This document shows positions 1 to 59,609 of a stretch of DNA of 59,609 nucleotides, piece by piece. Origin of the DNA: Phycisphaerales bacterium. GTDB lineage: Bacteria > Planctomycetota > Phycisphaerae > UBA1845. The notes beneath the pieces are model-generated. The model did no database searches. It was not told where the DNA came from and saw only the letters and a program-made list of their open reading frames with translations. Both the position numbers and the translations under genes were made by a program. Position 1 is the stretch's first letter, and every line of letters starts with the position of its first letter. Location of the stretch: the NCBI GenBank assembly GCA_013140575.1, contig JABFSN010000071.1:1-59609 (forward strand). Direction: 5' to 3'.

Positions 1-107
1 TCCGTTGTCCCCTTCGACTCCGCCCACAATCCCTCTCCCCCCCCTTCTAGTTTCCGCTTGCCCGTCGCAAGCCGGGTCGGGCGGGTTTCACCCCCGAATC
101 TTCTTTC

Positions 108-140
108 CGATCTGCGAAATCTGCGCAATCTGCGGATCAT
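108..140. repeat. Short-period dispersed repeat (ATCTGCG units)
   Basis: Three near-copies of a 9-base unit (ATCTGCGAA, ATCTGCGCA, ATCTGCGGA) stand in a row. The same style of sequence, with ATCTGTG units, recurs as an inverted pair at 46850-46929. It is followed at about 150-172 by a stretch resembling the cgcaaagacgcaaag-type filler common in environmental genomes. Any translation of it is an artefact. Confidence 0.6.
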
Positions 141-282
141 CCCCTCCCTTTGCGTCTTTGCGCCTTGGCGTGAGGCGATTCGTCGGGGCTGGGAAGGCGC
201 GGCGGGCGCGAATCGGCTTGGCGGCGTTCCCTGACCGTTCGTGGAGGTCCACGGGTGGTCCGTTGGCATCCCCGGTTGGGTT

Positions 283-408
283 GGGGAGGCCCCCGTGTTG
301 TCGGGGGAAGCCCCCGAATAGTCTGGGGAATCCCCCGGACGGTCTGGTGAGGCCCCCGGACGGTGCGGGGAGGCCCCCGGTTGGTCTGGATAAGCCCCCG
401 GAGCATCC
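283..408. repeat. 21-bp minisatellite, array A (six units)
   Basis: Six consecutive 21-base units begin at 283, 304, 325, 346, 367 and 388. Each has the core GGGGARGCCCCCGG followed by a variable GTCT-like end. A degenerate seventh unit may precede at about 262. The period is a multiple of three, so several reading frames stay open across the array and give seven-residue repeats. I do not regard these as evidence of a gene. Confidence 0.85.
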
Positions 409-428
409 GTAGAATGGCACGGTCGGTC

Positions 429-512
429 CGTGCCGGTCCCCGGATCGTTCGTGCCGGTCCCCGAATCGTCCGTGCCGGTCCCCGGACGGATCGTGCCGGT
501 CCCCGGATCGAC
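429..512. repeat. 21-bp minisatellite, array B (four units)
   Basis: Four exact-length units start at 429, 450, 471 and 492 with the shared core CGTGCCGGTCCCCG and a variable five-base end. The array sits 20 bases after array A and has the same period but an unrelated sequence. The stretch from 1 to 609 otherwise holds no gene I can support. Confidence 0.85.
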
Positions 513-609
513 CGGGGAGGCACGCGGATCCGCCATTTCGGCGGCATTTTAGAGATACGCGGGCCAAATCGACCGCGGCCGGGTTTCAAATCGAAGGGCC
601 GGTGTTTGC

Positions 610-768
610 ATGGCCAACGATTACATCCCGCGCAGCGACGCGGAGTTCGACGGCTGGCAGGCCAATTTCATCGGCTACGCCAACGCCAACCTCGCGGCCC
701 TCGGCTTGGTGGCCGGGGATCAGGCGCCGATCCTGACCGCGACGACGCACAGTGCGATTCGGGGCGGC
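610..768 (+). pseudogene. 5' remnant of a planctomycete hypothetical protein gene (MANDYIP family)
   Basis: The reading frame opens with MANDYIPRSDAEF and continues through a YANANLAALGL stretch. From memory this matches the first ~50 residues of a family of ~200-residue hypothetical proteins common in Planctomycetota that begin MANDYIP and carry a WQxNF...YANANLxALGL segment. The match stops at about codon 53, where a paired-hairpin repeat (774-884) begins, and the rest of the family's length is absent. I read it as a gene truncated by, or at, that repeat. A weak purine stretch (AAGGG) lies 10-15 bases before the ATG. The family assignment is recall, not a search. Confidence 0.55.
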
Positions 769-773
769 GATTC

Positions 774-884
774 AATCCGAACCCGCCACGCGCGTGGTGG
801 GCCGAATAGTGCCGGCGTGCCCCACAGCACCAGCGCGAGCCGGTCGTGGTTCGGCCCCGGACGCGCATCCGGGGTTCTGAATTG
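774..884. repeat. Paired-hairpin element, family A, copy 1
   Basis: The left end carries a CCCGCCACGCGCGTGGTGGG hairpin and the right end a GGCCCCGGACGCGC / ATCCGGGGTTCTGA hairpin. Other copies are at 20651-20757, 37054-37159 and 54881-54987, with a half copy at 24195-24225. It abuts the truncated gene at 610. Confidence 0.7.
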
Positions 885-903
885 GGTGCGACGATTCGAG
901 GGC

Positions 904-1404
904 TCATCCGGGTCCGGGCACCAGCTTTTTGGTGTAGATCACCTTGTCGTCGTCCGCGGCGTAGAACGCGCGGACGACGGCCGCCTGGGTGTAGCCGTGG
1001 CGATCATAGAACGCGCGGGTCGGGGCGTATTGGGGTCGGGAGGCGGTGTCCAGAAAAATCACCCGGGCCCCGGCGGTGCGGATGCGCTGTTCCGTTTCCT
1101 TCAGCAATAATCCACCCAGTCCGCGGCCGCGATGCACTTGCCGAACCGCCAGCCAATAGAAATCGTAACTGCGATCAGTACACGGCGTGGGGCCGTAGCA
1201 GGCATAGCCGACGACTTCACCCGATAATTCCACGAAGACGAATTCGTAGCCGCTGGCCAATCCGTGGGCGAGCCGTGCCTCAACCAACTCGACGGCGATG
1301 TCGATCTCCGCCTGCGTGAAGAACCCGGTGGACGTGACGATGTCGCGCACGCACGCCGCGTCCGTCGGAATCACCTGGTCACGAATGTGAATCGTCGGTT
1401 TCAT
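904..1404 (-). CDS. GNAT family N-acetyltransferase
   Basis: A 166-residue acetyltransferase that should move an acetyl group from acetyl-CoA to an amine. The acetyl-CoA loop QVHRGRGLGGLLL fits the GNAT R/QxxGxG/A motif, and TRAFYDRHGY is the usual C-terminal GNAT beta-alpha segment. I start at the ATG of MKPTIHIRDQ, because the codons before it translate a dispersed hairpin repeat (1439-1490). It is the last gene of a four-gene run with lysine 2,3-aminomutase and two ATP-grasp ligases. AblB, the known partner of KamA, is also a GNAT enzyme that N6-acetylates beta-lysine. That context makes an amino group of beta-lysine or its derivative the likely acceptor, but this is inference. Confidence 0.85.
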   Translation of the reverse strand: MKPTIHIRDQVIPTDAACVRDIVTSTGFFTQAEIDIAVELVEARLAHGLASGYEFVFVELSGEVVGYACYGPTPCTDRSYDFYWLAVRQVHRGRGLGGLLLKETEQRIRTAGARVIFLDTASRPQYAPTRAFYDRHGYTQAAVVRAFYAADDDKVIYTKKLVPGPG

Positions 1405-1438
1405 GCGATCGGTCGGGCCTCGATGGACGGCGCAGTCC

Positions 1439-1490
1439 GTGGCACGGGCGTCTCGCCCGTGGCGAATCACGGGCAGGATGCCCATGCCAC
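1439..1490. repeat. Paired-hairpin element, family G, copy 1
   Basis: It begins GTGGCACGGGCG and ends GGATGCCCATGCCAC; two short hairpins lie between inverted GTGGCA/TGCCAC ends. It fills the gap between the ATP-grasp and GNAT genes. Related pieces are at 26158-26251 and 26466-26489. Confidence 0.65.
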
Positions 1491-1563
1491 AAATCGGGAC
1501 ACGGACATCTTGCCCGCGCTGACTGCGGATTCAAACCCGTGCGGCCATGTTAGCCGACATCCG

Positions 1564-2568
1564 CTATTCCACGCTGACCGGCGCCGCGCGCAGTGCGTCG
1601 GACACGATGCGTTCAATGACCCGCGGGTAGTCCACCCCCGATTGCAGGGCCGCCGCGGCAAATCCCCCATCCGGCGACAGGCAGGGGTTGGCATTGGCCT
1701 CCAGAACCCAAGGCCGGCCGTCGGCGTCCACCCGGAAATCGACCCGGCCGTAGCCGCGAAGTCCGAACAGCCGCCAGCATCGGCGGGCGATGCCGGTCAT
1801 TTCGTCGATTAGCGGTCCGATCCCGGTCTCGATGTTGAACGTCCGCGGCGTGTTGGCGTATTCGTACGATTCCGAATCCCACTTGGCCGCATATCCCACG
1901 ATCCGCGGTTTGTCCGCGGGATAGCCGTCGAATCGAATTTCGGCAGCCGGCAGGACACGAACGCCCTCGTCTTCCGCCAACAGCGACAGATTGAACTCGC
2001 GGCCGTCGACGAACCGTTCGGCGAACGCCTCGCCGCCGAGTCCCTCGGCGCGCTCCGTCAGGATGGACGACAGTTCGTCGGCACGGTCCGTCTGCACGAT
2101 GGAATGGTCGTCCAAACCCACGGACGCGTCTTCCCACGCCGATTTCACGATGTACCGACCCACCGGAATCGTGGTCGCACCGCGCAGGTCGTCGATTGAG
2201 AACCATTGCGGAGTGGCGATGCCGTGGGCGGCCAGCAATTGCTTGGCCACGATTTTACCCGACGTCAAAAACATGGCCGGCGTGGGCGCGCCGGTATAAG
2301 GCACGCGCAACGTGTCCAGCAGCGCGGGCGCCAGGTAAATCAACGACCCGCGGCTCCCGACCGATTCGACGAGGTTGAACACCAAGTCCGGCCGCTCGCG
2401 GCGGATGGAATGGGCCACGCCGGACAGGTCCAGCTGAAACGCGACGGCCGAACAGGTGTGCCCCATTTCGGTCAGCGCCTGACCGACGGCGTCGATCTGA
2501 ACGAGCGTGTCCATCTCGTCGGCGCGGGCGTCGGGCGGAACCGCGTCGTGCAGCAGAATGACGTGCAT
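1564..2568 (-). CDS. ATP-grasp ligase, D-Ala-D-Ala ligase-like (second of pair)
   Basis: A 334-residue ATP-grasp enzyme expected to activate a carboxylate as acyl phosphate and join it to an amine. The N-terminal preATP-grasp part starts MHVILLHDAV. The ATP-binding lysine sits in RYIVKSAWED, the acidic hinge in AERFVDGREF, and the metal-binding residues in GYGRVDFRVD and VLEANANPCLSPD. The start lies 20 bases after the stop of the other ATP-grasp gene; longer N-terminal extensions run back into that gene and look non-coding. It is diverged from its neighbour, so the two probably catalyse different couplings. A cell-wall Ddl role is unlikely given the pairing with KamA and GNAT. Confidence 0.85.
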   Translation of the reverse strand: MHVILLHDAVPPDARADEMDTLVQIDAVGQALTEMGHTCSAVAFQLDLSGVAHSIRRERPDLVFNLVESVGSRGSLIYLAPALLDTLRVPYTGAPTPAMFLTSGKIVAKQLLAAHGIATPQWFSIDDLRGATTIPVGRYIVKSAWEDASVGLDDHSIVQTDRADELSSILTERAEGLGGEAFAERFVDGREFNLSLLAEDEGVRVLPAAEIRFDGYPADKPRIVGYAAKWDSESYEYANTPRTFNIETGIGPLIDEMTGIARRCWRLFGLRGYGRVDFRVDADGRPWVLEANANPCLSPDGGFAAAALQSGVDYPRVIERIVSDALRAAPVSVE

Positions 2569-2588
2569 CGGTTTTGTGGATCGGGCGA

Positions 2589-3626
2589 TCACCGGGCCGG
2601 CGCCGAGGCCATCGACGTCGGGGACGCCGTCCGGCGCGCGGGCAGGTTCAGGCCGGGATGTCGCGCGACGACCGATTCCATGATCATGCGGATCAGGTCG
2701 CGGTAGGGGATTCCCGCCTGCGTACACAAAATGGGCAGGTCGGAATGTTTCGGGTGCAGACCGGCCAGCGGGTTCACTTCCAGAAAGTGAATCTCGCCGT
2801 TGGAATCGGCGCGGACGTCGACCCGGCCGGCGTCGCGGCAGTTCAGCCCCCGCCAGACGGCCAGCGAAATCTCCTCGCTGCGGCGGCTCAGTTCGTTGTC
2901 GACCAGAACATAGCGGACCAGCTCCTCGCAGCGTTCCTTGTTGACGTAGGTGTAGGCGTCGGGTTCGGCCCCGTCGAGCAGTTCCACTTCCAGCGTGCCG
3001 ATGCAGCGGGCCGCGTCGCCCGTGCCCACGATGCCGACGGTGAATTCACGTCCGCCCAGAAACGTTTCAACCAGCACCGGCTGTTTGAAATCGCCCAGCA
3101 GCCGACGGCACACCTGCTCCAGTTCGTCGCGGTTCCTGATTTTGGACTTGGCATTGATGCCCTTGGCCGTCCCCTCGGCCACGGGTTTGGCGAACAACGG
3201 GAACGGCAGATCGATCCGCCGTACGTCGTCCATGCGGTCGACGACGGCGAAATCGGCGGTCGGGATGCCCAGATCGCGGACCACGCGCTTGGTCACGCCC
3301 TTGTGCAGGGTCAACGCCATCACCAGCGGGTCGGAAAACACGTACGGAATGGTGTACGCGTCCAGCAGCGCCGGGACCTGGGCCTCGCGGGCGAGACCGT
3401 ACATCCCCTCGGCGATGGTGAAGACGAGGTCCCAGCGGTCGCCGCCGGCCAGCCGCCCCACCATGTGCCGCAGGTGCCCGATGCGGTCCGTTTGGCAGCC
3501 CATATCGCGCAGTTCGTTTTCGATGGCGTCGATGGTGTCGGGACGGTCGAACTCGGCCGTCTCCTCATCGCTGAAGCCCTCGGCCAGGTAATCGCTCCGT
3601 AAATCGTATGCCAATCCGACGAGCAT
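2589..3626 (-). CDS. ATP-grasp ligase, D-Ala-D-Ala ligase-like (first of pair)
   Basis: A 345-residue member of the D-Ala-D-Ala ligase-related ATP-grasp group. The start at MLVGLAYDLR gives the normal N-terminal strand. FPLFAKPVAEGTAKGI supplies the ATP-binding lysine and glycine-rich loop, VLVETFLGGREF the hinge acid, and GRVDVRADSN plus FLEVNPLAGLHP the metal ligands. The ending NPLAGLHPKHSDLP is typical of ligases acting on amino acids or small peptides. It follows KamA after a 185-base gap that holds two hairpin repeats, and is followed closely by a second ligase. The likely job is to couple lysine or beta-lysine to another amino acid; the partner cannot be read from the sequence. Confidence 0.87.
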   Translation of the reverse strand: MLVGLAYDLRSDYLAEGFSDEETAEFDRPDTIDAIENELRDMGCQTDRIGHLRHMVGRLAGGDRWDLVFTIAEGMYGLAREAQVPALLDAYTIPYVFSDPLVMALTLHKGVTKRVVRDLGIPTADFAVVDRMDDVRRIDLPFPLFAKPVAEGTAKGINAKSKIRNRDELEQVCRRLLGDFKQPVLVETFLGGREFTVGIVGTGDAARCIGTLEVELLDGAEPDAYTYVNKERCEELVRYVLVDNELSRRSEEISLAVWRGLNCRDAGRVDVRADSNGEIHFLEVNPLAGLHPKHSDLPILCTQAGIPYRDLIRMIMESVVARHPGLNLPARRTASPTSMASAPAR

Positions 3627-3675
3627 GATGTTGTTTTCCCCTCGATGGAGCGCAGCACCGGCGCCCACGAATCGT

Positions 3676-3758
3676 TCCGGCGGGTGAAACCCGCCCTACG
3701 GTCTCAACGCAACGATTCTTTCGGGTGGCACGAGCAAGCGCACTCGCTTGCCCGTGTC
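3676..3758. repeat. Hairpin pair: CGGGTGAAACCCG hairpin plus family B half element
   Basis: A GGCGGGTGAAACCCGCC hairpin at about 3679-3696 is followed by GGGTGGCACGAGCAAGCG and its complement to 3758. The second part is one half of family B, complete at 22333, 31888 and 40250. It lies between kamA and the first ATP-grasp gene. Similar CGGGTGAAACCCG hairpins occur at 48545-48562 and, less perfectly, at 53137-53155. Confidence 0.6.
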
Positions 3759-3811
3759 CGAAACCCGGCGGACAGCGTCGTGATGCCGGCACCGTTTCGC
3801 CGACGGCACGG

Positions 3812-5146
3812 TTACTTGCTCGCCGATACCGGATCGTGGTACCGGTAGACATCTCCCTCGTAGTTCCGCAACAGCACGTCATCGCCGTCGCGACCGATCA
3901 TGTATTCGGGCATCAGCGGAATCTTCCCACCGCCGCCGGGGGCGTCGATCACGAAATTCGGAACCGCATACCCCGTGGTATGCCCGCGCAGTCCACGAAT
4001 GATCTCCAATCCCTTTTCCACCGGCGTGCGGAAATGGCTGGACCCGGAAATCGGATCGCACTGATAGACATAGTAGGGCCGCACGCGGATCTTCAGCAAC
4101 CCGTGCATCAGCCGTTTCATCGTGTCCACGTCGTCGTTCACCCCCTTGGTCAACACCGTCTGGCTGCCCAACGGGAAGCCGGCATCGGCCAGGCGTTCGC
4201 ACGCCTGCGACGTTTCCGGTGTCAATTCATCCGGGTGCATGAAATGAACGCTGATCCACAGCGGGTGAAACTGCCGCAGCATCCGGCAGAATTCCGGCGT
4301 AATCCGTTGCGGCAGCACGGCCGGCACCTTGGTCCCGATGCGCAGGAACTCGAGGTGCGGAATGTTCCGCAGGTTCGACAAAATGCCCGCCAGTCGCTCG
4401 TCGGCCATGGTCGGCGGATCGCCGCCGGACAACAGCACGTCGCGGATTTCCGGGTGCGCGGCCAGATAGGCGTAGGCCTGCTCGTATTGACGCGCGTTAA
4501 AATGGTACTCGCCGGTCTGCCCGACCATGCGCGCCCGCGTGCAATAGCGGCAGTAGGTCGCGCAGAAGTTGGTCACCAGAAAAAGCACCCGGTCGGGATA
4601 GCGATGGACCAGCCCCGGCACGGGCATGTGGCTGTCCTCGGCCAACGGGTCGTCGGCCTCGCCCTGTGCGTGGGTGAATTCGTTCATCACCGGCACGATC
4701 TGCTTGCGCGTGGCGTCAGCCGGATCGTCCGGATTGATGAGCGATGCGTAGTAGGGGGTGATACCGACGGGCAGGTGGTGACCCATGCGGGCCAGCGCCT
4801 GCGTTTCGTCGTCGTTCAGCGTCAGAACGCGCTGGAGACCGGCCGAATCCTTGATCCGGCTGCGGAGCTGCCAGCGCCAATCGTTCCAGTCGGTGGTGGT
4901 CGCATCCGGGAAGAACCGCTTCCGGAAACGGTCCGCGCGCGGACCGATCACTTGCGTTTGAACGACCCGCCGTCGGGAGACGGTTTGGCCGTTGCTGCGT
5001 GAAGCGGTGACTCGTTTCGGATTCCGACGAACCACGGGGCCGCCGTTGAGACGGCCGGTAAAGGGTTCCAGGATTGTCAGACTAACAGTATTACGCCGGC
5101 GTTCACCGGGAGGCTCCGAATCGGAGCCACGTTGCTCTTCGTCCAT
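3812..5146 (-). CDS. kamA: Lysine 2,3-aminomutase (KamA family radical SAM)
   Basis: Interconverts L-lysine and beta-lysine using S-adenosylmethionine, a 4Fe-4S cluster and pyridoxal phosphate. The protein has 444 residues. The radical-SAM cysteines are C195, C199 and C202 in CATYCRYC. The PLP lysine is K408 in APGGGGKIPL. Two aspartates that bind the substrate amino groups in the characterised clostridial enzyme appear to be conserved as D364 (YQCDPISG) and D401 (FVIDAPGG), which argues for true lysine 2,3-aminomutase over the EF-P modifying EpmB. The N-terminal ~70 residues are basic and poorly conserved, so the start is less certain than the core. It leads a cluster with two ATP-grasp ligases and a GNAT enzyme and has a recognisable promoter and palindrome upstream. 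Confidence 0.92.
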   Translation of the reverse strand: MDEEQRGSDSEPPGERRRNTVSLTILEPFTGRLNGGPVVRRNPKRVTASRSNGQTVSRRRVVQTQVIGPRADRFRKRFFPDATTTDWNDWRWQLRSRIKDSAGLQRVLTLNDDETQALARMGHHLPVGITPYYASLINPDDPADATRKQIVPVMNEFTHAQGEADDPLAEDSHMPVPGLVHRYPDRVLFLVTNFCATYCRYCTRARMVGQTGEYHFNARQYEQAYAYLAAHPEIRDVLLSGGDPPTMADERLAGILSNLRNIPHLEFLRIGTKVPAVLPQRITPEFCRMLRQFHPLWISVHFMHPDELTPETSQACERLADAGFPLGSQTVLTKGVNDDVDTMKRLMHGLLKIRVRPYYVYQCDPISGSSHFRTPVEKGLEIIRGLRGHTTGYAVPNFVIDAPGGGGKIPLMPEYMIGRDGDDVLLRNYEGDVYRYHDPVSASK

Positions 5147-5262
5147 TGTTCCTAACCATGGTGGTGGGGTTTGCGGTCGCGTCTATCCGATTCCCGCACG
5201 GATGGATCCCCTCACCGGAGACGGCCCGTTCGACGCAACTGCCACCGCGCCTGAATGCGAGA

Positions 5263-5290
5263 AGTGTATAACATGATCGACGGAAGTCAA
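5263..5290 (-). promoter_or_regulatory. Predicted promoter of the kamA cluster
   Basis: On the minus strand TTGACT (5290-5285) is followed 16 bases later by TACACT (5268-5263), within the run TTATACACT. This is a good vegetative-type promoter in a GC-rich background. The predicted transcript start lies near 5257, giving a leader of roughly 110 bases before kamA. Confidence 0.55.
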
Positions 5291-5308
5291 ACGAATTCGC
5301 GCGATCGA

Positions 5309-5326
5309 AACACAAAATCTTGTGTT
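5309..5326. promoter_or_regulatory. Perfect palindrome upstream of the kamA promoter
   Basis: AACACAAAATCTTGTGTT is a perfect 7-base inverted repeat around a 4-base centre, 18 bases upstream of the -35 box. Size, symmetry and position fit a dimeric activator site. The rest of 5147-5494 holds only this promoter region and the 3' side of purM. Confidence 0.45.
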
Positions 5327-5494
5327 CGCCGTGTTCGTCGCACCCACGGGCGCGGTGCGCTGCGGTTACGATTCGAAGCGTCACCGTTCGGAACCGCCGG
5401 GTCATTGAACGCCCGCCGCCTGTGACATCGCCGGGCCCGTCGGACGTTTCACAACGCCGCGGAGGTCCGTTGCGATCGGTGCTATTGGTGCGGA

Positions 5495-6544
5495 CTACCG
5501 TAATTGAACCCGACCGCGCCCCGGCTGGACGTGGCCGATCACGACGGGCTTTTGACCATTTCGTCGCAGGGAGCGTAGGACGGAATCGACGCCGGTTGGC
5601 GCAACGATTAACACGAACCCAATGCCCATGTTGAACACCCGGAACATTTCGTTTCCGTCCACACCTGCGCTCTCGATCGCCGAGAAAATCGCCGGCGGTG
5701 ACCATGAACCCGTGTCGATGACCGCGTCGCATTTCCGATGCAGCGCTCGCCCGACATTTTCCGGCAAACCGCCGCCGGTGATGTGGGCCATCGAGCGGAT
5801 GGCGCCCGCGGTGCGGGAACCACGTAGCGCCGCCATGACCGGGCCGACGTAAATGCGCGTCGGTTCGAGCAGTGTCTCCATCGCCGTCTGATCCGTGTCG
5901 GCGATTCGTGCGTTCGGCCGTAACCGCCGTGTTTTAAGCAACTTACGTATTAGCGAATACCCGTTGGCATGCACTCCGCTGGACGGCAGTCCCACCAAAA
6001 CGTCGCCGGTTCGAACATCGTCCGGGCCGATCGCCGCGCCCTTTTCCACGACGCCGACCGCGAATCCGCCGAGGTCGACGTGGTCGCGTTCGTACAGGTC
6101 CGGCATTTCGGCCGTCTCGCCGCCGAGCAACGCGCAACCCGCCTGCCGGCAACCGTCGGCCATCCCCTCGATCAGCACGCCGAGCCGGTCCAGGCGAATC
6201 GAATGAACCGCCAGGTAATCCAGAAAAAATAGCGGCTCCGCCCCGCAGGTGATCAGGTCGTTCACGTTCATGGCCACCAAGTCGATCCCCAACCCGTACA
6301 GCCGGTTCTGCTGGACGCCGAGCAGCGTTTTGGAGCCGACCCCGTCCGCGCATCCCACCAGCACCGGGTCGCGATAGCGCCGCCCGCGGCCGTTCAATTG
6401 AAACAACCCGGCGAACGCCCCCGGGCGATTGATGACCCGCGGCCCGTGGGTGGTGCCCATCGCCGACTGAATGCGTTTGACCCAGCGGGTGTTGCCGTCG
6501 ATATCGACGCCCGCGTCCCTGTAGGAAATGGTGCGTTTGGCCAT
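5495..6544 (-). CDS. purM: Phosphoribosylformylglycinamidine cyclo-ligase (AIR synthase)
   Basis: Closes the imidazole ring in purine synthesis: formylglycinamidine ribonucleotide plus ATP gives AIR. The protein is 349 residues, normal for PurM. Typical signatures are SYRDAGVDID at the N-terminus, VGCADGVGSKTLLG, the ATP-binding NDLITCGAEPLFFLDY, and GGETAEMPDLY, with HITGGGLPENVGRAL and FNMGIGFVLI further on. The ATG at 6544 gives the standard MAKRTISYRDAG start; the longer open frame upstream runs through a hairpin repeat. Neighbouring genes are not purine genes, so it probably stands alone. Confidence 0.95.
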   Translation of the reverse strand: MAKRTISYRDAGVDIDGNTRWVKRIQSAMGTTHGPRVINRPGAFAGLFQLNGRGRRYRDPVLVGCADGVGSKTLLGVQQNRLYGLGIDLVAMNVNDLITCGAEPLFFLDYLAVHSIRLDRLGVLIEGMADGCRQAGCALLGGETAEMPDLYERDHVDLGGFAVGVVEKGAAIGPDDVRTGDVLVGLPSSGVHANGYSLIRKLLKTRRLRPNARIADTDQTAMETLLEPTRIYVGPVMAALRGSRTAGAIRSMAHITGGGLPENVGRALHRKCDAVIDTGSWSPPAIFSAIESAGVDGNEMFRVFNMGIGFVLIVAPTGVDSVLRSLRRNGQKPVVIGHVQPGRGRVQLR

Positions 6545-6659
6545 AGGGGGGTGATGTTTACCGGCGACGCGGCGTGGATGCAATCGCGGCCCGCTCGCGG
6601 TCAGGTGAAAATGCGCGGATGGTGCCCCGCGCGGGTCGGTGGGGCACGCCGGACTTGAT

Positions 6660-6750
6660 CTGGGGGAAGGGATTCCCGCGAAGATGGGGTGCGAAAAGGG
6701 ATTCTCGCACCAGCGACCGTCGGGTCGATGACCCGACCCGCAGGAATACC
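6660..6750. repeat. Paired-hairpin element, family C, copy 1
   Basis: GGGAAGGGATTCCCGCG and GCGAAAAGGGATTCTCGC are followed by a GTCGGGTCGATGACCCGAC hairpin. The GCGAGAAGGGATTCTCGC motif recurs at 38799, 44614, 49399 and 54370. It occupies the leader of purM. Confidence 0.6.
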
Positions 6751-6807
6751 GCCCGTGCTTGACCGCCGCGGCGGCGGGCAACGGCGCGGCAAGCGTCTTT
6801 CAGCGAA

Positions 6808-7833
6808 TCAGGGAATCAGCACGACGCTGCCGCGGACGGCGCGGGAGTCGACGTAGGCGTGGGCGGCGGCCGCGTCGCGCAGCTGAAAGGTGCGGTCGAG
6901 GACGGGTTTGATTTTGCCCTCCGCGACCCAGCGCAGGCCTTCGCGGAGTTCGTCCATGGTGCCCATCATCGAGCCCTTGAACACGTGCTGGCGGAAGAAG
7001 AAATCGCGGAGGTTGAACTGGACCTTGTAACCGCTGACCAGGCCGAAATTGACGAACGTGCCGCCGAGGCGCAGCGATTTCATGTTGGCGTCGAAAACGG
7101 CCGACCCCACGTTGTCGATGACCACGTCCACGCCCTGCCCGGCGGTCCAATCCAGAACGCGCTTCGCTTGATCGTCGACGTCGCGGCGGACGACTTCGTC
7201 GGCGCCCATCGCGCGGACGAACGCGATCTTGTCCTCCGATCCGACGGTGGTGATGACCCGGCCGCCCAATGCCTTGGCCACCTGAATGCACAGACTGCCG
7301 CTGCCGGACGCGCCGGCCTGAATCAATACCGACGAGCCGCGGGTCACCTGCCCCAGCGACTTGACCGCGTGCATGGCCGTCACGAGGCACAGCGGGATGG
7401 TGGCCAGCGCGTCCTGCGGGACGTTGGTTTCGTCGGGCAGAACGAATCGGGCGGGCAGATGGACGTATTCGGCATAGCCGCCCCATTGCAGCGTGCCGAC
7501 GACGGCGTAGCTGGGCGCGTGGTTAATGGGCTGGAAATCCCATTCGGCCGGGTTGAACGGGAATCCGGGTGCTGCGATCACCCGTTGCCCGGTTTTCAGG
7601 TTTGTCACGCCGGCGCCGACCGCCGCGACGGTGCCGGTGATGTCGGCCCCCATGACATGGGGCATGGGAATATCCTTGCGAATGCCGCCCATGCGCAGAT
7701 ACAGGTCGTAGCGGTTGAGACCGCACGCGGCCACCTTGATCACCACGTGCCCGGGCGCCGGTTCCGGCGTGGGGACGTCCTCGTACCGAAACACATCCGG
7801 CGGGCCGAATTCGTGGATCAGCGATGCTTTCAA
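6808..7833 (-). CDS. Zinc-independent MDR dehydrogenase, NADPH:quinone oxidoreductase-like
   Basis: A 341-residue medium-chain dehydrogenase/reductase. The N-terminal GroES-like fold has MGADITGTVAAVGAGV. The Rossmann nucleotide-binding part has LIQAGASGSGSLCIQVAK, then the RVITTVGSEDK strand and GVDVVIDNVG. The catalytic zinc motif of alcohol dehydrogenases is not intact: the usual first cysteine region reads CGLNRYDLYL rather than CGxCHxD. This points to the quinone oxidoreductase / crotonyl-CoA reductase side of the superfamily. The substrate cannot be assigned. It is transcribed alone on the minus strand. Confidence 0.85.
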   Translation of the reverse strand: MKASLIHEFGPPDVFRYEDVPTPEPAPGHVVIKVAACGLNRYDLYLRMGGIRKDIPMPHVMGADITGTVAAVGAGVTNLKTGQRVIAAPGFPFNPAEWDFQPINHAPSYAVVGTLQWGGYAEYVHLPARFVLPDETNVPQDALATIPLCLVTAMHAVKSLGQVTRGSSVLIQAGASGSGSLCIQVAKALGGRVITTVGSEDKIAFVRAMGADEVVRRDVDDQAKRVLDWTAGQGVDVVIDNVGSAVFDANMKSLRLGGTFVNFGLVSGYKVQFNLRDFFFRQHVFKGSMMGTMDELREGLRWVAEGKIKPVLDRTFQLRDAAAAHAYVDSRAVRGSVVLIP

Positions 7834-8038
7834 TCAACTCGTCCTGATCAAGCGCGGCTCGAAGTGACGCCGCGGTAGCCGGAGCAAACCCTGCGGGCCC
7901 GGCGTGAAACAATTCCCTTAAGATCGGGGGCATCTGTGCGCCCGTCAATGGTAGATCGTCCCGATCTACGTGTTGCTGTGCGTTCCTCGCGATAGGTTAG
8001 CGTCGGTAGCCGAGTCGGACCAGCCAGAATGTCCTCGA

Positions 8039-8512
8039 TCACGGGGATTGGCGAAGCGACGCAAGCAACAAGATTCGATCACGGGGAAAGCCCGACGGGA
8101 CGTTTCTGAGTAGTTTGTCATCCGCCGTGCACCAATGGCAGTCGAGCGCGCCGGCGAGACAAACGTAGGTCATGTCATTAAACGTCTTGGAGCATTCGAT
8201 TGCCATTCGGACGGAATCGGTCGCCTCATTAACATCTGCACTGGCGTGTCGGATCGGTAACCTGAAAACCTCGCGCGCGCAACGGAGAGCCAGTTCCTTC
8301 GTCAAACGGGGGCTCTTCGCAGACACCGACCTCTGGCTACATGCCTTGGTAAGTACCGCGCAAACTTCGTAGGTAAAGATCCTGGGCGCGTGAAGCTCCA
8401 AGTCGCCGGCCAGCAGGGCAACGAGCATGTCGTCCGCGAGGTCTGCATCGGCTTCATCTTTCACAAACCACTTGACCGCGACGCTCGCGTCAATGACCAT
8501 TCGGTTATTCAT
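8039..8512 (-). CDS. PIN-domain ribonuclease, VapC-like toxin
   Basis: A 157-residue PIN-domain protein expected to cleave RNA with Mg or Mn. The conserved acids are D8 in MVIDASVAVKWF, a glutamate in TYEVCAVL, the aspartate of TFNDMTYVCLA and that of CTADDKLL. It overlaps the upstream gene by 8 bases, as a toxin usually does with its antitoxin. The upstream partner is much longer than common VapB proteins. The middle protein's helical C-terminus (RLTPQARATYERI onwards) is the part most likely to neutralise it. Confidence 0.85.
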   Translation of the reverse strand: MNNRMVIDASVAVKWFVKDEADADLADDMLVALLAGDLELHAPRIFTYEVCAVLTKACSQRSVSAKSPRLTKELALRCAREVFRLPIRHASADVNEATDSVRMAIECSKTFNDMTYVCLAGALDCHWCTADDKLLRNVPSGFPRDRILLLASLRQSP

Positions 8513-9083
8513 CGTTGCGGATCTCGCGCAGCGCCTGCACCATGTCGAAGTCGAATGCGCCTAGTTCCTTTCGAATTTCGCGAATGCGTTCGTATGTTGC
8601 CCGGGCCTGGGGCGTCAATCGACGGAACCGCGAGTTTCGGTCCTGAAGTGAGGAGACCGGAACTGAGTTCGGCCCGCGGCTCATCGACCGTGGGCCGGCT
8701 CGAACTCGGTAACCGGGGTCGACCTCCGAGGATGCGGAATCACCGAAAATCAGATCGTCGGACCGCTTGGGGGCAGGTTTCATCAATCCGACGGTGACGG
8801 CGACGGTATCGCCGGAGTTCAAGTCAAGGGCGATCAAAACCGCGCGAGGTTGAAACGCGGCGGGCTCGTCGTGGAGTTCCCCACGGACGCCTTCGAGGGC
8901 CGCGTACGCTAAATCTCCCATGGGCGAGCGAAACCTACAGACAAGCCCGTCGCGTGAATGTTCGCGTGGTTCCGTCGATGCTAACAAGGAACGCGACGCG
9001 CGCGATGCGGCGGGGGGTAAAGACGTCGTCGATTCGAGCCAGTCGACCGGGTCGGCACAGCCGGATGTCGTGATCGTCGTCAT
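8505..9083 (-). CDS. Unknown protein between PIN toxin and TIGR04255-like protein (candidate antitoxin)
   Basis: 192 residues starting MTTITTSGC. The start is fixed by an ATGA overlap: its ATG (9083-9081) shares bases with the TGA of the upstream gene. I recognise no domain. A central part (QPRAVLIALDLNSGDTVAV) looks like beta strands, a Ser/Arg-rich linker follows, and the last ~40 residues are charged and probably helical. The 8-base overlap with the PIN gene suggests it is the antitoxin or an adaptor. The three genes appear translationally coupled. Confidence 0.7.
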   Translation of the reverse strand: MTTITTSGCADPVDWLESTTSLPPAASRASRSLLASTEPREHSRDGLVCRFRSPMGDLAYAALEGVRGELHDEPAAFQPRAVLIALDLNSGDTVAVTVGLMKPAPKRSDDLIFGDSASSEVDPGYRVRAGPRSMSRGPNSVPVSSLQDRNSRFRRLTPQARATYERIREIRKELGAFDFDMVQALREIRNDE

Positions 9084-9910
9084 TGTGTTCGCTTCCAGTA
9101 CTGGTGCATCCTGTCGCTGGTTAGGTCGGTGAATCCAAGGACGATCCATTCGTGTGCGACGTCAAACCACTTCCACATGGCATCCCGCGATGCATCCTCG
9201 GGCATGCCGCGGGCGTTCATTTCCAGGAGCAATACCGGCATATTATCTTGCCGGCGGAGGGCGCTGCGGATGGTGGCGTGAAGGCGTCCGCGCCCGTCCG
9301 GGAGTTGAAAACTGAATCGCAGATTCACCGCTTCGAGCGCGGACAAAAAGCGATCCCGTCGGTTCCGCCAGGACACTTCCGGGAAGATATGGCCGAGATC
9401 GGCGATCGCATCCCAGCCGCTGCCCTGCGGAATGTGGTTGACATACGTCATCTCGTATTGTCGGGGTTGGATCTGGCCTAAGCTCCCATCCCGTAGAAAC
9501 CGCTCAAACGTGTCCAGCCGTTGCCTAAACAGACTGATTACTTTCTCGTAATTCGGGTACGCATGCTCGGGGCGAGTTTTCTTCCAGTTATGCAGGAAAC
9601 GGTCGCGTTGTAGCTGGACGATTCCGTCGTCGTTCTGTCGCACAAACCAGATGCGCGGAAGCGGCGGCTTGTCGCTGAATTGGATTTCGAGCGACGGCTG
9701 CTCGCCGAACAGTTCGACGATCGGGGCCAGCGGCATCTGCTCCTGACACGACGTATAGCCTTCCGCCCTCAACCGCTCCCAAAACTGGCCGAAATGGGGG
9801 GCGAGCATGGCGTCGAGCGGGTGAAACAGGATCCCGCACACCACCTCGATGACCGGCGGCTGGTCGAACTTCGGTAGCGGCATTGCCGACGACACGCTTT
9901 CGTCCTTCAT
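9080..9910 (-). CDS. TIGR04255-like protein
   Basis: 276 residues. The opening LPKFDQPPVIEVVCGILFHPLD, the middle QYEMTYVNHIPQGSGW and the late VLLLEMNARGMPED fit, from memory, the sporadically distributed TIGR04255 family, which has no established function. No signal peptide or membrane segment is visible. It heads a tightly coupled three-gene run ending in a PIN nuclease. Patchy families in such places are often part of conflict or stress modules. The gap 9911-10240 upstream (about 330 bases) holds the divergent control region shared with the VanZ-like gene; no box there is clear enough to call. Confidence 0.7.
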   Translation of the reverse strand: MKDESVSSAMPLPKFDQPPVIEVVCGILFHPLDAMLAPHFGQFWERLRAEGYTSCQEQMPLAPIVELFGEQPSLEIQFSDKPPLPRIWFVRQNDDGIVQLQRDRFLHNWKKTRPEHAYPNYEKVISLFRQRLDTFERFLRDGSLGQIQPRQYEMTYVNHIPQGSGWDAIADLGHIFPEVSWRNRRDRFLSALEAVNLRFSFQLPDGRGRLHATIRSALRRQDNMPVLLLEMNARGMPEDASRDAMWKWFDVAHEWIVLGFTDLTSDRMHQYWKRTQ

Positions 9911-10240
9911 CAGCCGAAGCTCCGAGCAAATTCCCCCTCTGGATGTCGCCGCCTGTCCGTGTGCCTATCGGACGGGGAGTCGCAACAAGGCACGGCTTGC
10001 TTTACATTACACCGTTCGCCGCCGTCCGTCACCTGACGCGATGCAACCCGTCATCAAAACATAATAGTGCGCGTAGTCGTTACAATCCGCAACTGGACGA
10101 GGAATCGGTGCGGAAGGTGCGGGATTCGGGTCGTAACGTCCCCGGAGGCGGCCCCAAAAACCGTTTCCAGTTCGGGCGCAGAATCTGCCTATCAGTGTTT
10201 GAAGGCACGGTCTCGAGTTCGGGGACATTTAGGAGCGAAT

Positions 10241-11686
10241 GTGAAGATTCCGTCGCAGACCAAGTCAATTGTGGAAGTGGCGGTACCAACGCATTCGGTC
10301 GACGCGCGACGGACCGCGTTTCCGGACGATGGCCCCTTACCCGGGGCTCACGCGTTCGATCCCACTCCATCCCGTCCCGGGAGCGAGATTCACCTGATCT
10401 GCGGCCGATTGCTGTCGTTTTGGTGTGCAGCGTTGATCGTCGGCACCCTGCTGCCATTTACGGTGGATGCGGCCCCCTGGGATATTGGGACCGGTTTCGG
10501 ACTGGGCCTGATCGGCTGGCCGCCGTCACCGGCGTCCGATGTGCTGACCAATCTGGCGATTTACGTGCCGTTGGGCGGGTTGTTGGCGCGGTTTCTGGTG
10601 AAACGCAGCGTCGCAAAGCCTGTCTCCGCGGCGGTCGCCGTGTTCGCGGCGGGCGTGCTGTCCACCTTGCTGGAATGGACCCAAACGGCGATCCCGTCGC
10701 GGGTGGCGTCGTGGTACGACGTGACGTGCAACGTCGGCGGCGCGGCCGGTGGGGTGCTGGTGTTGGCGGTGTTATCGCGGTTGGGTGGCGTGCGGCGGCG
10801 GTTGCGGACGGCGATCGCGGACCGGCCGATGGTCACGGCCGCCAAGGCGATGACCGTCGCGTTGTGCGTCTATCACCTGGTGCCCTTCGATCTGGTCACG
10901 AGCACGGAAGCGTTGCGGCATACACTAGCCCGGACGCGATTGTGGCCCATCTTCGGGCTGGCGCCGATTGACATGGATGAGACGCGATTGGCCGTCGATT
11001 CGTTTGCGTATGCGGCCCAATTCCTCTTACTGGGGTTGGTGGCGGCGGGCGCCCAGCGCGAACGAGGGCTGACGCCGATCCGATCGGCCGCTCGGGCGTT
11101 TATTCAGGTTGCGGCCGTGGCGTTCGCCATCGAGATTTCGCAGATATTCGTGGCGTCCCATGCGCTCGATGCGGTCGATTTCCTGGCTGCGGTGGGTGGC
11201 GGATTTGTGGGGGCGGGGATCGCAACGGTACGAGGCTGGGCGGGCCGCGCGGTCACGATTCGATTGGTCGCATCCGGAGCCATAGCGGTACAAGCCCTGT
11301 ATCTCGCACTTTCCAGCACCATGCCGTTTGAATTCGATGTGGGGGCATTCGATATCCGTCGCCTGGGCCATTGGCCGCTGGCGACACTCTTCCATCGTCC
11401 AACATCGGCCGCGGCCGCCGATTTCGCGTCGTTGCTGGCCATCTACGGATCGATGGCTGTGGCCTTGCGCGTCCTGTTTTGCCATCGAGGCTTTGGCCGT
11501 CCGTTCGGATGGCTGTTCCTGGCGCCCGTGCCGCTGATGGCCGCGGCGTGCGAGTTCGTTCAGTTGTTCACCCCGACGCGCGTACCGGACGTGACGCCGC
11601 CGCTGGTGGCGCTGGTGGTCGTCCTTCTGGTTGCGGCATGGAACCCGCCGGCTGCACTGCCTGGCGCCGCGTTCGCACGCGAGTAG
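10241..11686 (+). CDS. Multi-spanning membrane protein with three VanZ-like modules
   Basis: 481 residues, largely hydrophobic. The GTG at 10241 is chosen because AGGAG (10231-10235) sits six bases before it; an ATG at 10067 lacks such a site. Three times a pattern recurs of aspartate, hydrophobic helix, then E-x2-Q and a following Asp: first SDVLTNLAIYVPLG with LEWTQTAIPSR and YDVTCNVGG; then VDSFAYAAQFLLLG with IEISQIFVASHALDAVD; then ADFASLLAIYGSM with CEFVQLFTPTRVPDV. That is the VanZ-like signature, normally present once. VanZ confers low-level teicoplanin resistance; most relatives are uncharacterised membrane proteins. No resistance genes are nearby. Confidence 0.75.
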   Translation: MKIPSQTKSIVEVAVPTHSVDARRTAFPDDGPLPGAHAFDPTPSRPGSEIHLICGRLLSFWCAALIVGTLLPFTVDAAPWDIGTGFGLGLIGWPPSPASDVLTNLAIYVPLGGLLARFLVKRSVAKPVSAAVAVFAAGVLSTLLEWTQTAIPSRVASWYDVTCNVGGAAGGVLVLAVLSRLGGVRRRLRTAIADRPMVTAAKAMTVALCVYHLVPFDLVTSTEALRHTLARTRLWPIFGLAPIDMDETRLAVDSFAYAAQFLLLGLVAAGAQRERGLTPIRSAARAFIQVAAVAFAIEISQIFVASHALDAVDFLAAVGGGFVGAGIATVRGWAGRAVTIRLVASGAIAVQALYLALSSTMPFEFDVGAFDIRRLGHWPLATLFHRPTSAAAADFASLLAIYGSMAVALRVLFCHRGFGRPFGWLFLAPVPLMAAACEFVQLFTPTRVPDVTPPLVALVVVLLVAAWNPPAALPGAAFARE

Positions 11687-11756
11687 CAGTCCCACGCAAC
11701 GAACCTGTCAGGTTCACGGCGTTGCGTGCCATCCAAAACTTGATTGCGTCCGCCTC

Positions 11757-14204
11757 TTACGGCCTATGGACCGGTTCGGCGTCGGGTTCGGCGTCTTTGG
11801 CCGCGAGGGTCAGCTGTTTCTCGCCGAACAGGTGCAGACGCATCATCAACAGCGCCGCTTCCAGTTGCAAGTCGACGTCGGGCACGTCGTTGTCGTCTTT
11901 GGCCAGATTCAGTTTCGGCTCATCGTCGCTCTCTTCGTCGCCCTCTTCGGGCTCTTCGTCGTGGATCGCGTCGGGATCGACGGCGTCGTCCGTTTCTTTG
12001 CCGTCCTTCGCGGCCGGTGCGGCGGTCTTGTCGCCGTCGCCGGACGGGGGTTTGGCGTCGTCTGCCGTCTTCTCGTTGTCGGACGCGGCGCCCTTCGCAT
12101 CGCCGTTGGGCGCGGATTCGGGTCTTCCTTCGCCCGAACCGGATTCGCCATTCTTCGTGTCCGCGGCCTTGTCCGCGGCATCGCCCGCTTTCCCGCCGTC
12201 GCCGTCCTTGGCGGCAGTGCCCTCTTTGTCGTTCGTCGACGGCACTATTCCCAGAACGTCACGGTCACGCTGCATGATTCGGATGCGGATCATCTCCTTG
12301 GGAACCAGCTCGACGCTCAAATCGGGCGAAACGCCCCATTCCTTGGCGCCCTCTTCATGATGCAGCGACCGCCCGCTGGGCAGGTAATAGCGGGCCGTGG
12401 TCAGTTTCAGATAGGCGTTGCTGCCGCCCAGTTCCATTAACTTCTGCACGCTGAATTTGCCGAACGTGCGCTCGCCGATGATCATCGCCCGGCCATTGTC
12501 CTGCAGCGCGCCCGAAACGATCTCCGACGCGCTGGCGCTTCCTTCATTCACCAGCAAAACCAACGGCAGGTCCTTGTACGGTCCGTCCACGATCGCCGGC
12601 GGCGGCGCCCACGGCTCGTCGTTGCGGCCTTCGGTATGCACCACCTGCTCGTCGCGGCTTTGAAACAACCGCGTCACCTCGACGGCCGACTTCAACAGAC
12701 CGCCGGGATTGAATCGCAAATCCAGAATCAAACCCCGCGCCCCACGGGCCAACGCCGAATCGATCGCCCTCTGCAACTGAACGGCCGTGTTGTCCTGAAA
12801 CGCCACCATCCGCACATAGGCGATGCCCATCTCTTCGTCGAGCATGTGCAGCCAGCGCTCGGGATCCTCGGGATCGCGCTCCAGACCCTTGACCGACGCG
12901 ATCTCGACCAGCGCCCGTTTCAACCGCACGTCAAACTTGCGGTTCTCCGACGGACGGTTAATGGTCAACGTCACCCACGTGTCGATCGGACCGGTGATCA
13001 TCTGCACGGCCTTGTTCAGTGACACGCCCTCCAGCGACGTTTCGTCCACGGCCACGATTTCGTCGTCAGGCTGAATGCCGGCGCGGTAGGCCGGCGCGTC
13101 CTCCAGCGGCGTCACCACGACGATGGGACCCTCGCCTCCGCCGGAAATGCTGATGCCCACCCCCACGAAATCGCCGCGGGTGTGCTTGTCGAATTCGCGA
13201 GTCTCGATCGGCCAGATCATCGACGTGAATTCGTCAAGCGGTTCCAGGGCGCCGTTCATGAACTCGTACACGATCAGCGTCTCGGGCAGATCCACCGTCT
13301 GCCGGTTGATCTCCAGCACCCGGCGGAAATGCTCCTTGGCGTAGGACACGGTGAACCGATCGCTCTTGAGCACGCGCTCCAGCCGCGCCTGCAAACGCGC
13401 CCGGAACGACTCGCGCAGGCTCTCGTCCGCCAGTTTGGGGAACGTCTCGCGCATGACGTCGGAATCGCAGATCAACAGCAGCGTCTGCAAGCCCGACTCG
13501 GTGACGGCCTTGAAATCCGCCACCTCCGCGTGAAACTTCTCGATGCGGTCCAGGGCATCGACGGCGTTCTGCTCGACGATATCCTGAAGCAGCTCGCCCC
13601 AGCGCCGCCGGCTCTTGTCGTCCGAGCCGTACATCGCGTTCAGACGCGCGTGCGTCAGGCACTCCAGCCGGCTCTTCTCGAAGTCCTTGTTGTCCTCGAA
13701 CAGCGACGACAAATAGGCGAAAACGTCGTACGCGCGCCGCCATTTGCCGTCCGACCGCTTCTCATGGGCCAGGTCCAGCGCCGCGTCCACCAGTCGTTTC
13801 ATCCAAGCCGACTCGCGCACCGCGCTCTTGTCGGTCGCGTTGGCCAGCGCCCGGCTGGCCACGACCAGCCCCTCCAGAATCTCACCTTTTTCGAGATGCC
13901 CCTCGATCTGACCGACGTAATTGTCGAAGTCGCGGGCCCGCCGCTCCTCGTGCGCGTCCAGCTGTTTCTTGAACACCTCGAACCACGGCGCGACGCGTTC
14001 GTCCTTGATTTCCAGCCTGTTCAGGTCGGACGGCGGCAGTCCGTTCGTCGACTTCCGCGCCGTTTCGACGATGGACAAGTTGTCCGACCAAAGCGCCTGC
14101 CGTTCCGTTTTGGTCAGTTCGCCACGAACCGTCCACACCGTTCCCAGCACGGCGAAGATCGAAAACAGCATTCCCATGGTCCGGATTTTTCGCGCGCTGT
14201 GCAT
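11757..14204 (-). CDS. S41 family C-terminal processing protease
   Basis: An 815-residue exported serine protease of the CtpA/Prc group. An N-terminal hydrophobic stretch (residues 10-28) acts as signal or anchor. A helical region (about 35-330) is followed by a PDZ domain (about 340-430, with GVGISISGGGEGPIVV). The catalytic part has LDLRFNPGGLL, GSASASEIVSG with the probable nucleophile S558, and RTFGKFSVQ with the general base K583. The last ~150 residues are low-complexity Ala, Asp, Gly and Lys and then Glu/Asp-rich. The tail is much longer than in standard CtpA. Such enzymes trim C-termini or act in envelope stress. Confidence 0.9.
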   Translation of the reverse strand: MHSARKIRTMGMLFSIFAVLGTVWTVRGELTKTERQALWSDNLSIVETARKSTNGLPPSDLNRLEIKDERVAPWFEVFKKQLDAHEERRARDFDNYVGQIEGHLEKGEILEGLVVASRALANATDKSAVRESAWMKRLVDAALDLAHEKRSDGKWRRAYDVFAYLSSLFEDNKDFEKSRLECLTHARLNAMYGSDDKSRRRWGELLQDIVEQNAVDALDRIEKFHAEVADFKAVTESGLQTLLLICDSDVMRETFPKLADESLRESFRARLQARLERVLKSDRFTVSYAKEHFRRVLEINRQTVDLPETLIVYEFMNGALEPLDEFTSMIWPIETREFDKHTRGDFVGVGISISGGGEGPIVVVTPLEDAPAYRAGIQPDDEIVAVDETSLEGVSLNKAVQMITGPIDTWVTLTINRPSENRKFDVRLKRALVEIASVKGLERDPEDPERWLHMLDEEMGIAYVRMVAFQDNTAVQLQRAIDSALARGARGLILDLRFNPGGLLKSAVEVTRLFQSRDEQVVHTEGRNDEPWAPPPAIVDGPYKDLPLVLLVNEGSASASEIVSGALQDNGRAMIIGERTFGKFSVQKLMELGGSNAYLKLTTARYYLPSGRSLHHEEGAKEWGVSPDLSVELVPKEMIRIRIMQRDRDVLGIVPSTNDKEGTAAKDGDGGKAGDAADKAADTKNGESGSGEGRPESAPNGDAKGAASDNEKTADDAKPPSGDGDKTAAPAAKDGKETDDAVDPDAIHDEEPEEGDEESDDEPKLNLAKDDNDVPDVDLQLEAALLMMRLHLFGEKQLTLAAKDAEPDAEPVHRP

Positions 14205-14312
14205 AAGGACTCCTCGCGGCTAGCGCCCCTCGCGAACCTCTCGTCACGTGTACGGATCCGGCGCGGCCCGGCGTGAAAACCCCGCGCCATCGACTGCGGC
14301 ATCCGCCTATGA

Positions 14313-14342
14313 ATTATACGACTGGCGCGACGGAGGGTCCAA
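14313..14342 (-). promoter_or_regulatory. Predicted promoter for the S41 protease gene
   Basis: On the minus strand a perfect TATAAT (14318-14313) follows TTGGAC (14342-14337) after 18 bases. The transcript would start near 14306, about 100 bases before the ATG. The stretch from 14345 to 14650 is GC-rich and holds no gene with a usable start. Confidence 0.5.
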
Positions 14343-14662
14343 CGCCGGACGATCTCTTACACCCCCAACTCCCTCCGCGGGGATTTCCTGGTCATTCGTC
14401 GGCGTTTTTCCGGGCTTGAGTGAGGCCGGCGCTCCGGCGATCGCGTGCCCCGCCACCTCCGGCCGGTCCACCACTTCAGTCGGGCGGCCCGCCGCTTTGG
14501 CAGCGGGGGAGTCGATTTTCCCGGGCGCAACGGGTTCCGCGAATTCACGGGCGACGCCACACGCTCCCGGTCAACACCGGCATGGGACGCGGTCCACGTA
14601 GCTTCTACGCTTTGCGCTGATCTTCATTCTGCCTCAGAAAAGCCACGGTTTGACGGAAGAAA

Positions 14663-14709
14663 GGGTAGAATTACCCACCGACTGGGGACTTAATTGGGTA
14701 ATTACACCC
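14663..14709. promoter_or_regulatory. Two tandem operator-like palindromes (candidate enhancer sites)
   Basis: GGGTAGAATTACCC (14663-14676) and GGGTAATTACACCC (14696-14709) are two 14-base palindrome-like sites with the same outer bases. Their starts are 33 bases apart, about three helical turns. They sit in a locally AT-rich island roughly 100 bases upstream of the sigma-54 promoter, the usual place for activator binding. Confidence 0.55.
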
Positions 14710-14798
14710 AATGGATGTCGAAATCCAGCGAATTCGATTTGTTCATAAACTATTGTCAAATAACATGTTATATACAAAATAGTCATATTCAGACCATG

Positions 14799-14814
14799 TG
14801 GCACGCATGATGCT
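14799..14814 (+). promoter_or_regulatory. Sigma-54 type promoter
   Basis: TGGCACGCATGATGCT matches the -24/-12 consensus TGGCACG-N4-TTGCW with one change in the -12 half. The GG (14800-14801) and GC (14812-14813) are separated by exactly ten bases. The transcript start is expected near 14825. Confidence 0.65.
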
Positions 14815-14824
14815 TATATTCAAG

Positions 14825-15030
14825 CGTTGATCAGGAGAGCCGTGGGGAGCCAACCGCACAGCTTTCTTCAACGACTTGGGCCTTGTGGGGCTGGAGCGCC
14901 GGAGAAATCCGGTGAGTCCTACATGGGGGATCGCAGGGGCCCGCGAATGGGCCTCTGCGACATTTCAAATGACCGCCTCTGTCGCGGCTGACGGGTCCCT
15001 CGTGGGGGCCCGCCGGCCGCGGACATTTTT
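14825..15030 (+). ncRNA. Candidate structured RNA or leader ending in an intrinsic terminator
   Basis: Directly after the sigma-54 promoter lie a CCGGA-GAAA-TCCGG hairpin (14899-14912), a perfect 12-bp stem TCGCAGGGGCCC / GGGCCTCTGCGA with a six-base loop (14931-14960, one G-U pair), and a final ~15-bp stem (14984-15020) followed by TTTTT at 15026-15030. I cannot match it to 6S RNA, tmRNA, SRP RNA or a known riboswitch. It may be a free small RNA or a leader controlling the acyl-CoA dehydrogenase 96 bases further on. No convincing ORF lies inside. Confidence 0.5.
14984..15030 (+). terminator. Intrinsic terminator-like hairpin
   Basis: GCGGCTG pairs with CGGCCGC, and after one mismatch the stem continues as GGGTCCC with GGGGCCC. 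A T5 tract starts six bases after the stem. The T tract is a little distant, so efficiency may be partial or conditional. Confidence 0.5.
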
Positions 15031-15126
15031 ACCCATCCCCGACCCCAACCGAATCGCGATTCCGATTAGAATGACCGGCGCGCGCTCCACGCGACAGGTT
15101 TCCAAACCGGGAGGTCATTCGCACAC

Positions 15127-16278
15127 GTGAACCGCTCCACCACCGACAACGACCGGATGTTCATCGATGCGGTCCGCAATTTCGCCCGCGGCAACCTGCT
15201 CGATCCGGACCGCCGCGCCGACGCCGACGAGTCGTCCATGCTCAACGTCCTTCCCGCGGTGGCCGACATGGGCTTGATGCACCTGGTCGTGCCCGATGAA
15301 TTCGGCGGGCTGGGTGCGAGCATGCGCCTCTATGCGACGCTCATCGAGGAAATCTCCTACGCTTCGCCGTCGGTGGCTGTCACCCTTTCCGTGCATTCCA
15401 TGGTGGGCAAAGTTCTCGTGCGCTATGCGTCCGACGAAATGAAACGCCGTCTGCTGCCCGGGTGGGGTCGGGCCGATTCACTCGCCGCCTTCGCCATCAG
15501 CGAGGCCGACGCGGGCAGCGACGCGTCCTCGGCCAAGACGGCCGCGGTGAAAGTCGCCGGCGGCTATCGCGTCACCGGCAGCAAGATGTGGATCACGAAT
15601 GGCCGATGCGGCAAATGGTATCTCGTCCTGGTCCGCGCCAAGGACCGCCCGTCGGACGAAGGCAAACTGACAGCCCTTGTCATCGACGGCCAGTCGAACG
15701 GCATCGAGCGTGACGACATCCACGGCAAGATGGGCATCCGCGGCAGCGAGACCGTCGTGCTGCACCTAAACGACGTGTTCGTCCCCGAATCCAACCGGCT
15801 CTGCGCCGAAGGCGACGGATTGAAAGCCTGTCTGGCCGCCCTCGACGAGGGCCGCATCGGCATCGCCGCGCAGGCCGCCGGCATCGCGGCCGCGTGTCTC
15901 GACGAGATGACCTCTTACGCCCGGCAGCGCATGCAGTTCGGCAAACCCATCGGCCATTTCCAGGCGGTGCAGAACATGATCGCCGACAGCGCCGTCGAAC
16001 TGGAATCGTCGCGTCTGTTGATCCAACGGGCCGCGGCGCTGATCGACGCCGGTCAGAAAGCCACGCGGCAGGCGGCCATGGCCAAGCTCTACGCCAGCGA
16101 GGCCGCCAACCGCATCGCCTATCGCGCCGTTCAGGTGCACGGCGGCAGCGGCTACATCCACGAATGCCGCGTCGAGCAGCTCTACCGCGACGCCCGCATC
16201 ACCACCATCTACGAAGGCACCAGCGAAATCCAACGCCACGTCATCGCCCGCGAATTGATCCACTCGGGCGTGGAATAG
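15127..16278 (+). CDS. Acyl-CoA dehydrogenase
   Basis: A 383-residue flavoenzyme that introduces the 2,3 double bond in an acyl-CoA during fatty-acid or amino-acid breakdown. FAISEADAGSDASS is the FAD/substrate signature; KMWITNGRCGKWYLV follows as expected; and RQMQFGKPIGHFQAVQ-type sequence is present as RQRMQFGKPIGHFQ. The C-terminal YRDARITTIYEGTSEIQ carries the catalytic glutamate of short/medium-chain enzymes. I start at GTG 15127, with GGGAGG about 12 bases upstream; an ATG ten codons later is an alternative. It stands behind a sigma-54 promoter and a possible attenuator, suggesting control by an enhancer-binding regulator. Confidence 0.93.
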   Translation: MNRSTTDNDRMFIDAVRNFARGNLLDPDRRADADESSMLNVLPAVADMGLMHLVVPDEFGGLGASMRLYATLIEEISYASPSVAVTLSVHSMVGKVLVRYASDEMKRRLLPGWGRADSLAAFAISEADAGSDASSAKTAAVKVAGGYRVTGSKMWITNGRCGKWYLVLVRAKDRPSDEGKLTALVIDGQSNGIERDDIHGKMGIRGSETVVLHLNDVFVPESNRLCAEGDGLKACLAALDEGRIGIAAQAAGIAAACLDEMTSYARQRMQFGKPIGHFQAVQNMIADSAVELESSRLLIQRAAALIDAGQKATRQAAMAKLYASEAANRIAYRAVQVHGGSGYIHECRVEQLYRDARITTIYEGTSEIQRHVIARELIHSGVE

Positions 16279-16322
16279 ACATACGCTTCGCCCGGGTTCA
16301 ATCCAGCGGACGGAATGCAATA

Positions 16323-16349
16323 GACAAGATTTACAAGATTAACAAGATG
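16323..16349 (+). repeat. 27-base repeat of the AATCTTGTA family, copy 1 (forward)
   Basis: It begins GACAAGATTTACAAG and ends AACAAGATG, with one base different from the copy at 16976. Built of 9-base units. Rest of 16279-16539: no gene seen. Confidence 0.85.
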
Positions 16350-16539
16350 GGGAATGGTGCTTCACAGCCCGGTGCCGAAATCGGGCATGCGGTGCATTCC
16401 GCATCGTTCCGGATGAAACAATCACCTTTTACGTGCGAGGGTCGCCATTCAAAATGAACTCCGGGCATGCCGAGATACAACGAGCCCGGGCCCCTCGATT
16501 CCGCGTTTGAATCGCAGCACCAGCCTCGACCTTTGATCC

Positions 16540-17002
16540 CATCTTGTTAATCTTGTAAATCCTGTCCAAGTTTTTCTGCATTCCGATCGGGTTTTCGGTA
16601 GGTTCGGGATTTGCGTTTCACCTCGACCGACGGGCCGAAATGGATCAGCAGACCGTTGTCGATCTCCGTGGCCGTCAGGTAGTTCACCAACTGTACTTCG
16701 TGTTCCTTCGACGGGTTCTGTCCGGCCTTCGGTTCGACAATGATCCGGTCTTCAACGATCAGGTCGGCGAGGAAATCGCCCACCACCCGCCCGCGGTAAC
16801 GAACGGCAATGGGATGCTGCTGGACGACGTGCAGACCCGCCTTCGTCAACTCGATGGCCAACGCGTTCTCGTAGACCTTCTCCAGGAAACCCGGACCGAG
16901 TGCGTTGTGTACGGCATACGCGCACCCAATGATCCGTTCCGTCAGCCCGTCTGTTTCCATGGACGAAGAGGAATAGACAGGATTTACAAGATTAACAAGA
17001 TG
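16540..17002. mobile_element. GxxExxY cassette bounded by perfect 27-bp inverted repeats
   Basis: The left end (16540-16566, starting CATCTTGTTAATC) is the exact reverse complement of the right end (16976-17002, starting GACAGGATTTACAAG). Between them is a single gene (16547-16960) whose stop codon is formed by the left repeat and whose ATG lies 15 bases from the right repeat. The unit is 463 bases. A further copy faces outward on each side (16323-16349 and 17275-17301). There is no transposase and no obvious target duplication, so movement would need help in trans. Confidence 0.55.
16547..16960 (-). CDS. GxxExxY family protein (PD-(D/E)XK nuclease-like)
   Basis: 137 residues. The namesake motif is G24-F-L-E27-K-V-Y30. 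A nuclease-like core follows: D62 in VVGDFLADLIV, then E76-P-K78 in IIVEPKAG, where the family usually has ELK. The last residues GQDLQD and the stop are encoded by the 27-base terminal repeat, a feature I recall in other members of this family. Function is not established; the fold suggests nucleic-acid cleavage or binding. The gene is alone between inverted repeats and appears to be a self-contained cassette. Confidence 0.85.
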   Translation of the reverse strand: METDGLTERIIGCAYAVHNALGPGFLEKVYENALAIELTKAGLHVVQQHPIAVRYRGRVVGDFLADLIVEDRIIVEPKAGQNPSKEHEVQLVNYLTATEIDNGLLIHFGPSVEVKRKSRTYRKPDRNAEKLGQDLQD

Positions 17003-17274
17003 AAATCGGGAAAAATGTGCGAGGGCGATTTCGGAGATTCCGACGCCTCCCGCCCTTCCGGCAACTCCGAGAAACGCGGGGAATCAAGTGAATCCAGCCG
17101 TTCCAGTGATCCGGGCCATTCCGAATGCCCGGTTCGGCTCGTGACTTGGATTCACGGTGTTCCTTTCGCTCGAATCGGCGGCATTTTCGCCTTCTCCGGC
17201 CTTCCCCCTCCCGTCAAACCTGGCTGCCGACGATTACGCCCGATAGGCCGAAAAACTCCCGCCAGCGCGTACCC

Positions 17275-17301
17275 AATCTTGTCAATCTTGTAAATCCTGT
17301 C
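17275..17301 (-). repeat. 27-base repeat of the AATCTTGTA family, copy 4 (reverse)
   Basis: It begins AATCTTGTCAATC and ends AATCCTGTC, with two differences from the copy at 16540. Its end overlaps the stop codon region of the GspK-like gene. The stretch 17003-17274 holds no gene I can support. Confidence 0.8.
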
Positions 17302-20300
17302 AATTCCCGGCCGCCTGGGTGTAGGGGCCGACGATGCGCGGACCGACGCGAGTGGGTAGGCGCTGACCGGTGACCACGGGCAGACGATCGACGGTTTCCT
17401 GAAAGCGGACGGCCCGCTGATCGACGGCCGACTTGGTTCCCGCGCCGCGGAGAGTGCCGTAAACGGTGAACACGTGCGACCGCGTCGTCACCCAATCGCC
17501 CAGCGCAATCAACACGGCCGCGGCCTTGACGAAGTCCTCCTCGTCCGCGATGCCGTTGATGTTGTTGCCGTCGAAGTTGAACGCCGGGCCCGATGCGGTC
17601 GGGGTACCGGGCGTGAAGGCGCGGACGTTGGCCAATTCGCCGACGGTCAGAAATCCCGTGCCGGCTCGGTGGCGTCCCGCGCCGGTGACGGCGAAATCTT
17701 CGGTGACTTCATTGATGCCCGGGCGGTCGTCGTCGATTTGCCGCCCCTCGCGATAGGCCACGATGGATTGGGCCAGTGCATCGTTAATCGGTTGCGGTTC
17801 GGTGTCCAAGGCGATCGGCGGCGCGGGCGACCCTGGGTACACGGCTTCCCGGATCGTGCCGCGATACGGTTCAGGAATGTTGTTCATGGGAACGAACGGC
17901 GCCCCCCGCAGCACAGTCCACGGGGCCGAGTTGAGGTCAACGCGGCCGTGAACGCGCAGCCCGTCCATGTCGATCAGCGGCTTCATGTCATTGGGCATGC
18001 GCGCCGGGTTCTTCCGCGGCAAGGCCGTGAAATAGTCGAACACCAATTGCCCCCAGGGAATATCCAGTGCCAGCGGGTCGCCATTGAACTGGGCCGACAC
18101 CTGGGCTCGCTGATTCACATTCGAATCGAAAACCGGCATTCGCCCGTTGTCGATCTGATCGGCCTCCGCGACGAGGTCCGCGGTAAAGGGCTTATTCTGC
18201 TCGGGGTCGCCCAGGACGGTATCGTCGTATTCCATATTCGCATGGCGACAGAGCAAGAGCAGTGAACCCGTCGTCGGGAATGCCAATTCAAACGAACCCA
18301 TGTCGACCGGCTCGACCCAGACGGGTCGCGCCGGCACGCCCGCGCTCGGAGCGGTATGCGATCCCAGTGTGTGTGCCGCTGGAGTGACAACGACGGGCAC
18401 TGGCGCCCGCCACTTCCACTCCGGACCGCCCACGTGGCGTTGAAGCGAATGAGCGCCAGGAAGATCTTTCCCGAAATCCGCGTCCGTGGAAATATCAAAC
18501 ACGTCGACGACTATGTCCACTCCGCCAAGGTCGCGCCGCAGTATGACTCTTTCATCCCGGTTGCCGGCGCCCAGGTTTTGAATATCGAAGCCGGCATCAA
18601 CAATACTGTCACCGGCCGCCGGCGGTACGTTGTTATTGCGCATCAATGTCGCGAATCCCTCGGCGCCAACAACCGGACTCCCAACGGTCAACGCGAAGTC
18701 GCGCGGGGGACCGACCGAACCGACAACGGTGATCGTGTACGAGCCCAATGGAATGGCCGTTTTGGACGGATTGAACAACTCGACCGCGAAATTCTCAACG
18801 CCCGACCCCGTGTCGCGATGGGCGTAGACCTCGGTTATGAACGGCTGGCGTTCAATTCCGAAAAGCTCCAGTTGCGGGCCGCCGCCGACGCCGCCGATCG
18901 GATACGGCTGCCCGTCCGGCTTGCGGGCAAGCACACCCGTCGGTTCGTCGTTCGTATCCGCGTAGTCGATCAGGTTGGCCGTCAGCGCCGCGGCCGTCTC
19001 GGCAATGAACTTCTCCTCGACGAGGTCGGGTGCGGCGGGTGGAAACTTCCACAGCGCGCCATCACCGTTGGAGTCCACGTTCCGTAGCATCAGCATGAAC
19101 CCATCCTGGATCGTACCGATGAATTGGTCCCGTTCCACACTGGGCGCCATCGCCAGCAGTGCTTCCAAGGTCAGCGTTCCCTTTACCATGCCAAGATCGG
19201 CTTCCGCCTTCTCAAGAAGCCCCGGCAAGCTGACCTTGAGCCGGGCGTTCAAAGGCGGAATCCCATCCGAAATCCCGGTCACCTCCGTGGGCCAATCGTC
19301 AATGGCGTAATCGTCGTTGCCCATGCCGCCCGGCGTGTCTTCGTGTTTCAAAATCTCGTCGATCCAGTCCATCGCCTTGTTCGGTTCGCGGCCGGAACGC
19401 ATCATCTGGTCGTCGTGGCTGACCGTGGTCACCAGGTGACGGTAGTCGTATTCATTCGGATCCTTCAGCGGCTCGACCCAATCCAGCCAGTCGACGACGG
19501 AGTTCGAGTCAATGCCCGAAATATCGTCGCCGTTATCACCCGTGTCGATCGGCCACCAGCGGTTGTCCAGCGGTTCCGTCGACCCGTTGACCTTGAACGC
19601 ATCGTACAGCGTGTCCTTGGCCTGACCCGATGCGGCGTTCTGAAGTTGGGACAGCACCGGGTCGCGCGACGGAAGCAGGAACCGCCGCCGCAGGAACGGC
19701 TCCTCGCCCTCCTGAACGTAAGGACCGATCACGTTCGGCACTTCATCATCGGGATCAAACACGGTTTCCAACAGCGTCTTATGCGCGGCCCCCGCGTTCA
19801 CCATGGCCCCGTGAGGAATCACCCGGACGGCGTAATAAATCTTCTGTAGCCGATCCTCTTCGCCGGCATTGGGCGTGAACTTCGGATCGCGCAACTGCTC
19901 GGCCAGATCGCCGCGCACCGCGCTCGAATACCGCGACGCCGGCAATTCGTATTGATAACTGTCCCAAACCCCGTCCCCGTCCGCGTCGCGGCGATAAAGC
20001 TTGTACGCAGTGGCCGCGCTGGAACGATCGAGTACGGAGCCTCCCTCGTCCGTCTGATTCCACGGATCACCCGGAACGGCGGAGGGATCAAACAGCGGTC
20101 CGAGGATCGCCTCCTCGAGATGATCGACGTCGTCGAGCGGACGATTGAGATCGAGGAGATTGGCGCCGGGCGACTCACTCACGAATACACCCGTCGCATT
20201 GCGCTCGACGATCAGCTTGTTGGTCGGGCGATTGTCCAGCGTCGCCTCAAGATCACTAGAGGCGTAGAACGCGTATTCGCCCGGGTCGAATTCGTATGGC

Positions 20301-20779
20301 TCGATCGACGCGATCAGCGGATTCACGCCCGCAACCTCGCCGTTTTGATCTACGCTGATTCGCGATCGGATCATCGTGCCCGACGCCGGTGGGTACTCCT
20401 GCCAGGTATCCTGGTTCCACGCCTTGCCATCATTACCCACGAATCCGCGTTTCAGTTCCATGCCGACTTCCGCGGACAACTTGTCGATGATCGACGACTT
20501 GCGCATCTCGCGCTTCGCCCGGTCGATGGTCGCGTTCTCGAACGTCACCGTGGTCAGGAAGGCCGTGCCGATCACGAACAACATCGACAAGACGGCCACC
20601 ACCAGCACCAAAACGGTGCCCGGCCGGCGTTCCGACACGCGGCGGCGCCGTTCAGAACCCGCCACGCGAGTGGCGGGACGAACGAAGCAAACGCGTACCG
20701 AAGGCTGCGTCGTGCCGCCGTCTCGCTTCGGCCCCAGACTTGCGTCCGGGGTTCTGATGGTCCAACCTCGTCCGAACAT
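17300..20779 (-). CDS. GspK/PilX-like minor pseudopilin, very long
   Basis: About 1159 residues. A single N-terminal helix, GTVLVLVVAVLSMLFVIG, preceded by basic residues (RRRRVSERRP) resembles minor pseudopilins of the GspK type, which cap the pseudopilus. Late in the protein RVDLNSAPWTVLRG resembles the helix-hairpin-helix start of GspK. It is over three times the length of E. coli GspK, with extra extracellular sequence. The first ~45 codons from ATG 20779 lie in a family A repeat (20651-20757); a GTG giving MSERRPGTVLVL is an alternative and more usual start. It is the last gene of the pilus/secretion cluster. Confidence 0.7.
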   Translation of the reverse strand: MFGRGWTIRTPDASLGPKRDGGTTQPSVRVCFVRPATRVAGSERRRRVSERRPGTVLVLVVAVLSMLFVIGTAFLTTVTFENATIDRAKREMRKSSIIDKLSAEVGMELKRGFVGNDGKAWNQDTWQEYPPASGTMIRSRISVDQNGEVAGVNPLIASIEPYEFDPGEYAFYASSDLEATLDNRPTNKLIVERNATGVFVSESPGANLLDLNRPLDDVDHLEEAILGPLFDPSAVPGDPWNQTDEGGSVLDRSSAATAYKLYRRDADGDGVWDSYQYELPASRYSSAVRGDLAEQLRDPKFTPNAGEEDRLQKIYYAVRVIPHGAMVNAGAAHKTLLETVFDPDDEVPNVIGPYVQEGEEPFLRRRFLLPSRDPVLSQLQNAASGQAKDTLYDAFKVNGSTEPLDNRWWPIDTGDNGDDISGIDSNSVVDWLDWVEPLKDPNEYDYRHLVTTVSHDDQMMRSGREPNKAMDWIDEILKHEDTPGGMGNDDYAIDDWPTEVTGISDGIPPLNARLKVSLPGLLEKAEADLGMVKGTLTLEALLAMAPSVERDQFIGTIQDGFMLMLRNVDSNGDGALWKFPPAAPDLVEEKFIAETAAALTANLIDYADTNDEPTGVLARKPDGQPYPIGGVGGGPQLELFGIERQPFITEVYAHRDTGSGVENFAVELFNPSKTAIPLGSYTITVVGSVGPPRDFALTVGSPVVGAEGFATLMRNNNVPPAAGDSIVDAGFDIQNLGAGNRDERVILRRDLGGVDIVVDVFDISTDADFGKDLPGAHSLQRHVGGPEWKWRAPVPVVVTPAAHTLGSHTAPSAGVPARPVWVEPVDMGSFELAFPTTGSLLLLCRHANMEYDDTVLGDPEQNKPFTADLVAEADQIDNGRMPVFDSNVNQRAQVSAQFNGDPLALDIPWGQLVFDYFTALPRKNPARMPNDMKPLIDMDGLRVHGRVDLNSAPWTVLRGAPFVPMNNIPEPYRGTIREAVYPGSPAPPIALDTEPQPINDALAQSIVAYREGRQIDDDRPGINEVTEDFAVTGAGRHRAGTGFLTVGELANVRAFTPGTPTASGPAFNFDGNNINGIADEEDFVKAAAVLIALGDWVTTRSHVFTVYGTLRGAGTKSAVDQRAVRFQETVDRLPVVTGQRLPTRVGPRIVGPYTQAAGN
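20651..20757. repeat. Paired-hairpin element, family A, copy 2
   Basis: 107 bases bounded by TCAGAACCC and GGGTTCTGA, a perfect 9-bp terminal inverted repeat. The left hairpin is CCGCCACGCGAGTGGCGGG and the right is CCCCAGACTTGCGTCCGGGG. It overlaps the open frame of the GspK-like gene. Confidence 0.85.
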
Positions 20780-20785
20780 CTTCAA

Positions 20786-22273
20786 CTAACCCCCCTCGCC
20801 CACCGGCAGCACCATGACCTGCCGCGTCGGCCGCTGAAACCGTCCCCCGTCGTCGAACATGTCCACCGTAATCCGCAACGCCGTCGGGAAAAACGGATCG
20901 GGATCACTCGGGCTCGCCGACGAGTCCGGATCGCGCGAATAGAACACGTGCGTCCGCGGCTCGCCGGCCGGCGGCATCGCAAGGCTTGGATCGAACCGTC
21001 CCGCCTTGCTGAGCGTGAATTCATGGCTAATGTCGCCCAGTCGGTCGACGACTGCCAGCGGCAAACCGAGGGTGCCGGCCAACCGATCCAGTTGCATCAC
21101 AACTCCTGACGGGTCCGCCGGGGACGCGTCCAAGTCGGCCGGGTCTACCCATACGACCTCGCCCAGCCCCTCGAACGCCGGGTCCGCGAACGTCCATTCG
21201 ATTTTCACCGACGCGCAATTCGGCAGGAAATAATGCCCCAATCGCCCGGCCATCTTCGCGGGCGGCGCGGGGTCCAGCCGGCTGCGGGCGTACCATTCTC
21301 TGAGGTCAGGTGGAGCGACGTCGGTGATCACATCACCCTCGGCGATCAGTCCGTCAAAATCCAGCCCCATGATCCCGGCGGAATCGGTGGTCATGATGTC
21401 GATCCGCCCGTCGCGAAGTTTGAACTCTTCTTCTGGCGGGACAAGTCCCATGTCGTTGGGATCAATCGCCAGGAGTGGGTCTTCGATCATGATCGGCGGA
21501 CCTCCACCCGCGATCGTACCCAGCATCGCCTCGAGGTCGTTCTCCGTGGAATCCACCAGCAACGTCGTCCGGCGGGCCAGATGCCAGTTGCGGGCGATGT
21601 ACCGATCGCGGAACACGGCGGCCGCATTCCAGAACGGCGCTCCCGGCACCGGCGGGAGATAATCCAACGGATCGACCTGCCACGTACCGTCCGAATTCAA
21701 CTTGCCCAGCTCGGCATGTCCCCACACCACCATCGTGTTGTTCGACTTGATGTCGGGATACTGAACGCTCGTCGCCGGTCGCGAGGTGAACAACATCAAC
21801 ACGTCGGCCCGCGGCAATTCCAACCGCCACGGCGGGTTCGGGGCACCGTTGATTCCCACGCCGACCACTTCGCGATCCGCGTCGCCCGAGTGCGGGTAGC
21901 CGCTACTCGGGTCGCCGTCGTCGTCGGCCTCCGGTCCGTCGGGGGTCCAGTATGCGTTGATCGCGTTGCCCGCGATCACCATCATCGAACGGCTGGGATC
22001 AACCCCGCGCAGGTCGGCCCGCAGTGTCTCCTCCAACAGGCGAAACGAATTGCTGACCTCCATCAACGAACGAGCTTGGTTGGTCGAATCCACCGCAATT
22101 GAAAAAACTTTCCCAACCAGAACAAGCATCAGCCCCAGAATGCCCATCGAAACGACTAATTCAGTCATGGTGAACGCGCGCCGGCCGCGACCCCGGACGA
22201 CAACGGCCCGCAACGACCGACCGGCCGATAAACCATGACCCCGAAACCTGAAATGTGCGTTTGCGGCGTTCAC
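20786..22273 (-). CDS. Type II secretion pseudopilin, GspJ/PulJ-like
   Basis: About 495 residues with the class III signal motif RRAFTMTELVVSMGILGLMLV; cleavage is expected before F, with E five residues on. The rest is a large soluble domain. Sequence and place next to a GspK-like gene fit GspJ, a minor pseudopilin. The start is uncertain: an upstream TTG at 22363 lies inside a repeat (22333-22449), and GTG 22273 or TTG 22213 give a leader of ordinary length. It ends next to the first possible codon of the GspK-like gene. Confidence 0.7.
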   Translation of the reverse strand: MNAANAHFRFRGHGLSAGRSLRAVVVRGRGRRAFTMTELVVSMGILGLMLVLVGKVFSIAVDSTNQARSLMEVSNSFRLLEETLRADLRGVDPSRSMMVIAGNAINAYWTPDGPEADDDGDPSSGYPHSGDADREVVGVGINGAPNPPWRLELPRADVLMLFTSRPATSVQYPDIKSNNTMVVWGHAELGKLNSDGTWQVDPLDYLPPVPGAPFWNAAAVFRDRYIARNWHLARRTTLLVDSTENDLEAMLGTIAGGGPPIMIEDPLLAIDPNDMGLVPPEEEFKLRDGRIDIMTTDSAGIMGLDFDGLIAEGDVITDVAPPDLREWYARSRLDPAPPAKMAGRLGHYFLPNCASVKIEWTFADPAFEGLGEVVWVDPADLDASPADPSGVVMQLDRLAGTLGLPLAVVDRLGDISHEFTLSKAGRFDPSLAMPPAGEPRTHVFYSRDPDSSASPSDPDPFFPTALRITVDMFDDGGRFQRPTRQVMVLPVGEGG

Positions 22274-22332
22274 GTGGGTAGTATTGGCCCGCCCCAAGTG
22301 TCGGTCTAGGGGGCCGACACGCCTTGTTTCGT

Positions 22333-22449
22333 GGGTGGCACTGGCAAGCGTACCCGCTTGCAAGTGTTTTCAGTCCGTGGGCAATCGCGTTGATTCACGT
22401 TGGACGCTCGATGCACACGGACAACGGAGTACCGTTGTCCGTGTCACCC
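22333..22449. repeat. Paired-hairpin element, family B, copy 1
   Basis: 117 bases bounded by GGGTGGCAC and GTGTCACCC. It holds an inverted GGCAAGCG/CGCTTGC hairpin and a GGACAACGG/CCGTTGTCC hairpin. It lies between two pseudopilin genes. Full copies are at 31888-32002 and 40250-40365. Confidence 0.85.
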
Positions 22450-22483
22450 GACCCAAAATAACAGCCGTCCCACGCGGCCGGCG

Positions 22484-24310
22484 TCAATTCACCCGCGGGG
22501 CCATGAACACCTGCCGCGTCTCGATCCCCACCACCGGCTGCGGACCCTCGAACGTGACGAAACCGTCTTCCGGCCGATTGCGCTCCACCGACGGCGGGAA
22601 GACCCAGAACAGGCGAACGTATTCGTCGGGGTCGGCAACGTCGTGTCCGGGTGCCCCGACGGGATCGTCGTCGACGTCCGCCACGACGACCTGACGGTCA
22701 AGCGTGACCGTGGCCTGTTGATCGAATGCGCTCCCGCCGCCGGTGAATCGGTGGCTGGTGACTTCGTAGATGTTGCCGTTCTTGTAGTCGATCAGCCTGC
22801 TTCCGGACAGCAACATCTGGGCGATCAGCCGACTCTCCGGAACGGGCGGTACTGGATTCGCCAGGGCTTCCGATGGGACGGCCGTGTATTGCAACGGTAC
22901 TCCGCCGGCATTCCAGTTTCCTTCGACCGTCAATTGCACGAGCCACGCAACGGGGAAGGCTACGTCATCCTCGAAACTGAGCGCCTTCGGCATGGTCCAT
23001 TTCGCGTCCGGCATGGCCGCACCCAATTGCGGATCCTGCCGTGCGAAGCGCTGGTTGGGCCGGGTGCGCCGTAGCGTCACCACGTAGACGGTCATGGACC
23101 GCGTTTCCAGCGGATCTGCGGCAATCTCATCGAACCGGTACAGCATCGCCCACGCGAATCGCCGGCCGGACAATTGCTTGTCCCATTGTTCGAGGCGCTG
23201 CGCCGTCGTCCACGTCGCCGTCGGCGGCGGAATATCGGCCGCTTTCCCGCGGCGCGGCATCGGCGGAATCAGCCGATCCTGAAACGGCACTTGCACTTTC
23301 GGCGGTACCGTCGGCGGTACCGTCGGAAGTACCGTCGCCCACCAATTAACTTCGGTCTCGTCAGTTTGAATGGCGAACATTTGATTATCAAATGCGGGCC
23401 CGGATGTGTGCAGAAACCCTTCCGGCCACAACGGGTCATTCGCAACAACCTGCGGCGCGTCCGGATCGATCAGCATGTTCTCCACGTGCAGTACGTGGAC
23501 AGACTTGTCAGGGACCAGCGGGCCGTTCGGGGGAAAATCTCCTAGAAAGCTCGACTCGGTGTATGTCGGCGGCGCCGTCGGCGGCGTTACCGGCCCGGCC
23601 ACGCGGGTCATCAGTTGCAGGGTGGTCATGGCCGATTCGGCGGCGTTGACTTGGCTGGTGAACTCGGCGAGTTCGCGGGCCCGCAGCCAGCCGGCCGGGA
23701 ACATGGTGGCGGCCAGCAGCAGCCCCATGCCCAAGATGGCGATGGCGATCATCATTTCAATCAACGAAAACGCCGGGCGCCGACGCCGGCAATGAGCGGC
23801 ACCGCTAGGCCGATGGCGCTGCCGATTCGAGTTCCGGTCTCCGTTCTTCCTACGCCGAAGGCGTTGCGCCCTATAGCCCAGGGTTGCCGCGCAGCGGCTA
23901 CCCTGGGTATCCGTCGAAACAACGAAATCAACCCCAACGGGGTTGCGGCCCGACGGAGGGCGGGGCGTCGAATGGACGGAACAAATCGCCGACGATTGAA
24001 GATCGCGTCGGCGCGCCGGCCCGGACGCAACCCCTGCGGGGTTGGTTGCGATGGTCGGTCCAAAACCCAGGGTAGCCGCGGCGCGGCAACCCTGGGCTAA
24101 ATGCCGCGACCCCGTTGGGGTCGGAATGATCGTGGAAGCGATGACGCCGATGGAACAGTGGTTCGGCGCACGACGCGCCTTGGCCCGGTTGACATTCAAC
24201 CCCGGACTTACGTCCGGGGCTCTGATCGGACAAGAACCCCCGCTCGGCGTGGCGACTTGGGCGGCGCTTGCACGCTTCATGGAATGATCGTGGATGCGCA
24301 TCGCGTTCAT
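22484..24310 (-). CDS. Pseudopilin (GspI/PilV-like) with repeat-derived N-terminal extension
   Basis: The open frame has 608 codons. The prepilin motif RRRRPAFSLIEMMIAIAILG lies about 180 residues from the first ATG, not the usual 5-25. The ATG at 24310 overlaps the TGA of the upstream gene as ATGA, so it is the natural coupled start. Nearly all codons between that start and the motif fall in hairpin repeats (23851-24130 and 24195-24225). No ATG, GTG or TTG lies in frame just before the motif. So the leader was extended in frame, an unusual start is used, or the gene is damaged. The mature part resembles minor pseudopilins. Confidence 0.65.
   Translation of the reverse strand: MNAMRIHDHSMKRASAAQVATPSGGSCPIRAPDVSPGLNVNRAKARRAPNHCSIGVIASTIIPTPTGSRHLAQGCRAAATLGFGPTIATNPAGVASGPARRRDLQSSAICSVHSTPRPPSGRNPVGVDFVVSTDTQGSRCAATLGYRAQRLRRRKNGDRNSNRQRHRPSGAAHCRRRRPAFSLIEMMIAIAILGMGLLLAATMFPAGWLRARELAEFTSQVNAAESAMTTLQLMTRVAGPVTPPTAPPTYTESSFLGDFPPNGPLVPDKSVHVLHVENMLIDPDAPQVVANDPLWPEGFLHTSGPAFDNQMFAIQTDETEVNWWATVLPTVPPTVPPKVQVPFQDRLIPPMPRRGKAADIPPPTATWTTAQRLEQWDKQLSGRRFAWAMLYRFDEIAADPLETRSMTVYVVTLRRTRPNQRFARQDPQLGAAMPDAKWTMPKALSFEDDVAFPVAWLVQLTVEGNWNAGGVPLQYTAVPSEALANPVPPVPESRLIAQMLLSGSRLIDYKNGNIYEVTSHRFTGGGSAFDQQATVTLDRQVVVADVDDDPVGAPGHDVADPDEYVRLFWVFPPSVERNRPEDGFVTFEGPQPVVGIETRQVFMAPRVN
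23851..24130. repeat. Paired-hairpin element, family F (inverted arms)
   Basis: AGCCCAGGGTTGCCGC (23875-23890) and its exact reverse complement (24083-24098) are the arms. Each is part of a hairpin and accompanied by a CCCCAACGGGGTTG-type hairpin. It lies inside the open frame of the pseudopilin at 22484-24310. Confidence 0.75.
24195..24225. repeat. Half of a family A element
   Basis: TTCAACCCCGGACTTACG and CGTCCGGGGCTCTGA form the right-hand hairpin of family A. The left half is not recognisable upstream. Confidence 0.65.
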
Positions 24311-25257
24311 CCCGCATCCCCCGGGTCGGCCAGCGGACCGCGGACGACGGCGCCGCGTTGAACCGTGATGTAGTACGGCCGGCCGTCGCGGCGCAGGTAG
24401 TCGCGCTTGTCCTGCTCCGAATCGTTCACCGGTCCGTCGGGGAAACTCCTCATCATGGCGTCGTCGTACAGCAGCAACCCATCGACGCTCGGAAAATTCA
24501 ACGCCACGGGCATGGCCCCGGATTCACCCGACACCATGTCCGGCAACGTGCCGCCGGTGGGAAATCCAATTGTCGCCTGGCCGTTGCCCAACTCCGGTTT
24601 GCCGGCATTCGCCAGCTTCATCGCCGTCGTCTTGCCAATGAACTTGCCGCCGCCGATGGGCACCGGTTCCTCGTGGATCAGCACCGATCGGCCCACGACC
24701 AGTCGCCCCTCCGGCGAAAACACGATCGTGAAAAAATTGCGATGGTTCTGCGCCCCCGGACGCCCGCCGGACAGGTTGTCCATGTCGGTCACGTCTTCGT
24801 TGCCCAGCTCGGTGTCGTCCCACACTCCGGGGGGCATTTCCGTCGGACGGGGCAGCACTGCCAGTGGCGTCACGCGGAACGGTTCGCCGATGGTGAACAC
24901 GTCGCCGGGAAGAACTTTGAAACGGTCGGCGGTGTCCTCCAACTTGTAATTCGGTGGGGCAACGGGATCGGGATCGTCGCCGATTTCCGACTCGATGAAC
25001 ACGCCCTTCTGCACGCCGTTGTCGATGTAGAAAAACACGCCCGTCTCGCCGCGGCCCATAGCCCGCATCCGCGCCGAACGCAGCCACCCGCTCAATTGCG
25101 TCTCCGCGTCGCTGCGCACGCCGTCCTGCCACATGGCTGACACGGCCGGAAAGCTGATGGCCACCAGTATGCTGATGATCCCCAGCACGACCACCAGCTC
25201 GACCAGCGTCAACGCCCGTCGCATGCCAATCCGAATTGTTGACCGGTGCCGTTGCAT
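24307..25257 (-). CDS. Pseudopilin, GspH-like
   Basis: 316 residues with the prepilin motif MRRALTLVELVVVLGIISIL at residue 12 onward. It continues into a region resembling GspH/FimT proteins (WLRSARMRAMGRGETGVFF). It probably joins the pseudopilus tip. ATG 25257 has a weak AGAG site; the second ATG at 25224 gives the shorter leader MRRALT and is equally plausible. It ends in an ATGA overlap with the next gene and starts 6 bases after the previous stop, so it is tightly coupled. Confidence 0.8.
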   Translation of the reverse strand: MQRHRSTIRIGMRRALTLVELVVVLGIISILVAISFPAVSAMWQDGVRSDAETQLSGWLRSARMRAMGRGETGVFFYIDNGVQKGVFIESEIGDDPDPVAPPNYKLEDTADRFKVLPGDVFTIGEPFRVTPLAVLPRPTEMPPGVWDDTELGNEDVTDMDNLSGGRPGAQNHRNFFTIVFSPEGRLVVGRSVLIHEEPVPIGGGKFIGKTTAMKLANAGKPELGNGQATIGFPTGGTLPDMVSGESGAMPVALNFPSVDGLLLYDDAMMRSFPDGPVNDSEQDKRDYLRRDGRPYYITVQRGAVVRGPLADPGDAG

Positions 25258-25263
25258 CGTTCT

Positions 25264-26544
25264 CTACGGTTGGGCCGGCTGGCCCAGTCGCTCCTTCAGT
25301 CCGTCGTCCAAGTAGACGTTGTCCAGATTCAATCGATGATCGATGTCCCCCATGTCCATCTTCGGACCATCGGCCGCGTGGTAGTCGGCCACCAGATCGA
25401 CCTTCTGCCCGGCCTCCCAGAAATCAGCGGAAAACTGGTCCTTCCCATCCGGCCCGTACGACACCAGCACCGGCCGACCGCGGTTCTGTCCGATCAGGAA
25501 TTGTGCCGTCTTAAGCCGTCTGCCGCCGGTGTCGGACGGCGCGGGAGTGTCGACCGACTTATCCCCGTGACTCACCGCGTAATACTCGAACGGTTGCCCC
25601 CACGCATCGACGAACGTAACCAGCGGAACGTCGTCGGTGTCCGGTTCTGTCTTGCTGCCGGTCGTGGTGTTGCGATCGAAGAACTCGGGCAGCGGTGCGG
25701 GCCGGCGGTACTTGGCGTCAATGCGATCGAGAATCGCGCCCCCTTCGGAACTGTAAAGCCGGATGGCCAGCGCCATGGCCTTGATGTCCTTCTGATCAAC
25801 GCCATTCAACCCGCTCGCGGGCAGTTGCAAGTCACTGTCGCGACCGGGACCGATGAACTTGGGAACCGGCGGCAGCGGCGGCTTCGTCGGAATGCCGTCC
25901 GTCTTGATGAACGGCTCCAGTTCATCGCACGGATAGCCACCGTAGCGGTTCTTGTATTCGGATAGGTTGCCCAGCGGCGAATCGGTGCGGAACTGCTCGA
26001 TGGCCAGGTCGAGATTGCGCATCACCGCCTGCGTCTGGCGGATTTCGCCGTTGCGCAAAACGACCGTGCTGACCTTGACCACCGATGCGATCAGGATGGT
26101 CAGCACGGTAATGACCACCATCAGCTCGACCAGCGTGAACGCCGACCGGCCGCTATTGTGGCATGGGCGTCCCGCCCATGTCTTCGCATTCTCGTGGCAT
26201 GCCCTTCGGTGGACGATTCGCGTGGGCTCAGGATGCCCGCCACGGGCAGGCATGAATGTAGCCCCGCGTTTCAACGCGGGATTCACGGTTGGCCCAATGG
26301 CGCCTAGTCCCGAAGGGACGGCTGAAACGCCGCCTTCCGCTTCAGCCGTCCCTTCGGGACTGGCGGAATCGTGGAACGGACGAGCATCCCAGCACTGAAG
26401 TGCTGGGCTACATTCATCGCGTCCCTCCGGGACGCCAAATACGCGCAGGCTTCCAGCCCATGTCGCCACGGGCAGGATGCCCGTGTCACGAAACATGCGG
26501 CCGCATGGATCGGTCGGACCGAAATGCCCGGTGTGTCGTCTCAT
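25264..26544 (-). CDS. Pseudopilin, GspG-like, with repeat-derived leader
   Basis: The prepilin motif SGRSAFTLVELMVVITVLTI starts about 135 residues from the first ATG (26544); a GTG at 26565 is also in frame. The interval is filled by hairpin repeats (26158-26251, 26253-26436, 26466-26489). The only later in-frame ATG (26253) lies in the repeat edge. The mature part (~290 residues) resembles GspG-type pseudopilins, with YGPDGKDQF near the end. Another ATG in a different frame at about 26572 runs into a stop within 30 codons, so the original start may now be out of frame. Functional status is open. Confidence 0.65.
   Translation of the reverse strand: MRRHTGHFGPTDPCGRMFRDTGILPVATWAGSLRVFGVPEGRDECSPALQCWDARPFHDSASPEGTAEAEGGVSAVPSGLGAIGPTVNPALKRGATFMPARGGHPEPTRIVHRRACHENAKTWAGRPCHNSGRSAFTLVELMVVITVLTILIASVVKVSTVVLRNGEIRQTQAVMRNLDLAIEQFRTDSPLGNLSEYKNRYGGYPCDELEPFIKTDGIPTKPPLPPVPKFIGPGRDSDLQLPASGLNGVDQKDIKAMALAIRLYSSEGGAILDRIDAKYRRPAPLPEFFDRNTTTGSKTEPDTDDVPLVTFVDAWGQPFEYYAVSHGDKSVDTPAPSDTGGRRLKTAQFLIGQNRGRPVLVSYGPDGKDQFSADFWEAGQKVDLVADYHAADGPKMDMGDIDHRLNLDNVYLDDGLKERLGQPAQP
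26158..26251. repeat. Paired-hairpin element, family G, copy 2
   Basis: It starts GTGGCATGGGCGTCCCGC and ends with GGATGCCCGCCACGGGC. It is part of the repeat cluster inside the open frame of the pseudopilin at 25264. Confidence 0.6.
26253..26436. repeat. Paired-hairpin element, family D, copy 1
   Basis: TGAATGTAGCCC (26253-26264) and GGGCTACATTCA (26405-26416) are perfect inverted arms. Between them are GTCCCGAAGGGAC hairpins; outside is GCGTCCCTCCGGGACGC. A second copy is at 54265-54364. Confidence 0.75.
26466..26489. repeat. Family G half element
   Basis: CCACGGGCAGGATGCCCGTG is the right-hand hairpin of family G, within the repeat cluster of the pseudopilin leader. Confidence 0.5.
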
Positions 26545-26582
26545 CGTAGTGTCTCGCGGTGGCACCGTTCATCGCCCGCCTT

Positions 26583-27662
26583 CTATTCGCCGCGTTCCCA
26601 GTTGACCACGTCGTCGAGCGTGCCGTAAACCGCGTCCGGACCGGCGCTGATCAGCAGATACGTGTTGGGGTTCACCGGCCGGTTCTGATTAGTCACCGAT
26701 TTGTCGTGAATGTAACGAGCGAACGAATCGTCGTAGTTGTTGTCCGTTTCGATTTCGTTGACCCCGCCAGTCAACGTCGGTTTCAACTCCGGATAAACAT
26801 CGCCGGCCATCCGGCTCGCGTACTGCTTGCCTCCGTGGGTCGACGGAAATCCCGTGCCGAAATCCGTGCCCAGCAACCCCAGCGTCGTGCTCCCCGTGAA
26901 GAGTGCGTTGTCACGCGAGTCGTACACTCCGGCCGATCCCGCGGCGTTCGGATCAGTCAACATGACTCGACCAGCGGGGTTCGCCCGGTAGTACAACACC
27001 GGCCGACCCCAATTGTCCGTGAATGAAAGTTGCTGACCGGCGCCCTCGCCGGCCGGCCGGGCGTCCCACTGAAGCACCGTGCTCTCGTCGATCAAGCGCT
27101 GCAACGAACGGATGCGCTCACGCGACTGATCGTCCACGTACGTGGTCCCGCGGCTGGGGTACCTCGAATTCAGCGGCTCGGCCGTGTCCACGTCCAGTGC
27201 ATAGGCCCCGTGCGGACCCTCCGGCGGACCGGGTACGGCATGAATGTCATCGAACCAAGTTCCGTCCTTGTTTCGGTCCAGGAAGCCCGCGGTTCCCAAC
27301 TGATCGGCGCCCACCATCGCGTACACCAGCAGGTTGGCGCCGGCCACAAACACCGGGCGCCCGAGCTGGTCCGACATGGGATTGGCCATGTGCAACGGGG
27401 CATCGGGCTGCCCGGGTCGCATATTGTCGGTGTGCGACGGCGGATACAGCCCTCCCAACTGCCGCTCCGTTCGGAACGATTGCAGACCGGTGTCCAGCGT
27501 CTGCATCAACCCCTTGGTGGCCACCGCCCCGGCGCTCTTCTGCACCGACGCCCCCACGGTGATCAGAATGCTGACCAGAATGCCGATGATGGCGATCACC
27601 ACCAGCAACTCGATCAGCGTGAACGCCCGCCTCCGCGAACCGCCCTGCATGACTGTTTTCAT
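26583..27662 (-). CDS. Major-type pseudopilin, GspG-like (paralog 2)
   Basis: 359 residues. A short basic leader and RRRAFTLIELLVVIAIIG give a textbook prepilin peptidase site with cleavage before F. The C-terminal half ends NTYLLISAGPDAVYGTLDDV, very similar to the end of its neighbour at 27744, so the two are paralogs. The length exceeds classical GspG (~140), as is usual for planctomycete homologues. Expected to form part of the pseudopilus driven by the GspE and GspF proteins upstream. Confidence 0.88.
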   Translation of the reverse strand: MKTVMQGGSRRRAFTLIELLVVIAIIGILVSILITVGASVQKSAGAVATKGLMQTLDTGLQSFRTERQLGGLYPPSHTDNMRPGQPDAPLHMANPMSDQLGRPVFVAGANLLVYAMVGADQLGTAGFLDRNKDGTWFDDIHAVPGPPEGPHGAYALDVDTAEPLNSRYPSRGTTYVDDQSRERIRSLQRLIDESTVLQWDARPAGEGAGQQLSFTDNWGRPVLYYRANPAGRVMLTDPNAAGSAGVYDSRDNALFTGSTTLGLLGTDFGTGFPSTHGGKQYASRMAGDVYPELKPTLTGGVNEIETDNNYDDSFARYIHDKSVTNQNRPVNPNTYLLISAGPDAVYGTLDDVVNWERGE

Positions 27663-27743
27663 CGCTTCACCCGCGCCGGCCGTTTCCCGGCCGAGGCGTC
27701 CCCATAATGCCGCACGACGCCCGGCGTCGGGCGCTGCGCCGTC

Positions 27744-28748
27744 CTACTCCGACCGGTCGAAATTGGTGATGTCGTCCGGTGTTCCATACAGACCGTCCTT
27801 GCCGGCCGAAATCAGCAGGTACGTGTCGGGCCGATAGGGCTTGACCGTGCGCCCCTCCGGCCTGCGACCGTCGGGGTCGGTTTGATCCAGCACCTTGCGG
27901 TCGCAGATGTAGTACGTGAACGACCGGTCGCGCTGATCCTTGTCGATCAGCCCTGGATCGGGATTGCCGAATTTCCGCAGCACATGGTCCTCTTCCTGTC
28001 CGGGTCTGAAGTGCCAGCCGACGCCGGAAATCAGCCCCTGATCCGACCCGGTGAATCCCGCGTTGTCCTCCTGCACGTAGACGCCCCTTCGCCCCTTATC
28101 GTCGGGAGCGGACGTGGGCGTCGAAATCACCCGCCCGTGCGGATTCGCGACGTAATAAAGGATGGGGTAACCAAACACGTCGCCCACCACCGGGGCCACG
28201 AGCTTCTCATCGATCGTGGCGCTGCGCTGTCCGCGCAGTTGATTCGTCGGAACCAGCTCGACCGCGTCCAGCGGCACATAGGGGCCCACACGGGGCAGCG
28301 GCCCGTCGTCGGTGGCGTCGGGCTTGTACCATTCTTTTGTATTGTCCTTCAGTTCCGGCGGAACGGCCCGGCGCTGCACGACACCCTGCTGGTCCAGGCC
28401 CACCAGATACCGCACCAACCAATGAGCGCCATACATGGTCCCTCGGGGAATGGTGTAGGTCAGATTCCATTCGTGCGGGTCATCCCCCCGCGCCGATGGC
28501 GGATATCCGTTGGTCGATCGAAATTCGTCCTCGTTCTCGTTCTTGAACAGCCCCAGACCGGTGTCCAGCGTGTGCATGATCGCCCGAATCTTCACGTTCT
28601 TGGCCTGATCGCGTGCCTTGTGCAGCGACGGCACCAGGATGGCCACCAGCAGGGCGATGATCGACACCACCGTCAGCAGTTCGATGACCGTGAACCCGGC
28701 CGATCGCGCGGCTCGGACACGCGTCGCGGTCGTTCGTTTCGGCTGCAT
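27744..28748 (-). CDS. Major-type pseudopilin, GspG-like (paralog 1)
   Basis: 334 residues. Prepilin motif SAGFTVIELLTVVSIIALLV; cleavage is expected before F. I chose the ATG at 28748, because AAAGG stands seven bases before it. The end DTYLLISAGKDGLYGTPDDI mirrors the next gene. It lies 28 bases after gspF, clearly in the same transcript. Confidence 0.88.
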   Translation of the reverse strand: MQPKRTTATRVRAARSAGFTVIELLTVVSIIALLVAILVPSLHKARDQAKNVKIRAIMHTLDTGLGLFKNENEDEFRSTNGYPPSARGDDPHEWNLTYTIPRGTMYGAHWLVRYLVGLDQQGVVQRRAVPPELKDNTKEWYKPDATDDGPLPRVGPYVPLDAVELVPTNQLRGQRSATIDEKLVAPVVGDVFGYPILYYVANPHGRVISTPTSAPDDKGRRGVYVQEDNAGFTGSDQGLISGVGWHFRPGQEEDHVLRKFGNPDPGLIDKDQRDRSFTYYICDRKVLDQTDPDGRRPEGRTVKPYRPDTYLLISAGKDGLYGTPDDITNFDRSE

Positions 28749-28776
28749 CTTCACACCTTTCCGATCGCGGTCGCCG

Positions 28777-30036
28777 TCAGTTGCCCGCCGACACGCTCTG
28801 AATCAGCGCCACCATCGGCAAAAACAGCGCCACCACGATGAACCCCACAATGCCGCCCAGGATGACCACCATGGCCGGCTCGAGCAGCGACACCAGCGAT
28901 CCGACCAGCGTCTCAACCTCGTCGTCGTAGTTGTCCGCGACCTTGATCAACATCTTGTCCAGATCGCCGGTCTCCTCGCCCACGTCGATCATGTTCACCA
29001 CGATCGAATCCACGCACTTCGACGCCCGCAGCGGGTTGGCGAACGTGTCCCCTTCGCGAATCGAATCGTGAACGGTCTGCAACGCCCTCGCCAAAACCTC
29101 GTTGCCCGACGTCTCCCGCGTGATGTTGATGGCCTCCAGAATGGGCACTCCCGCGTTGATCAACGTTCCCAACGTGCGCGTGAACCGCGCCACGCCGGTC
29201 TTGCTGACGATCTGACCCATGATGGGAATCTTCATAAACACAACGTCCGACACGTAGCGACCGCCCTTGGACTGCCGCAACAGCCTCATGAAGACGATGA
29301 TCGCCACCGGCGAGAACAGAATCACGCACCAGCCCGGCGGCGTGCCGTGCACCACCCAATTGGAAAAGCCGATCAACGCCTCGGTCACCACCGGCAACTG
29401 CGTGTTGAAATCCGAAAAGATTTCCTGGAATTTGGGCACCACCACGATCATGATGCCCGTCACGATCATGGCCGCGAACCCGATTACGCAGATCGGGTAG
29501 ATCATCGCCCCCACCACTTTGCGTTTCAGCCGCTGCGACTTCTCCATGAACTCCGCCAGACGCTGGCAGATCACATCGAGCACGCCGCCCGTCTCGCCCG
29601 CGGCGATCATGTTCACGTACAGCCGGTTGAACGCCTTGGGAAACTTCCCGAACGCTTCCGACAGCGTCGAGCCGCCCTCGACTTCCTCGCTCACGCCGCG
29701 CAACACGTTTTTCATCAGACCGGGCCGTTGCTGCTCCCCCAGGATGTTGATGCTCCGCAGAATCGGCAGGCCGGCGTCCTGCAGGGTGGATAGTTGGCGG
29801 GTGAACTGCGTCACCGTCTTGACCTTCACCTTGCCGAACGAAATGCCGCCGCCGGATTTCTTCTTCTTCTGCTGGCCCGCGGCCGCCGTCTTCTTGCCGC
29901 CCTTCTCGCGGATGCGGGTGGGGAAATAGTTCAGCGACCGGATCTTGGCTAACGCATCCTTGCTCGACGGGGCCTCGATCTCGTCCTTGACCACCTGACC
30001 CTGCTGATTCATGGCCTCGTAGGCAAATTTGGGCAT
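28777..30036 (-). CDS. gspF: Type II secretion / type IV pilus inner-membrane platform protein
   Basis: 419 residues, the polytopic GspF/PilC platform that couples the ATPase to pseudopilin assembly. Two T2SSF domains are visible: the first around QFTRQLSTLQDAGLPILRS and the second around RFTRTLGTLINAGVPILEA. Each is followed by a GE(T/E)(T/S)G-type loop (AAGETGGVLD, VGEETGDLD) and hydrophobic helices. A Lys/Gly-rich linker (about residues 45-65) separates the N-terminal segment. Start at MPKFAYEAMN, the family's normal beginning. It lies between the ATPase and the pseudopilins. Confidence 0.95.
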   Translation of the reverse strand: MPKFAYEAMNQQGQVVKDEIEAPSSKDALAKIRSLNYFPTRIREKGGKKTAAAGQQKKKKSGGGISFGKVKVKTVTQFTRQLSTLQDAGLPILRSINILGEQQRPGLMKNVLRGVSEEVEGGSTLSEAFGKFPKAFNRLYVNMIAAGETGGVLDVICQRLAEFMEKSQRLKRKVVGAMIYPICVIGFAAMIVTGIMIVVVPKFQEIFSDFNTQLPVVTEALIGFSNWVVHGTPPGWCVILFSPVAIIVFMRLLRQSKGGRYVSDVVFMKIPIMGQIVSKTGVARFTRTLGTLINAGVPILEAINITRETSGNEVLARALQTVHDSIREGDTFANPLRASKCVDSIVVNMIDVGEETGDLDKMLIKVADNYDDEVETLVGSLVSLLEPAMVVILGGIVGFIVVALFLPMVALIQSVSAGN

Positions 30037-30105
30037 GTGCTGGCACCTCAAGCCGGTCGGCTCCACCGGCGGCACGGTTGGCATCGCCGTCGGAGGCGAT
30101 CGAAC

Positions 30106-31854
30106 CTATTCCTCAATTATCGTTTCCCGCACGACCTCCTCGATCGTGGTCATTCCGTCGTAAATGGCCATGATGCCCGCTTCGCGCAGCGACCGCATTC
30201 CCGATTTCAGGGCCTGGGCGCGGATGACCGTGGTCGACGCCCGTCGCATCACCAGTTCCCGCAGGTCGTCGTTCATCACCAGAAGCTCAAAAATGGCCAA
30301 TCGCCCCCGGTAGCCGGTGTTGTTGCAGTAATCGCACCCCTTGCCGTAGAACAACGTCCGGTCGCCCAGGTCGTCGCGGGTCAGGTTCAATTCCATCAGC
30401 AACTCGTCGGTCGGCTCGTATGGTGCACGGCAATTTTTACAAATACGCCGTACGAGCCGTTGGGCCACGATTCCTTCCACCGTAGCTGTAACCAAAAACG
30501 CCTCGAGGCCCAAATCGAGCAAGCGCGCAATGGACGACGGCGCGTCGTTCGTATGCAAAGTAGAAAAGACCAAGTGTCCGGTCAACGCGGCCTGCACCGA
30601 TATCTGCGCCGTTTCCAGGTCGCGGATTTCACCCACCAGAATAATGTCCGGGTCCTGGCGCAGGAAGCTGCGCAGGGCGCGGGCGAACGTTAGCCCCACT
30701 TCCGACCGCACCTGGATTTGCACCAGCCCGTCGATGTCGTATTCGACCGGGTCCTCGGCAGTCAGGATTTTCACTTCCGGCGAATTGAGGGTGCTGAGCG
30801 CGGCGTACAGCGTTGTGGTTTTGCCCGAGCCGGTGGGACCGGTGACGATGACGATTCCGTTGGGCTTATTAATCAATTGATTGATGACCTCGTGGTCGTC
30901 GTCGCGCAGACCGATCTTGTCCAAATCCAACTGCACGTTGGACCGGTCCAGCACGCGCATGACCACGCTTTCGCCAAACATGGTGGGCAGAACGGCCACC
31001 CGCAGATCGATGGGGTTGCCCTCGACCACCAGTTCGATGCGTCCGTCCTGCGGCATGCGGCGCTCGGCGATGTCCAGGCTGGCCATAACCTTGATGCGCG
31101 AGGCGATGGCCATGGCCGTGTAGCGCGGCGGGGGGATCATGTCGTACAGGACGCCGTCGATGCGGTAGCGCATGCGGAACTCGTCTTCGAACGGCTCGAA
31201 ATGGATGTCGCTGGCCTTGTCGCGGATGGCCTGCAGCAGCACGAGGTTTAACAGGCGTTTGACGGGGTTGGCCTCGGCCATCTCTTTCAATTCGGCCAAG
31301 TCAATGCTTTCGCCGCGGCCCGCGTACGCGGCCAGGTCTTCGTCGCTGGCCATCTCGTCGATGATGTTGGTGATGGAATCGACCGATCCTTCGGGGTAGT
31401 ACTTGTCCAACGCGCTCTGCAGGGCGCTCTGCTCGCACAAACCGGCCACTACGTCGAACCCCATCAGCGTCTTCAAGTCGTCGATGGCCCGGAAATTGTC
31501 CGGGGAGGAAATGGCCACGTGCATCCGCTTGGTGTCCGCGTCGAACTGAAAAGGGACGATTTTGTAGGTGTTGGCCATCTGCGCGGGAATCAGATGGATC
31601 ACGTCCTGGGGAATGTCCATCGAGTTCAGGTCGATGGGGGCCATGCCCACCTGGGCGCCGAGCGCGAGGTTCAACTGCGTTTCGGTGATTTGGCCGGCCT
31701 CGACCAGGATGGCCCCCAACGGCCCGCCGCGCTGTTTCTGGATCTCGAGCGCGTCGAGCACGTCGCGGCGTTTCAGGATGCCCATCTTGATCAGAATTCG
31801 GCCCAATTGCCGGCCGCGAAGCTGCTCGATGGGGGGCATGTCCGGAGCGTTCAT
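30106..31854 (-). CDS. gspE: Assembly ATPase, GspE/PilB family
   Basis: 582 residues. The hexameric cytoplasmic ATPase powers pseudopilus or pilus extension. An N-terminal GspE_N/MshEN-like region (about 1-160) is followed by the ATPase core. The Walker A is GPTGSGKTTT (339-348), the Asp box ILTAEDPVEY, the Walker B IILVGEIRDLET, and the His box LHTNDAPSS. The zinc motif is C472-x2-C475 with C507-x2-C510. PilB and GspE cannot be separated on sequence alone, since the cluster also has PilT, which retracts type IV pili. Confidence 0.95.
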   Translation of the reverse strand: MNAPDMPPIEQLRGRQLGRILIKMGILKRRDVLDALEIQKQRGGPLGAILVEAGQITETQLNLALGAQVGMAPIDLNSMDIPQDVIHLIPAQMANTYKIVPFQFDADTKRMHVAISSPDNFRAIDDLKTLMGFDVVAGLCEQSALQSALDKYYPEGSVDSITNIIDEMASDEDLAAYAGRGESIDLAELKEMAEANPVKRLLNLVLLQAIRDKASDIHFEPFEDEFRMRYRIDGVLYDMIPPPRYTAMAIASRIKVMASLDIAERRMPQDGRIELVVEGNPIDLRVAVLPTMFGESVVMRVLDRSNVQLDLDKIGLRDDDHEVINQLINKPNGIVIVTGPTGSGKTTTLYAALSTLNSPEVKILTAEDPVEYDIDGLVQIQVRSEVGLTFARALRSFLRQDPDIILVGEIRDLETAQISVQAALTGHLVFSTLHTNDAPSSIARLLDLGLEAFLVTATVEGIVAQRLVRRICKNCRAPYEPTDELLMELNLTRDDLGDRTLFYGKGCDYCNNTGYRGRLAIFELLVMNDDLRELVMRRASTTVIRAQALKSGMRSLREAGIMAIYDGMTTIEEVVRETIIEE

Positions 31855-31887
31855 TCACCGGCTCCGTCGATGGAGGCCCGAAGGCCC

Positions 31888-32002
31888 GGGTGGCACGGAC
31901 AACGGTACTCCGTTGTCCGTGCGGGCGCGGCAGGCGTGATGAATTGGGGACGATCACCATGCGCGGACCACGGGCAAGCGGGTACGCTTGCCCGTGCCAC
32001 CC
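31888..32002. repeat. Paired-hairpin element, family B, copy 2
   Basis: 115 bases bounded by GGGTGGCAC and GTGCCACCC, a perfect 9-bp terminal inverted repeat. The first hairpin is GGACAACGG/CCGTTGTCC and the second GGGCAAGCG/CGCTTGCCC. It lies between pilT and gspE. Confidence 0.88.
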
Positions 32003-32025
32003 GTGGATTCCGGCGCGTCGGGCGG

Positions 32026-33144
32026 TTACTCGTCATCCGGCGGTTTGTCCTTGACTTCGAACGAAACATCGAGGCCGCGGCGGTGGGCGTCGATCTTGTC
32101 CTGCATTTCGCCGGGTCGGCGGGACTTGTCGACGGCCTCCTCGTCGGTGATCAGCCCCTTGCTGAACAGCTCCCATAAATGTTCATCGAGCAGGCGCATG
32201 CCGTATTTCTTGCCCGTCTGAATGCTGGAGTCGATGCGGTAGACCTTGTTTTCGCGGATCAGGTTGGCGATCGCCGACGTGACCAGCATGAACTCGTAGG
32301 CGGCCACCATGCCCGACGGAAGTCGCGGACACAGGGCCTGCGACAACACGGCGATGAGCGTGACGGAGAGCTGCACGCGGATCTGGTCCTGCTGGTTCTG
32401 CGGAAACGCGTCGATGATGCGGTTCACCGTGCCCTGGCAGCCGGTGGTGTGCAGCGTGCCGAAAACAAGGTGGCCCGTTTCGGCCGACGTGATGGCGGCC
32501 TCGATGGTCTCGAGGTCGCGCAGCTCGCCGACCAGAATCACGTCGGGGTCCATGCGCAGTACGCGGCGGAGGGCTTCGGCGAAACTGGGCACGTCCACGC
32601 CGACCTCGCGCTGGTTGACCAGCGAACGCTTGTGCTTGTGGTAATACTCGATGGGATCCTCGACGGTGACGATGTGGCGGTCGAGCGTCTCGTTAATGAA
32701 ATTCAGCATCGACGCCAGCGTCGTGGTCTTGCCCGAACCGGTCGGCCCGGTCACCAGGAACAGCCCCCGCGGCCGGCGGCACAACGCGGGGACGGCCGCC
32801 GGCAATCCGATTTCATCGAACGTCAACAGCCGCGACGGGATCAACCGCAGAACCAGCGCCAGATTGCCTTTTTGACGGAACACGGACACACGAAACCGCC
32901 CGGCATCGCCGAACGCGAAACCGAAGTCGGTGCCGCCTTCCTCCTGGATTTCCTGCTGGCAACGCTCCGGGGCGATGGATTTCATCAACGCGGTGGTGTC
33001 CTCGGGCGCCAGCACCTTGGTTTCCAGCGGGCGCAACCGGCCATGAAGACGGATGACCGGCGGCGTGCCCACGGTCAGGTGCAGGTCGGACCCGCCGCGC
33101 TTGATGACGGTCTCCAGCAGCCGATCTATGTGCAAACTGGCCAT
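32026..33144 (-). CDS. pilT: Twitching motility retraction ATPase
   Basis: 372 residues, family-normal length. It disassembles type IV pili. The N-terminal PAS-like part carries SDLHLTVGTPPVIRLHG, the Walker A is GPTGSGKTTT (about 133-142), the Walker B region VILVGELRDLET, and the His box GTLHTTGCQGTVNR. The retraction-specific AIRNLIRE motif is present as AIANLIRENK. Start at MASLHIDRLL. Its presence suggests a true retractable pilus rather than only secretion; no secretin or PilM-P genes are in view. Confidence 0.95.
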   Translation of the reverse strand: MASLHIDRLLETVIKRGGSDLHLTVGTPPVIRLHGRLRPLETKVLAPEDTTALMKSIAPERCQQEIQEEGGTDFGFAFGDAGRFRVSVFRQKGNLALVLRLIPSRLLTFDEIGLPAAVPALCRRPRGLFLVTGPTGSGKTTTLASMLNFINETLDRHIVTVEDPIEYYHKHKRSLVNQREVGVDVPSFAEALRRVLRMDPDVILVGELRDLETIEAAITSAETGHLVFGTLHTTGCQGTVNRIIDAFPQNQQDQIRVQLSVTLIAVLSQALCPRLPSGMVAAYEFMLVTSAIANLIRENKVYRIDSSIQTGKKYGMRLLDEHLWELFSKGLITDEEAVDKSRRPGEMQDKIDAHRRGLDVSFEVKDKPPDDE

Positions 33145-33227
33145 GCGGACCATCCTAACCGTGTCGTCGCGGAATTCCCAGCGCGAGGCGGGGGCGAAAC
33201 AATCCGACCGCGGTCCTTCGGCGGAAG

Positions 33228-33233
33228 ATTATA
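33228..33233 (-). promoter_or_regulatory. -10 box upstream of pilT
   Basis: A perfect TATAAT on the minus strand, about 85 bases before the pilT ATG. No convincing -35 hexamer lies 16-18 bases upstream, so an activator may be needed. This is the only good candidate promoter seen for the cluster. Confidence 0.35.
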
Positions 33234-33346
33234 GCGCACCGAGATGCGTTCCGCGAGGGTCGTCGCCGAGGGATGGCCCGTGCCAGGCGATCCGCGTCCT
33301 TGATCCCTCGGGACCAAGTTCGAAGGGTGGGTGCGTTGCCGCGCCG

Positions 33347-33574
33347 TCAGGCGGCTTCGACCGGTCGAACATGTGCGATTTCGCCGTGTCCGACCGGGCG
33401 TAGTTGTTCCGGCGCCAGCGACACTACGGCAAGCGTCTCTCCGCCGAGCGTGACGAATTCCACCTCGTAACCGCGATTCGCGTGATTCAGTACGACAGTA
33501 CCGATGTCGCCCTGTCTCAAGCGATGATCGGGTAGATCGACGGTCAGGACGACGCTCTCAAGCTCCGTAATCAT
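33347..33574 (-). CDS. DUF4926 domain protein
   Basis: 75 residues. ELESVVLTVDLPDHRLRQGD, GTVVLNHANRGYEVEFV and the ending TLAVVSLAPEQLRPV match the small beta-rich DUF4926 family as I remember it. It is often next to a DUF6883-type partner, but no such gene is adjacent here. The start is the ATG of MITELESVV; GGAAGGT lies just upstream. A role in toxin-antitoxin modules is suspected for this family but unproven. Confidence 0.75.
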   Translation of the reverse strand: MITELESVVLTVDLPDHRLRQGDIGTVVLNHANRGYEVEFVTLGGETLAVVSLAPEQLRPVGHGEIAHVRPVEAA

Positions 33575-33656
33575 GGTTGCACCTTCCGAAGCGGCTGAGC
33601 CGTCACGTACCGGCGTCCGCCGCAACGTCGCCTCCGGGACAAGTCGACGGGCATCC

Positions 33657-36600
33657 CTACGATCGGCCGCCACGACCGCCGACCGGAAGCGCCTTCACCA
33701 GGAATAGCCCGACGAGCAGGATCATCGCGGAGACGGCGTCCAGCGCGCCGCAGGGGCCGCAGCCCTGGTTGCGGACCGGGGAACCCGCGGCAGTGACGTC
33801 GCCGGTCACCCCCTGACGAATGGTGACCCGGGCGATTCCCCGCAGTTCAACGTCGAATTCATCGCGGACAACGGCCGCCACCCACACCTGCACCCCATCG
33901 GCGACGAAACCGATGATGGACAGAATTCCGTCCGCCGACATGCTCGCCACGCCGGACGCCGATTCGGCGTCGGGCGTGTCCAGAACCGACCACGCCGTAC
34001 GGGCGGTGACCTCGCCGCTGGGCGAGCCGTCGTCCCATTCAATCCACGAGGCGAAGGCCGAACGTCCGCCGGGGGCGACGGCCTCGGGACCGCGGACCAC
34101 CACGCGGGCGATCACGTCGGCCGCGCAGGCATTGGTCGCGAGATCGCAGAATCCGTTCATCCACGCGCTGTCCGACCGGCAATCGGGTGGAAGTCCGCGG
34201 CGGCACGCGCCGTCGTCGGTGCAGGTTTCCTGTCCGTTGCAGAAATCACTGTCGTCACAGTCGGCGGCGACGACGCAGAAGCACTCGTCGGCCTCCTCGT
34301 CGCAGGTGGAACCACCGCTGCATGGCGGTGTGCCGTCGATGCAGACGCCGTCGTCACAAGTCTCGCGCCCGTTGCAGAACAGGTCGTCGTCGCAGTCGGC
34401 GTTGGAGTCGCAGCGGCAGGCATCACCGGACTCGCTGCACACGAAACCGGGATCGCAGGGGCTGCCCCGCGACTGGCACGTGCCGCTGCGGCAGACTTCC
34501 TCGCCATTGCAGAAGCGATCGTCGGGGCAGGACGTTCCGTCGGCGGCGTTATTGACCACGCACGCGCCGGCGCCGTCGCAGGTGTCGGGATCCGTGCAGG
34601 GGTTGTCGGTGGAGTCGCCGCACGCGGTTCGCACCGGCCGGGGAACGAAACTGCAGACGCCGTCCACCTGGCACGAATCGGATGTGCATTCGTTGCCGTC
34701 GGTGCAGTCGGACGGGCTCAAACACCCGGATGCGCACTGGCGGACGGACTCGCGGCAGAACGGCTGACCGGTGCCGGCGCAGGGCGACGGACCGGGCTGG
34801 CATGCGCCCGACCGGCAGGTGTCGTTGCCGGTGCAAAACACGCCGTCTTCGCAGCGCACGCCGTCCGACGCGTGGTTGGGACGGCACAGCCCGGCGCCGT
34901 CGCAGGTGTCGGGGTCGGTGCAGTCGGTGTTGTCGGCGCTGCCGCAGGCGCGACCGGGAGGCCACGGGGGATTCGAACACTGCCCGCTGACGTCGCAGAA
35001 TTCCTGGGTACACGGGTTGCCGTCGTCGCATTGCGCGGGCTGGGTGCAGCCATCCATGCACTCGTTGGCCGGCTCGTTGCAGAAAGCCAAATCGGGGTCG
35101 GTACAGGGGGTGGTCCCAGCGGTGCAGACGCCACCCGCGCAGGAATCAATGCCGGTGCAGAACAGACCGTCGTCGCAGGGGTTGCCGACCGCGGCGTGAT
35201 TCGAACGGCAGGCGCCGGCGCCGTCGCACGAATCGGCCGCGTCGCAGGCGTCATTCGAGGGGTCGCCGCAGGCGGTGCCGACGGGCGACGGATCGAACAG
35301 GCAGGCGCCGTTCGCGTCGCACGAGTCCGCAGTGCATGCATTGGCGTCGTCGCAGTCGGTGTCGGCGCAACATTCCGGCCGACATTCGGACACGGTGGAG
35401 CAGCAGAGTGGAGCGGCGGCATCACACGGGTTGCCGTTCGACGTGCAGTCGCCGCCGATGCAGACCTCGTCGCCATTGCAGAAAATACCGTCATCGGCGC
35501 ACTGATCGTCGGTGCAGCAGTCGGCCGCGCATTGCGATGATGCCTCGCAGCACAGCGGCGTCGCGCCGGAGCAGGGCGGGGCGCCGGGGACGCAGGCGCC
35601 GAACAGGCAGACCCGGGGGCCGTCGCAGAAGATGCCGTTGTCCGTGCAGTCGGCGTCTTCACAGCACTGGGTAAAACAATTGTCCTTCGATTCACAGCAC
35701 ACGGGCACAAACGCGGGACAGGGATCGCCCGCGGAGACGCATTGCCGCCCGACGCACGATTCCGCGCCGTCGCAGAACAAACCGTTGTTCGGGCAATCCT
35801 GGTTGCTGCAACACTCGTGACAGGTCTGCGTGTCGGCGCAGCAGACCTGACCGGGACAGGGATCGGCGCCGGCGACGCACGCGCCGGCCACACACGATTC
35901 CGGTCCGTTGCAGAATTCTCCGTCGTCGCAATCGGAATGGTCACAGCAGCCGAGATTGTCGAACGAATAGATGAGCCGCCGTTCGGGATCGGCGGGGTCG
36001 AACAGCTTGACGCGGACCTTGTCCATTTTCAGTTCGCCGGCGGTATAGGTCGTGCAGAACAGAAAACATCCGGCATCGGAATTGAAGGTCGAACGTCCCG
36101 ACGTGCGGCTTAACGAACCGGCCTCCGGCGGCACGACCTGCGTGGCCACGTCGAGGGCGGCATCCTCGCCGTTGGCGTCGCTGGTGCAGACGCACGCCTC
36201 GAACGATTCGCCGAGGCACAGATCGATGCGGCGCTCCAGGCAAATACGTCCGGTGGCGCGGCCGGTGCCTTGCCATCGAACGGAGACGTCGACGGTCTGG
36301 CATTCGTTTTCACACGGTCGATACTCGGTGAACGAATAATAGAGCGTCGGCGTCGCCATGATCGGATTGGCCACCACCGGGCTGACCGTGCCGCACGTGG
36401 CGGAGTAGTTCAGGACCATGGGGTTGCCTTCCCAGAAGAAGAAGAACGGCGTGGTGTTTTCAACCCAGTTGTCCGCGAAGATCGAGCGCATGTTGTCGGG
36501 GCAACACGCCGGGCCGGCGGGCGCCGGCTGGTTCGGGGAGGGGACGGCGCGCCATCCATTCGACGATTCGATCATGCCGCTTCGCGTTTCGCCGTCATGG

Positions 36601-36722
36601 GCTTCAGCGATCCGGTTGGGCGGCTCGTCCGCCCGGGCGGCGCCGACGGTCAATGCGGTCAAAACAAGGACGTTGATCCGACCACTGCGGCGTTGGAGAC
36701 CATGGACTCGTATGGGTGACAT
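33657..36722 (-). CDS. Large secreted Cys-rich repeat protein with C-terminal anchor
   Basis: 1021 residues. The start at ATG 36722 is supported by AAGGAG nine bases upstream and a following signal peptide ([17 protein letters not shown]). A non-repetitive N-terminal domain (about 60-280) precedes roughly twelve Cys-rich modules. Type 1 reads FCNGxExC...GxC...PC with CC pairs; type 2 reads NxCTxxxC...GxC. They occur in the order 1-1-1-1-2-1-2-1-2-1-1-1 and recall Dickkopf/EGF-like domains. A beta-rich domain and a tail [19 protein letters not shown], ending in basic residues, look like a surface-sorting signal. Probable role: adhesion or surface structure. Confidence 0.75.
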
Positions 36723-36831
36723 GTGATGACACTCCTTGTGCGGCAGCCTACCACCTCGCCTATGGCATTGCCGAAAAAGTGATGCGCGAGCCCGGCAGTC
36801 TGGTCCAACCGGTCGCGCCGACATGATCGTC

Positions 36832-36860
36832 AGTCTATCCCGCGCTCCGCGGAATAACAA
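36832..36860 (-). promoter_or_regulatory. Predicted promoter of the Cys-rich surface protein gene
   Basis: TTGTTA (36860-36855) and TAGACT (36837-36832) are separated by 17 bases, with a predicted start near 36825 and a ~100-base leader. The rest of 36861-37228 contains a family A repeat and no gene. Confidence 0.4.
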
Positions 36861-37053
36861 GGATGAGGACGACGCCGGACGTCTACGGATCCCGCTTTTT
36901 TATGGAAGCCCGGCACCGATGATCCTGGGCGGCGAGAAATCGTCTAACTTCCGGAATACGAGGCGTTTGGCGATCGCGTCGCGCGTCAATTGCTAGGATG
37001 ACAGCGCTACGACGGGGATTGACCGGCCTCTACCGTCGATTCGCCGAGCGGTT

Positions 37054-37159
37054 TCAGAACCCCGGACGGCAGTCCGGGGCCGAACGGAGTTGGCGCCCGG
37101 AGTCCGCCGGCGACGAACGCCGGTCCCACTCCGCCCGCCACTCCCGTGGCGGGTTCTGA
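37054..37159. repeat. Paired-hairpin element, family A, copy 3
   Basis: 106 bases bounded by perfect TCAGAACCC and GGGTTCTGA ends, in the opposite orientation to the copy at 20651. The CCCCGGACGGCAGTCCGGGG hairpin is on the left and CCGCCACTCCCGTGGCGG on the right. Confidence 0.88.
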
Positions 37160-37228
37160 CCTTCCGTTCCGGCCCGCCGTGCATGGCGCGAAACGGAAGG
37201 AGCGTTGTCCTTCTAAGAAATCCGGGGG

Positions 37229-38785
37229 TCATTTCATACCAAATCGGTCAGCGGATGGCGGCGCAGCGGGATCACGGACGACGCCGCGGGCGGGGTCGGC
37301 CGAGAGGTGGCACAGAAGATAATGGATGTCGTCGGCGTGATCCGATGCCTGGATGGCGGCGGCCCATTCAATGCCAGTTCGTCGGGCGCTGGGGTCGGCG
37401 CGCAGCGCGGCGAAAAGGCGGTGTTGTAGCTCGATCACGCGATCGGCGGCGCGTTTGCCGGCCTCCACGCCGGGTTGATGGTAGGCGTTGACGTTGACGA
37501 GCGACGCATAGAGACCGACGGCGCGCTCGAAGAGCGCGATGAGCGCGCCGACGGTTCGCGGCGACACTTCGTCGAGGGTGATGGTCAGGCTGCGCCGACC
37601 GGCGTCGGCCAAGGCGCGGCGGGTGCCGAGCAGGAAGCCGTGCAGGTAGTCGCCGGAGGTGACGTCGGGTTCAATTTCGATGGATCGTCCGTCGCGATCG
37701 CGAAGCACGGCCAGGAACGTGGCGAAGAAGTCGTCCGGGCCGTCGCGGAGCTGTTGCACGTAGGCATGTTGATCGGTCGAGCCCTTGTTGCCGTAGACGG
37801 TCAATCCCTGTCGCACTTCGCGGCCGGAACGGTCGTGCGATTTGCCGAGCGATTCCATGACCAGTTGTTGCAGATAACGTCCGAACAGCATCAGACGGTC
37901 CTTGTAGGGCAGGACGACCATGGCCCGCCGGCCAGTGCCGCCGCCGGCGGAATACCACGACAACGCCAGCAAGGCGGCCGGGTTGGAGCGGAGGTCCGGT
38001 ACGCGAGTGCACACGTCGCAGGCGGCGGCGCCCGCCAGAAAAGAGTCGATGTCGATGCCCTGAATAGCGGCGGGCAGCAGGCCGACTGCGGATGTTAGAG
38101 AGACGCGGCCGCCGACCCAATCCCAAATGGGAAAGCGCCGCAGCCAGTGTTCATCGATGGCCCGGCGATCCAGAGCGCTCCCTTCGCACGTGATGGCCAC
38201 TGTGTGACGGGGGAAGGACAGGCCGGCGGATTCGTAGCGGTGGCGCAATTCGATCATGCCGTTGTGGGTTTCGCGGGTGCCGCCGGATTTGGAGATGATG
38301 ACCGCGAGCGTGGCGCTTAATTCGGAGCCGATGACATTGAATACACGGTCGAAGCCGTCGGGATCGGTGTTGTCGAAAAAATGGATCGGCGCGGCCCGCA
38401 CGTCGGCCAACGCGTCGGAAACGAACTGCGGTCCGAGTGCGGAGCCGCCGATTCCGACGACGATGATCCGGCGGAAGCGATCGGTTTTTTCGGGGCACGT
38501 ACGACCGTCGCGGACGTCGGCGGCGAAGGAGCGTATGTCGGCGACGGATTTTTCGATGGCGGATCGGATCTGCGGCGTGTGGCTTAGTCGCGGCGCGCGG
38601 AGCCAGTAGTGGCCGACCATGCGGTTTTCGTCGGGGTTGGCGATCTTGCCGGATTCGAGTGCCTGCATCTCCTCGAACGCGGAATTCATTCGCGGCGTCA
38701 TTTCGGCGATGAATCCATCGGTGAGCCGCATGAGACCGACGTCGAGCGACAGGCCTGTGGTGTTGTAACGATGGTGAAAGATCAT
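37229..38785 (-). CDS. pgi: Glucose-6-phosphate isomerase
   Basis: 518 residues. Interconverts glucose 6-phosphate and fructose 6-phosphate. [12 protein letters not shown], the phosphate loop [13 protein letters not shown], the catalytic-glutamate region and [15 protein letters not shown] match the family. The region [18 protein letters not shown] is also typical. The start at [10 protein letters not shown] is chosen because upstream codons translate a family C hairpin (38799 on). No other glycolytic gene is adjacent. Confidence 0.93.
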
Positions 38786-38798
38786 GGTCGGACTCCCA

Positions 38799-38826
38799 AA
38801 TGCGAGAAGGGATTCTCGCACCAGCA
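38799..38826. repeat. Family C hairpin
   Basis: TGCGAGAAGGGATTCTCGCA, shared with 6660, 44614, 49399 and 54370. It lies in the leader of pgi. Confidence 0.55.
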
Positions 38827-39012
38827 ACTTGGATGTTCGCGTCGGCGGTAATCCCACAGCGGCGCGGCGGCAGGTTTGTACCGCAGCGCGAAAAAATGGA
38901 CAATCGGGCCAAATGGGGCGATAAGTAAGGTCGTGCGGAAATTGGGGACGGGTTGATAAGCGAGGCCGGCGTCCTGGGCGAGCGCCGGGGTAGCCATACA
39001 CAGGGAGTTACC

Positions 39013-39333
39013 ATGGTCACGGTCGGAATGAATTACGAAGTGATTGAAGGCCGCGAGGGTGAATTCGAGAAGGTGTTCGCGAAGGTGTTGACGGTGATGG
39101 AGCGGATGGGCGGGCATCACGAGTCGCATCTGTATCGCGATGTGGCGAAGGCCAATTCCTATCTGATCGTGTCGGAATGGACGAGCGAGCAGGAATTCGA
39201 CGCGTTCACCAAATCTGAACAGTTCCGGGGCGTCGTCGATTGGGGCAAGGAAAAGATTCTGGCCTCGCGTCCCAAACACGAAGTCTACGGCCGGGCGCCG
39301 GCGGCCAAGCCCGAGAAGTGCCCGATGCACTGA
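39013..39333 (+). CDS. Antibiotic biosynthesis monooxygenase (ABM) domain protein
   Basis: 106 residues. VTVGMNYEVIEGREGEFEK and ESHLYRDVAKANSYLIVSEW give the small ferredoxin-like ABM fold found in heme-degrading and quinone-forming monooxygenases. GGGAG stands five bases before the ATG. The C-terminus has an extra tail ending KPEKCPMH, whose Cys and His could bind metal or heme, which is inference. It is divergent from pgi and has no partner gene. Confidence 0.82.
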   Translation: MVTVGMNYEVIEGREGEFEKVFAKVLTVMERMGGHHESHLYRDVAKANSYLIVSEWTSEQEFDAFTKSEQFRGVVDWGKEKILASRPKHEVYGRAPAAKPEKCPMH

Positions 39334-39528
39334 CCGGTGTCGCAAGGCATGGCGACAACGTCGGTTGGCCCGAAAGCATGGTCGCCACTGCCGCGGCTAC
39401 GCCATGAAGCCGCGCAAGCGGTGGAGCCATGAACCCTTGGGATTCGTCGAAATAATCCGCCTGAACGAACGAATTCGGTGGTGTCGTGTCTGTTTATCTG
39501 CGTTCGCACCACACAGGAGCACCAACCG

Positions 39529-40212
39529 ATGTCCCAGCTCGTTCATCACGCAACCGCGAGAACAAGGTCGTTTTTTTCGACGCTGGTCATCGGCGTGACC
39601 TGCGTCATCACCACGGCGATCGTATGTGCAAGCGCCGCAACGCTTTACGGCATGCGCATCGTCGAACGGAACGCCGACAATCTTTTTGCATTCGCAGGAA
39701 CGTCGCTCGACCGCTTGCCCGAATTGGCGGAATCGCTGCCCCCGGCATTGGCCGACCTGTTGGCCGATCGGCGGACACCCGAATACGTCGACCAGCTGGA
39801 CGTTGCGGTCTCGCTGGCCGAATCGCCGCATGGATCGGGCCGTCTGTCGCCGCTGATTCAGGTTCGCAACCGCGGCGATCAAGTCGTCTCGTTGCTGTCC
39901 CTGCGCGTGGTGATCGTCGACGAGGAAGGCCGCCCCGTCGCCGAGAACAACGAGTGGGCGGCGACGCCGCTCGCCGCCGATGACGATTGGCGCGGACCGC
40001 TGCTGCCGGGATCGACCCGCAGCTTCACGGCCGACGGCTGCCGCGTCCGCAGTGGCTGGCACGACGGCGTCCTCCGCGCCGAGGCCGAAATCACCGATGT
40101 GCGTACATGGAACGGTACCACCCCAACCGAATCGTCCGCCGCGACCGCTGAAGAACGATCAACGCAATCGGCAACCGAACTCGCCATGAAGCTCGCGGCC
40201 GCGAGTGGTTGA
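39529..40212 (+). CDS. Hypothetical membrane-anchored protein
   Basis: 227 residues, not recognised. A single transmembrane helix (about residues 15-40, FFSTLVIGVTCVITTAIV) is followed by an exported domain. That domain looks beta-rich (RLSPLIQVRNRGDQVVSLLS) and resembles a small immunoglobulin-like or transport-associated module. The start is set by AGGAG eight bases before ATG 39529. It stands alone; the 195 bases upstream hold hairpins but no gene. Confidence 0.7.
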   Translation: MSQLVHHATARTRSFFSTLVIGVTCVITTAIVCASAATLYGMRIVERNADNLFAFAGTSLDRLPELAESLPPALADLLADRRTPEYVDQLDVAVSLAESPHGSGRLSPLIQVRNRGDQVVSLLSLRVVIVDEEGRPVAENNEWAATPLAADDDWRGPLLPGSTRSFTADGCRVRSGWHDGVLRAEAEITDVRTWNGTTPTESSAATAEERSTQSATELAMKLAAASG

Positions 40213-40249
40213 TGACAATTCGAACTCCTCCAGTCGGAATTCTCGGATT

Positions 40250-40365
40250 GGGTGGCACGGACAACGGTACCCCGTTGTCCGTGTGCCGCGGGTGCGAACG
40301 AGGAAGGGGAGCGAGCGCATCGAGTCAAGAACACGGGCAAGCGGGTACGCTTGCCCGTGCCACCC
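40250..40365. repeat. Paired-hairpin element, family B, copy 3
   Basis: 116 bases bounded by GGGTGGCAC and GTGCCACCC, in the same orientation as 31888-32002, between two convergent genes. Confidence 0.88.
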
Positions 40366-40388
40366 GAAAGATTCGGCGTGCCGTTCAA

Positions 40389-41510
40389 CTACCGGCGTTC
40401 CGCCAGCTGGCGAAGGACTTCGCAGCCGCGTTTGATGCGTTCGTCGGGCACCGCGTAGCTGACGCGAAAATGCGTGTCGCGGGCGCTGAACGCGTTGCCG
40501 GGGATGACCAACAGGTTGTTCCGAATGGCCGCTTCGACGAACTGCGTGGCCGAATCGTATCCCGCCGGAATTCGCGGAAAAACAAAAAACCCGCCCGACG
40601 GCCTGGCGAATTCGTAACCGTCGCCGAGTTCGCGCGCGATCAGGTCTCGTTTCCCCCGGTAGTCGTTGATCTGCCGGGACATGTCCGTGTCCAGCGCCGT
40701 GATGCACCCCACCTGGGCCATGTGCGGGGCGCACACGAACGTGAACTGTTGCAGCTTGGCCATCTGGGCGATGATCGCCTCCGGGCCGGCCGCGTAGCCC
40801 ATGCGCCAACCGGTCATGCCGTAGCTCTTACCGAACCCACGAAGCAGCAGCGTTCGCGCGGGAGCAAACGACACCGGGCTGGCCGCCGGTCCGTCGTAGG
40901 ACAGCAGTTGGTAAATCTCGTCGCTGATGACCAGCAGATCGTGCCGTTCGGCCAGCCGGGCGATGCCCTCGATTTCGTCGGCGCCGTGAACCACACCGGT
41001 GGGGTTGGCCGGAGAGTTGATCACGATGATTTTGGTTCGCGGCGTGACCGCGGCCTCGAACGCGGCCGCGTTCAGACGGAACCGGTCGTACACCGGAACC
41101 GGGACCGGCGTTCCGCCGAACAGCCGCACCAGATGGGTGTACGACACAAAATAGGGATCGGCGAACAAAACCTCGTCGCCCGGGTTCAGACAGGCCATCA
41201 ACGCCAGCACCAGACCACCCGACACACCCGACGTGACCAGGCAGGCCGGCCGCCAGTCAAACTCGCGCACCAGCCCGCTCAAGATGCGATCGCGCAGCGC
41301 CGGCAGTCCGTGCGTGACCGTGTAATTGTTGCGATCGTTGCGGATCGCGTCGATCGCGGCCTGTTTGACCGCCTGCGGAACCGCGAAATCGGGCTGCCCC
41401 AGTGACAAATCGATGGGGTCGGCCATCGTCGCGGCCAGATCGAAAATCTTGCGAATTCCCGACGACCCGATGGACTGAATCCGCTCGGCGATGAACGATC
41501 GCACAGGCAT
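40389..41510 (-). CDS. Class I/II PLP-dependent aminotransferase
   Basis: 373 residues, fold type I. Key parts are SLGQPDFAVPQAV at the N-terminus, YTVTHGLPALRDRI, the substrate/PLP region VINSPANPTGVVHG, the PLP-binding ISDEIYQLLSYDG, the Schiff-base lysine in RGFGKSYGMTGWRMGY, and SGGFFVFPRIP near the end. This pattern is typical of aspartate/aromatic aminotransferases and related enzymes; the substrate is not certain. The start at MPVRSFIAERI is chosen because the upstream codons lie in the small basic protein gene. It is 23 bases downstream of that gene, so they may be cotranscribed. Confidence 0.9.
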   Translation of the reverse strand: MPVRSFIAERIQSIGSSGIRKIFDLAATMADPIDLSLGQPDFAVPQAVKQAAIDAIRNDRNNYTVTHGLPALRDRILSGLVREFDWRPACLVTSGVSGGLVLALMACLNPGDEVLFADPYFVSYTHLVRLFGGTPVPVPVYDRFRLNAAAFEAAVTPRTKIIVINSPANPTGVVHGADEIEGIARLAERHDLLVISDEIYQLLSYDGPAASPVSFAPARTLLLRGFGKSYGMTGWRMGYAAGPEAIIAQMAKLQQFTFVCAPHMAQVGCITALDTDMSRQINDYRGKRDLIARELGDGYEFARPSGGFFVFPRIPAGYDSATQFVEAAIRNNLLVIPGNAFSARDTHFRVSYAVPDERIKRGCEVLRQLAERR

Positions 41511-41533
41511 CGCGACTGCATCCACCGCCGGGG

Positions 41534-41905
41534 TTACTTGCCGCCGGCCTTGCCGCCCGGTTTGGCAGCGGTCTTCGCGGCCGGCTTGGCGCCCGGCTTG
41601 GCGGCAGCGGTCTTCTCGCCCGGTTTGGCAGGGGCGCCCTTCGCCCCTGGTTTGGCGGAGGCGGCGGCTTCCGTCTTGCCTGCCTCGGTCGCGGCGGCGG
41701 CGCCCTCCTCCGTCGCCTTCTCTTCCTTCTTGTCCTTGCCGCCGACGGTCACCTTGCGATGAGCGACCTTGGGCAAACCGAACACGTCGCGGCCATCCCG
41801 CCATTTCTCCTCTTCCTTGAGTCGGTCGACCCGTTCGGCCCGGTTCAAAACGTTGCGATGGCGGACCAGCGTGCTCTTGCTCTTCAGCGTCTTATGCAGC
41901 GACAT
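41534..41905 (-). CDS. Small basic protein (TIGR04137-like) with Lys/Ala/Pro tail
   Basis: 123 residues. The first ~55 (MSLHKTLKSKSTLVRHRNVL, then RAERVDRLKEEEKW and VFGLPKVAHRK) match from memory the conserved small basic protein of Chlamydiae, Verrucomicrobia and Planctomycetes. It is thought to be ribosome-associated. The remaining ~65 residues are a low-complexity Lys/Ala/Pro/Gly tail (AAKPGAKPAAKTAAKPGG) of the kind seen in DNA- or RNA-binding extensions. It supports assignment to the PVC group. It sits 16 bases downstream of the SPOR-like gene. Confidence 0.82.
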   Translation of the reverse strand: MSLHKTLKSKSTLVRHRNVLNRAERVDRLKEEEKWRDGRDVFGLPKVAHRKVTVGGKDKKEEKATEEGAAAATEAGKTEAAASAKPGAKGAPAKPGEKTAAAKPGAKPAAKTAAKPGGKAGGK

Positions 41906-41920
41906 CGAATTCGATTCCTC

Positions 41921-42772
41921 TTACAAATGGTCGGCGATGGCTTTCTTCTGGTAGCCTTCCAGTTTGTATCGCCCGCCGGCCTTGACGTATTCCTCGCCCA
42001 GTTCCTTGATCTTCGCGTGGTACTCGTCGCACCAATGTTTCTGTTCCGCGTCGTCGCAGTTGAACCCCTTCTGCGTCACCAGATGAAACGGGTACGTCGC
42101 CTGGCTGTCCGACGTCAGGATCACCGTCTCCACGCCGCGATCGTGCAAAAACGTCTGCGCCCGATCGGCGTCGTCCCGGCTGCGAAACGCCTGAACCACG
42201 ATGTACGTATGCCCCTTGACCACCGAAAACGCGCCGGTCGCCGCTGCCGAACCCTTGTCGGCCGCGGATTCGTCGGTCTTCGTCGAACTCCGCGCCGCGT
42301 CCACCGGCGACGAGGGCAGATCGCCGAACACGTCCCCGTTCGGCGCCGATCGCCGGGCCGCCTCGATGTCGTTCAACGCCGTCGCCTCGATCGACTGCCG
42401 CCCCGCGTCGAACCCCTCGCGAAGTCCTTCATTCCGACCGCCGCTGCGACCGCCGACGTAGACGCCGAACACCACCGCGATCAGCAGCGCGACGGCCACT
42501 CCCGCCGAAAAACTCGAAAACGACAATATCAGCCGCGACCCCTGCACGCGAACGATGGCGGCCGATTCTTCCGCGTCGACCGGCGAATCGTCGAACACCG
42601 GCGGCTCGCCCGAGATCACCGGAACCGAATCGCGGACGCTTGCCGGCTGATCCGTCGAACGGCCTTTCGGGCGGTTCCACCACCGCGGCACGCGCGGCCC
42701 CGCTTCCGGCACGCCGGACGAGCGTTTGCCCATGGCCTCGATCAGCGTCGGATTGCGTTTCGCCTTGCCCAC
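41921..42772 (-). CDS. Single-pass membrane protein with SPOR-like C-terminal domain
   Basis: 283 residues. GTG at 42772 is preceded by GAGGG at seven bases and yields MGKAKRNPTLIEAMGKR. A cytoplasmic N-terminal part is followed by one helix (SFSAGVAVALLIAVVFGVYV, about residue 100). A linker and a C-terminal domain follow: TYIVVQAFRSRDDADRAQTF then GVETVIL resembles a SPOR repeat, which binds denuded peptidoglycan. Planctomycete cell division lacks FtsZ in many lineages, so the role is unclear. It precedes the small basic protein gene. Confidence 0.7.
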   Translation of the reverse strand: MGKAKRNPTLIEAMGKRSSGVPEAGPRVPRWWNRPKGRSTDQPASVRDSVPVISGEPPVFDDSPVDAEESAAIVRVQGSRLILSFSSFSAGVAVALLIAVVFGVYVGGRSGGRNEGLREGFDAGRQSIEATALNDIEAARRSAPNGDVFGDLPSSPVDAARSSTKTDESAADKGSAAATGAFSVVKGHTYIVVQAFRSRDDADRAQTFLHDRGVETVILTSDSQATYPFHLVTQKGFNCDDAEQKHWCDEYHAKIKELGEEYVKAGGRYKLEGYQKKAIADHL

Positions 42773-42885
42773 CGCAAATCCCTCGTTTCGCCCCAGAAAA
42801 GCCCGGTAGGAGCTTAACGATCCCCGGCCAGGATGCAACCCGACGCGCCGGGGCCGTTGCCATCCGGTGGGACGATATCGCTCCC

Positions 42886-42916
42886 GTCGGAGCCGCGGGC
42901 GCAAGCCCGCGGATGA
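42886..42916. repeat. Hairpin, family I
   Basis: GAGCCGCGGGCGCAAGCCCGC; the same motif occurs at 54810-54833. Nothing else is recognisable in 42773-43077 beyond the probable leader of the next gene. Confidence 0.5.
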
Positions 42917-43077
42917 CTCCAGCGTGGCCCATACGTCGGGAACCCATCACCGGGCTTGCGCCCGTTGCCCGAGCGTCACCTGCCCGACGATGCTGTCATG
43001 GACCCGACGCGCGGATTCCATCGCCCGCGGCTCGCATCGCCGGTCGGACGGGGATATGGTTCAGATAGAGGCGAATC

Positions 43078-44526
43078 ATGCGTGACCCCGCCGCAAAAGT
43101 CGGCGAAAAACGCGAGCGACCGGGTTGGCCGTGGTGGATCAAACTGCCGCTGGCGTTGCTCGGGGCGGCCGCACTCGCGTCCACCATCATCCTGATGCTC
43201 AACCAGCAGGCGCGGAACAGGTGGTACAAATATGCGGAGACTCTGCGCGCGGCCGGCGAGCCGTTGACACTGGATGAAATCGAAAAGCTCCGCCCGCTGG
43301 TCGCGGACGACGAAAACGCCGCGCTGGTCATCGAGCGGCAAATGCCGGCGCTGAGCGCGATCAAGGTGGAGCCTCGCGAATGGGTGATGTATTTCAACGA
43401 CGATGTGAAATCACTCGACCTATTCGCCGGCGTGCCGCGTTACGCCATCGAGCCGACCCGCGCCTTCGTCGAACAGCATCGAGCTATTCTCGACGGGCTC
43501 GAAGCGTTGCGATCGACGACCACCGGGCGAATGGGCGTCGTGTATTCAAGTGACAACCCGATCATGATGCTGCCGAGCACGTCGGGCTACCGTGCGGCCG
43601 GCAAGCTGTTACTTGCTCGCGCGATACTGAGCGTCGTTGATGGTCGCCCGGACGAAGCCGTTGACGATCTGGAGCTGGCGTTCCGCGCGTCCGCGTCGAT
43701 GGACGGCGAGTTTGGGTTAATCATGAACCTGGTCGGGCTCGCGATGGATGAGCTAACCTCGAATGTTCTCGAGGCGATGATGACACGCCATGCACTTGGG
43801 GAGGTTGACCTGCGTCGTTTGGAGCGATTGGTTCAATCGCGTCGGGCAGCGAGGGGCGTCACGAATACGATGCGCGGGGAGCGGGCATTCTTTCTTGACA
43901 ATTGCGAACTGGTCGTCCGAGGCAGACTCGATCCGGGCGTCTTTTCGAACGTCGGTGGACCGGCCACGCCGAGTCCGCTTCCGCACGTGTTCGAATGGGT
44001 CGTTCGCGATAATCAAAAGGCGGGTGCGGAACTGTACGGCATCCTGTTCGCAGCGGGCGAGGACGAGCTCGTCATGCTCGCGGCGTCAAGAGAATATGAT
44101 AATCGCGTTGCGGCACTACCGGGCGGAATCGGCGGGACCGGGACGTTTCTTGTCAAGATGCTGACCGGGTCGCTACGTCCATTTTTTGGGCGATATCTGA
44201 GTGGCAATGCGCGGGTGGATTGTACGCTGGCGGCGCTGGCGGCCGAGCGGTTTCGAATGACAATGGGTCGGTTTCCGGCGGAATTGGACGAGCTTGTGCC
44301 CGAGTATCTGGCGACCGTGCCGCGCGATCCGTTCGATGGCCAACCGTTGCGTATGGCCGTGACCGCTGACGGAATCACCATCTATTCGGTGGGGGAGAAT
44401 GAATCGGACGACGGCGGCGACGTGGCCAAGGAGGACGCGTCTCGATCGCCCGACGTGGGTTTCCGCCTGCTGCGACCGGAGCTTCGCGCGAACCGCATTA
44501 CAGACGATCCGCCGCCGGGGGAATAG
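43078..44526 (+). CDS. Hypothetical membrane-anchored protein (planctomycete type)
   Basis: 482 residues. An N-terminal helix (LPLALLGAAALASTIILML, about 22-41) anchors a large exported domain. That domain is mostly helical, with tetratricopeptide-like spacing in KLLLARAILSVVDGRPDEAVDDLELAFRA broken up over 175-210. Near the end CTLAALAAERFRMTMGRFPAELDEL followed by VPRDPFDG resembles a motif found in many planctomycete hypothetical proteins, partly like the C-terminus of pseudopilin-related proteins. Function unknown. No operon partner. Confidence 0.75.
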   Translation: MRDPAAKVGEKRERPGWPWWIKLPLALLGAAALASTIILMLNQQARNRWYKYAETLRAAGEPLTLDEIEKLRPLVADDENAALVIERQMPALSAIKVEPREWVMYFNDDVKSLDLFAGVPRYAIEPTRAFVEQHRAILDGLEALRSTTTGRMGVVYSSDNPIMMLPSTSGYRAAGKLLLARAILSVVDGRPDEAVDDLELAFRASASMDGEFGLIMNLVGLAMDELTSNVLEAMMTRHALGEVDLRRLERLVQSRRAARGVTNTMRGERAFFLDNCELVVRGRLDPGVFSNVGGPATPSPLPHVFEWVVRDNQKAGAELYGILFAAGEDELVMLAASREYDNRVAALPGGIGGTGTFLVKMLTGSLRPFFGRYLSGNARVDCTLAALAAERFRMTMGRFPAELDELVPEYLATVPRDPFDGQPLRMAVTADGITIYSVGENESDDGGDVAKEDASRSPDVGFRLLRPELRANRITDDPPPGE

Positions 44527-44613
44527 GTCGAAAGGAACCCACGCGGCGCTATTTGGGTGCCTACGTTTCCTTGGCGAACGATCGCGCGAACGAATTCGCG
44601 CGGACGCTGTTGC

Positions 44614-44640
44614 GAGGGAGGATTCTCGCGCCGGCGACCG
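44614..44640. repeat. Family C hairpin (diverged)
   Basis: GCGAGGGAGGATTCTCGC, a diverged copy of the 38799 motif, between two convergent genes. Confidence 0.45.
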
Positions 44641-44652
44641 TTCGCAACCGCC

Positions 44653-45225
44653 TCATTGGATGGAAAACCGTCGACGCACTGCAACGGTCCCGCTTGCCAA
44701 AGTCACTAATCCCAAAACGAAAAGTCCCCACTCGGACGCTGCAGGACACTCGTAATTACCGTCGTCGGCAGTCTCCATAATGAGGGGATTAAATGAGCAC
44801 CCAGCGGGGTTGTTTGTCACCTCACATCCACTTTCCGGATCACCATCCTGATCACCTACGAAGAACTGGAAGTCCTCTTTACAAACGACTCTGAAGCAGC
44901 AATTATCGTCCGTGGATTCAACCGTACACCCGGAACTCATGCCGCAATTCTGTTCGATCGATGACTTGAACGCGGCTACCAAGTGTTTGCATGGGCGCCC
45001 CGGCGGGAGTGGCTCCACAATGGAGGAGCATACCTTGTGCCCGTTGATCACGATTGCCCAGCTCCACCCGATTCCCGTGGAGTCCCCGGAGACACAGAAT
45101 GTCCTCCCCACCCTGTTGCAGTAATCGTACTGGGCACCCGCATCATCGGCGAACACAATCGCGAAAACGGTCCACGCGGCCAAATAAGATGTTGCGCAAC
45201 CGCTTGTTCGTTTACTCCATTTCAT
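44653..45225 (-). CDS. Secreted Cys-containing protein with IPTL-CTERM-like sorting signal
   Basis: 190 residues from ATG 45225, which has AAAGGA eight bases upstream. A signal peptide (YLAAWTVFAIVFADDAGA) is followed by a ~115-residue domain with about a dozen cysteines, probably disulfide-bonded. The C-terminus CPAASEWGLFVLGLVTLASG plus a basic end matches the IPTL-CTERM type (P-x-SEWG, hydrophobic helix, RRR). Such signals are thought to be processed by exosortase-like enzymes. The domain itself is not recognised. Confidence 0.75.
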   Translation of the reverse strand: MKWSKRTSGCATSYLAAWTVFAIVFADDAGAQYDYCNRVGRTFCVSGDSTGIGWSWAIVINGHKVCSSIVEPLPPGRPCKHLVAAFKSSIEQNCGMSSGCTVESTDDNCCFRVVCKEDFQFFVGDQDGDPESGCEVTNNPAGCSFNPLIMETADDGNYECPAASEWGLFVLGLVTLASGTVAVRRRFSIQ

Positions 45226-45480
45226 GACCGAAATCCTTTGCAAAACCGCACGAATACGCTGCGATAGCCCGTTCCTGCGTACCACAAGGACGCGACGGAG
45301 TCGTCCGTGGCGTTGGCGGCGCATGCTGATTCCGCGAACCTTTGTTGTCAAGCTCTTTATGAGTTTGTTTGACATTCGGGCTTCCAAAATGGAATGACAT
45401 GGATAGCATGCGGCTACTGCCATCGGGGACCACATCTACGTTCTTGCTCGAGCGTGGATGGTTGTGTTCGAACTCGGACC

Positions 45481-45517
45481 GCCCGGATCGCACAGTGCGA
45501 CGTCCGGGCCGAGCGGT
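45481..45517. other. Strong nested hairpin in the intergenic gap
   Basis: GCCCGGA at the left pairs with TCCGGGC at the right, with CGCA-CAG-TGCG nested inside. It lies in the 467-base gap 45226-45692, which otherwise shows no gene. The purpose is unknown. Confidence 0.4.
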
Positions 45518-45692
45518 TCGTTTCAAAGCACGGTCCGTGGCATAGTGATGTCCAGAAAATGAGGCACTCGCGAATACGGGAATAAACCCAGCCCACGGCG
45601 AAGAGACGAGCGATTGACACCCTGCGATGACGGATGGCACCTGCGCAACCTGATTTGCGGACCCTTGTGGCGGATGAACTGGAGATAGACGA

Positions 45693-46715
45693 ATGGCGAA
45701 GAAACGGCGACCGGTGCGGATATTGGCGATCGACGGCGGAGGGATTCGGGGGATACTGCCGGCGCAGGTGCTGGTGGCGCTGGAGGAGAAGCTGCGCGAT
45801 CTGGACGGGAATCCCGACGGGCGGCTGGCGGACTATTTCGATTTCATGGCCGGCACCAGCACCGGCGGGATTCTGACGTGTCTGTACCTGTGTCCGGGCG
45901 AGAACGGCCGACCGAAATTCAGCGCGGAAGAGGCGGCCGGATTGTATCTGAAACGGGGCGGCGCGATTTTCGATGTCACGCTGTGGCGTAAAACGTGGAC
46001 GGTGGGCGGAATGGGGAACGCGAGTTATCCGGCCGGTCCCATTGAGAAATCGCTGAACGACTATTTCGACCAGACGAAGTTGAGCGAGTTGCTGCGCCCC
46101 TGCCTGGTGCCGGCGTACGACATTCAACGCCGCCGGCCGCATTTTTTCACGCAGCGCGACGCCGTCGAAAAAGGGGCGGGATGGGATTTTTACGCAAAGG
46201 ACGTTTGCCGGGCGACATCCGCCGCGCCGACGTTTTTCGAGGTGGCGCGGGTCAGTTCAAGGTCGCGGGTGCCGTATCCGTTGATTGACGGCGGCGTGTT
46301 CGCCAACAACCCGGCGCTGTGCGCCTATGCCGAGGCGCGGCAGCTCGATTTCGACGAAATCCAAAAACCGACGGCCAAACAAATGGTCGTCCTGTCGCTC
46401 GGGACCGGCGTAATCGAGAAGTCGTATGAGTATGACCAGGCCAAGGACTGGGGGGCGATCGGATGGATCCGGCCGGTGCTGGATATCATGATGACCGGCG
46501 TGGCCGAGACGGTGGACTATCAGTTGGGGCGAATGTTCGACGCCGTGGGCGCGGCCGGTCAATACGTGCGCATCAATCCGGCACTGGAGGACGCCAGCCC
46601 GGAAATGGACGACGCGTCGCCGGAGAACTTGGAACGGCTGCGGGCCGCGGGTACGTCGGCGGCGGTGGAGAATGACGACAAGTTGAACGACGTGGCGCGG
46701 ATGTTGGTGCCGTAA
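45693..46715 (+). CDS. Patatin-like phospholipase
   Basis: 340 residues. A lipid acyl hydrolase with a Ser-Asp dyad. The oxyanion loop is DGGGIRG (14-20), the nucleophile S56 lies in GTSTGG (54-59), and the partner D199 is in LIDGGVFANNP. GGAG eight bases before the ATG supports the start. The protein is cytosolic (no signal peptide). It resembles CBASS effectors of the CapV type in sequence, but there is no nucleotidyltransferase or other signalling gene beside it. A housekeeping lipid role is therefore equally possible. Confidence 0.92.
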   Translation: MAKKRRPVRILAIDGGGIRGILPAQVLVALEEKLRDLDGNPDGRLADYFDFMAGTSTGGILTCLYLCPGENGRPKFSAEEAAGLYLKRGGAIFDVTLWRKTWTVGGMGNASYPAGPIEKSLNDYFDQTKLSELLRPCLVPAYDIQRRRPHFFTQRDAVEKGAGWDFYAKDVCRATSAAPTFFEVARVSSRSRVPYPLIDGGVFANNPALCAYAEARQLDFDEIQKPTAKQMVVLSLGTGVIEKSYEYDQAKDWGAIGWIRPVLDIMMTGVAETVDYQLGRMFDAVGAAGQYVRINPALEDASPEMDDASPENLERLRAAGTSAAVENDDKLNDVARMLVP

Positions 46716-46755
46716 AGAGACACCGACGGAAAAGGCGAAACGGCGAAACGGCGAA

Positions 46756-46790
46756 AGGCGAAACGGATGCACCGCAGAGGCGCAGAGGGC
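46756..46790. repeat. Filler repeat (GCAGAGGCGCAGAG type)
   Basis: A run of gcAGAGgCGCAGAGG-type sequence, preceded by gcgaaacggcgaaa repeats from 46735. The same kind of filler appears near 150. It is seen in many environmental genomes and has no assigned role. Confidence 0.5.
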
Positions 46791-46849
46791 GCGAAGGAAG
46801 GCGGGCATGCACCAAGACGCTGAAAACCTGAAACGACCGGATGAAACTG

Positions 46850-46929
46850 ATCCACAGATTACACAGATAACGCGGATGAAAATGAGGCATACAAGGAATC
46901 TTCTGCGAAAATCTGTGAAATCTGTGGAT
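46850..46929. repeat. 80-bp element with 19-base inverted arms (ATCTGTG family)
   Basis: Left arm 46850-46868 (ATCCACAGATTACACAGAT) and right arm 46911-46929 (ATCTGTGAAATCTGTGGAT) pair with one mismatch. They are built of 9-base units, like the element at 108. The gap 46716-47076 holds no gene. Confidence 0.7.
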
Positions 46930-47076
46930 AAAATTCCTGAAGTAGGCACGGACGCACGACGCCGGACCCGAAAGACGTGTGCGATTCGATGGGCTGGGGC
47001 TCGCATATTATCGGAGTAACCACGCGAACAACGACGAATTCAAAAGACCGTCGCCCGCGTGGCCGACGATCGGGGC

Positions 47077-47763
47077 ATGCGCGTATGGGCGAACACCACG
47101 ATCGTCGGCCCGTTGTTCATCGGTATTGCGGCATTTCTTCCGGGATGCGCCACCGTCCGACCGGTCGAAGCGCCAAACGAGCCGGTGCAGGCCATGACGT
47201 CCGTGGACGGAACGGCACAGCGGCTGGCATTCGAAACCCGCCACGGCGGACGGTTCGGTTGGCCGGGTCTGCCGGACGCGGCCGGGGCGGTCCTTCGCTT
47301 GACGTCGCGCGGTTGGACCGGCCCGGACGTGACCGTGGCCACGTTGACCTCGCAGAATCCCAACGCATACGTGCTGGCCGACGGGCACGTCTACATGACC
47401 GCGGGGCTGCTGGACCTGGTCTGCACGGAAGACGAGTTGGCCGCGGTGCTGGCCCACGAGATCGCCCATCTGGAAGACCTCAGCGGATTCACCAACGCGG
47501 ACATGGGAATGGAAGATCGCCTGCGGATCGAGGTGGAGGCCGACCGGCGTGCGGCCGACCGCCTCGTCCGGCTGGGATATGAACCGACGGCGCTGATCAC
47601 CATGATCGAGCGGTTGTCGAGCGAGCAGGCCGACGGCTGGGCGCGGCAGCGTCGCGAAGAGTTGATTTCATTTCTGTATGCGCAATGGGAGGGCGGCGGC
47701 ATCGGCGATATCGGCGCCGCATCGCCATCGTATTGCGAAGCGCTCACCGGACACGACCGGTAG
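47077..47763 (+). CDS. M48 family metalloprotease, lipoprotein
   Basis: 228 residues. A signal sequence ending in the lipobox LPGC predicts lipidation and a periplasmic face. The zinc site is HEIAH in AAVLAHEIAHLEDL, and the third ligand is probably the glutamate in IEVEADRRAADRLV. This is the compact M48 catalytic core without the TPR domain of BepA/YfgC. Homologues act in outer-membrane quality control. Start: ATG 47077 gives the better signal peptide; a GTG six codons earlier is possible. Confidence 0.87.
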   Translation: MRVWANTTIVGPLFIGIAAFLPGCATVRPVEAPNEPVQAMTSVDGTAQRLAFETRHGGRFGWPGLPDAAGAVLRLTSRGWTGPDVTVATLTSQNPNAYVLADGHVYMTAGLLDLVCTEDELAAVLAHEIAHLEDLSGFTNADMGMEDRLRIEVEADRRAADRLVRLGYEPTALITMIERLSSEQADGWARQRREELISFLYAQWEGGGIGDIGAASPSYCEALTGHDR

Positions 47764-47909
47764 GTGGGCAGCGACCATTCGACGTGTCACGGCCGGGGTT
47801 TTGCGCTCGACCGGAATCACGGACTCGCTGTGCAGGACGGTTTTGCCGCCGGCCGGCGGTTGTTTGCCCGCCATCGCCGTAACCCATAGAATGAACATCG
47901 GAGGTCGCC

Positions 47910-48146
47910 ATGACTGCAGAACATGCGTCACTTCTGTCACGAATCACCCAAACGCCCGGGCAATGCGGAGGTCGGCCGTGCGTCCGCGGCATGCGTATTC
48001 GCGTCAGCGACGTTCTGGAGTTGCTGGCAAGCCCGGTGAGCGCCGAGGAAATCCTCGGAGATTTTCCGGACCTTGAGCCGGACGACATCCGCGCCTGCCT
48101 GCTCTTCGCGGCCCGCCGCACGACCTTTCCGCAGGTGGCGGCGTGA
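47910..48146 (+). CDS. DUF433 antitoxin
   Basis: 78 residues. LLSRITQTPGQCGGRPCVRG then MRIRVSDVLELLASPVSAEEIL is the DUF433 helix-turn-helix signature. GGAGG lies five bases before the ATG. It overlaps the next gene by four bases (GTGA). DUF433 proteins pair with DUF5615 PIN-like nucleases and should bind both the toxin and the operon's promoter. Confidence 0.88.
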   Translation: MTAEHASLLSRITQTPGQCGGRPCVRGMRIRVSDVLELLASPVSAEEILGDFPDLEPDDIRACLLFAARRTTFPQVAA

Positions 48147-48487
48147 CCATCTGGGTTGATGCCCAATTGCCTCCGGCGTTGGCCGGGTGGCTGACTCAAC
48201 AGTTCGACGTCGAAGCGTTCAACCTGGACCATGTCGGCCTGCGCCAGGCGTCGGACATCGACATTTTCCAACATGCGCGGCGTCCGGGGATCGTGGTGAT
48301 GACCAAGGATGACGACTTCGTTGACATTGTCACGCGTTTGGGTCGGCCGCCGCAAATCTTGTGGGTCACGTGCGGAAACGTAACCAATCGGGCGCTGCGG
48401 GAGTTGCTCCGGCGGGTGTTTCCGATCGTCCGGGCGCATTTGGAGGCCGGCGAGCCGGTCGTGGAAATCACCAACCGGGGAGGGTGA
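48143..48487 (+). CDS. DUF5615 PIN-like toxin
   Basis: 114 residues starting at GTG 48143. TIWVDAQLPPALAGWL, FNLDHVGLRQASDIDIF and VVMTKDDDFVDIV are the usual DUF5615/Mut7-C-like PIN signatures, with acids D6 and the DDD cluster as probable metal ligands. It is translationally coupled to the DUF433 antitoxin. It is expected to be an RNase whose target is unknown. Confidence 0.88.
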   Translation: MTIWVDAQLPPALAGWLTQQFDVEAFNLDHVGLRQASDIDIFQHARRPGIVVMTKDDDFVDIVTRLGRPPQILWVTCGNVTNRALRELLRRVFPIVRAHLEAGEPVVEITNRGG

Positions 48488-48586
48488 CGCGTCCGACGGG
48501 CGACCAGGCATCGAGTGCGTAATGCCGCCGCGACGGGCCGCGGCGGGTGAAACCCGCCCCACGGGAAAACACCGCTGCGAGGCGGA

Positions 48587-49318
48587 TCAGACGAGTGGAT
48601 TCGCCAGGCCGACAGTCGGGCCGATGACGGTGACCACCGGGGCGCGGAGGTCGGCGCGGTCGGCGGCGTCGGCTATCGAATCGAGCGCCGCGATGACCGA
48701 TCGTTGACGGTCCGTGGTGGCCCGCTCGATGCACGCGACCGGCGTCGATGGACCGCGGCCGGCGGCGATCAGGCGGCGGGCGATGTCGGCCAGTTCGGAT
48801 CGGCCCATCAATACAACAACGGTATCCAGCCTGGCGAGCGTTTCGAAATCGGGCGGGGGATCGCCGTCGCGTGTTTGGCCGCAGACGATGCCGACGCTGC
48901 GGGCCAGACCGCGGTGCGTGACCGGGATGTTAACCGACGCCGGCCCGGCCAGGGCGCTGCTGACGCCGGGAACGATTGCGCAGGGGATGCCCGCATCGCG
49001 GCACGCGAGCCATTCTTCGTAACCGCGGCCGAACAGCAGCGGATCGCCGCCTTTCAAACGGACCACGGTGCGGCCCCGCCGGGCGTGGTCGATGATCCAT
49101 TGATTGATGTCCTGTTGACCCGGCGACGATTGGCCCGGCGACTTGCCCGCATCCATGATGACCGCGTCGGCGCGGGCGTGGGTCAGGAGAGCGCGGTCGA
49201 TGAGGCGGTCGTGAATGATGACGTCGGCCGATCGGACAAGATTCAGTCCCTTGACGGTGATCAGTTCGGGGTCGCCGGGGCCGGCGCCGACAAGATGGAC
49301 GGTGCCGGGGGGTGTCAT
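48587..49318 (-). CDS. cobA: Uroporphyrinogen-III C-methyltransferase
   Basis: 243 residues. Transfers two methyl groups from SAM to uroporphyrinogen III to give precorrin-2, the entry to siroheme. VHLVGAGPGDPELITVKG and VRLKGGDPLLFGRG are the two SAM-binding signatures; VPGVSSALAGPASVNIPVTHRG and VVLMGRSELADIA follow in order. It starts at the ATG of MTPPGTVHL, overlapping the stop of cbiX as ATGA. It is the last gene of the cysH-cysI-hemA-cbiX-cobA run. It lacks the CysG N-terminal dehydrogenase. Confidence 0.94.
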   Translation of the reverse strand: MTPPGTVHLVGAGPGDPELITVKGLNLVRSADVIIHDRLIDRALLTHARADAVIMDAGKSPGQSSPGQQDINQWIIDHARRGRTVVRLKGGDPLLFGRGYEEWLACRDAGIPCAIVPGVSSALAGPASVNIPVTHRGLARSVGIVCGQTRDGDPPPDFETLARLDTVVVLMGRSELADIARRLIAAGRGPSTPVACIERATTDRQRSVIAALDSIADAADRADLRAPVVTVIGPTVGLANPLV

Positions 49319-50247
49319 CGATGAATGGGAACCGGGGATTGGGGTTCGTGCGGGACGGGATTCCCGCCTGCAGAACGCTCCCGCCTTGGTCGCGTCGTGG
49401 GTGCGAGAAGGGATTCTCGCGCCAGCACCGGCGGCGGAACGGCGCGGCAACGGTTGCTGGCGTTCGAGGCGGGCGATGCCCACCCTACGAGACGCGGACC
49501 AGCCGACTCGGCCGTCGCCAGTGCGACGATGACGTCGGGAATGACGTCGTATTCGCCGACGGGTACGTCGCAGACCACGAATCGTTCGCGCGACAGTGGC
49601 AAACCGCCGCCGTTCGACGACAGACCGGCGTCGATGCGCGCGGGAATGTCCTGAACGGCGTGGTGTCCGCCGCCGATGACGAACGGGATCACGATCACGT
49701 TGGATGAGTGAATGCGTCGGTGCGCGTCTTCCAAGCGCGGCGATTCGTCGAGATGGACGGCAAGGGACTGCGAACACACGTCGGAGACGTCGCAGGCCAG
49801 CAATTCCGTGGCGCGGCGGCCGGCGCCGTGACGCGGGGTGCCGTGACCGACAACGACCACCGTGGTGTCATGCCGTGGCAGCTGATGGCGGTCCATTACC
49901 CGGCCGATTCGATCGCGGACCGCGGCGAGAATGGCCGAATGGGCGCCGACGGGCGGCGATATTCGCAACGACATGTGGCGGGAGTGTGCGCACTTGCCCA
50001 GTTCGTCGGGCAGCACGACGTTTGAAAAATGCCCATCGGCGGCCATCAGCGGCACGACCACGCATTCGTCGGCCGTGACCGTGTCCAGCACGTCCGCGAA
50101 GCCGGGTCGGCCCAATCGGAACGCCGCGACGACCTCGTCGAACCGCCCGGTGTCGGCGATCTGACCGGCAACGGACCGCACGCGGCAGTTGATGGAACTC
50201 CCGTCGCCCGAACCGTGCGCGGCGATGATGAGCGCCGTTCGGTTCAA
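49315..50247 (-). CDS. cbiX: Sirohydrochlorin chelatase, CbiX/SirB-like, with repeat-derived C-terminus
   Basis: 310 residues. Inserts the metal into sirohydrochlorin; in this operon iron, for siroheme. Two CbiX halves are visible: the first with IIAAHGSGD, the second with VVVGHGTPRHGAG, plus VIPFVIGGGHHAVQDI with the chelating histidines. The last ~58 residues (from GWASPASNASNRC onward) are encoded by a family C repeat and are Arg/Pro-rich. The stop still overlaps the cobA ATG as ATGA, so the insertion kept the coupling. The start overlaps the hemA stop in the same way. Confidence 0.85.
   Translation of the reverse strand: MNRTALIIAAHGSGDGSSINCRVRSVAGQIADTGRFDEVVAAFRLGRPGFADVLDTVTADECVVVPLMAADGHFSNVVLPDELGKCAHSRHMSLRISPPVGAHSAILAAVRDRIGRVMDRHQLPRHDTTVVVVGHGTPRHGAGRRATELLACDVSDVCSQSLAVHLDESPRLEDAHRRIHSSNVIVIPFVIGGGHHAVQDIPARIDAGLSSNGGGLPLSRERFVVCDVPVGEYDVIPDVIVALATAESAGPRLVGWASPASNASNRCRAVPPPVLARESLLAPTTRPRRERSAGGNPVPHEPQSPVPIHR
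49354..49424. repeat. Paired-hairpin element, family C, copy inside cbiX
   Basis: It runs from CGGGACGGGATTCCCGCC to GCGAGAAGGGATTCTCGC. It shares CAGAACGCTCCCGCCTTGG with the copy at 54370-54477. It forms the 3' end of the cbiX reading frame. Confidence 0.75.
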
Positions 50248-51371
50248 GCAGCCAATCCCTGTTTAATCCGGGCGGCACGTGACCCGCGCGTCGGTGAATG
50301 GCGATCGGTGGCTGCGCGATCGGAAATCGGCGACGGCGTGCGGCCCGACGCGCTCGCCGCGGCGCGTTCCGTCGTCGAGATTCCGTTCACGTCGTGCGTC
50401 GACCACCAGCGGGCAAGGCGGGCGATCTCGCGTTCGACAGCGGCGCCCGCCGATCGAACGTAATCATCCGCGACCGTGCGGCCGGCCAGCATGTCTTCCA
50501 AATGGGTCAGGCGGACGTTGGTCAACGACGCAACCGCGGGATCGACGTTCCGCGGGACGGCCAGATCGTAAATGGCGACGCTGCCGTCGCCGCGTTGCAC
50601 CATCGGCAGGTCGATGATGTAACCGGCCGACGACGTGCATACGAGAATCGCGTCGGCATGGACGACGGCGTCAGCTAGCTCGTCGAGACCGATAGCCGAG
50701 GCGTTGATCGGATCGGCCAGGCGTCGGGCGCGGTCGACGTGGCGGTTGGCGATGGTGACGCGCCAGCAGGTCTCGTCGGTCATTCGATCCACGATTTCGG
50801 CGGCGATGTGGCCGCTGCCGATGATCAGAATTCGCGGGCCGCGCAAATCGCCCACGTTGCGGCGCACCCGATCGACGACCAGTTGACCGTACGAATCGGA
50901 CCGGTCGGCGGCCGAATGACGCGCGGCTCGACCCGCGTGTATCGCCGATCGAAACAGCACCGACAGCCGCGGCCCAACCGCCCCGTGACCGTCGGCCGAC
51001 GCGAACGCGCTCCGCACCTGCCCCAGCACCTCCGGCTCGCCGATAATCGCGGATTCCAGACCCGCGGACACGCGAAACAGATGCCGCGCGCACCCCGCGT
51101 CGGTCAGCACGCGGGCGTGGCGGCGAATGCAGTCGGCTCGCGAGGCCGTCAAATCGGCCAGCCGGTCGATCCACGTGTCAATATCTGTCACTGCGCCGAC
51201 CGCATAGATTTCAAACCGGCTGCACGTCCGCAGGACGACGCGCTCGGCGGCCATGTCCGCCAACGCATTCAGCCACGACGAATCATCGGGCAGTGCCCGC
51301 TGGATTCGTTCACGAAAATCGAGCGGCGTACGGTCGTGGGCAAACCCCAAATGGAACAGTTCGGAATTCAT
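50244..51371 (-). CDS. hemA: Glutamyl-tRNA reductase
   Basis: 375 residues. NADPH-dependent reduction of glutamyl-tRNA to glutamate-1-semialdehyde, the first committed step of tetrapyrrole synthesis. The nucleophile is the cysteine of VVLRTCSRFEIY. HLFRVSAGLESAIIGEPEVLGQV and the NADPH-binding ILIIGSGHIAAEIVDRM are clear. The C-terminal dimerisation region is shorter and Ser/Arg/Thr-rich rather than helical throughout. Its place between cysI and cbiX suggests a copy dedicated to siroheme supply; whether a second hemA exists elsewhere is unknown. Confidence 0.93.
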   Translation of the reverse strand: MNSELFHLGFAHDRTPLDFRERIQRALPDDSSWLNALADMAAERVVLRTCSRFEIYAVGAVTDIDTWIDRLADLTASRADCIRRHARVLTDAGCARHLFRVSAGLESAIIGEPEVLGQVRSAFASADGHGAVGPRLSVLFRSAIHAGRAARHSAADRSDSYGQLVVDRVRRNVGDLRGPRILIIGSGHIAAEIVDRMTDETCWRVTIANRHVDRARRLADPINASAIGLDELADAVVHADAILVCTSSAGYIIDLPMVQRGDGSVAIYDLAVPRNVDPAVASLTNVRLTHLEDMLAGRTVADDYVRSAGAAVEREIARLARWWSTHDVNGISTTERAAASASGRTPSPISDRAATDRHSPTRGSRAARIKQGLAA

Positions 51372-53101
51372 GGCAGCACCTTGAGCGCGACGGCCTTGTC
51401 GGTCGGTTCTTCCTTGCCGCTGATCGAACGACGCGGTGATTCAATGCCCATCAACCGTTGATAATAGTCGCCCAGGCATTCGTCCGGACGGCGATCACGG
51501 GCCCAACGGGTCAGCAGCGGCCGCAGCGCGTCCGCAAAATCGTCCATCTTGACGTCCGTGGCGAACAGGTCGGCCACCCGGTCGCCCTCGATTCGCCCGC
51601 CCACGTAGATGGCGTAGTTGTCCGGTCCCTTGCCGACGAACGCGATGTCGGCCGTGTACGGTCGGGCGCACCCGTTGGGACACCCGGTCATGCGGATGGT
51701 GATGGGCGCGTCGCGCAGACCCAGCCCCGCCAGTTCCGATTCCATCCGATCGACGATCGACGGCATGACCCGTTCCGATTCCGACAACGCCAGTCCGCAC
51801 GTCGGCAACGCCGGACACGCCATCGAAAACCGCCGGGCGGCCGACAGCCGTTCGACCGGCTGGACGCCGTGGTCGACCAACGTGCGTTCGATTTCGTCGA
51901 TGGTGGCCGCCGTGACGTTGGTCAGCAGCAGGTTTTGATGCGGCGTCAGCACAACGCCGGGCCGATATCGTTCGACGATGGTTTTCAACGCCGTCTTGAT
52001 GCGGCAATCCGGCTTGTCCACGATCCGCCCGTTCTGAATGAACACGCCGTAGAACGGCCGGCCGCCGTTGTGATCGTGCCGCCCCATGTGATCGTCGACG
52101 GGAATGCGTTCCAGCGGTTCGGGATCATCCAGCCGCACCGCGGTCGCCTTGCGAAACGCGTCGCGAAACGCATCCATCCCCCATTCGGCCAACAGGTATT
52201 TCAACCGCGCGTGTTTGCGATCGGCCCGGTTGCCGTGATCGCGGAACAGGGCGGCCACCGTGCGCACCGTCTCCACCGCGTCGTCGGGACGGATCGTGCC
52301 CAGCGGCTGGGCCAGCGCCGCGAACGTGTCGCCCTTGTTGTGGGTCATGCCCATGCCCCCGGCAATCACCACCACGAAACACCGCACCCGTCCCTGGTTC
52401 ATGCGCGCGATCAATCCGATGTCGTACGAATACGCGTCGATGCAGTTGTCGGTGTCCAGCGCGATTCCGGTCTTGAATTTCCGCGGCAGATAGCGGTCGC
52501 CGTAGAACGGCTCCTCCGGTTCCGTCGAAATCTGTTTTTCGCCGTCCAGCCAGATTTCGTGATACGCGTTCGATTTCGGCCGCAGCTCCACGGCGATGTC
52601 CCGCGCCAGCCCCCGCATCGCCGCGTGCGCCGCGTCATCCAGCGGCGCGGGGCAGGCCATCACGTTGCGCTCCACGTCGCCGCACGCGGACAACGTCGTG
52701 ATCAACTCGTCGTTGATCCCCGCGATGGTCGTCTTCAAATCGCGCTTGACCACCCCGTGGAACTGAAACCCCTGACGCGTCGTGACCCGCAACGACCCGT
52801 TCGCGTACCGGTCGGCCAACGCGTCCAGCCGCAAATACTGGTCCGCCGTCACCGCGCCCGCCGGAATGGCGCAACGGATCATGAAGATGTGTTCCGGGCC
52901 CAAACCGTCCGCCCGGCGATCCTTCCGCGTGTCCCGATCATCCTGCTGATAGATGCCGTGGAATTTGAGGAGATGTTCATCGTCCTTCTCGAAATGGTCG
53001 GCGTCGGATTTCAGCGTCCCGCCGATCCCCCCGCGCAACTGCCGGCTGCCGCGCTTCGCCGTCTCGACCTTCGATTCCTCCGTCTTATCCGGCATGGTCA
53101 T
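51368..53101 (-). CDS. cysI: Sulfite reductase hemoprotein (assimilatory, siroheme)
   Basis: 577 residues. Six-electron reduction of sulfite to sulfide. The siroheme/4Fe-4S ligands are C429, C435 (CPALPTCGLALSESER) and C474, C478 (GCPNGCARPY). Substrate-binding arginines lie in RVTTRQGFQFHGV. LRGGIGGTLK and HLLKFHGIYQQDDRD near the N-terminus place it with the CysI group, which reduces sulfite rather than nitrite. It overlaps hemA by ATGA. The gap to cysH upstream is filled by two tandem family E repeats. The electron donor gene is not in view. Confidence 0.93.
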   Translation of the reverse strand: MTMPDKTEESKVETAKRGSRQLRGGIGGTLKSDADHFEKDDEHLLKFHGIYQQDDRDTRKDRRADGLGPEHIFMIRCAIPAGAVTADQYLRLDALADRYANGSLRVTTRQGFQFHGVVKRDLKTTIAGINDELITTLSACGDVERNVMACPAPLDDAAHAAMRGLARDIAVELRPKSNAYHEIWLDGEKQISTEPEEPFYGDRYLPRKFKTGIALDTDNCIDAYSYDIGLIARMNQGRVRCFVVVIAGGMGMTHNKGDTFAALAQPLGTIRPDDAVETVRTVAALFRDHGNRADRKHARLKYLLAEWGMDAFRDAFRKATAVRLDDPEPLERIPVDDHMGRHDHNGGRPFYGVFIQNGRIVDKPDCRIKTALKTIVERYRPGVVLTPHQNLLLTNVTAATIDEIERTLVDHGVQPVERLSAARRFSMACPALPTCGLALSESERVMPSIVDRMESELAGLGLRDAPITIRMTGCPNGCARPYTADIAFVGKGPDNYAIYVGGRIEGDRVADLFATDVKMDDFADALRPLLTRWARDRRPDECLGDYYQRLMGIESPRRSISGKEEPTDKAVALKVLP

Positions 53102-53199
53102 TCATTCCTGCGATCGTCGCCCGCCGCAATCGGGTAGGGCGGGTTCCACCCGCCGTCGAATGGCCGCGGCCCGATTAGCGCTCGCCACCGGGCGCACAT

Positions 53200-53298
53200 T
53201 TCCGCCCCGAAGGGGCGGCGGACTGTAGCCACGGGTGAAGCGATGCGCAGCATCGCGGAACCCGTGGAAAGCGTCCCCCACGAAACCCCGCCCCGGCA
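53200..53298. repeat. Paired-hairpin element, family E, copy 1
   Basis: It begins TTCCGCCCCGAAGGGGCGG and contains CTGTAGCCACGGGTGAAGCG, GATGCGCAGCATCGC and CGGAACCCGTGG. It is tandem to copy 2, between cysI and cysH. Confidence 0.8.
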
Positions 53299-53327
53299 GC
53301 CGAGTCTTGCCGCCCCGGAGCCGGCAT

Positions 53328-53438
53328 TCCGCCCCGAAGGGGCGGCGGACTGTAGCCACGGGTGGAGCGATGCGCAGCATCGCGGAACCCGTGGATCGCG
53401 TCCCCCGGTAAACTCCGCCCCGGCAGGGGCGGAGGAAC
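53328..53438. repeat. Paired-hairpin element, family E, copy 2
   Basis: 111 bases. TTCCGCCCC at the left and GGGGCGGAGGAA at the right, with the same GATGCGCAGCATCGC core as copy 1. The tandem pair fills most of the 425-base gap between cysI and cysH. Confidence 0.85.
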
Positions 53439-53526
53439 CGCCACGGACTGCGCTCACTGTAGTCCCGCACCATCGTGTTCACCGGCGTGACGCCCGCCAA
53501 CCGCACGCTCCTTCAATTCACCCGCA

Positions 53527-54240
53527 TCAAATCCCATCCCCGTGCAGCCCGCATTCCGTCTTCGTCTGCCCGTTCCACCGGCCCACGCGCGTGTAGTCCC
53601 CCGCCGACGCCCCCGCCACCGGCGCCGTGCAATGCGTGCAACCGACCGTGGGGTATCCCCGTTCGTGCAGTTCGTTGTACGGCACGTCGTGCGCCCGAAT
53701 GTACTCCCAGATTCGCGGCCGGTCCCACTGCGCCAGCGGGTTCAATTTCAACAACTGATATTTCCAGTCCCATTCGACGACTTGAATGTTCGCCCGTGTC
53801 GCCGACTGTGACCGCCGCAACGCCGTGATCCACACGTCCGCGCCGGCCAACGCCCCCTTCATTGGCTCCACCTTGCGGATGCGGCAGCACAGGTTGGGGT
53901 CGCTCTTCCACAGTTCCGGCCCATACTGTTCGGCCTGTTGTTCCGGCGTCAACGTCGTCCCGCAATTAACGAATTCGAAATGCGGATAGCGTTCGATCAT
54001 GCGGTCACGCAAGCGGTAGGTTTCCTCGAAAAAGAACATGGTGTCGATGTAGGCCACGGTCAGCGGTTTGCCGTGAACCGCGTACATGTCGATCAATGCA
54101 CATCCTTCCATTCCGAACGACGTGGACATCACCATCCGTCGGTCGGCGAAACGATCCAGCGACCACGCGATCAACTCCTCCGTGGAGCTTTCCGCATCGA
54201 CGTTTCGTTTCTGCGGCGGCGTCGCGATTTGCAATTCCAC
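53527..54240 (-). CDS. cysH: Adenylyl-/phosphoadenylyl-sulfate reductase (Fe-S type)
   Basis: 237 residues from GTG 54240, chosen for GGAG eight bases upstream; codons further up lie in repeats. Reduces APS (or PAPS) to sulfite with thioredoxin. FGMEGCALIDM is the nucleotide loop. The 4Fe-4S ligands are C118-C119 (LCCRIRKVEPM) and C201/C204 (CTHC), which point to APS as substrate. The catalytic cysteine C230 lies in the ECGLH motif. It is the first gene of the sulfate-assimilation and siroheme operon and sits behind a predicted cysteine-rich leader peptide and terminator. Confidence 0.93.
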   Translation of the reverse strand: MELQIATPPQKRNVDAESSTEELIAWSLDRFADRRMVMSTSFGMEGCALIDMYAVHGKPLTVAYIDTMFFFEETYRLRDRMIERYPHFEFVNCGTTLTPEQQAEQYGPELWKSDPNLCCRIRKVEPMKGALAGADVWITALRRSQSATRANIQVVEWDWKYQLLKLNPLAQWDRPRIWEYIRAHDVPYNELHERGYPTVGCTHCTAPVAGASAGDYTRVGRWNGQTKTECGLHGDGI

Positions 54241-54264
54241 GGCACGCACTCCGAAAACGTATCT

Positions 54265-54364
54265 GGCGTCCCGCAGGGACGCGTTGAATGTAGCCCGGCA
54301 CTTCAGTGCCGGGGTGACCCCTCGTCTTCGATTCCGCGAGTCCCGAAGGGACGGCTGAAACGCC
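54265..54364. repeat. Paired-hairpin element, family D, copy 2
   Basis: GGCGTCCCGCAGGGACGC, TTGAATGTAGCCC and GTCCCGAAGGGACGG hairpins in the same order as 26253-26436, inverted. It lies in the cysH leader. Confidence 0.75.
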
Positions 54365-54369
54365 GCGCG

Positions 54370-54477
54370 CTGGTGCGAGAATCCCGCCTGCCCTTCACGC
54401 CGCGCAGCGGTGTCAAGGGTCTCGCACCCAGAACGCGACCAAGGCGGGAGCGTTCTGCGCGGGAGTCCCATCCCGCG
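54370..54477. repeat. Paired-hairpin element, family C, copy in cysH leader
   Basis: GCTGGTGCGAGAATCCCGCC at the left, then a long stretch sharing about 25 bases (ACGCGACCAAGGCGGGAGCG and flanks) with the copy inside cbiX, inverted. It lies between the attenuator terminator and cysH. Confidence 0.75.
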
Positions 54478-54544
54478 AATCCCTGCCCCAGCCGGCGCCG
54501 AGGAGGCTCCGCCGAATTCGCCAAACCTGAACCCATTCCGGGAA

Positions 54545-54578
54545 CAAAAAAACCGCGGGATCCCGTCCCGCGGTTTTT
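54545..54578 (-). terminator. Strong intrinsic terminator in the cysH leader (attenuator)
   Basis: Read on the minus strand: AAAAACCGCGGGA, a five-base loop CGGGA, then TCCCGCGGTTTTTTT. The GC stem of nine pairs is perfect and extends through A-T pairs into a run of seven T. It stands 41 bases after the leader-peptide stop and about 300 bases before cysH. Confidence 0.8.
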
Positions 54579-54618
54579 GGCTTCTCCTGCATTTTCCAGC
54601 GCGGATGCGGCCGTACCG

Positions 54619-54708
54619 TCAGGACGATTCCCTCGACGGACAACAACAGATGCACGCGGTATCCACCCACCGCGCGACCTGACCCCCAAATCCCTGCCGC
54701 ATCAACAT
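54619..54708 (-). CDS. Leader peptide with Cys-Ile-Cys-Cys-Cys (predicted cysteine attenuator ORF)
   Basis: A 29-codon ORF, MLMRQGFGGQVARWV followed by DTACICCCPSRESS and TGA. Codons 19 and 21-23 are cysteine, the rarest residue in most proteins. The ATG (54708-54706) is seven bases after the -10 hexamer, so the message would be leaderless. Placement before cysH, the Cys run and the downstream terminator together match leader-peptide attenuation. In mycobacteria, leaderless poly-Cys uORFs are known cysteine-responsive attenuators; this would be an analogue in another phylum. Not conserved-family evidence, hence the moderate score. Confidence 0.65.
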   Translation of the reverse strand: MLMRQGFGGQVARWVDTACICCCPSRESS

Positions 54709-54714
54709 GACCCC

Positions 54715-54743
54715 ATCCTAACCACCGCCGGGACTGCTGTCAA
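54715..54743 (-). promoter_or_regulatory. Promoter of the cysH operon leader
   Basis: Consensus TTGACA (54743-54738), exactly 17 bases, then TAGGAT (54720-54715). The predicted transcript start coincides with the A of the leader-peptide ATG at 54708. Confidence 0.7.
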
Positions 54744-54809
54744 CAGGAATTTCACAGCCCCGACAAGCACGCCCCGCCACGGTTCCGGCGCGATGGTCCG
54801 GATCCCATC

Positions 54810-54833
54810 AGAGCCGCGGGCGCAAGCCCGCGG
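54810..54833. repeat. Hairpin, family I, second copy
   Basis: GAGCCGCGGGCGCAAGCCCGC, as at 42886. It lies between the cysH promoter and the cytochrome gene. Confidence 0.5.
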
Positions 54834-54880
54834 TCTTGGTCGTCCGGACACGAATGGTCTCGCGACTCGCCGCACCCATT

Positions 54881-54987
54881 TCAGAACCCCGGACGCAAGT
54901 CCCGGGCCAAACGGGAACCGGCCCGCGTCGCGCGCCGTTTGCCGACCCCGGTTCCGTGCGCCGCGCCGCCTGCATGGCGGGTTCAGA
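54881..54987. repeat. Paired-hairpin element, family A, copy 4
   Basis: 107 bases from TCAGAACCC to GGGTTCAGA, in the same orientation as 37054. The left hairpin is CCCGGACGCAAGTCCCGGG. It lies just downstream of the cytochrome gene's stop. Confidence 0.8.
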
Positions 54988-55043
54988 TAATCACGCCCGG
55001 CCCGAACACCCGAGCGCGTCGGACCGTTGTCGAGCTCCCGCCG

Positions 55044-55526
55044 TCACCGAATCGGCCCGGAAACGTCCCTAAACCGCTCGTGGCACGATACGCACGTCGT
55101 TTCGATGTTCGTCAGCGTTGAACGAATCGCGGCGACGTCACGATTCGCCGCCGCCGTGCGCAATCGCTTCGCCTGGTCGGCCAGCGTCTCCACCTGCGCC
55201 TGAAACGCCCGCCGATCCGCCTCGTTCATCTCCACTCGCGCAACGGCCTCGGGAATTTGCGCGGCCGCCGCGGTCAGTTCATCCGCCGCGCCCACCACGT
55301 CATCCAACGCCGGATCGACGTCCTTTCCGATCTCCGCTTGTTCCGGCTGTATTTCCTGTGGCCACGACGTGGATCGCTGTCGTTCGAGGTCGGCCATGAT
55401 CCGGCGTATCCGCGCGTCATGCACCCAATGACGCTCCGCCGGCGACGCGTCGTGCCCCATCATCGGCGGGCGAACGCAGCCGGATGCGACCGTGACGACG
55501 AGAATGACAACGAATCGAGCGACCAT
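55044..55526 (-). CDS. Cytochrome c'-like lipoprotein
   Basis: 160 residues from ATG 55526, which has an AGGGGG site. The signal sequence ends with a lipobox (VASGC), so the protein is probably lipid-anchored. One heme-binding CVSCH lies near the C-terminus in a helix (TTCVSCHERFR), as in cytochrome c' and related four-helix proteins. The preceding helices carry Ala/Glu-rich heptads. It may carry electrons or bind small gases; no partner oxidase is adjacent. Confidence 0.8.
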   Translation of the reverse strand: MVARFVVILVVTVASGCVRPPMMGHDASPAERHWVHDARIRRIMADLERQRSTSWPQEIQPEQAEIGKDVDPALDDVVGAADELTAAAAQIPEAVARVEMNEADRRAFQAQVETLADQAKRLRTAAANRDVAAIRSTLTNIETTCVSCHERFRDVSGPIR

Positions 55527-55650
55527 GATGAAACCCCCTGCGCGAAGTGGTGAATCGCCCGACACCCGGACACCAGTGACCCTTCGTGTCACAACGCCGA
55601 CATCACCACCCCGCACGCCGCTCCGCGGTCCGATCCGGCAACCCTTCTGA

Positions 55651-55678
55651 AAATCCTGTAAATCTTGTAAATCCTGTC
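55651..55678 (-). repeat. AATCTTGTA-family repeat, copy 5
   Basis: AAATCCTGTAAATCTTGT then AAATCCTGTC: three 9-base units of the family bounding the GxxExxY cassette at 16540. Here it lies alone just after the stop of the large secreted protein. Confidence 0.8.
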
Positions 55679-55717
55679 CCTACCCAACCGTTCCGTTTAT
55701 TGCCGCCCGCTCCCAGA

Positions 55718-58700
55718 CTACCGGATCGTCATCCGCGTCACCGTGAACTCCGCCGGCAACGCCACAGCCGTCACCGTCCCGTCCGCCCCATCGTCGTTCA
55801 CCGCCCAGCCCGTCCAGTGTTCGATGATCGTCCCGTTCTGGTCCGACGCCACCAGCACGTCCGAACCCATCACGTCCAATCCGCCGATCCGCGGCCCCGG
55901 CTCGAACGCCAGGTTCGTAATCGGATCGTCGAGAAGCCCGTCGAACGCAATCGCCCCCGTCGCGGGCGTCGGCGTAAACACGCAGATGCGCGGCCCGCCG
56001 CCCGCCACCGAGCACGGGATGTACAACCGCGTCCCATCCGTTCCCAGATCCCCGCCCAGACCGGTGAGTTCCCCCGCGGACGCCGTCGGGTCCATGGTCC
56101 CGCCATTCCCGCCCAGCGGCGCGACGGTCTTGTCCCAGTACCGAATTCGGAAGTCGGCGGCGTTCAGCGCGTACAGGAACCCGTTGATTTCCGCCATTCC
56201 GATTAGACGTGGGTGTGACGACAACCCCTGAATGGCGCCCATCGACGTGATGTACCCCACCCCGCCGGGCGCCACGTTCGGGTTCATCCGGTGCAACTTC
56301 GGGTTGACCGCGGCGCACTCCGCGCTCCCGCCCGTGCACTCCTCCACCGAGACGTACAAGTGAGTGCCATCATACGCCACCAGCGGATTCGAAGACTGAA
56401 TGGCACTGTCGCCGAATTCGCCGGAGATCCGGCGCGTCATCGAGAAGTTGCCCAGCCCCGGCAACAGCCGCACCGGCGCTCCGGTTACCGGATTCAGCTC
56501 GAGTATCGGCGGAAAACAATCCGTAACGGCGTTCTGAAACCGCTCCAGTTTGCAGAACAGATGATCATCGTCCCGGCCCCGCATCGTCGTCACGAACATC
56601 CGCGGCGCCCCCCCGGTCGGACCGGCCACGCCCGTCACCGGCGACATCACCGCAATGCCCACGGCGTACGCCGCCCCCGCGCCAGGTAGGTCAATCTCAA
56701 ACCGTCCATGCCCCAGCGTCGTCCCCGCAACGCCCACGTCGAACGGCGCGTTCTCGCTGACCAGCATGTTTCCGCTTTCAACTCCCACCATCACCCGCGC
56801 CCCGTCCACCATCCCCGCTGGGAGAATCGACGACAGGTGCCCCGCCATTTCGTTCACCGTACCGTCGATATCCATCTGCGGATCCGCGGATTCCAACGAG
56901 TAATCCTGAACGTCGATCAGCCATCCCCGCGCGTCGAACATCGCCAGAAACGAGTGGACGCTGGGTTGCGTCGCCCGGTCGTATTCCACGACCGTCACCG
57001 AAACGACATCCCCCCCGTCCGCGTCGACCGCGTAGAAATCCACGTCGCCTTGATGGCCCCGGTAACGCCCATCGTGCAACGAATGCGGCTCGGCCGAGGG
57101 GGTCATCGTGGACAGCCGGTTCGCGATCTCGACCACGCACGCCGTGTCCACAGTATCATCCCCCGGCTCAACCGCCTCGCAGGGGTGGCCGTGGTCCTCC
57201 GCGCCAAGCGGATTGTTCGAAAAGAACAGGTTGACCCGATAGCACTGCAACGTCGCCGGCGGCATCAAATCGGGATCCGTGGTGCACCCCAGCAATCGTC
57301 CGCCCGGTTTATTCACCCGCCCCCCCAACACCGGCCGCAGGTCCGATTCCGACGTGCCCGGTACGCCCGTCCCGTGCGGAAAGTTCAAGAAGCTCGCCGG
57401 CCGCGGCAAATCCAGGAAAACGCAATTGGCGTCAAACAGACCTCGATCCGTGCCGAACAAGGCCAGGTAATAAACGCCGTCGCCACCCACGTTCGTACCC
57501 CTGACCGACGCGACCATGTTTGGCCCACCAGGATCGGATTCGAAATCCGAGTATCGTTGACCGTTGGTGCTCGTCGCCACGAGTTCCCCCGCCGAATCGT
57601 ACAACGCCAGCGCCTGCCCAAACACCGTCGGATAACCCCCGGTATTGGCCGGCCGGACCAGCGCCGTCATCCGACGCGTATTCCCCCGCGAACCGTCCAA
57701 CTGAAGGCGGTACAGGTCCAGGTCCTGCCCGATCGACGACCACGACCCGTCACCGATCGCCCCCCGCAGGATCGTGCATCCGGCGGTTTCCGGGTGACAC
57801 AACGCTCCGTGGGCGTCGGCGTCGGCCATCGAATCGTCCGGCTCGTGTTTGCTCGCGTAGCACGTCGTCGCCCCGTCCGAATGGTCGTCCACCACGCAGT
57901 CCGGCCGCGTCGACAACACCTTCAACGTGTAGCTTCCCTCGTCACCCGGCTCGATCGCCGGCCCCGACGTCGGATCGTCCGCCGCGTAATCGGCCGTCAA
58001 CGCCGTGCTAACCCCCACGTACAGCACCGGCGAATCGACAGGAACCTCGACCGTCGTGAACGCGTCCAGATTCCGCGGTGAAAAATCATCGCTCCGCGCG
58101 ATCTCCGTAAACGCCGCGTCGTTCCTGAACACCCGCAAATACGGATCGACCAGCGGACCGGCCGACGCGCTCCTGCCCCCCTCCACCAGCACGCTTAACA
58201 CATCCCCCGCCACCAACCCCTCGATCCGGTACAGGTCCACGTCCTGCAACGGGTCCGCCGGATCAGGAATGTCCTCCACACACTCCGCCGCCCCCGGAAT
58301 TTCCAGCGAACAGACCTCGAACCGCGACCAGTCCGCTCCGTCCACAAACCCGTCCATCGTCCAGTCGTGTAGGCCGCACGCCCCGCTCGCCGGTCCGCCG
58401 TGGCAAACCTGGAAACACCCAAAATCCGTCAGGTCGATCCGCTCATCGCCGTTGCAATCGAAAAAATCCACCGGCTGAAACGTGTACGGCTGCCCATTGT
58501 CCCCCAGAAACCCCGTCCGCGTCTCCGCGGCGCTCGAGCACAACCCATTCGCCGGATTCGGCGCGTCCAGCGCGATCACGTCCGCGGTCGACGCCTCGTT
58601 ATTGCCGTCCGCGTCTTCGTTGGACCCCCCGTACAACGTCATCGCGATCCCGAAATACGCCTCGTTCAGGCTGCACACATCGCCCCCCACGCACGGCCGG

Positions 58701-59401
58701 CGCAACCCCGTCCCCACCTCCACCGGCTGCCAGTTCGGGTTCGAACAGATGGTCGGCCACGCGCCGATGCACTGCGAAAACTCCGCATTGATGACGTGCA
58801 GCCCGTTCTCGTTCCCCTCGCCCCCGCTCGCCAGCGCCGGGCCGCATCTCGGCAACCCCCCGTTGCACAACGACGTCTCGCTCCCGAATCGCACCTCCAC
58901 CCCCACCTTGCCCGCCGGCAACGTGAATCCCGTCCGACTCCCAATATCCTGAACCGCCGGATTAATCACCGCGACCCCCGTCTCCGCATCCACCACCGTG
59001 TACGTCCGGGCCGCGTAGTCCACCGTCACCCGCATCATCCGCGGCCCGCCGGTCGTCGCATCGCAATAGGCCGGAATCCCGCTCAACGCGCCCGCCCCCG
59101 TCGTGCGGAAAAGCGCCCCGGTGATAATCGTCCCGAGATGTCCCGAATCGGTTCCCGCGTAGAATTGAAAACTGGCCAGCGTGTTGGTCACCGCCCCCGG
59201 CCCGCAGTTCACCACGTACAGATCGAATCCGGTCACCACCCCGCCGGCGGTCGTGAACCAGTCCCGCAACGACAACGCCGGGAACGGGTTCACCGCCCCC
59301 CCCACCGGATACCACTGCACCTCGGGCGTGCAGATCGTCGAATTGTCATACAACTGCGGCCGGTCGATGAACCCCCCCGTCATCGAACCCGCCGCGAGCA
59401 C
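55718..59401 (-). CDS. Large secreted protein with dockerin-like EF-hand region; 5' end cut by a repeat
   Basis: 1227 residues from GTG 59401. There is no signal peptide. The frame stays open a few codons further back (NAAADFAVLAAGS) and then meets a TAG inside a family E repeat. The true N-terminus was therefore probably lost or lies beyond the repeat. An N-terminal beta domain (1-290) is followed by two calcium-loop helices (DCNGDERIDLTDF and DWTMDGFVDGADWSRF), as in dockerins. Then come several PPC-like beta domains (DVDLYRIEGLVAGDVLSV; QGDVDFYAVDADGGDVVSV) and a C-terminal propeller-like part (from about 930). Likely extracellular. No anchor is visible at the C-terminus. Confidence 0.7.
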   Translation of the reverse strand: MLAAGSMTGGFIDRPQLYDNSTICTPEVQWYPVGGAVNPFPALSLRDWFTTAGGVVTGFDLYVVNCGPGAVTNTLASFQFYAGTDSGHLGTIITGALFRTTGAGALSGIPAYCDATTGGPRMMRVTVDYAARTYTVVDAETGVAVINPAVQDIGSRTGFTLPAGKVGVEVRFGSETSLCNGGLPRCGPALASGGEGNENGLHVINAEFSQCIGAWPTICSNPNWQPVEVGTGLRRPCVGGDVCSLNEAYFGIAMTLYGGSNEDADGNNEASTADVIALDAPNPANGLCSSAAETRTGFLGDNGQPYTFQPVDFFDCNGDERIDLTDFGCFQVCHGGPASGACGLHDWTMDGFVDGADWSRFEVCSLEIPGAAECVEDIPDPADPLQDVDLYRIEGLVAGDVLSVLVEGGRSASAGPLVDPYLRVFRNDAAFTEIARSDDFSPRNLDAFTTVEVPVDSPVLYVGVSTALTADYAADDPTSGPAIEPGDEGSYTLKVLSTRPDCVVDDHSDGATTCYASKHEPDDSMADADAHGALCHPETAGCTILRGAIGDGSWSSIGQDLDLYRLQLDGSRGNTRRMTALVRPANTGGYPTVFGQALALYDSAGELVATSTNGQRYSDFESDPGGPNMVASVRGTNVGGDGVYYLALFGTDRGLFDANCVFLDLPRPASFLNFPHGTGVPGTSESDLRPVLGGRVNKPGGRLLGCTTDPDLMPPATLQCYRVNLFFSNNPLGAEDHGHPCEAVEPGDDTVDTACVVEIANRLSTMTPSAEPHSLHDGRYRGHQGDVDFYAVDADGGDVVSVTVVEYDRATQPSVHSFLAMFDARGWLIDVQDYSLESADPQMDIDGTVNEMAGHLSSILPAGMVDGARVMVGVESGNMLVSENAPFDVGVAGTTLGHGRFEIDLPGAGAAYAVGIAVMSPVTGVAGPTGGAPRMFVTTMRGRDDDHLFCKLERFQNAVTDCFPPILELNPVTGAPVRLLPGLGNFSMTRRISGEFGDSAIQSSNPLVAYDGTHLYVSVEECTGGSAECAAVNPKLHRMNPNVAPGGVGYITSMGAIQGLSSHPRLIGMAEINGFLYALNAADFRIRYWDKTVAPLGGNGGTMDPTASAGELTGLGGDLGTDGTRLYIPCSVAGGGPRICVFTPTPATGAIAFDGLLDDPITNLAFEPGPRIGGLDVMGSDVLVASDQNGTIIEHWTGWAVNDDGADGTVTAVALPAEFTVTRMTIR

Positions 59402-59420
59402 CGCGAAGTCAGCCGCGGCG

Positions 59421-59534
59421 TTCCGCCCCTACCGGGGCGGAGGACTGTAGCCACGGGTGGAGCGATGAGCAGCATCGCGCAACTCGTGGACCCCATTCCC
59501 AACGAGTTCCCGCCCCGACTGGGGCGGAGGAACC
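59421..59534. repeat. Paired-hairpin element, family E, copy 3
   Basis: 114 bases from GTTCCGCCCC to GGGGCGGAGGAAC, with the CTGTAGCCACGGGTGGAGCG and GATGAGCAGCATCGC core. It abuts the 5' end of the large secreted protein gene. The last ~75 bases of the window hold nothing I can name. Confidence 0.85.
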
Positions 59535-59609
59535 GTGCCCGCCGACGCTGACCCCGTTTCCGGATGTGACCGCGAACTGAAATCAACTCCGATTTGGACG
59601 CCCCCCGCC

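Follow-up and report, generated by a model that had tools for sequence, protein, structure and literature searches.

Comparison strongly supports the reading of the planctomycete cysH leader as a conserved, predicted-leaderless Cys-codon transcription attenuator. The leader lies on the minus strand of the window, the whole 59,609-nucleotide stretch of Phycisphaerales DNA that was analysed. By sequence and comparison, it comprises a short Cys-rich open reading frame (ORF), a promoter with the spacing of a leaderless start, an intrinsic terminator, and an antiterminator arm whose complementarity to that terminator covaries among relatives, all linked to cysH. A ribosome-mediated transcription attenuator sensing charged tRNA-Cys is the best explanation of this arrangement, with a probability of roughly 0.88. 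The element new here is the putative antiterminator, in which the last codons of the ORF, its stop codon and the next bases would pair with the 5' arm and loop of the terminator. The compact leader, present in 34 genomes from 30 genera and also in some Gemmatimonadota, unites predicted leaderless translation with an intrinsic terminator and a covarying antiterminator. It provides a concrete model of amino-acid sensing for the phylum, in which leaderless translation becomes directly testable.

Architecture of the leader and its operon

The promoter consists of a -35 hexamer TTGACA (54738-54743, minus strand) and a -10 hexamer TAGGAT (54715-54720, minus strand) separated by a 17-nt spacer, and a promoter of the same type is found in most of the 36 loci analysed. 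It is the only sigma-70-like match within 53600-55600, where shuffled sequences give a mean of 0.3. The 5' end of the transcript is predicted to lie at or near the ATG at 54708, the seventh base past the -10 hexamer. This ATG opens an ORF of 29 codons (54619-54708, minus strand), leaderless by promoter spacing, which encodes MLMRQGFGGQVARWVDTACICCCPSRESS followed by a stop. Cys occupies codons 19, 21, 22 and 23 (UGC AUC UGU UGU UGU, 54640-54654, minus strand), the proposed stall site.

Beyond the stop codon, 40 bases precede the stem of an intrinsic terminator (54546-54578, minus strand), composed of a perfect 13-bp stem with arms at 54578-54566 and 54560-54548, a 5-nt loop and seven T (54552-54546). 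Apart from this stem, 54200-55050 holds no inverted repeat of 12 nt or more with arms within 60 nt. A separate terminator scan missed it and gave another stem inside the ORF (one found, 1.5 expected). Rfam 15 covariance models gave zero gathering-level matches over 54545-54743, and the matches in ten related loci were to cobalamin, SAM and TPP riboswitches only, none of them falling to the attenuator.

The first gene past the leader is cysH (PAPS reductase family, 53527-54240, GTG start at 54240), followed by a cysI-like sulfite reductase gene (51368-53101) and siroheme-type genes encoding a GlutR-like protein, a CbiX chelatase and a tetrapyrrole methylase (48587-51371), all on the minus strand. 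The initial annotation had listed the promoter with its 17-nt spacer, the 29-codon ORF opening at the predicted start with Cys at the four positions, the perfect GC stem followed by seven T, and the cysH, cysI and siroheme genes downstream; all of these are present, the gene identities being borne out by Pfam matches. A gap of 305 nt separates the terminator from cysH.

Several other features were observed in the window. Acido-Lenti-1 RNA (RF01687) is matched twice, at 54267-54313 on the minus strand, within the 305-nt gap, and at 26388-26434 on the plus strand. An open frame of 134 aa between cysH and cysI (53102-53506, minus strand) and another of 1227 aa upstream of a cytochrome c'-like gene (55718-59401, minus strand) are each without a Pfam match at E <= 0.001.

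Conservation of the Cys ORF and leaderless spacing

cysH was sought in 60 genomes, including that of the window, and matched in 40; 34 of these, from 30 genera, carry a close cysH (E below 1e-80). A Cys cluster was defined as three or more Cys within six residues of an open frame upstream of cysH. By this criterion, all 34 genomes have a Cys-cluster ORF upstream of the close cysH, in G010 across a contig break. Among the 60 relatives, cysH matches outside the clade come from G043, G045, G049, G052, G055 and G058, with a second one in G017. None of the four such loci with a full upstream region (L041, L042, L043, L045) has a short Cys ORF, L041 scoring only through one long open frame; L040 and L044 had 150 nt or less of upstream sequence, and that of G043 was left out.

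Across the phylum, 124 of 294 genomes yielded a cysH match, and upstream regions were covered for 69 of the 123 genomes other than the window's own. The criterion scores in 9 of these 69 more distant upstream regions (4/29 and 5/40 in two batches), mostly in frames inside other genes. Judged by eye, L062 among the nine has a clear poly-Cys ORF and L054 is a weak candidate, the remaining seven appearing to be chance or upstream-gene frames.

The 36 loci analysed are those of the 34 genomes without G010, together with three from named MAGs, one of Phycisphaerae (L031) and two of Gemmatimonadales (L034, L035). L032 and L033 are duplicates of L006 and L008, and the sequence of L037 runs out at a contig edge. 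The leader ORF was picked by hand in loci with several scoring frames (L005, L008, L012, L018, L019, L020, L024, L038). The leader peptides differ in length and sequence except for the Cys cluster and the last codons, which encode the antiterminator. Alignment of relatives had been proposed earlier as a check on whether Cys run and terminator persist as the rest of the peptide varies, and this is the pattern observed, apart from those antiterminator-encoding last residues. In 29 of the 33 loci listed, 104-231 nt separate the ORF stop from the point where the cysH match begins.

These observations bear on a different reading, in which promoter, ORF and terminator form a self-contained unit, an independent gene for a small Cys-rich protein (metal- or redox-related) that ends in an ordinary terminator, and another promoter, located in the gap, drives cysH. 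The 305 nt between terminator and cysH would accommodate such an organization, but it is improbable: a second promoter-like site is absent from 53600-55600, the peptides vary beyond the Cys cluster and the antiterminator codons, the ORF keeps its distance to cysH in most loci, and the covariation between ORF end and terminator described below is not expected of a plain terminator.

The attenuator reading is accompanied by a recurrent promoter geometry. An in-frame start lies 4-10 nt past the -10 hexamer of the best promoter in 28 of the 36 loci. Under the score cut applied to shuffled sequences, 27/36 loci show leaderless spacing, compared with 8 of 1080 dinucleotide shuffles. L009 and L013 show the spacing by eye, were missed by the script and stand outside the 28, as does L036, in which TATAAT lies 7 nt before an ATG without a -35 hexamer at 16-18 nt. 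Leaderless spacing is absent from L003, L012, L018, L028 and L038, and the gap in L108 is 12 nt. Such spacing predicts a leaderless mRNA and does not prove one. Together with the Cys run, the terminator and the antiterminator covariation, it supports the initial annotation's view of a cysteine-responsive attenuator.

Antiterminator pairing and the proposed switch

The antiterminator arm GTCCTGACGGT (54615-54625, minus strand) spans the last codons, the stop codon and the following 4 nt, and pairs with ACCGCGGGAC (54574-54565, minus strand), a segment of the terminator 5' arm and the first loop base that is common to terminator and antiterminator. As read from the window sequence, ten pairs form and the A of the stop codon TGA bulges out. 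A search for this kind of pairing had also been suggested as a check, and the pairing found covaries among the relatives.

Over the 36 loci, arms and their own partners average -24.6 kcal/mol, compared with -19.6 kcal/mol for swapped partners (z -9.4, 0/20000). By part, swapping gives z -5.0 for the 5' arm alone and z -4.1 for the loop and the start of the 3' arm alone. The controls give z values of -0.9 for a segment upstream of the Cys run, +2.1 for the spacer, -0.7 for the reversed arm, -0.1 for the reversed terminator and -1.5 for the shuffled arm.

Alignment A1 and model R1 hold 30 of the 36 loci, those with long or unusual ORF ends (L005, L015, L017, L018, L029, L038) being omitted. In A1, 78.8% of the antiterminator cells are paired and the covariation score is 0.265, each matched by 0/500 shuffles, a test that kinship of the rows may inflate and beside which the slid versions and the partner swapping serve as other controls. 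Changes on both sides are seen in 11 of the 15 antiterminator pairs, a count equally high in 5/500 shuffles, and slid versions of the antiterminator are 34-52% paired. The half on the 5' arm is 86.0% paired compared with 70.7% for the half on the loop and 3' arm, three columns are unpaired in 12-16 of the 30 rows, and the terminator helix is paired in 95.3% of its cells. In loci outside these sets, the antiterminator pairing is equalled by few shuffles (as low in 7/500 for L108, 3/500 for L120 and 5/500 for L122). A clear antiterminator is missing from L029 and L038, and that of L028 is weak.

In the proposed mechanism, transcription would start on the ATG or no more than a few bases from it, and the ribosome would load on the 5'-terminal AUG. 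In the cysteine-replete state, the ribosome would pass the Cys codons and rest on the stop codon inside the antiterminator arm; with the arm masked, the terminator would form and the transcript would end near 54546. In the cysteine-poor state, the ribosome would stall on the Cys codons and the antiterminator arm would stay free. The free arm would pair with the emerging terminator 5' arm and loop, blocking the terminator and allowing the polymerase to continue into cysH, cysI and the siroheme genes. In 13 of the 36 loci, 27 nt separate the last Cys codon from the end of the stop codon, a distance that, given the size of a ribosome footprint, would place the arm just beyond a Cys-stalled ribosome and under a stop-bound one.

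The Cys codons themselves are biased. In the last 40 codons of the leader ORFs, UGU and UGC occur 148 and 80 times (36 loci), compared with 43 and 146 times in cysH (33 loci), giving an odds ratio of 6.3 (Fisher p 3e-18, over rows that are related). UGU is read by wobble by tRNA-Cys.

Predicted folds depend on how much of the RNA is available. When masking of the RNA extends 12 nt beyond the stop, 32 of the 36 loci form the terminator. When the fold runs from 12 nt beyond the last Cys codon to 6 nt into the terminator 3' arm, so that this arm has only begun, at least six antiterminator pairs form in 33/36 loci, and the mean is 16.3 pairs compared with 7.1 for shuffled arms (34 loci). When the stalled state is folded at full length and at equilibrium, only 9 of the 36 loci form the antiterminator, and 20, the window included, retain the terminator at 80% or more. 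The terminator usually wins at equilibrium, so the attenuator model needs co-transcriptional folding, in which the order of transcription matters. A 1:2 hairpin appears in the predicted fold of the window; across 31 loci, its conservation downstream of the Cys codons finds no support, the hairpin being no stronger than in shuffles (mean z -0.05).

Spread of the leader and relation to known systems

In the window's own genome, where 150 of 1541 first-look candidates were scored, the cysH leader is the only R1 match at E <= 1, and no further attenuator copy came up. Matches below 1e-6 occur in 30 of the 60 genomes, all among the 34 with a close cysH; three of the 30 (G010, G020, G047) lie outside the model, and the four missed are G004, G005, G034 and G057. 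Weaker matches in relatives fall in seven places: the one in G010 proves to be the cysH leader, located on another contig, and the other six are without a similar leader, one of them (L107) having a chance CC..C frame. The 294 genomes of the phylum were searched under strict filters with 12 candidates scored per genome; weak matches arose in 32 other genomes, and the 14 loci returned (L130-L143) have no Cys cluster nearby.

The tree of 62 CysH proteins places 39 in one clade (support 100/99), and 38 of these have the leader Cys ORF, the exception being L123. In the class to which the genome of L034 belongs, cysH is matched in 8 of 119 genomes; the leader is present in L120, L121 (the genome of L034) and L122, absent from L123, and not found upstream of cysH in L125-L127. 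The four leader-bearing rows of the Gemmatimonadota class cluster together (100/98) within the planctomycete rows, a nesting that fits transfer of cysH together with its leader. A broader scenario is tentative and, taken as a whole, rather doubtful: a self-contained, leaderless and UGU-biased Cys-tRNA sensor with its own terminator may have arisen with one planctomycete cysH lineage, independently of mycobacteria, and moved with the gene between phyla, and the terminated short RNA may also act in trans.

Two loci outside the main clade carry related arrangements. The family of L062 groups beside the attenuated clade in the CysH tree (fork support 84/81), and in L062 a poly-Cys ORF (..LCACCCCCGTCC, then stop) ends in Cys codons upstream of cysH, with no terminator seen. 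In L124, whose cysH is divergent, a stem and a T run come after a CCCC ORF.

Leaderless poly-Cys uORFs of mycobacteria were reportedly the subject of work by Canestrari et al. in 2020. A 2015 report described leaderless Cys-rich uORFs in mycobacteria (PMC4633059), and later work on the poly-Cys uORFs of M. smegmatis is summarised as translation attenuation (PMC9031893, PMC13236596). An earlier prediction described mycobacterial Cys leaders without conserved terminator hairpins (PMC1262725). The initial annotation had taken these uORFs as a precedent acting in the same way. The precedent stands for a leaderless, short Cys-run ORF upstream of cys genes, in which elongation through Cys codons is the proposed sensor, and the planctomycete leader shares this feature by promoter spacing and sequence. 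It does not extend to the mechanism: the mycobacterial uORFs are described as lacking conserved terminator hairpins (PMC1262725) or as acting on translation (PMC13236596), whereas the window leader has an intrinsic terminator, conserved in the related loci, and a covarying antiterminator. Known Cys-codon leaders are, in these sources, those of Actinobacteria, without a terminator or acting on translation, and that of cysS in Rhodobacterales, with a presumed terminator.

The mycobacterial proposals (PMC9031893, PMC13236596, PMC1262725) also suggest control at translation or through Rho here, the state of the ORF determining whether Rho or the cysH start is accessible, with no part for the intrinsic terminator, and in L062, from a related family, no terminator was seen behind the poly-Cys ORF. 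This is a still weaker contender than the small-protein gene, given that terminator and antiterminator are conserved and covary in the clade and that the cysH start in the window lies about 300 nt past the terminator.

The leader also has counterparts among transcription attenuators. Several features of trp-type attenuators are present in the planctomycete leader, namely a short ORF rich in end-product codons, an intrinsic terminator between the ORF and the first gene and, by covariation, a mutually exclusive antiterminator. uORFC-8-2 of cysS in Rhodobacterales (PMC8632094) likewise has a short ORF with Cys codons, then a U run and a presumed terminator, with transcription attenuation predicted; it differs in having two Cys codons, in preceding cysS instead of cysH and in belonging to Alphaproteobacteria, and a leaderless start is not stated in the text available. 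In the ilvB1 attenuator of mycobacteria (PMC13236596), a uORF with regulatory codons, a stop-bound ribosome that masks the antiterminator and a default terminator recur, with branched-chain amino acids in place of cysteine. The accessible part of PMC4833913 leaves cysteine unmentioned. No report of a Planctomycetota cysH leader was found in the literature searched, weak evidence given the few subscription journals covered.

The trp attenuator of Sinorhizobium meliloti (PMC7298713) shares an attenuated RNA that opens with the leader-ORF ATG, a terminator and an antiterminator; it responds to Trp, not Cys, and belongs to other genes and another phylum. Being leaderless and having an RNA and a peptide that act in trans, as peTrpL does, it offers a precedent for a main product that is a trans-acting short RNA or peptide, control of cysH being secondary. 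Such a role is the least probable of the alternatives, since the peptide is unconserved beyond the Cys and antiterminator codons and the leader is strictly linked to cysH within the clade.

In the leader of G057 (L038), a SAM riboswitch at 1017-1121 is followed by a short ORF, MPCCC and a stop, then by a second Cys-rich ORF and cysH, an order that possibly places two sulfur sensors in tandem.
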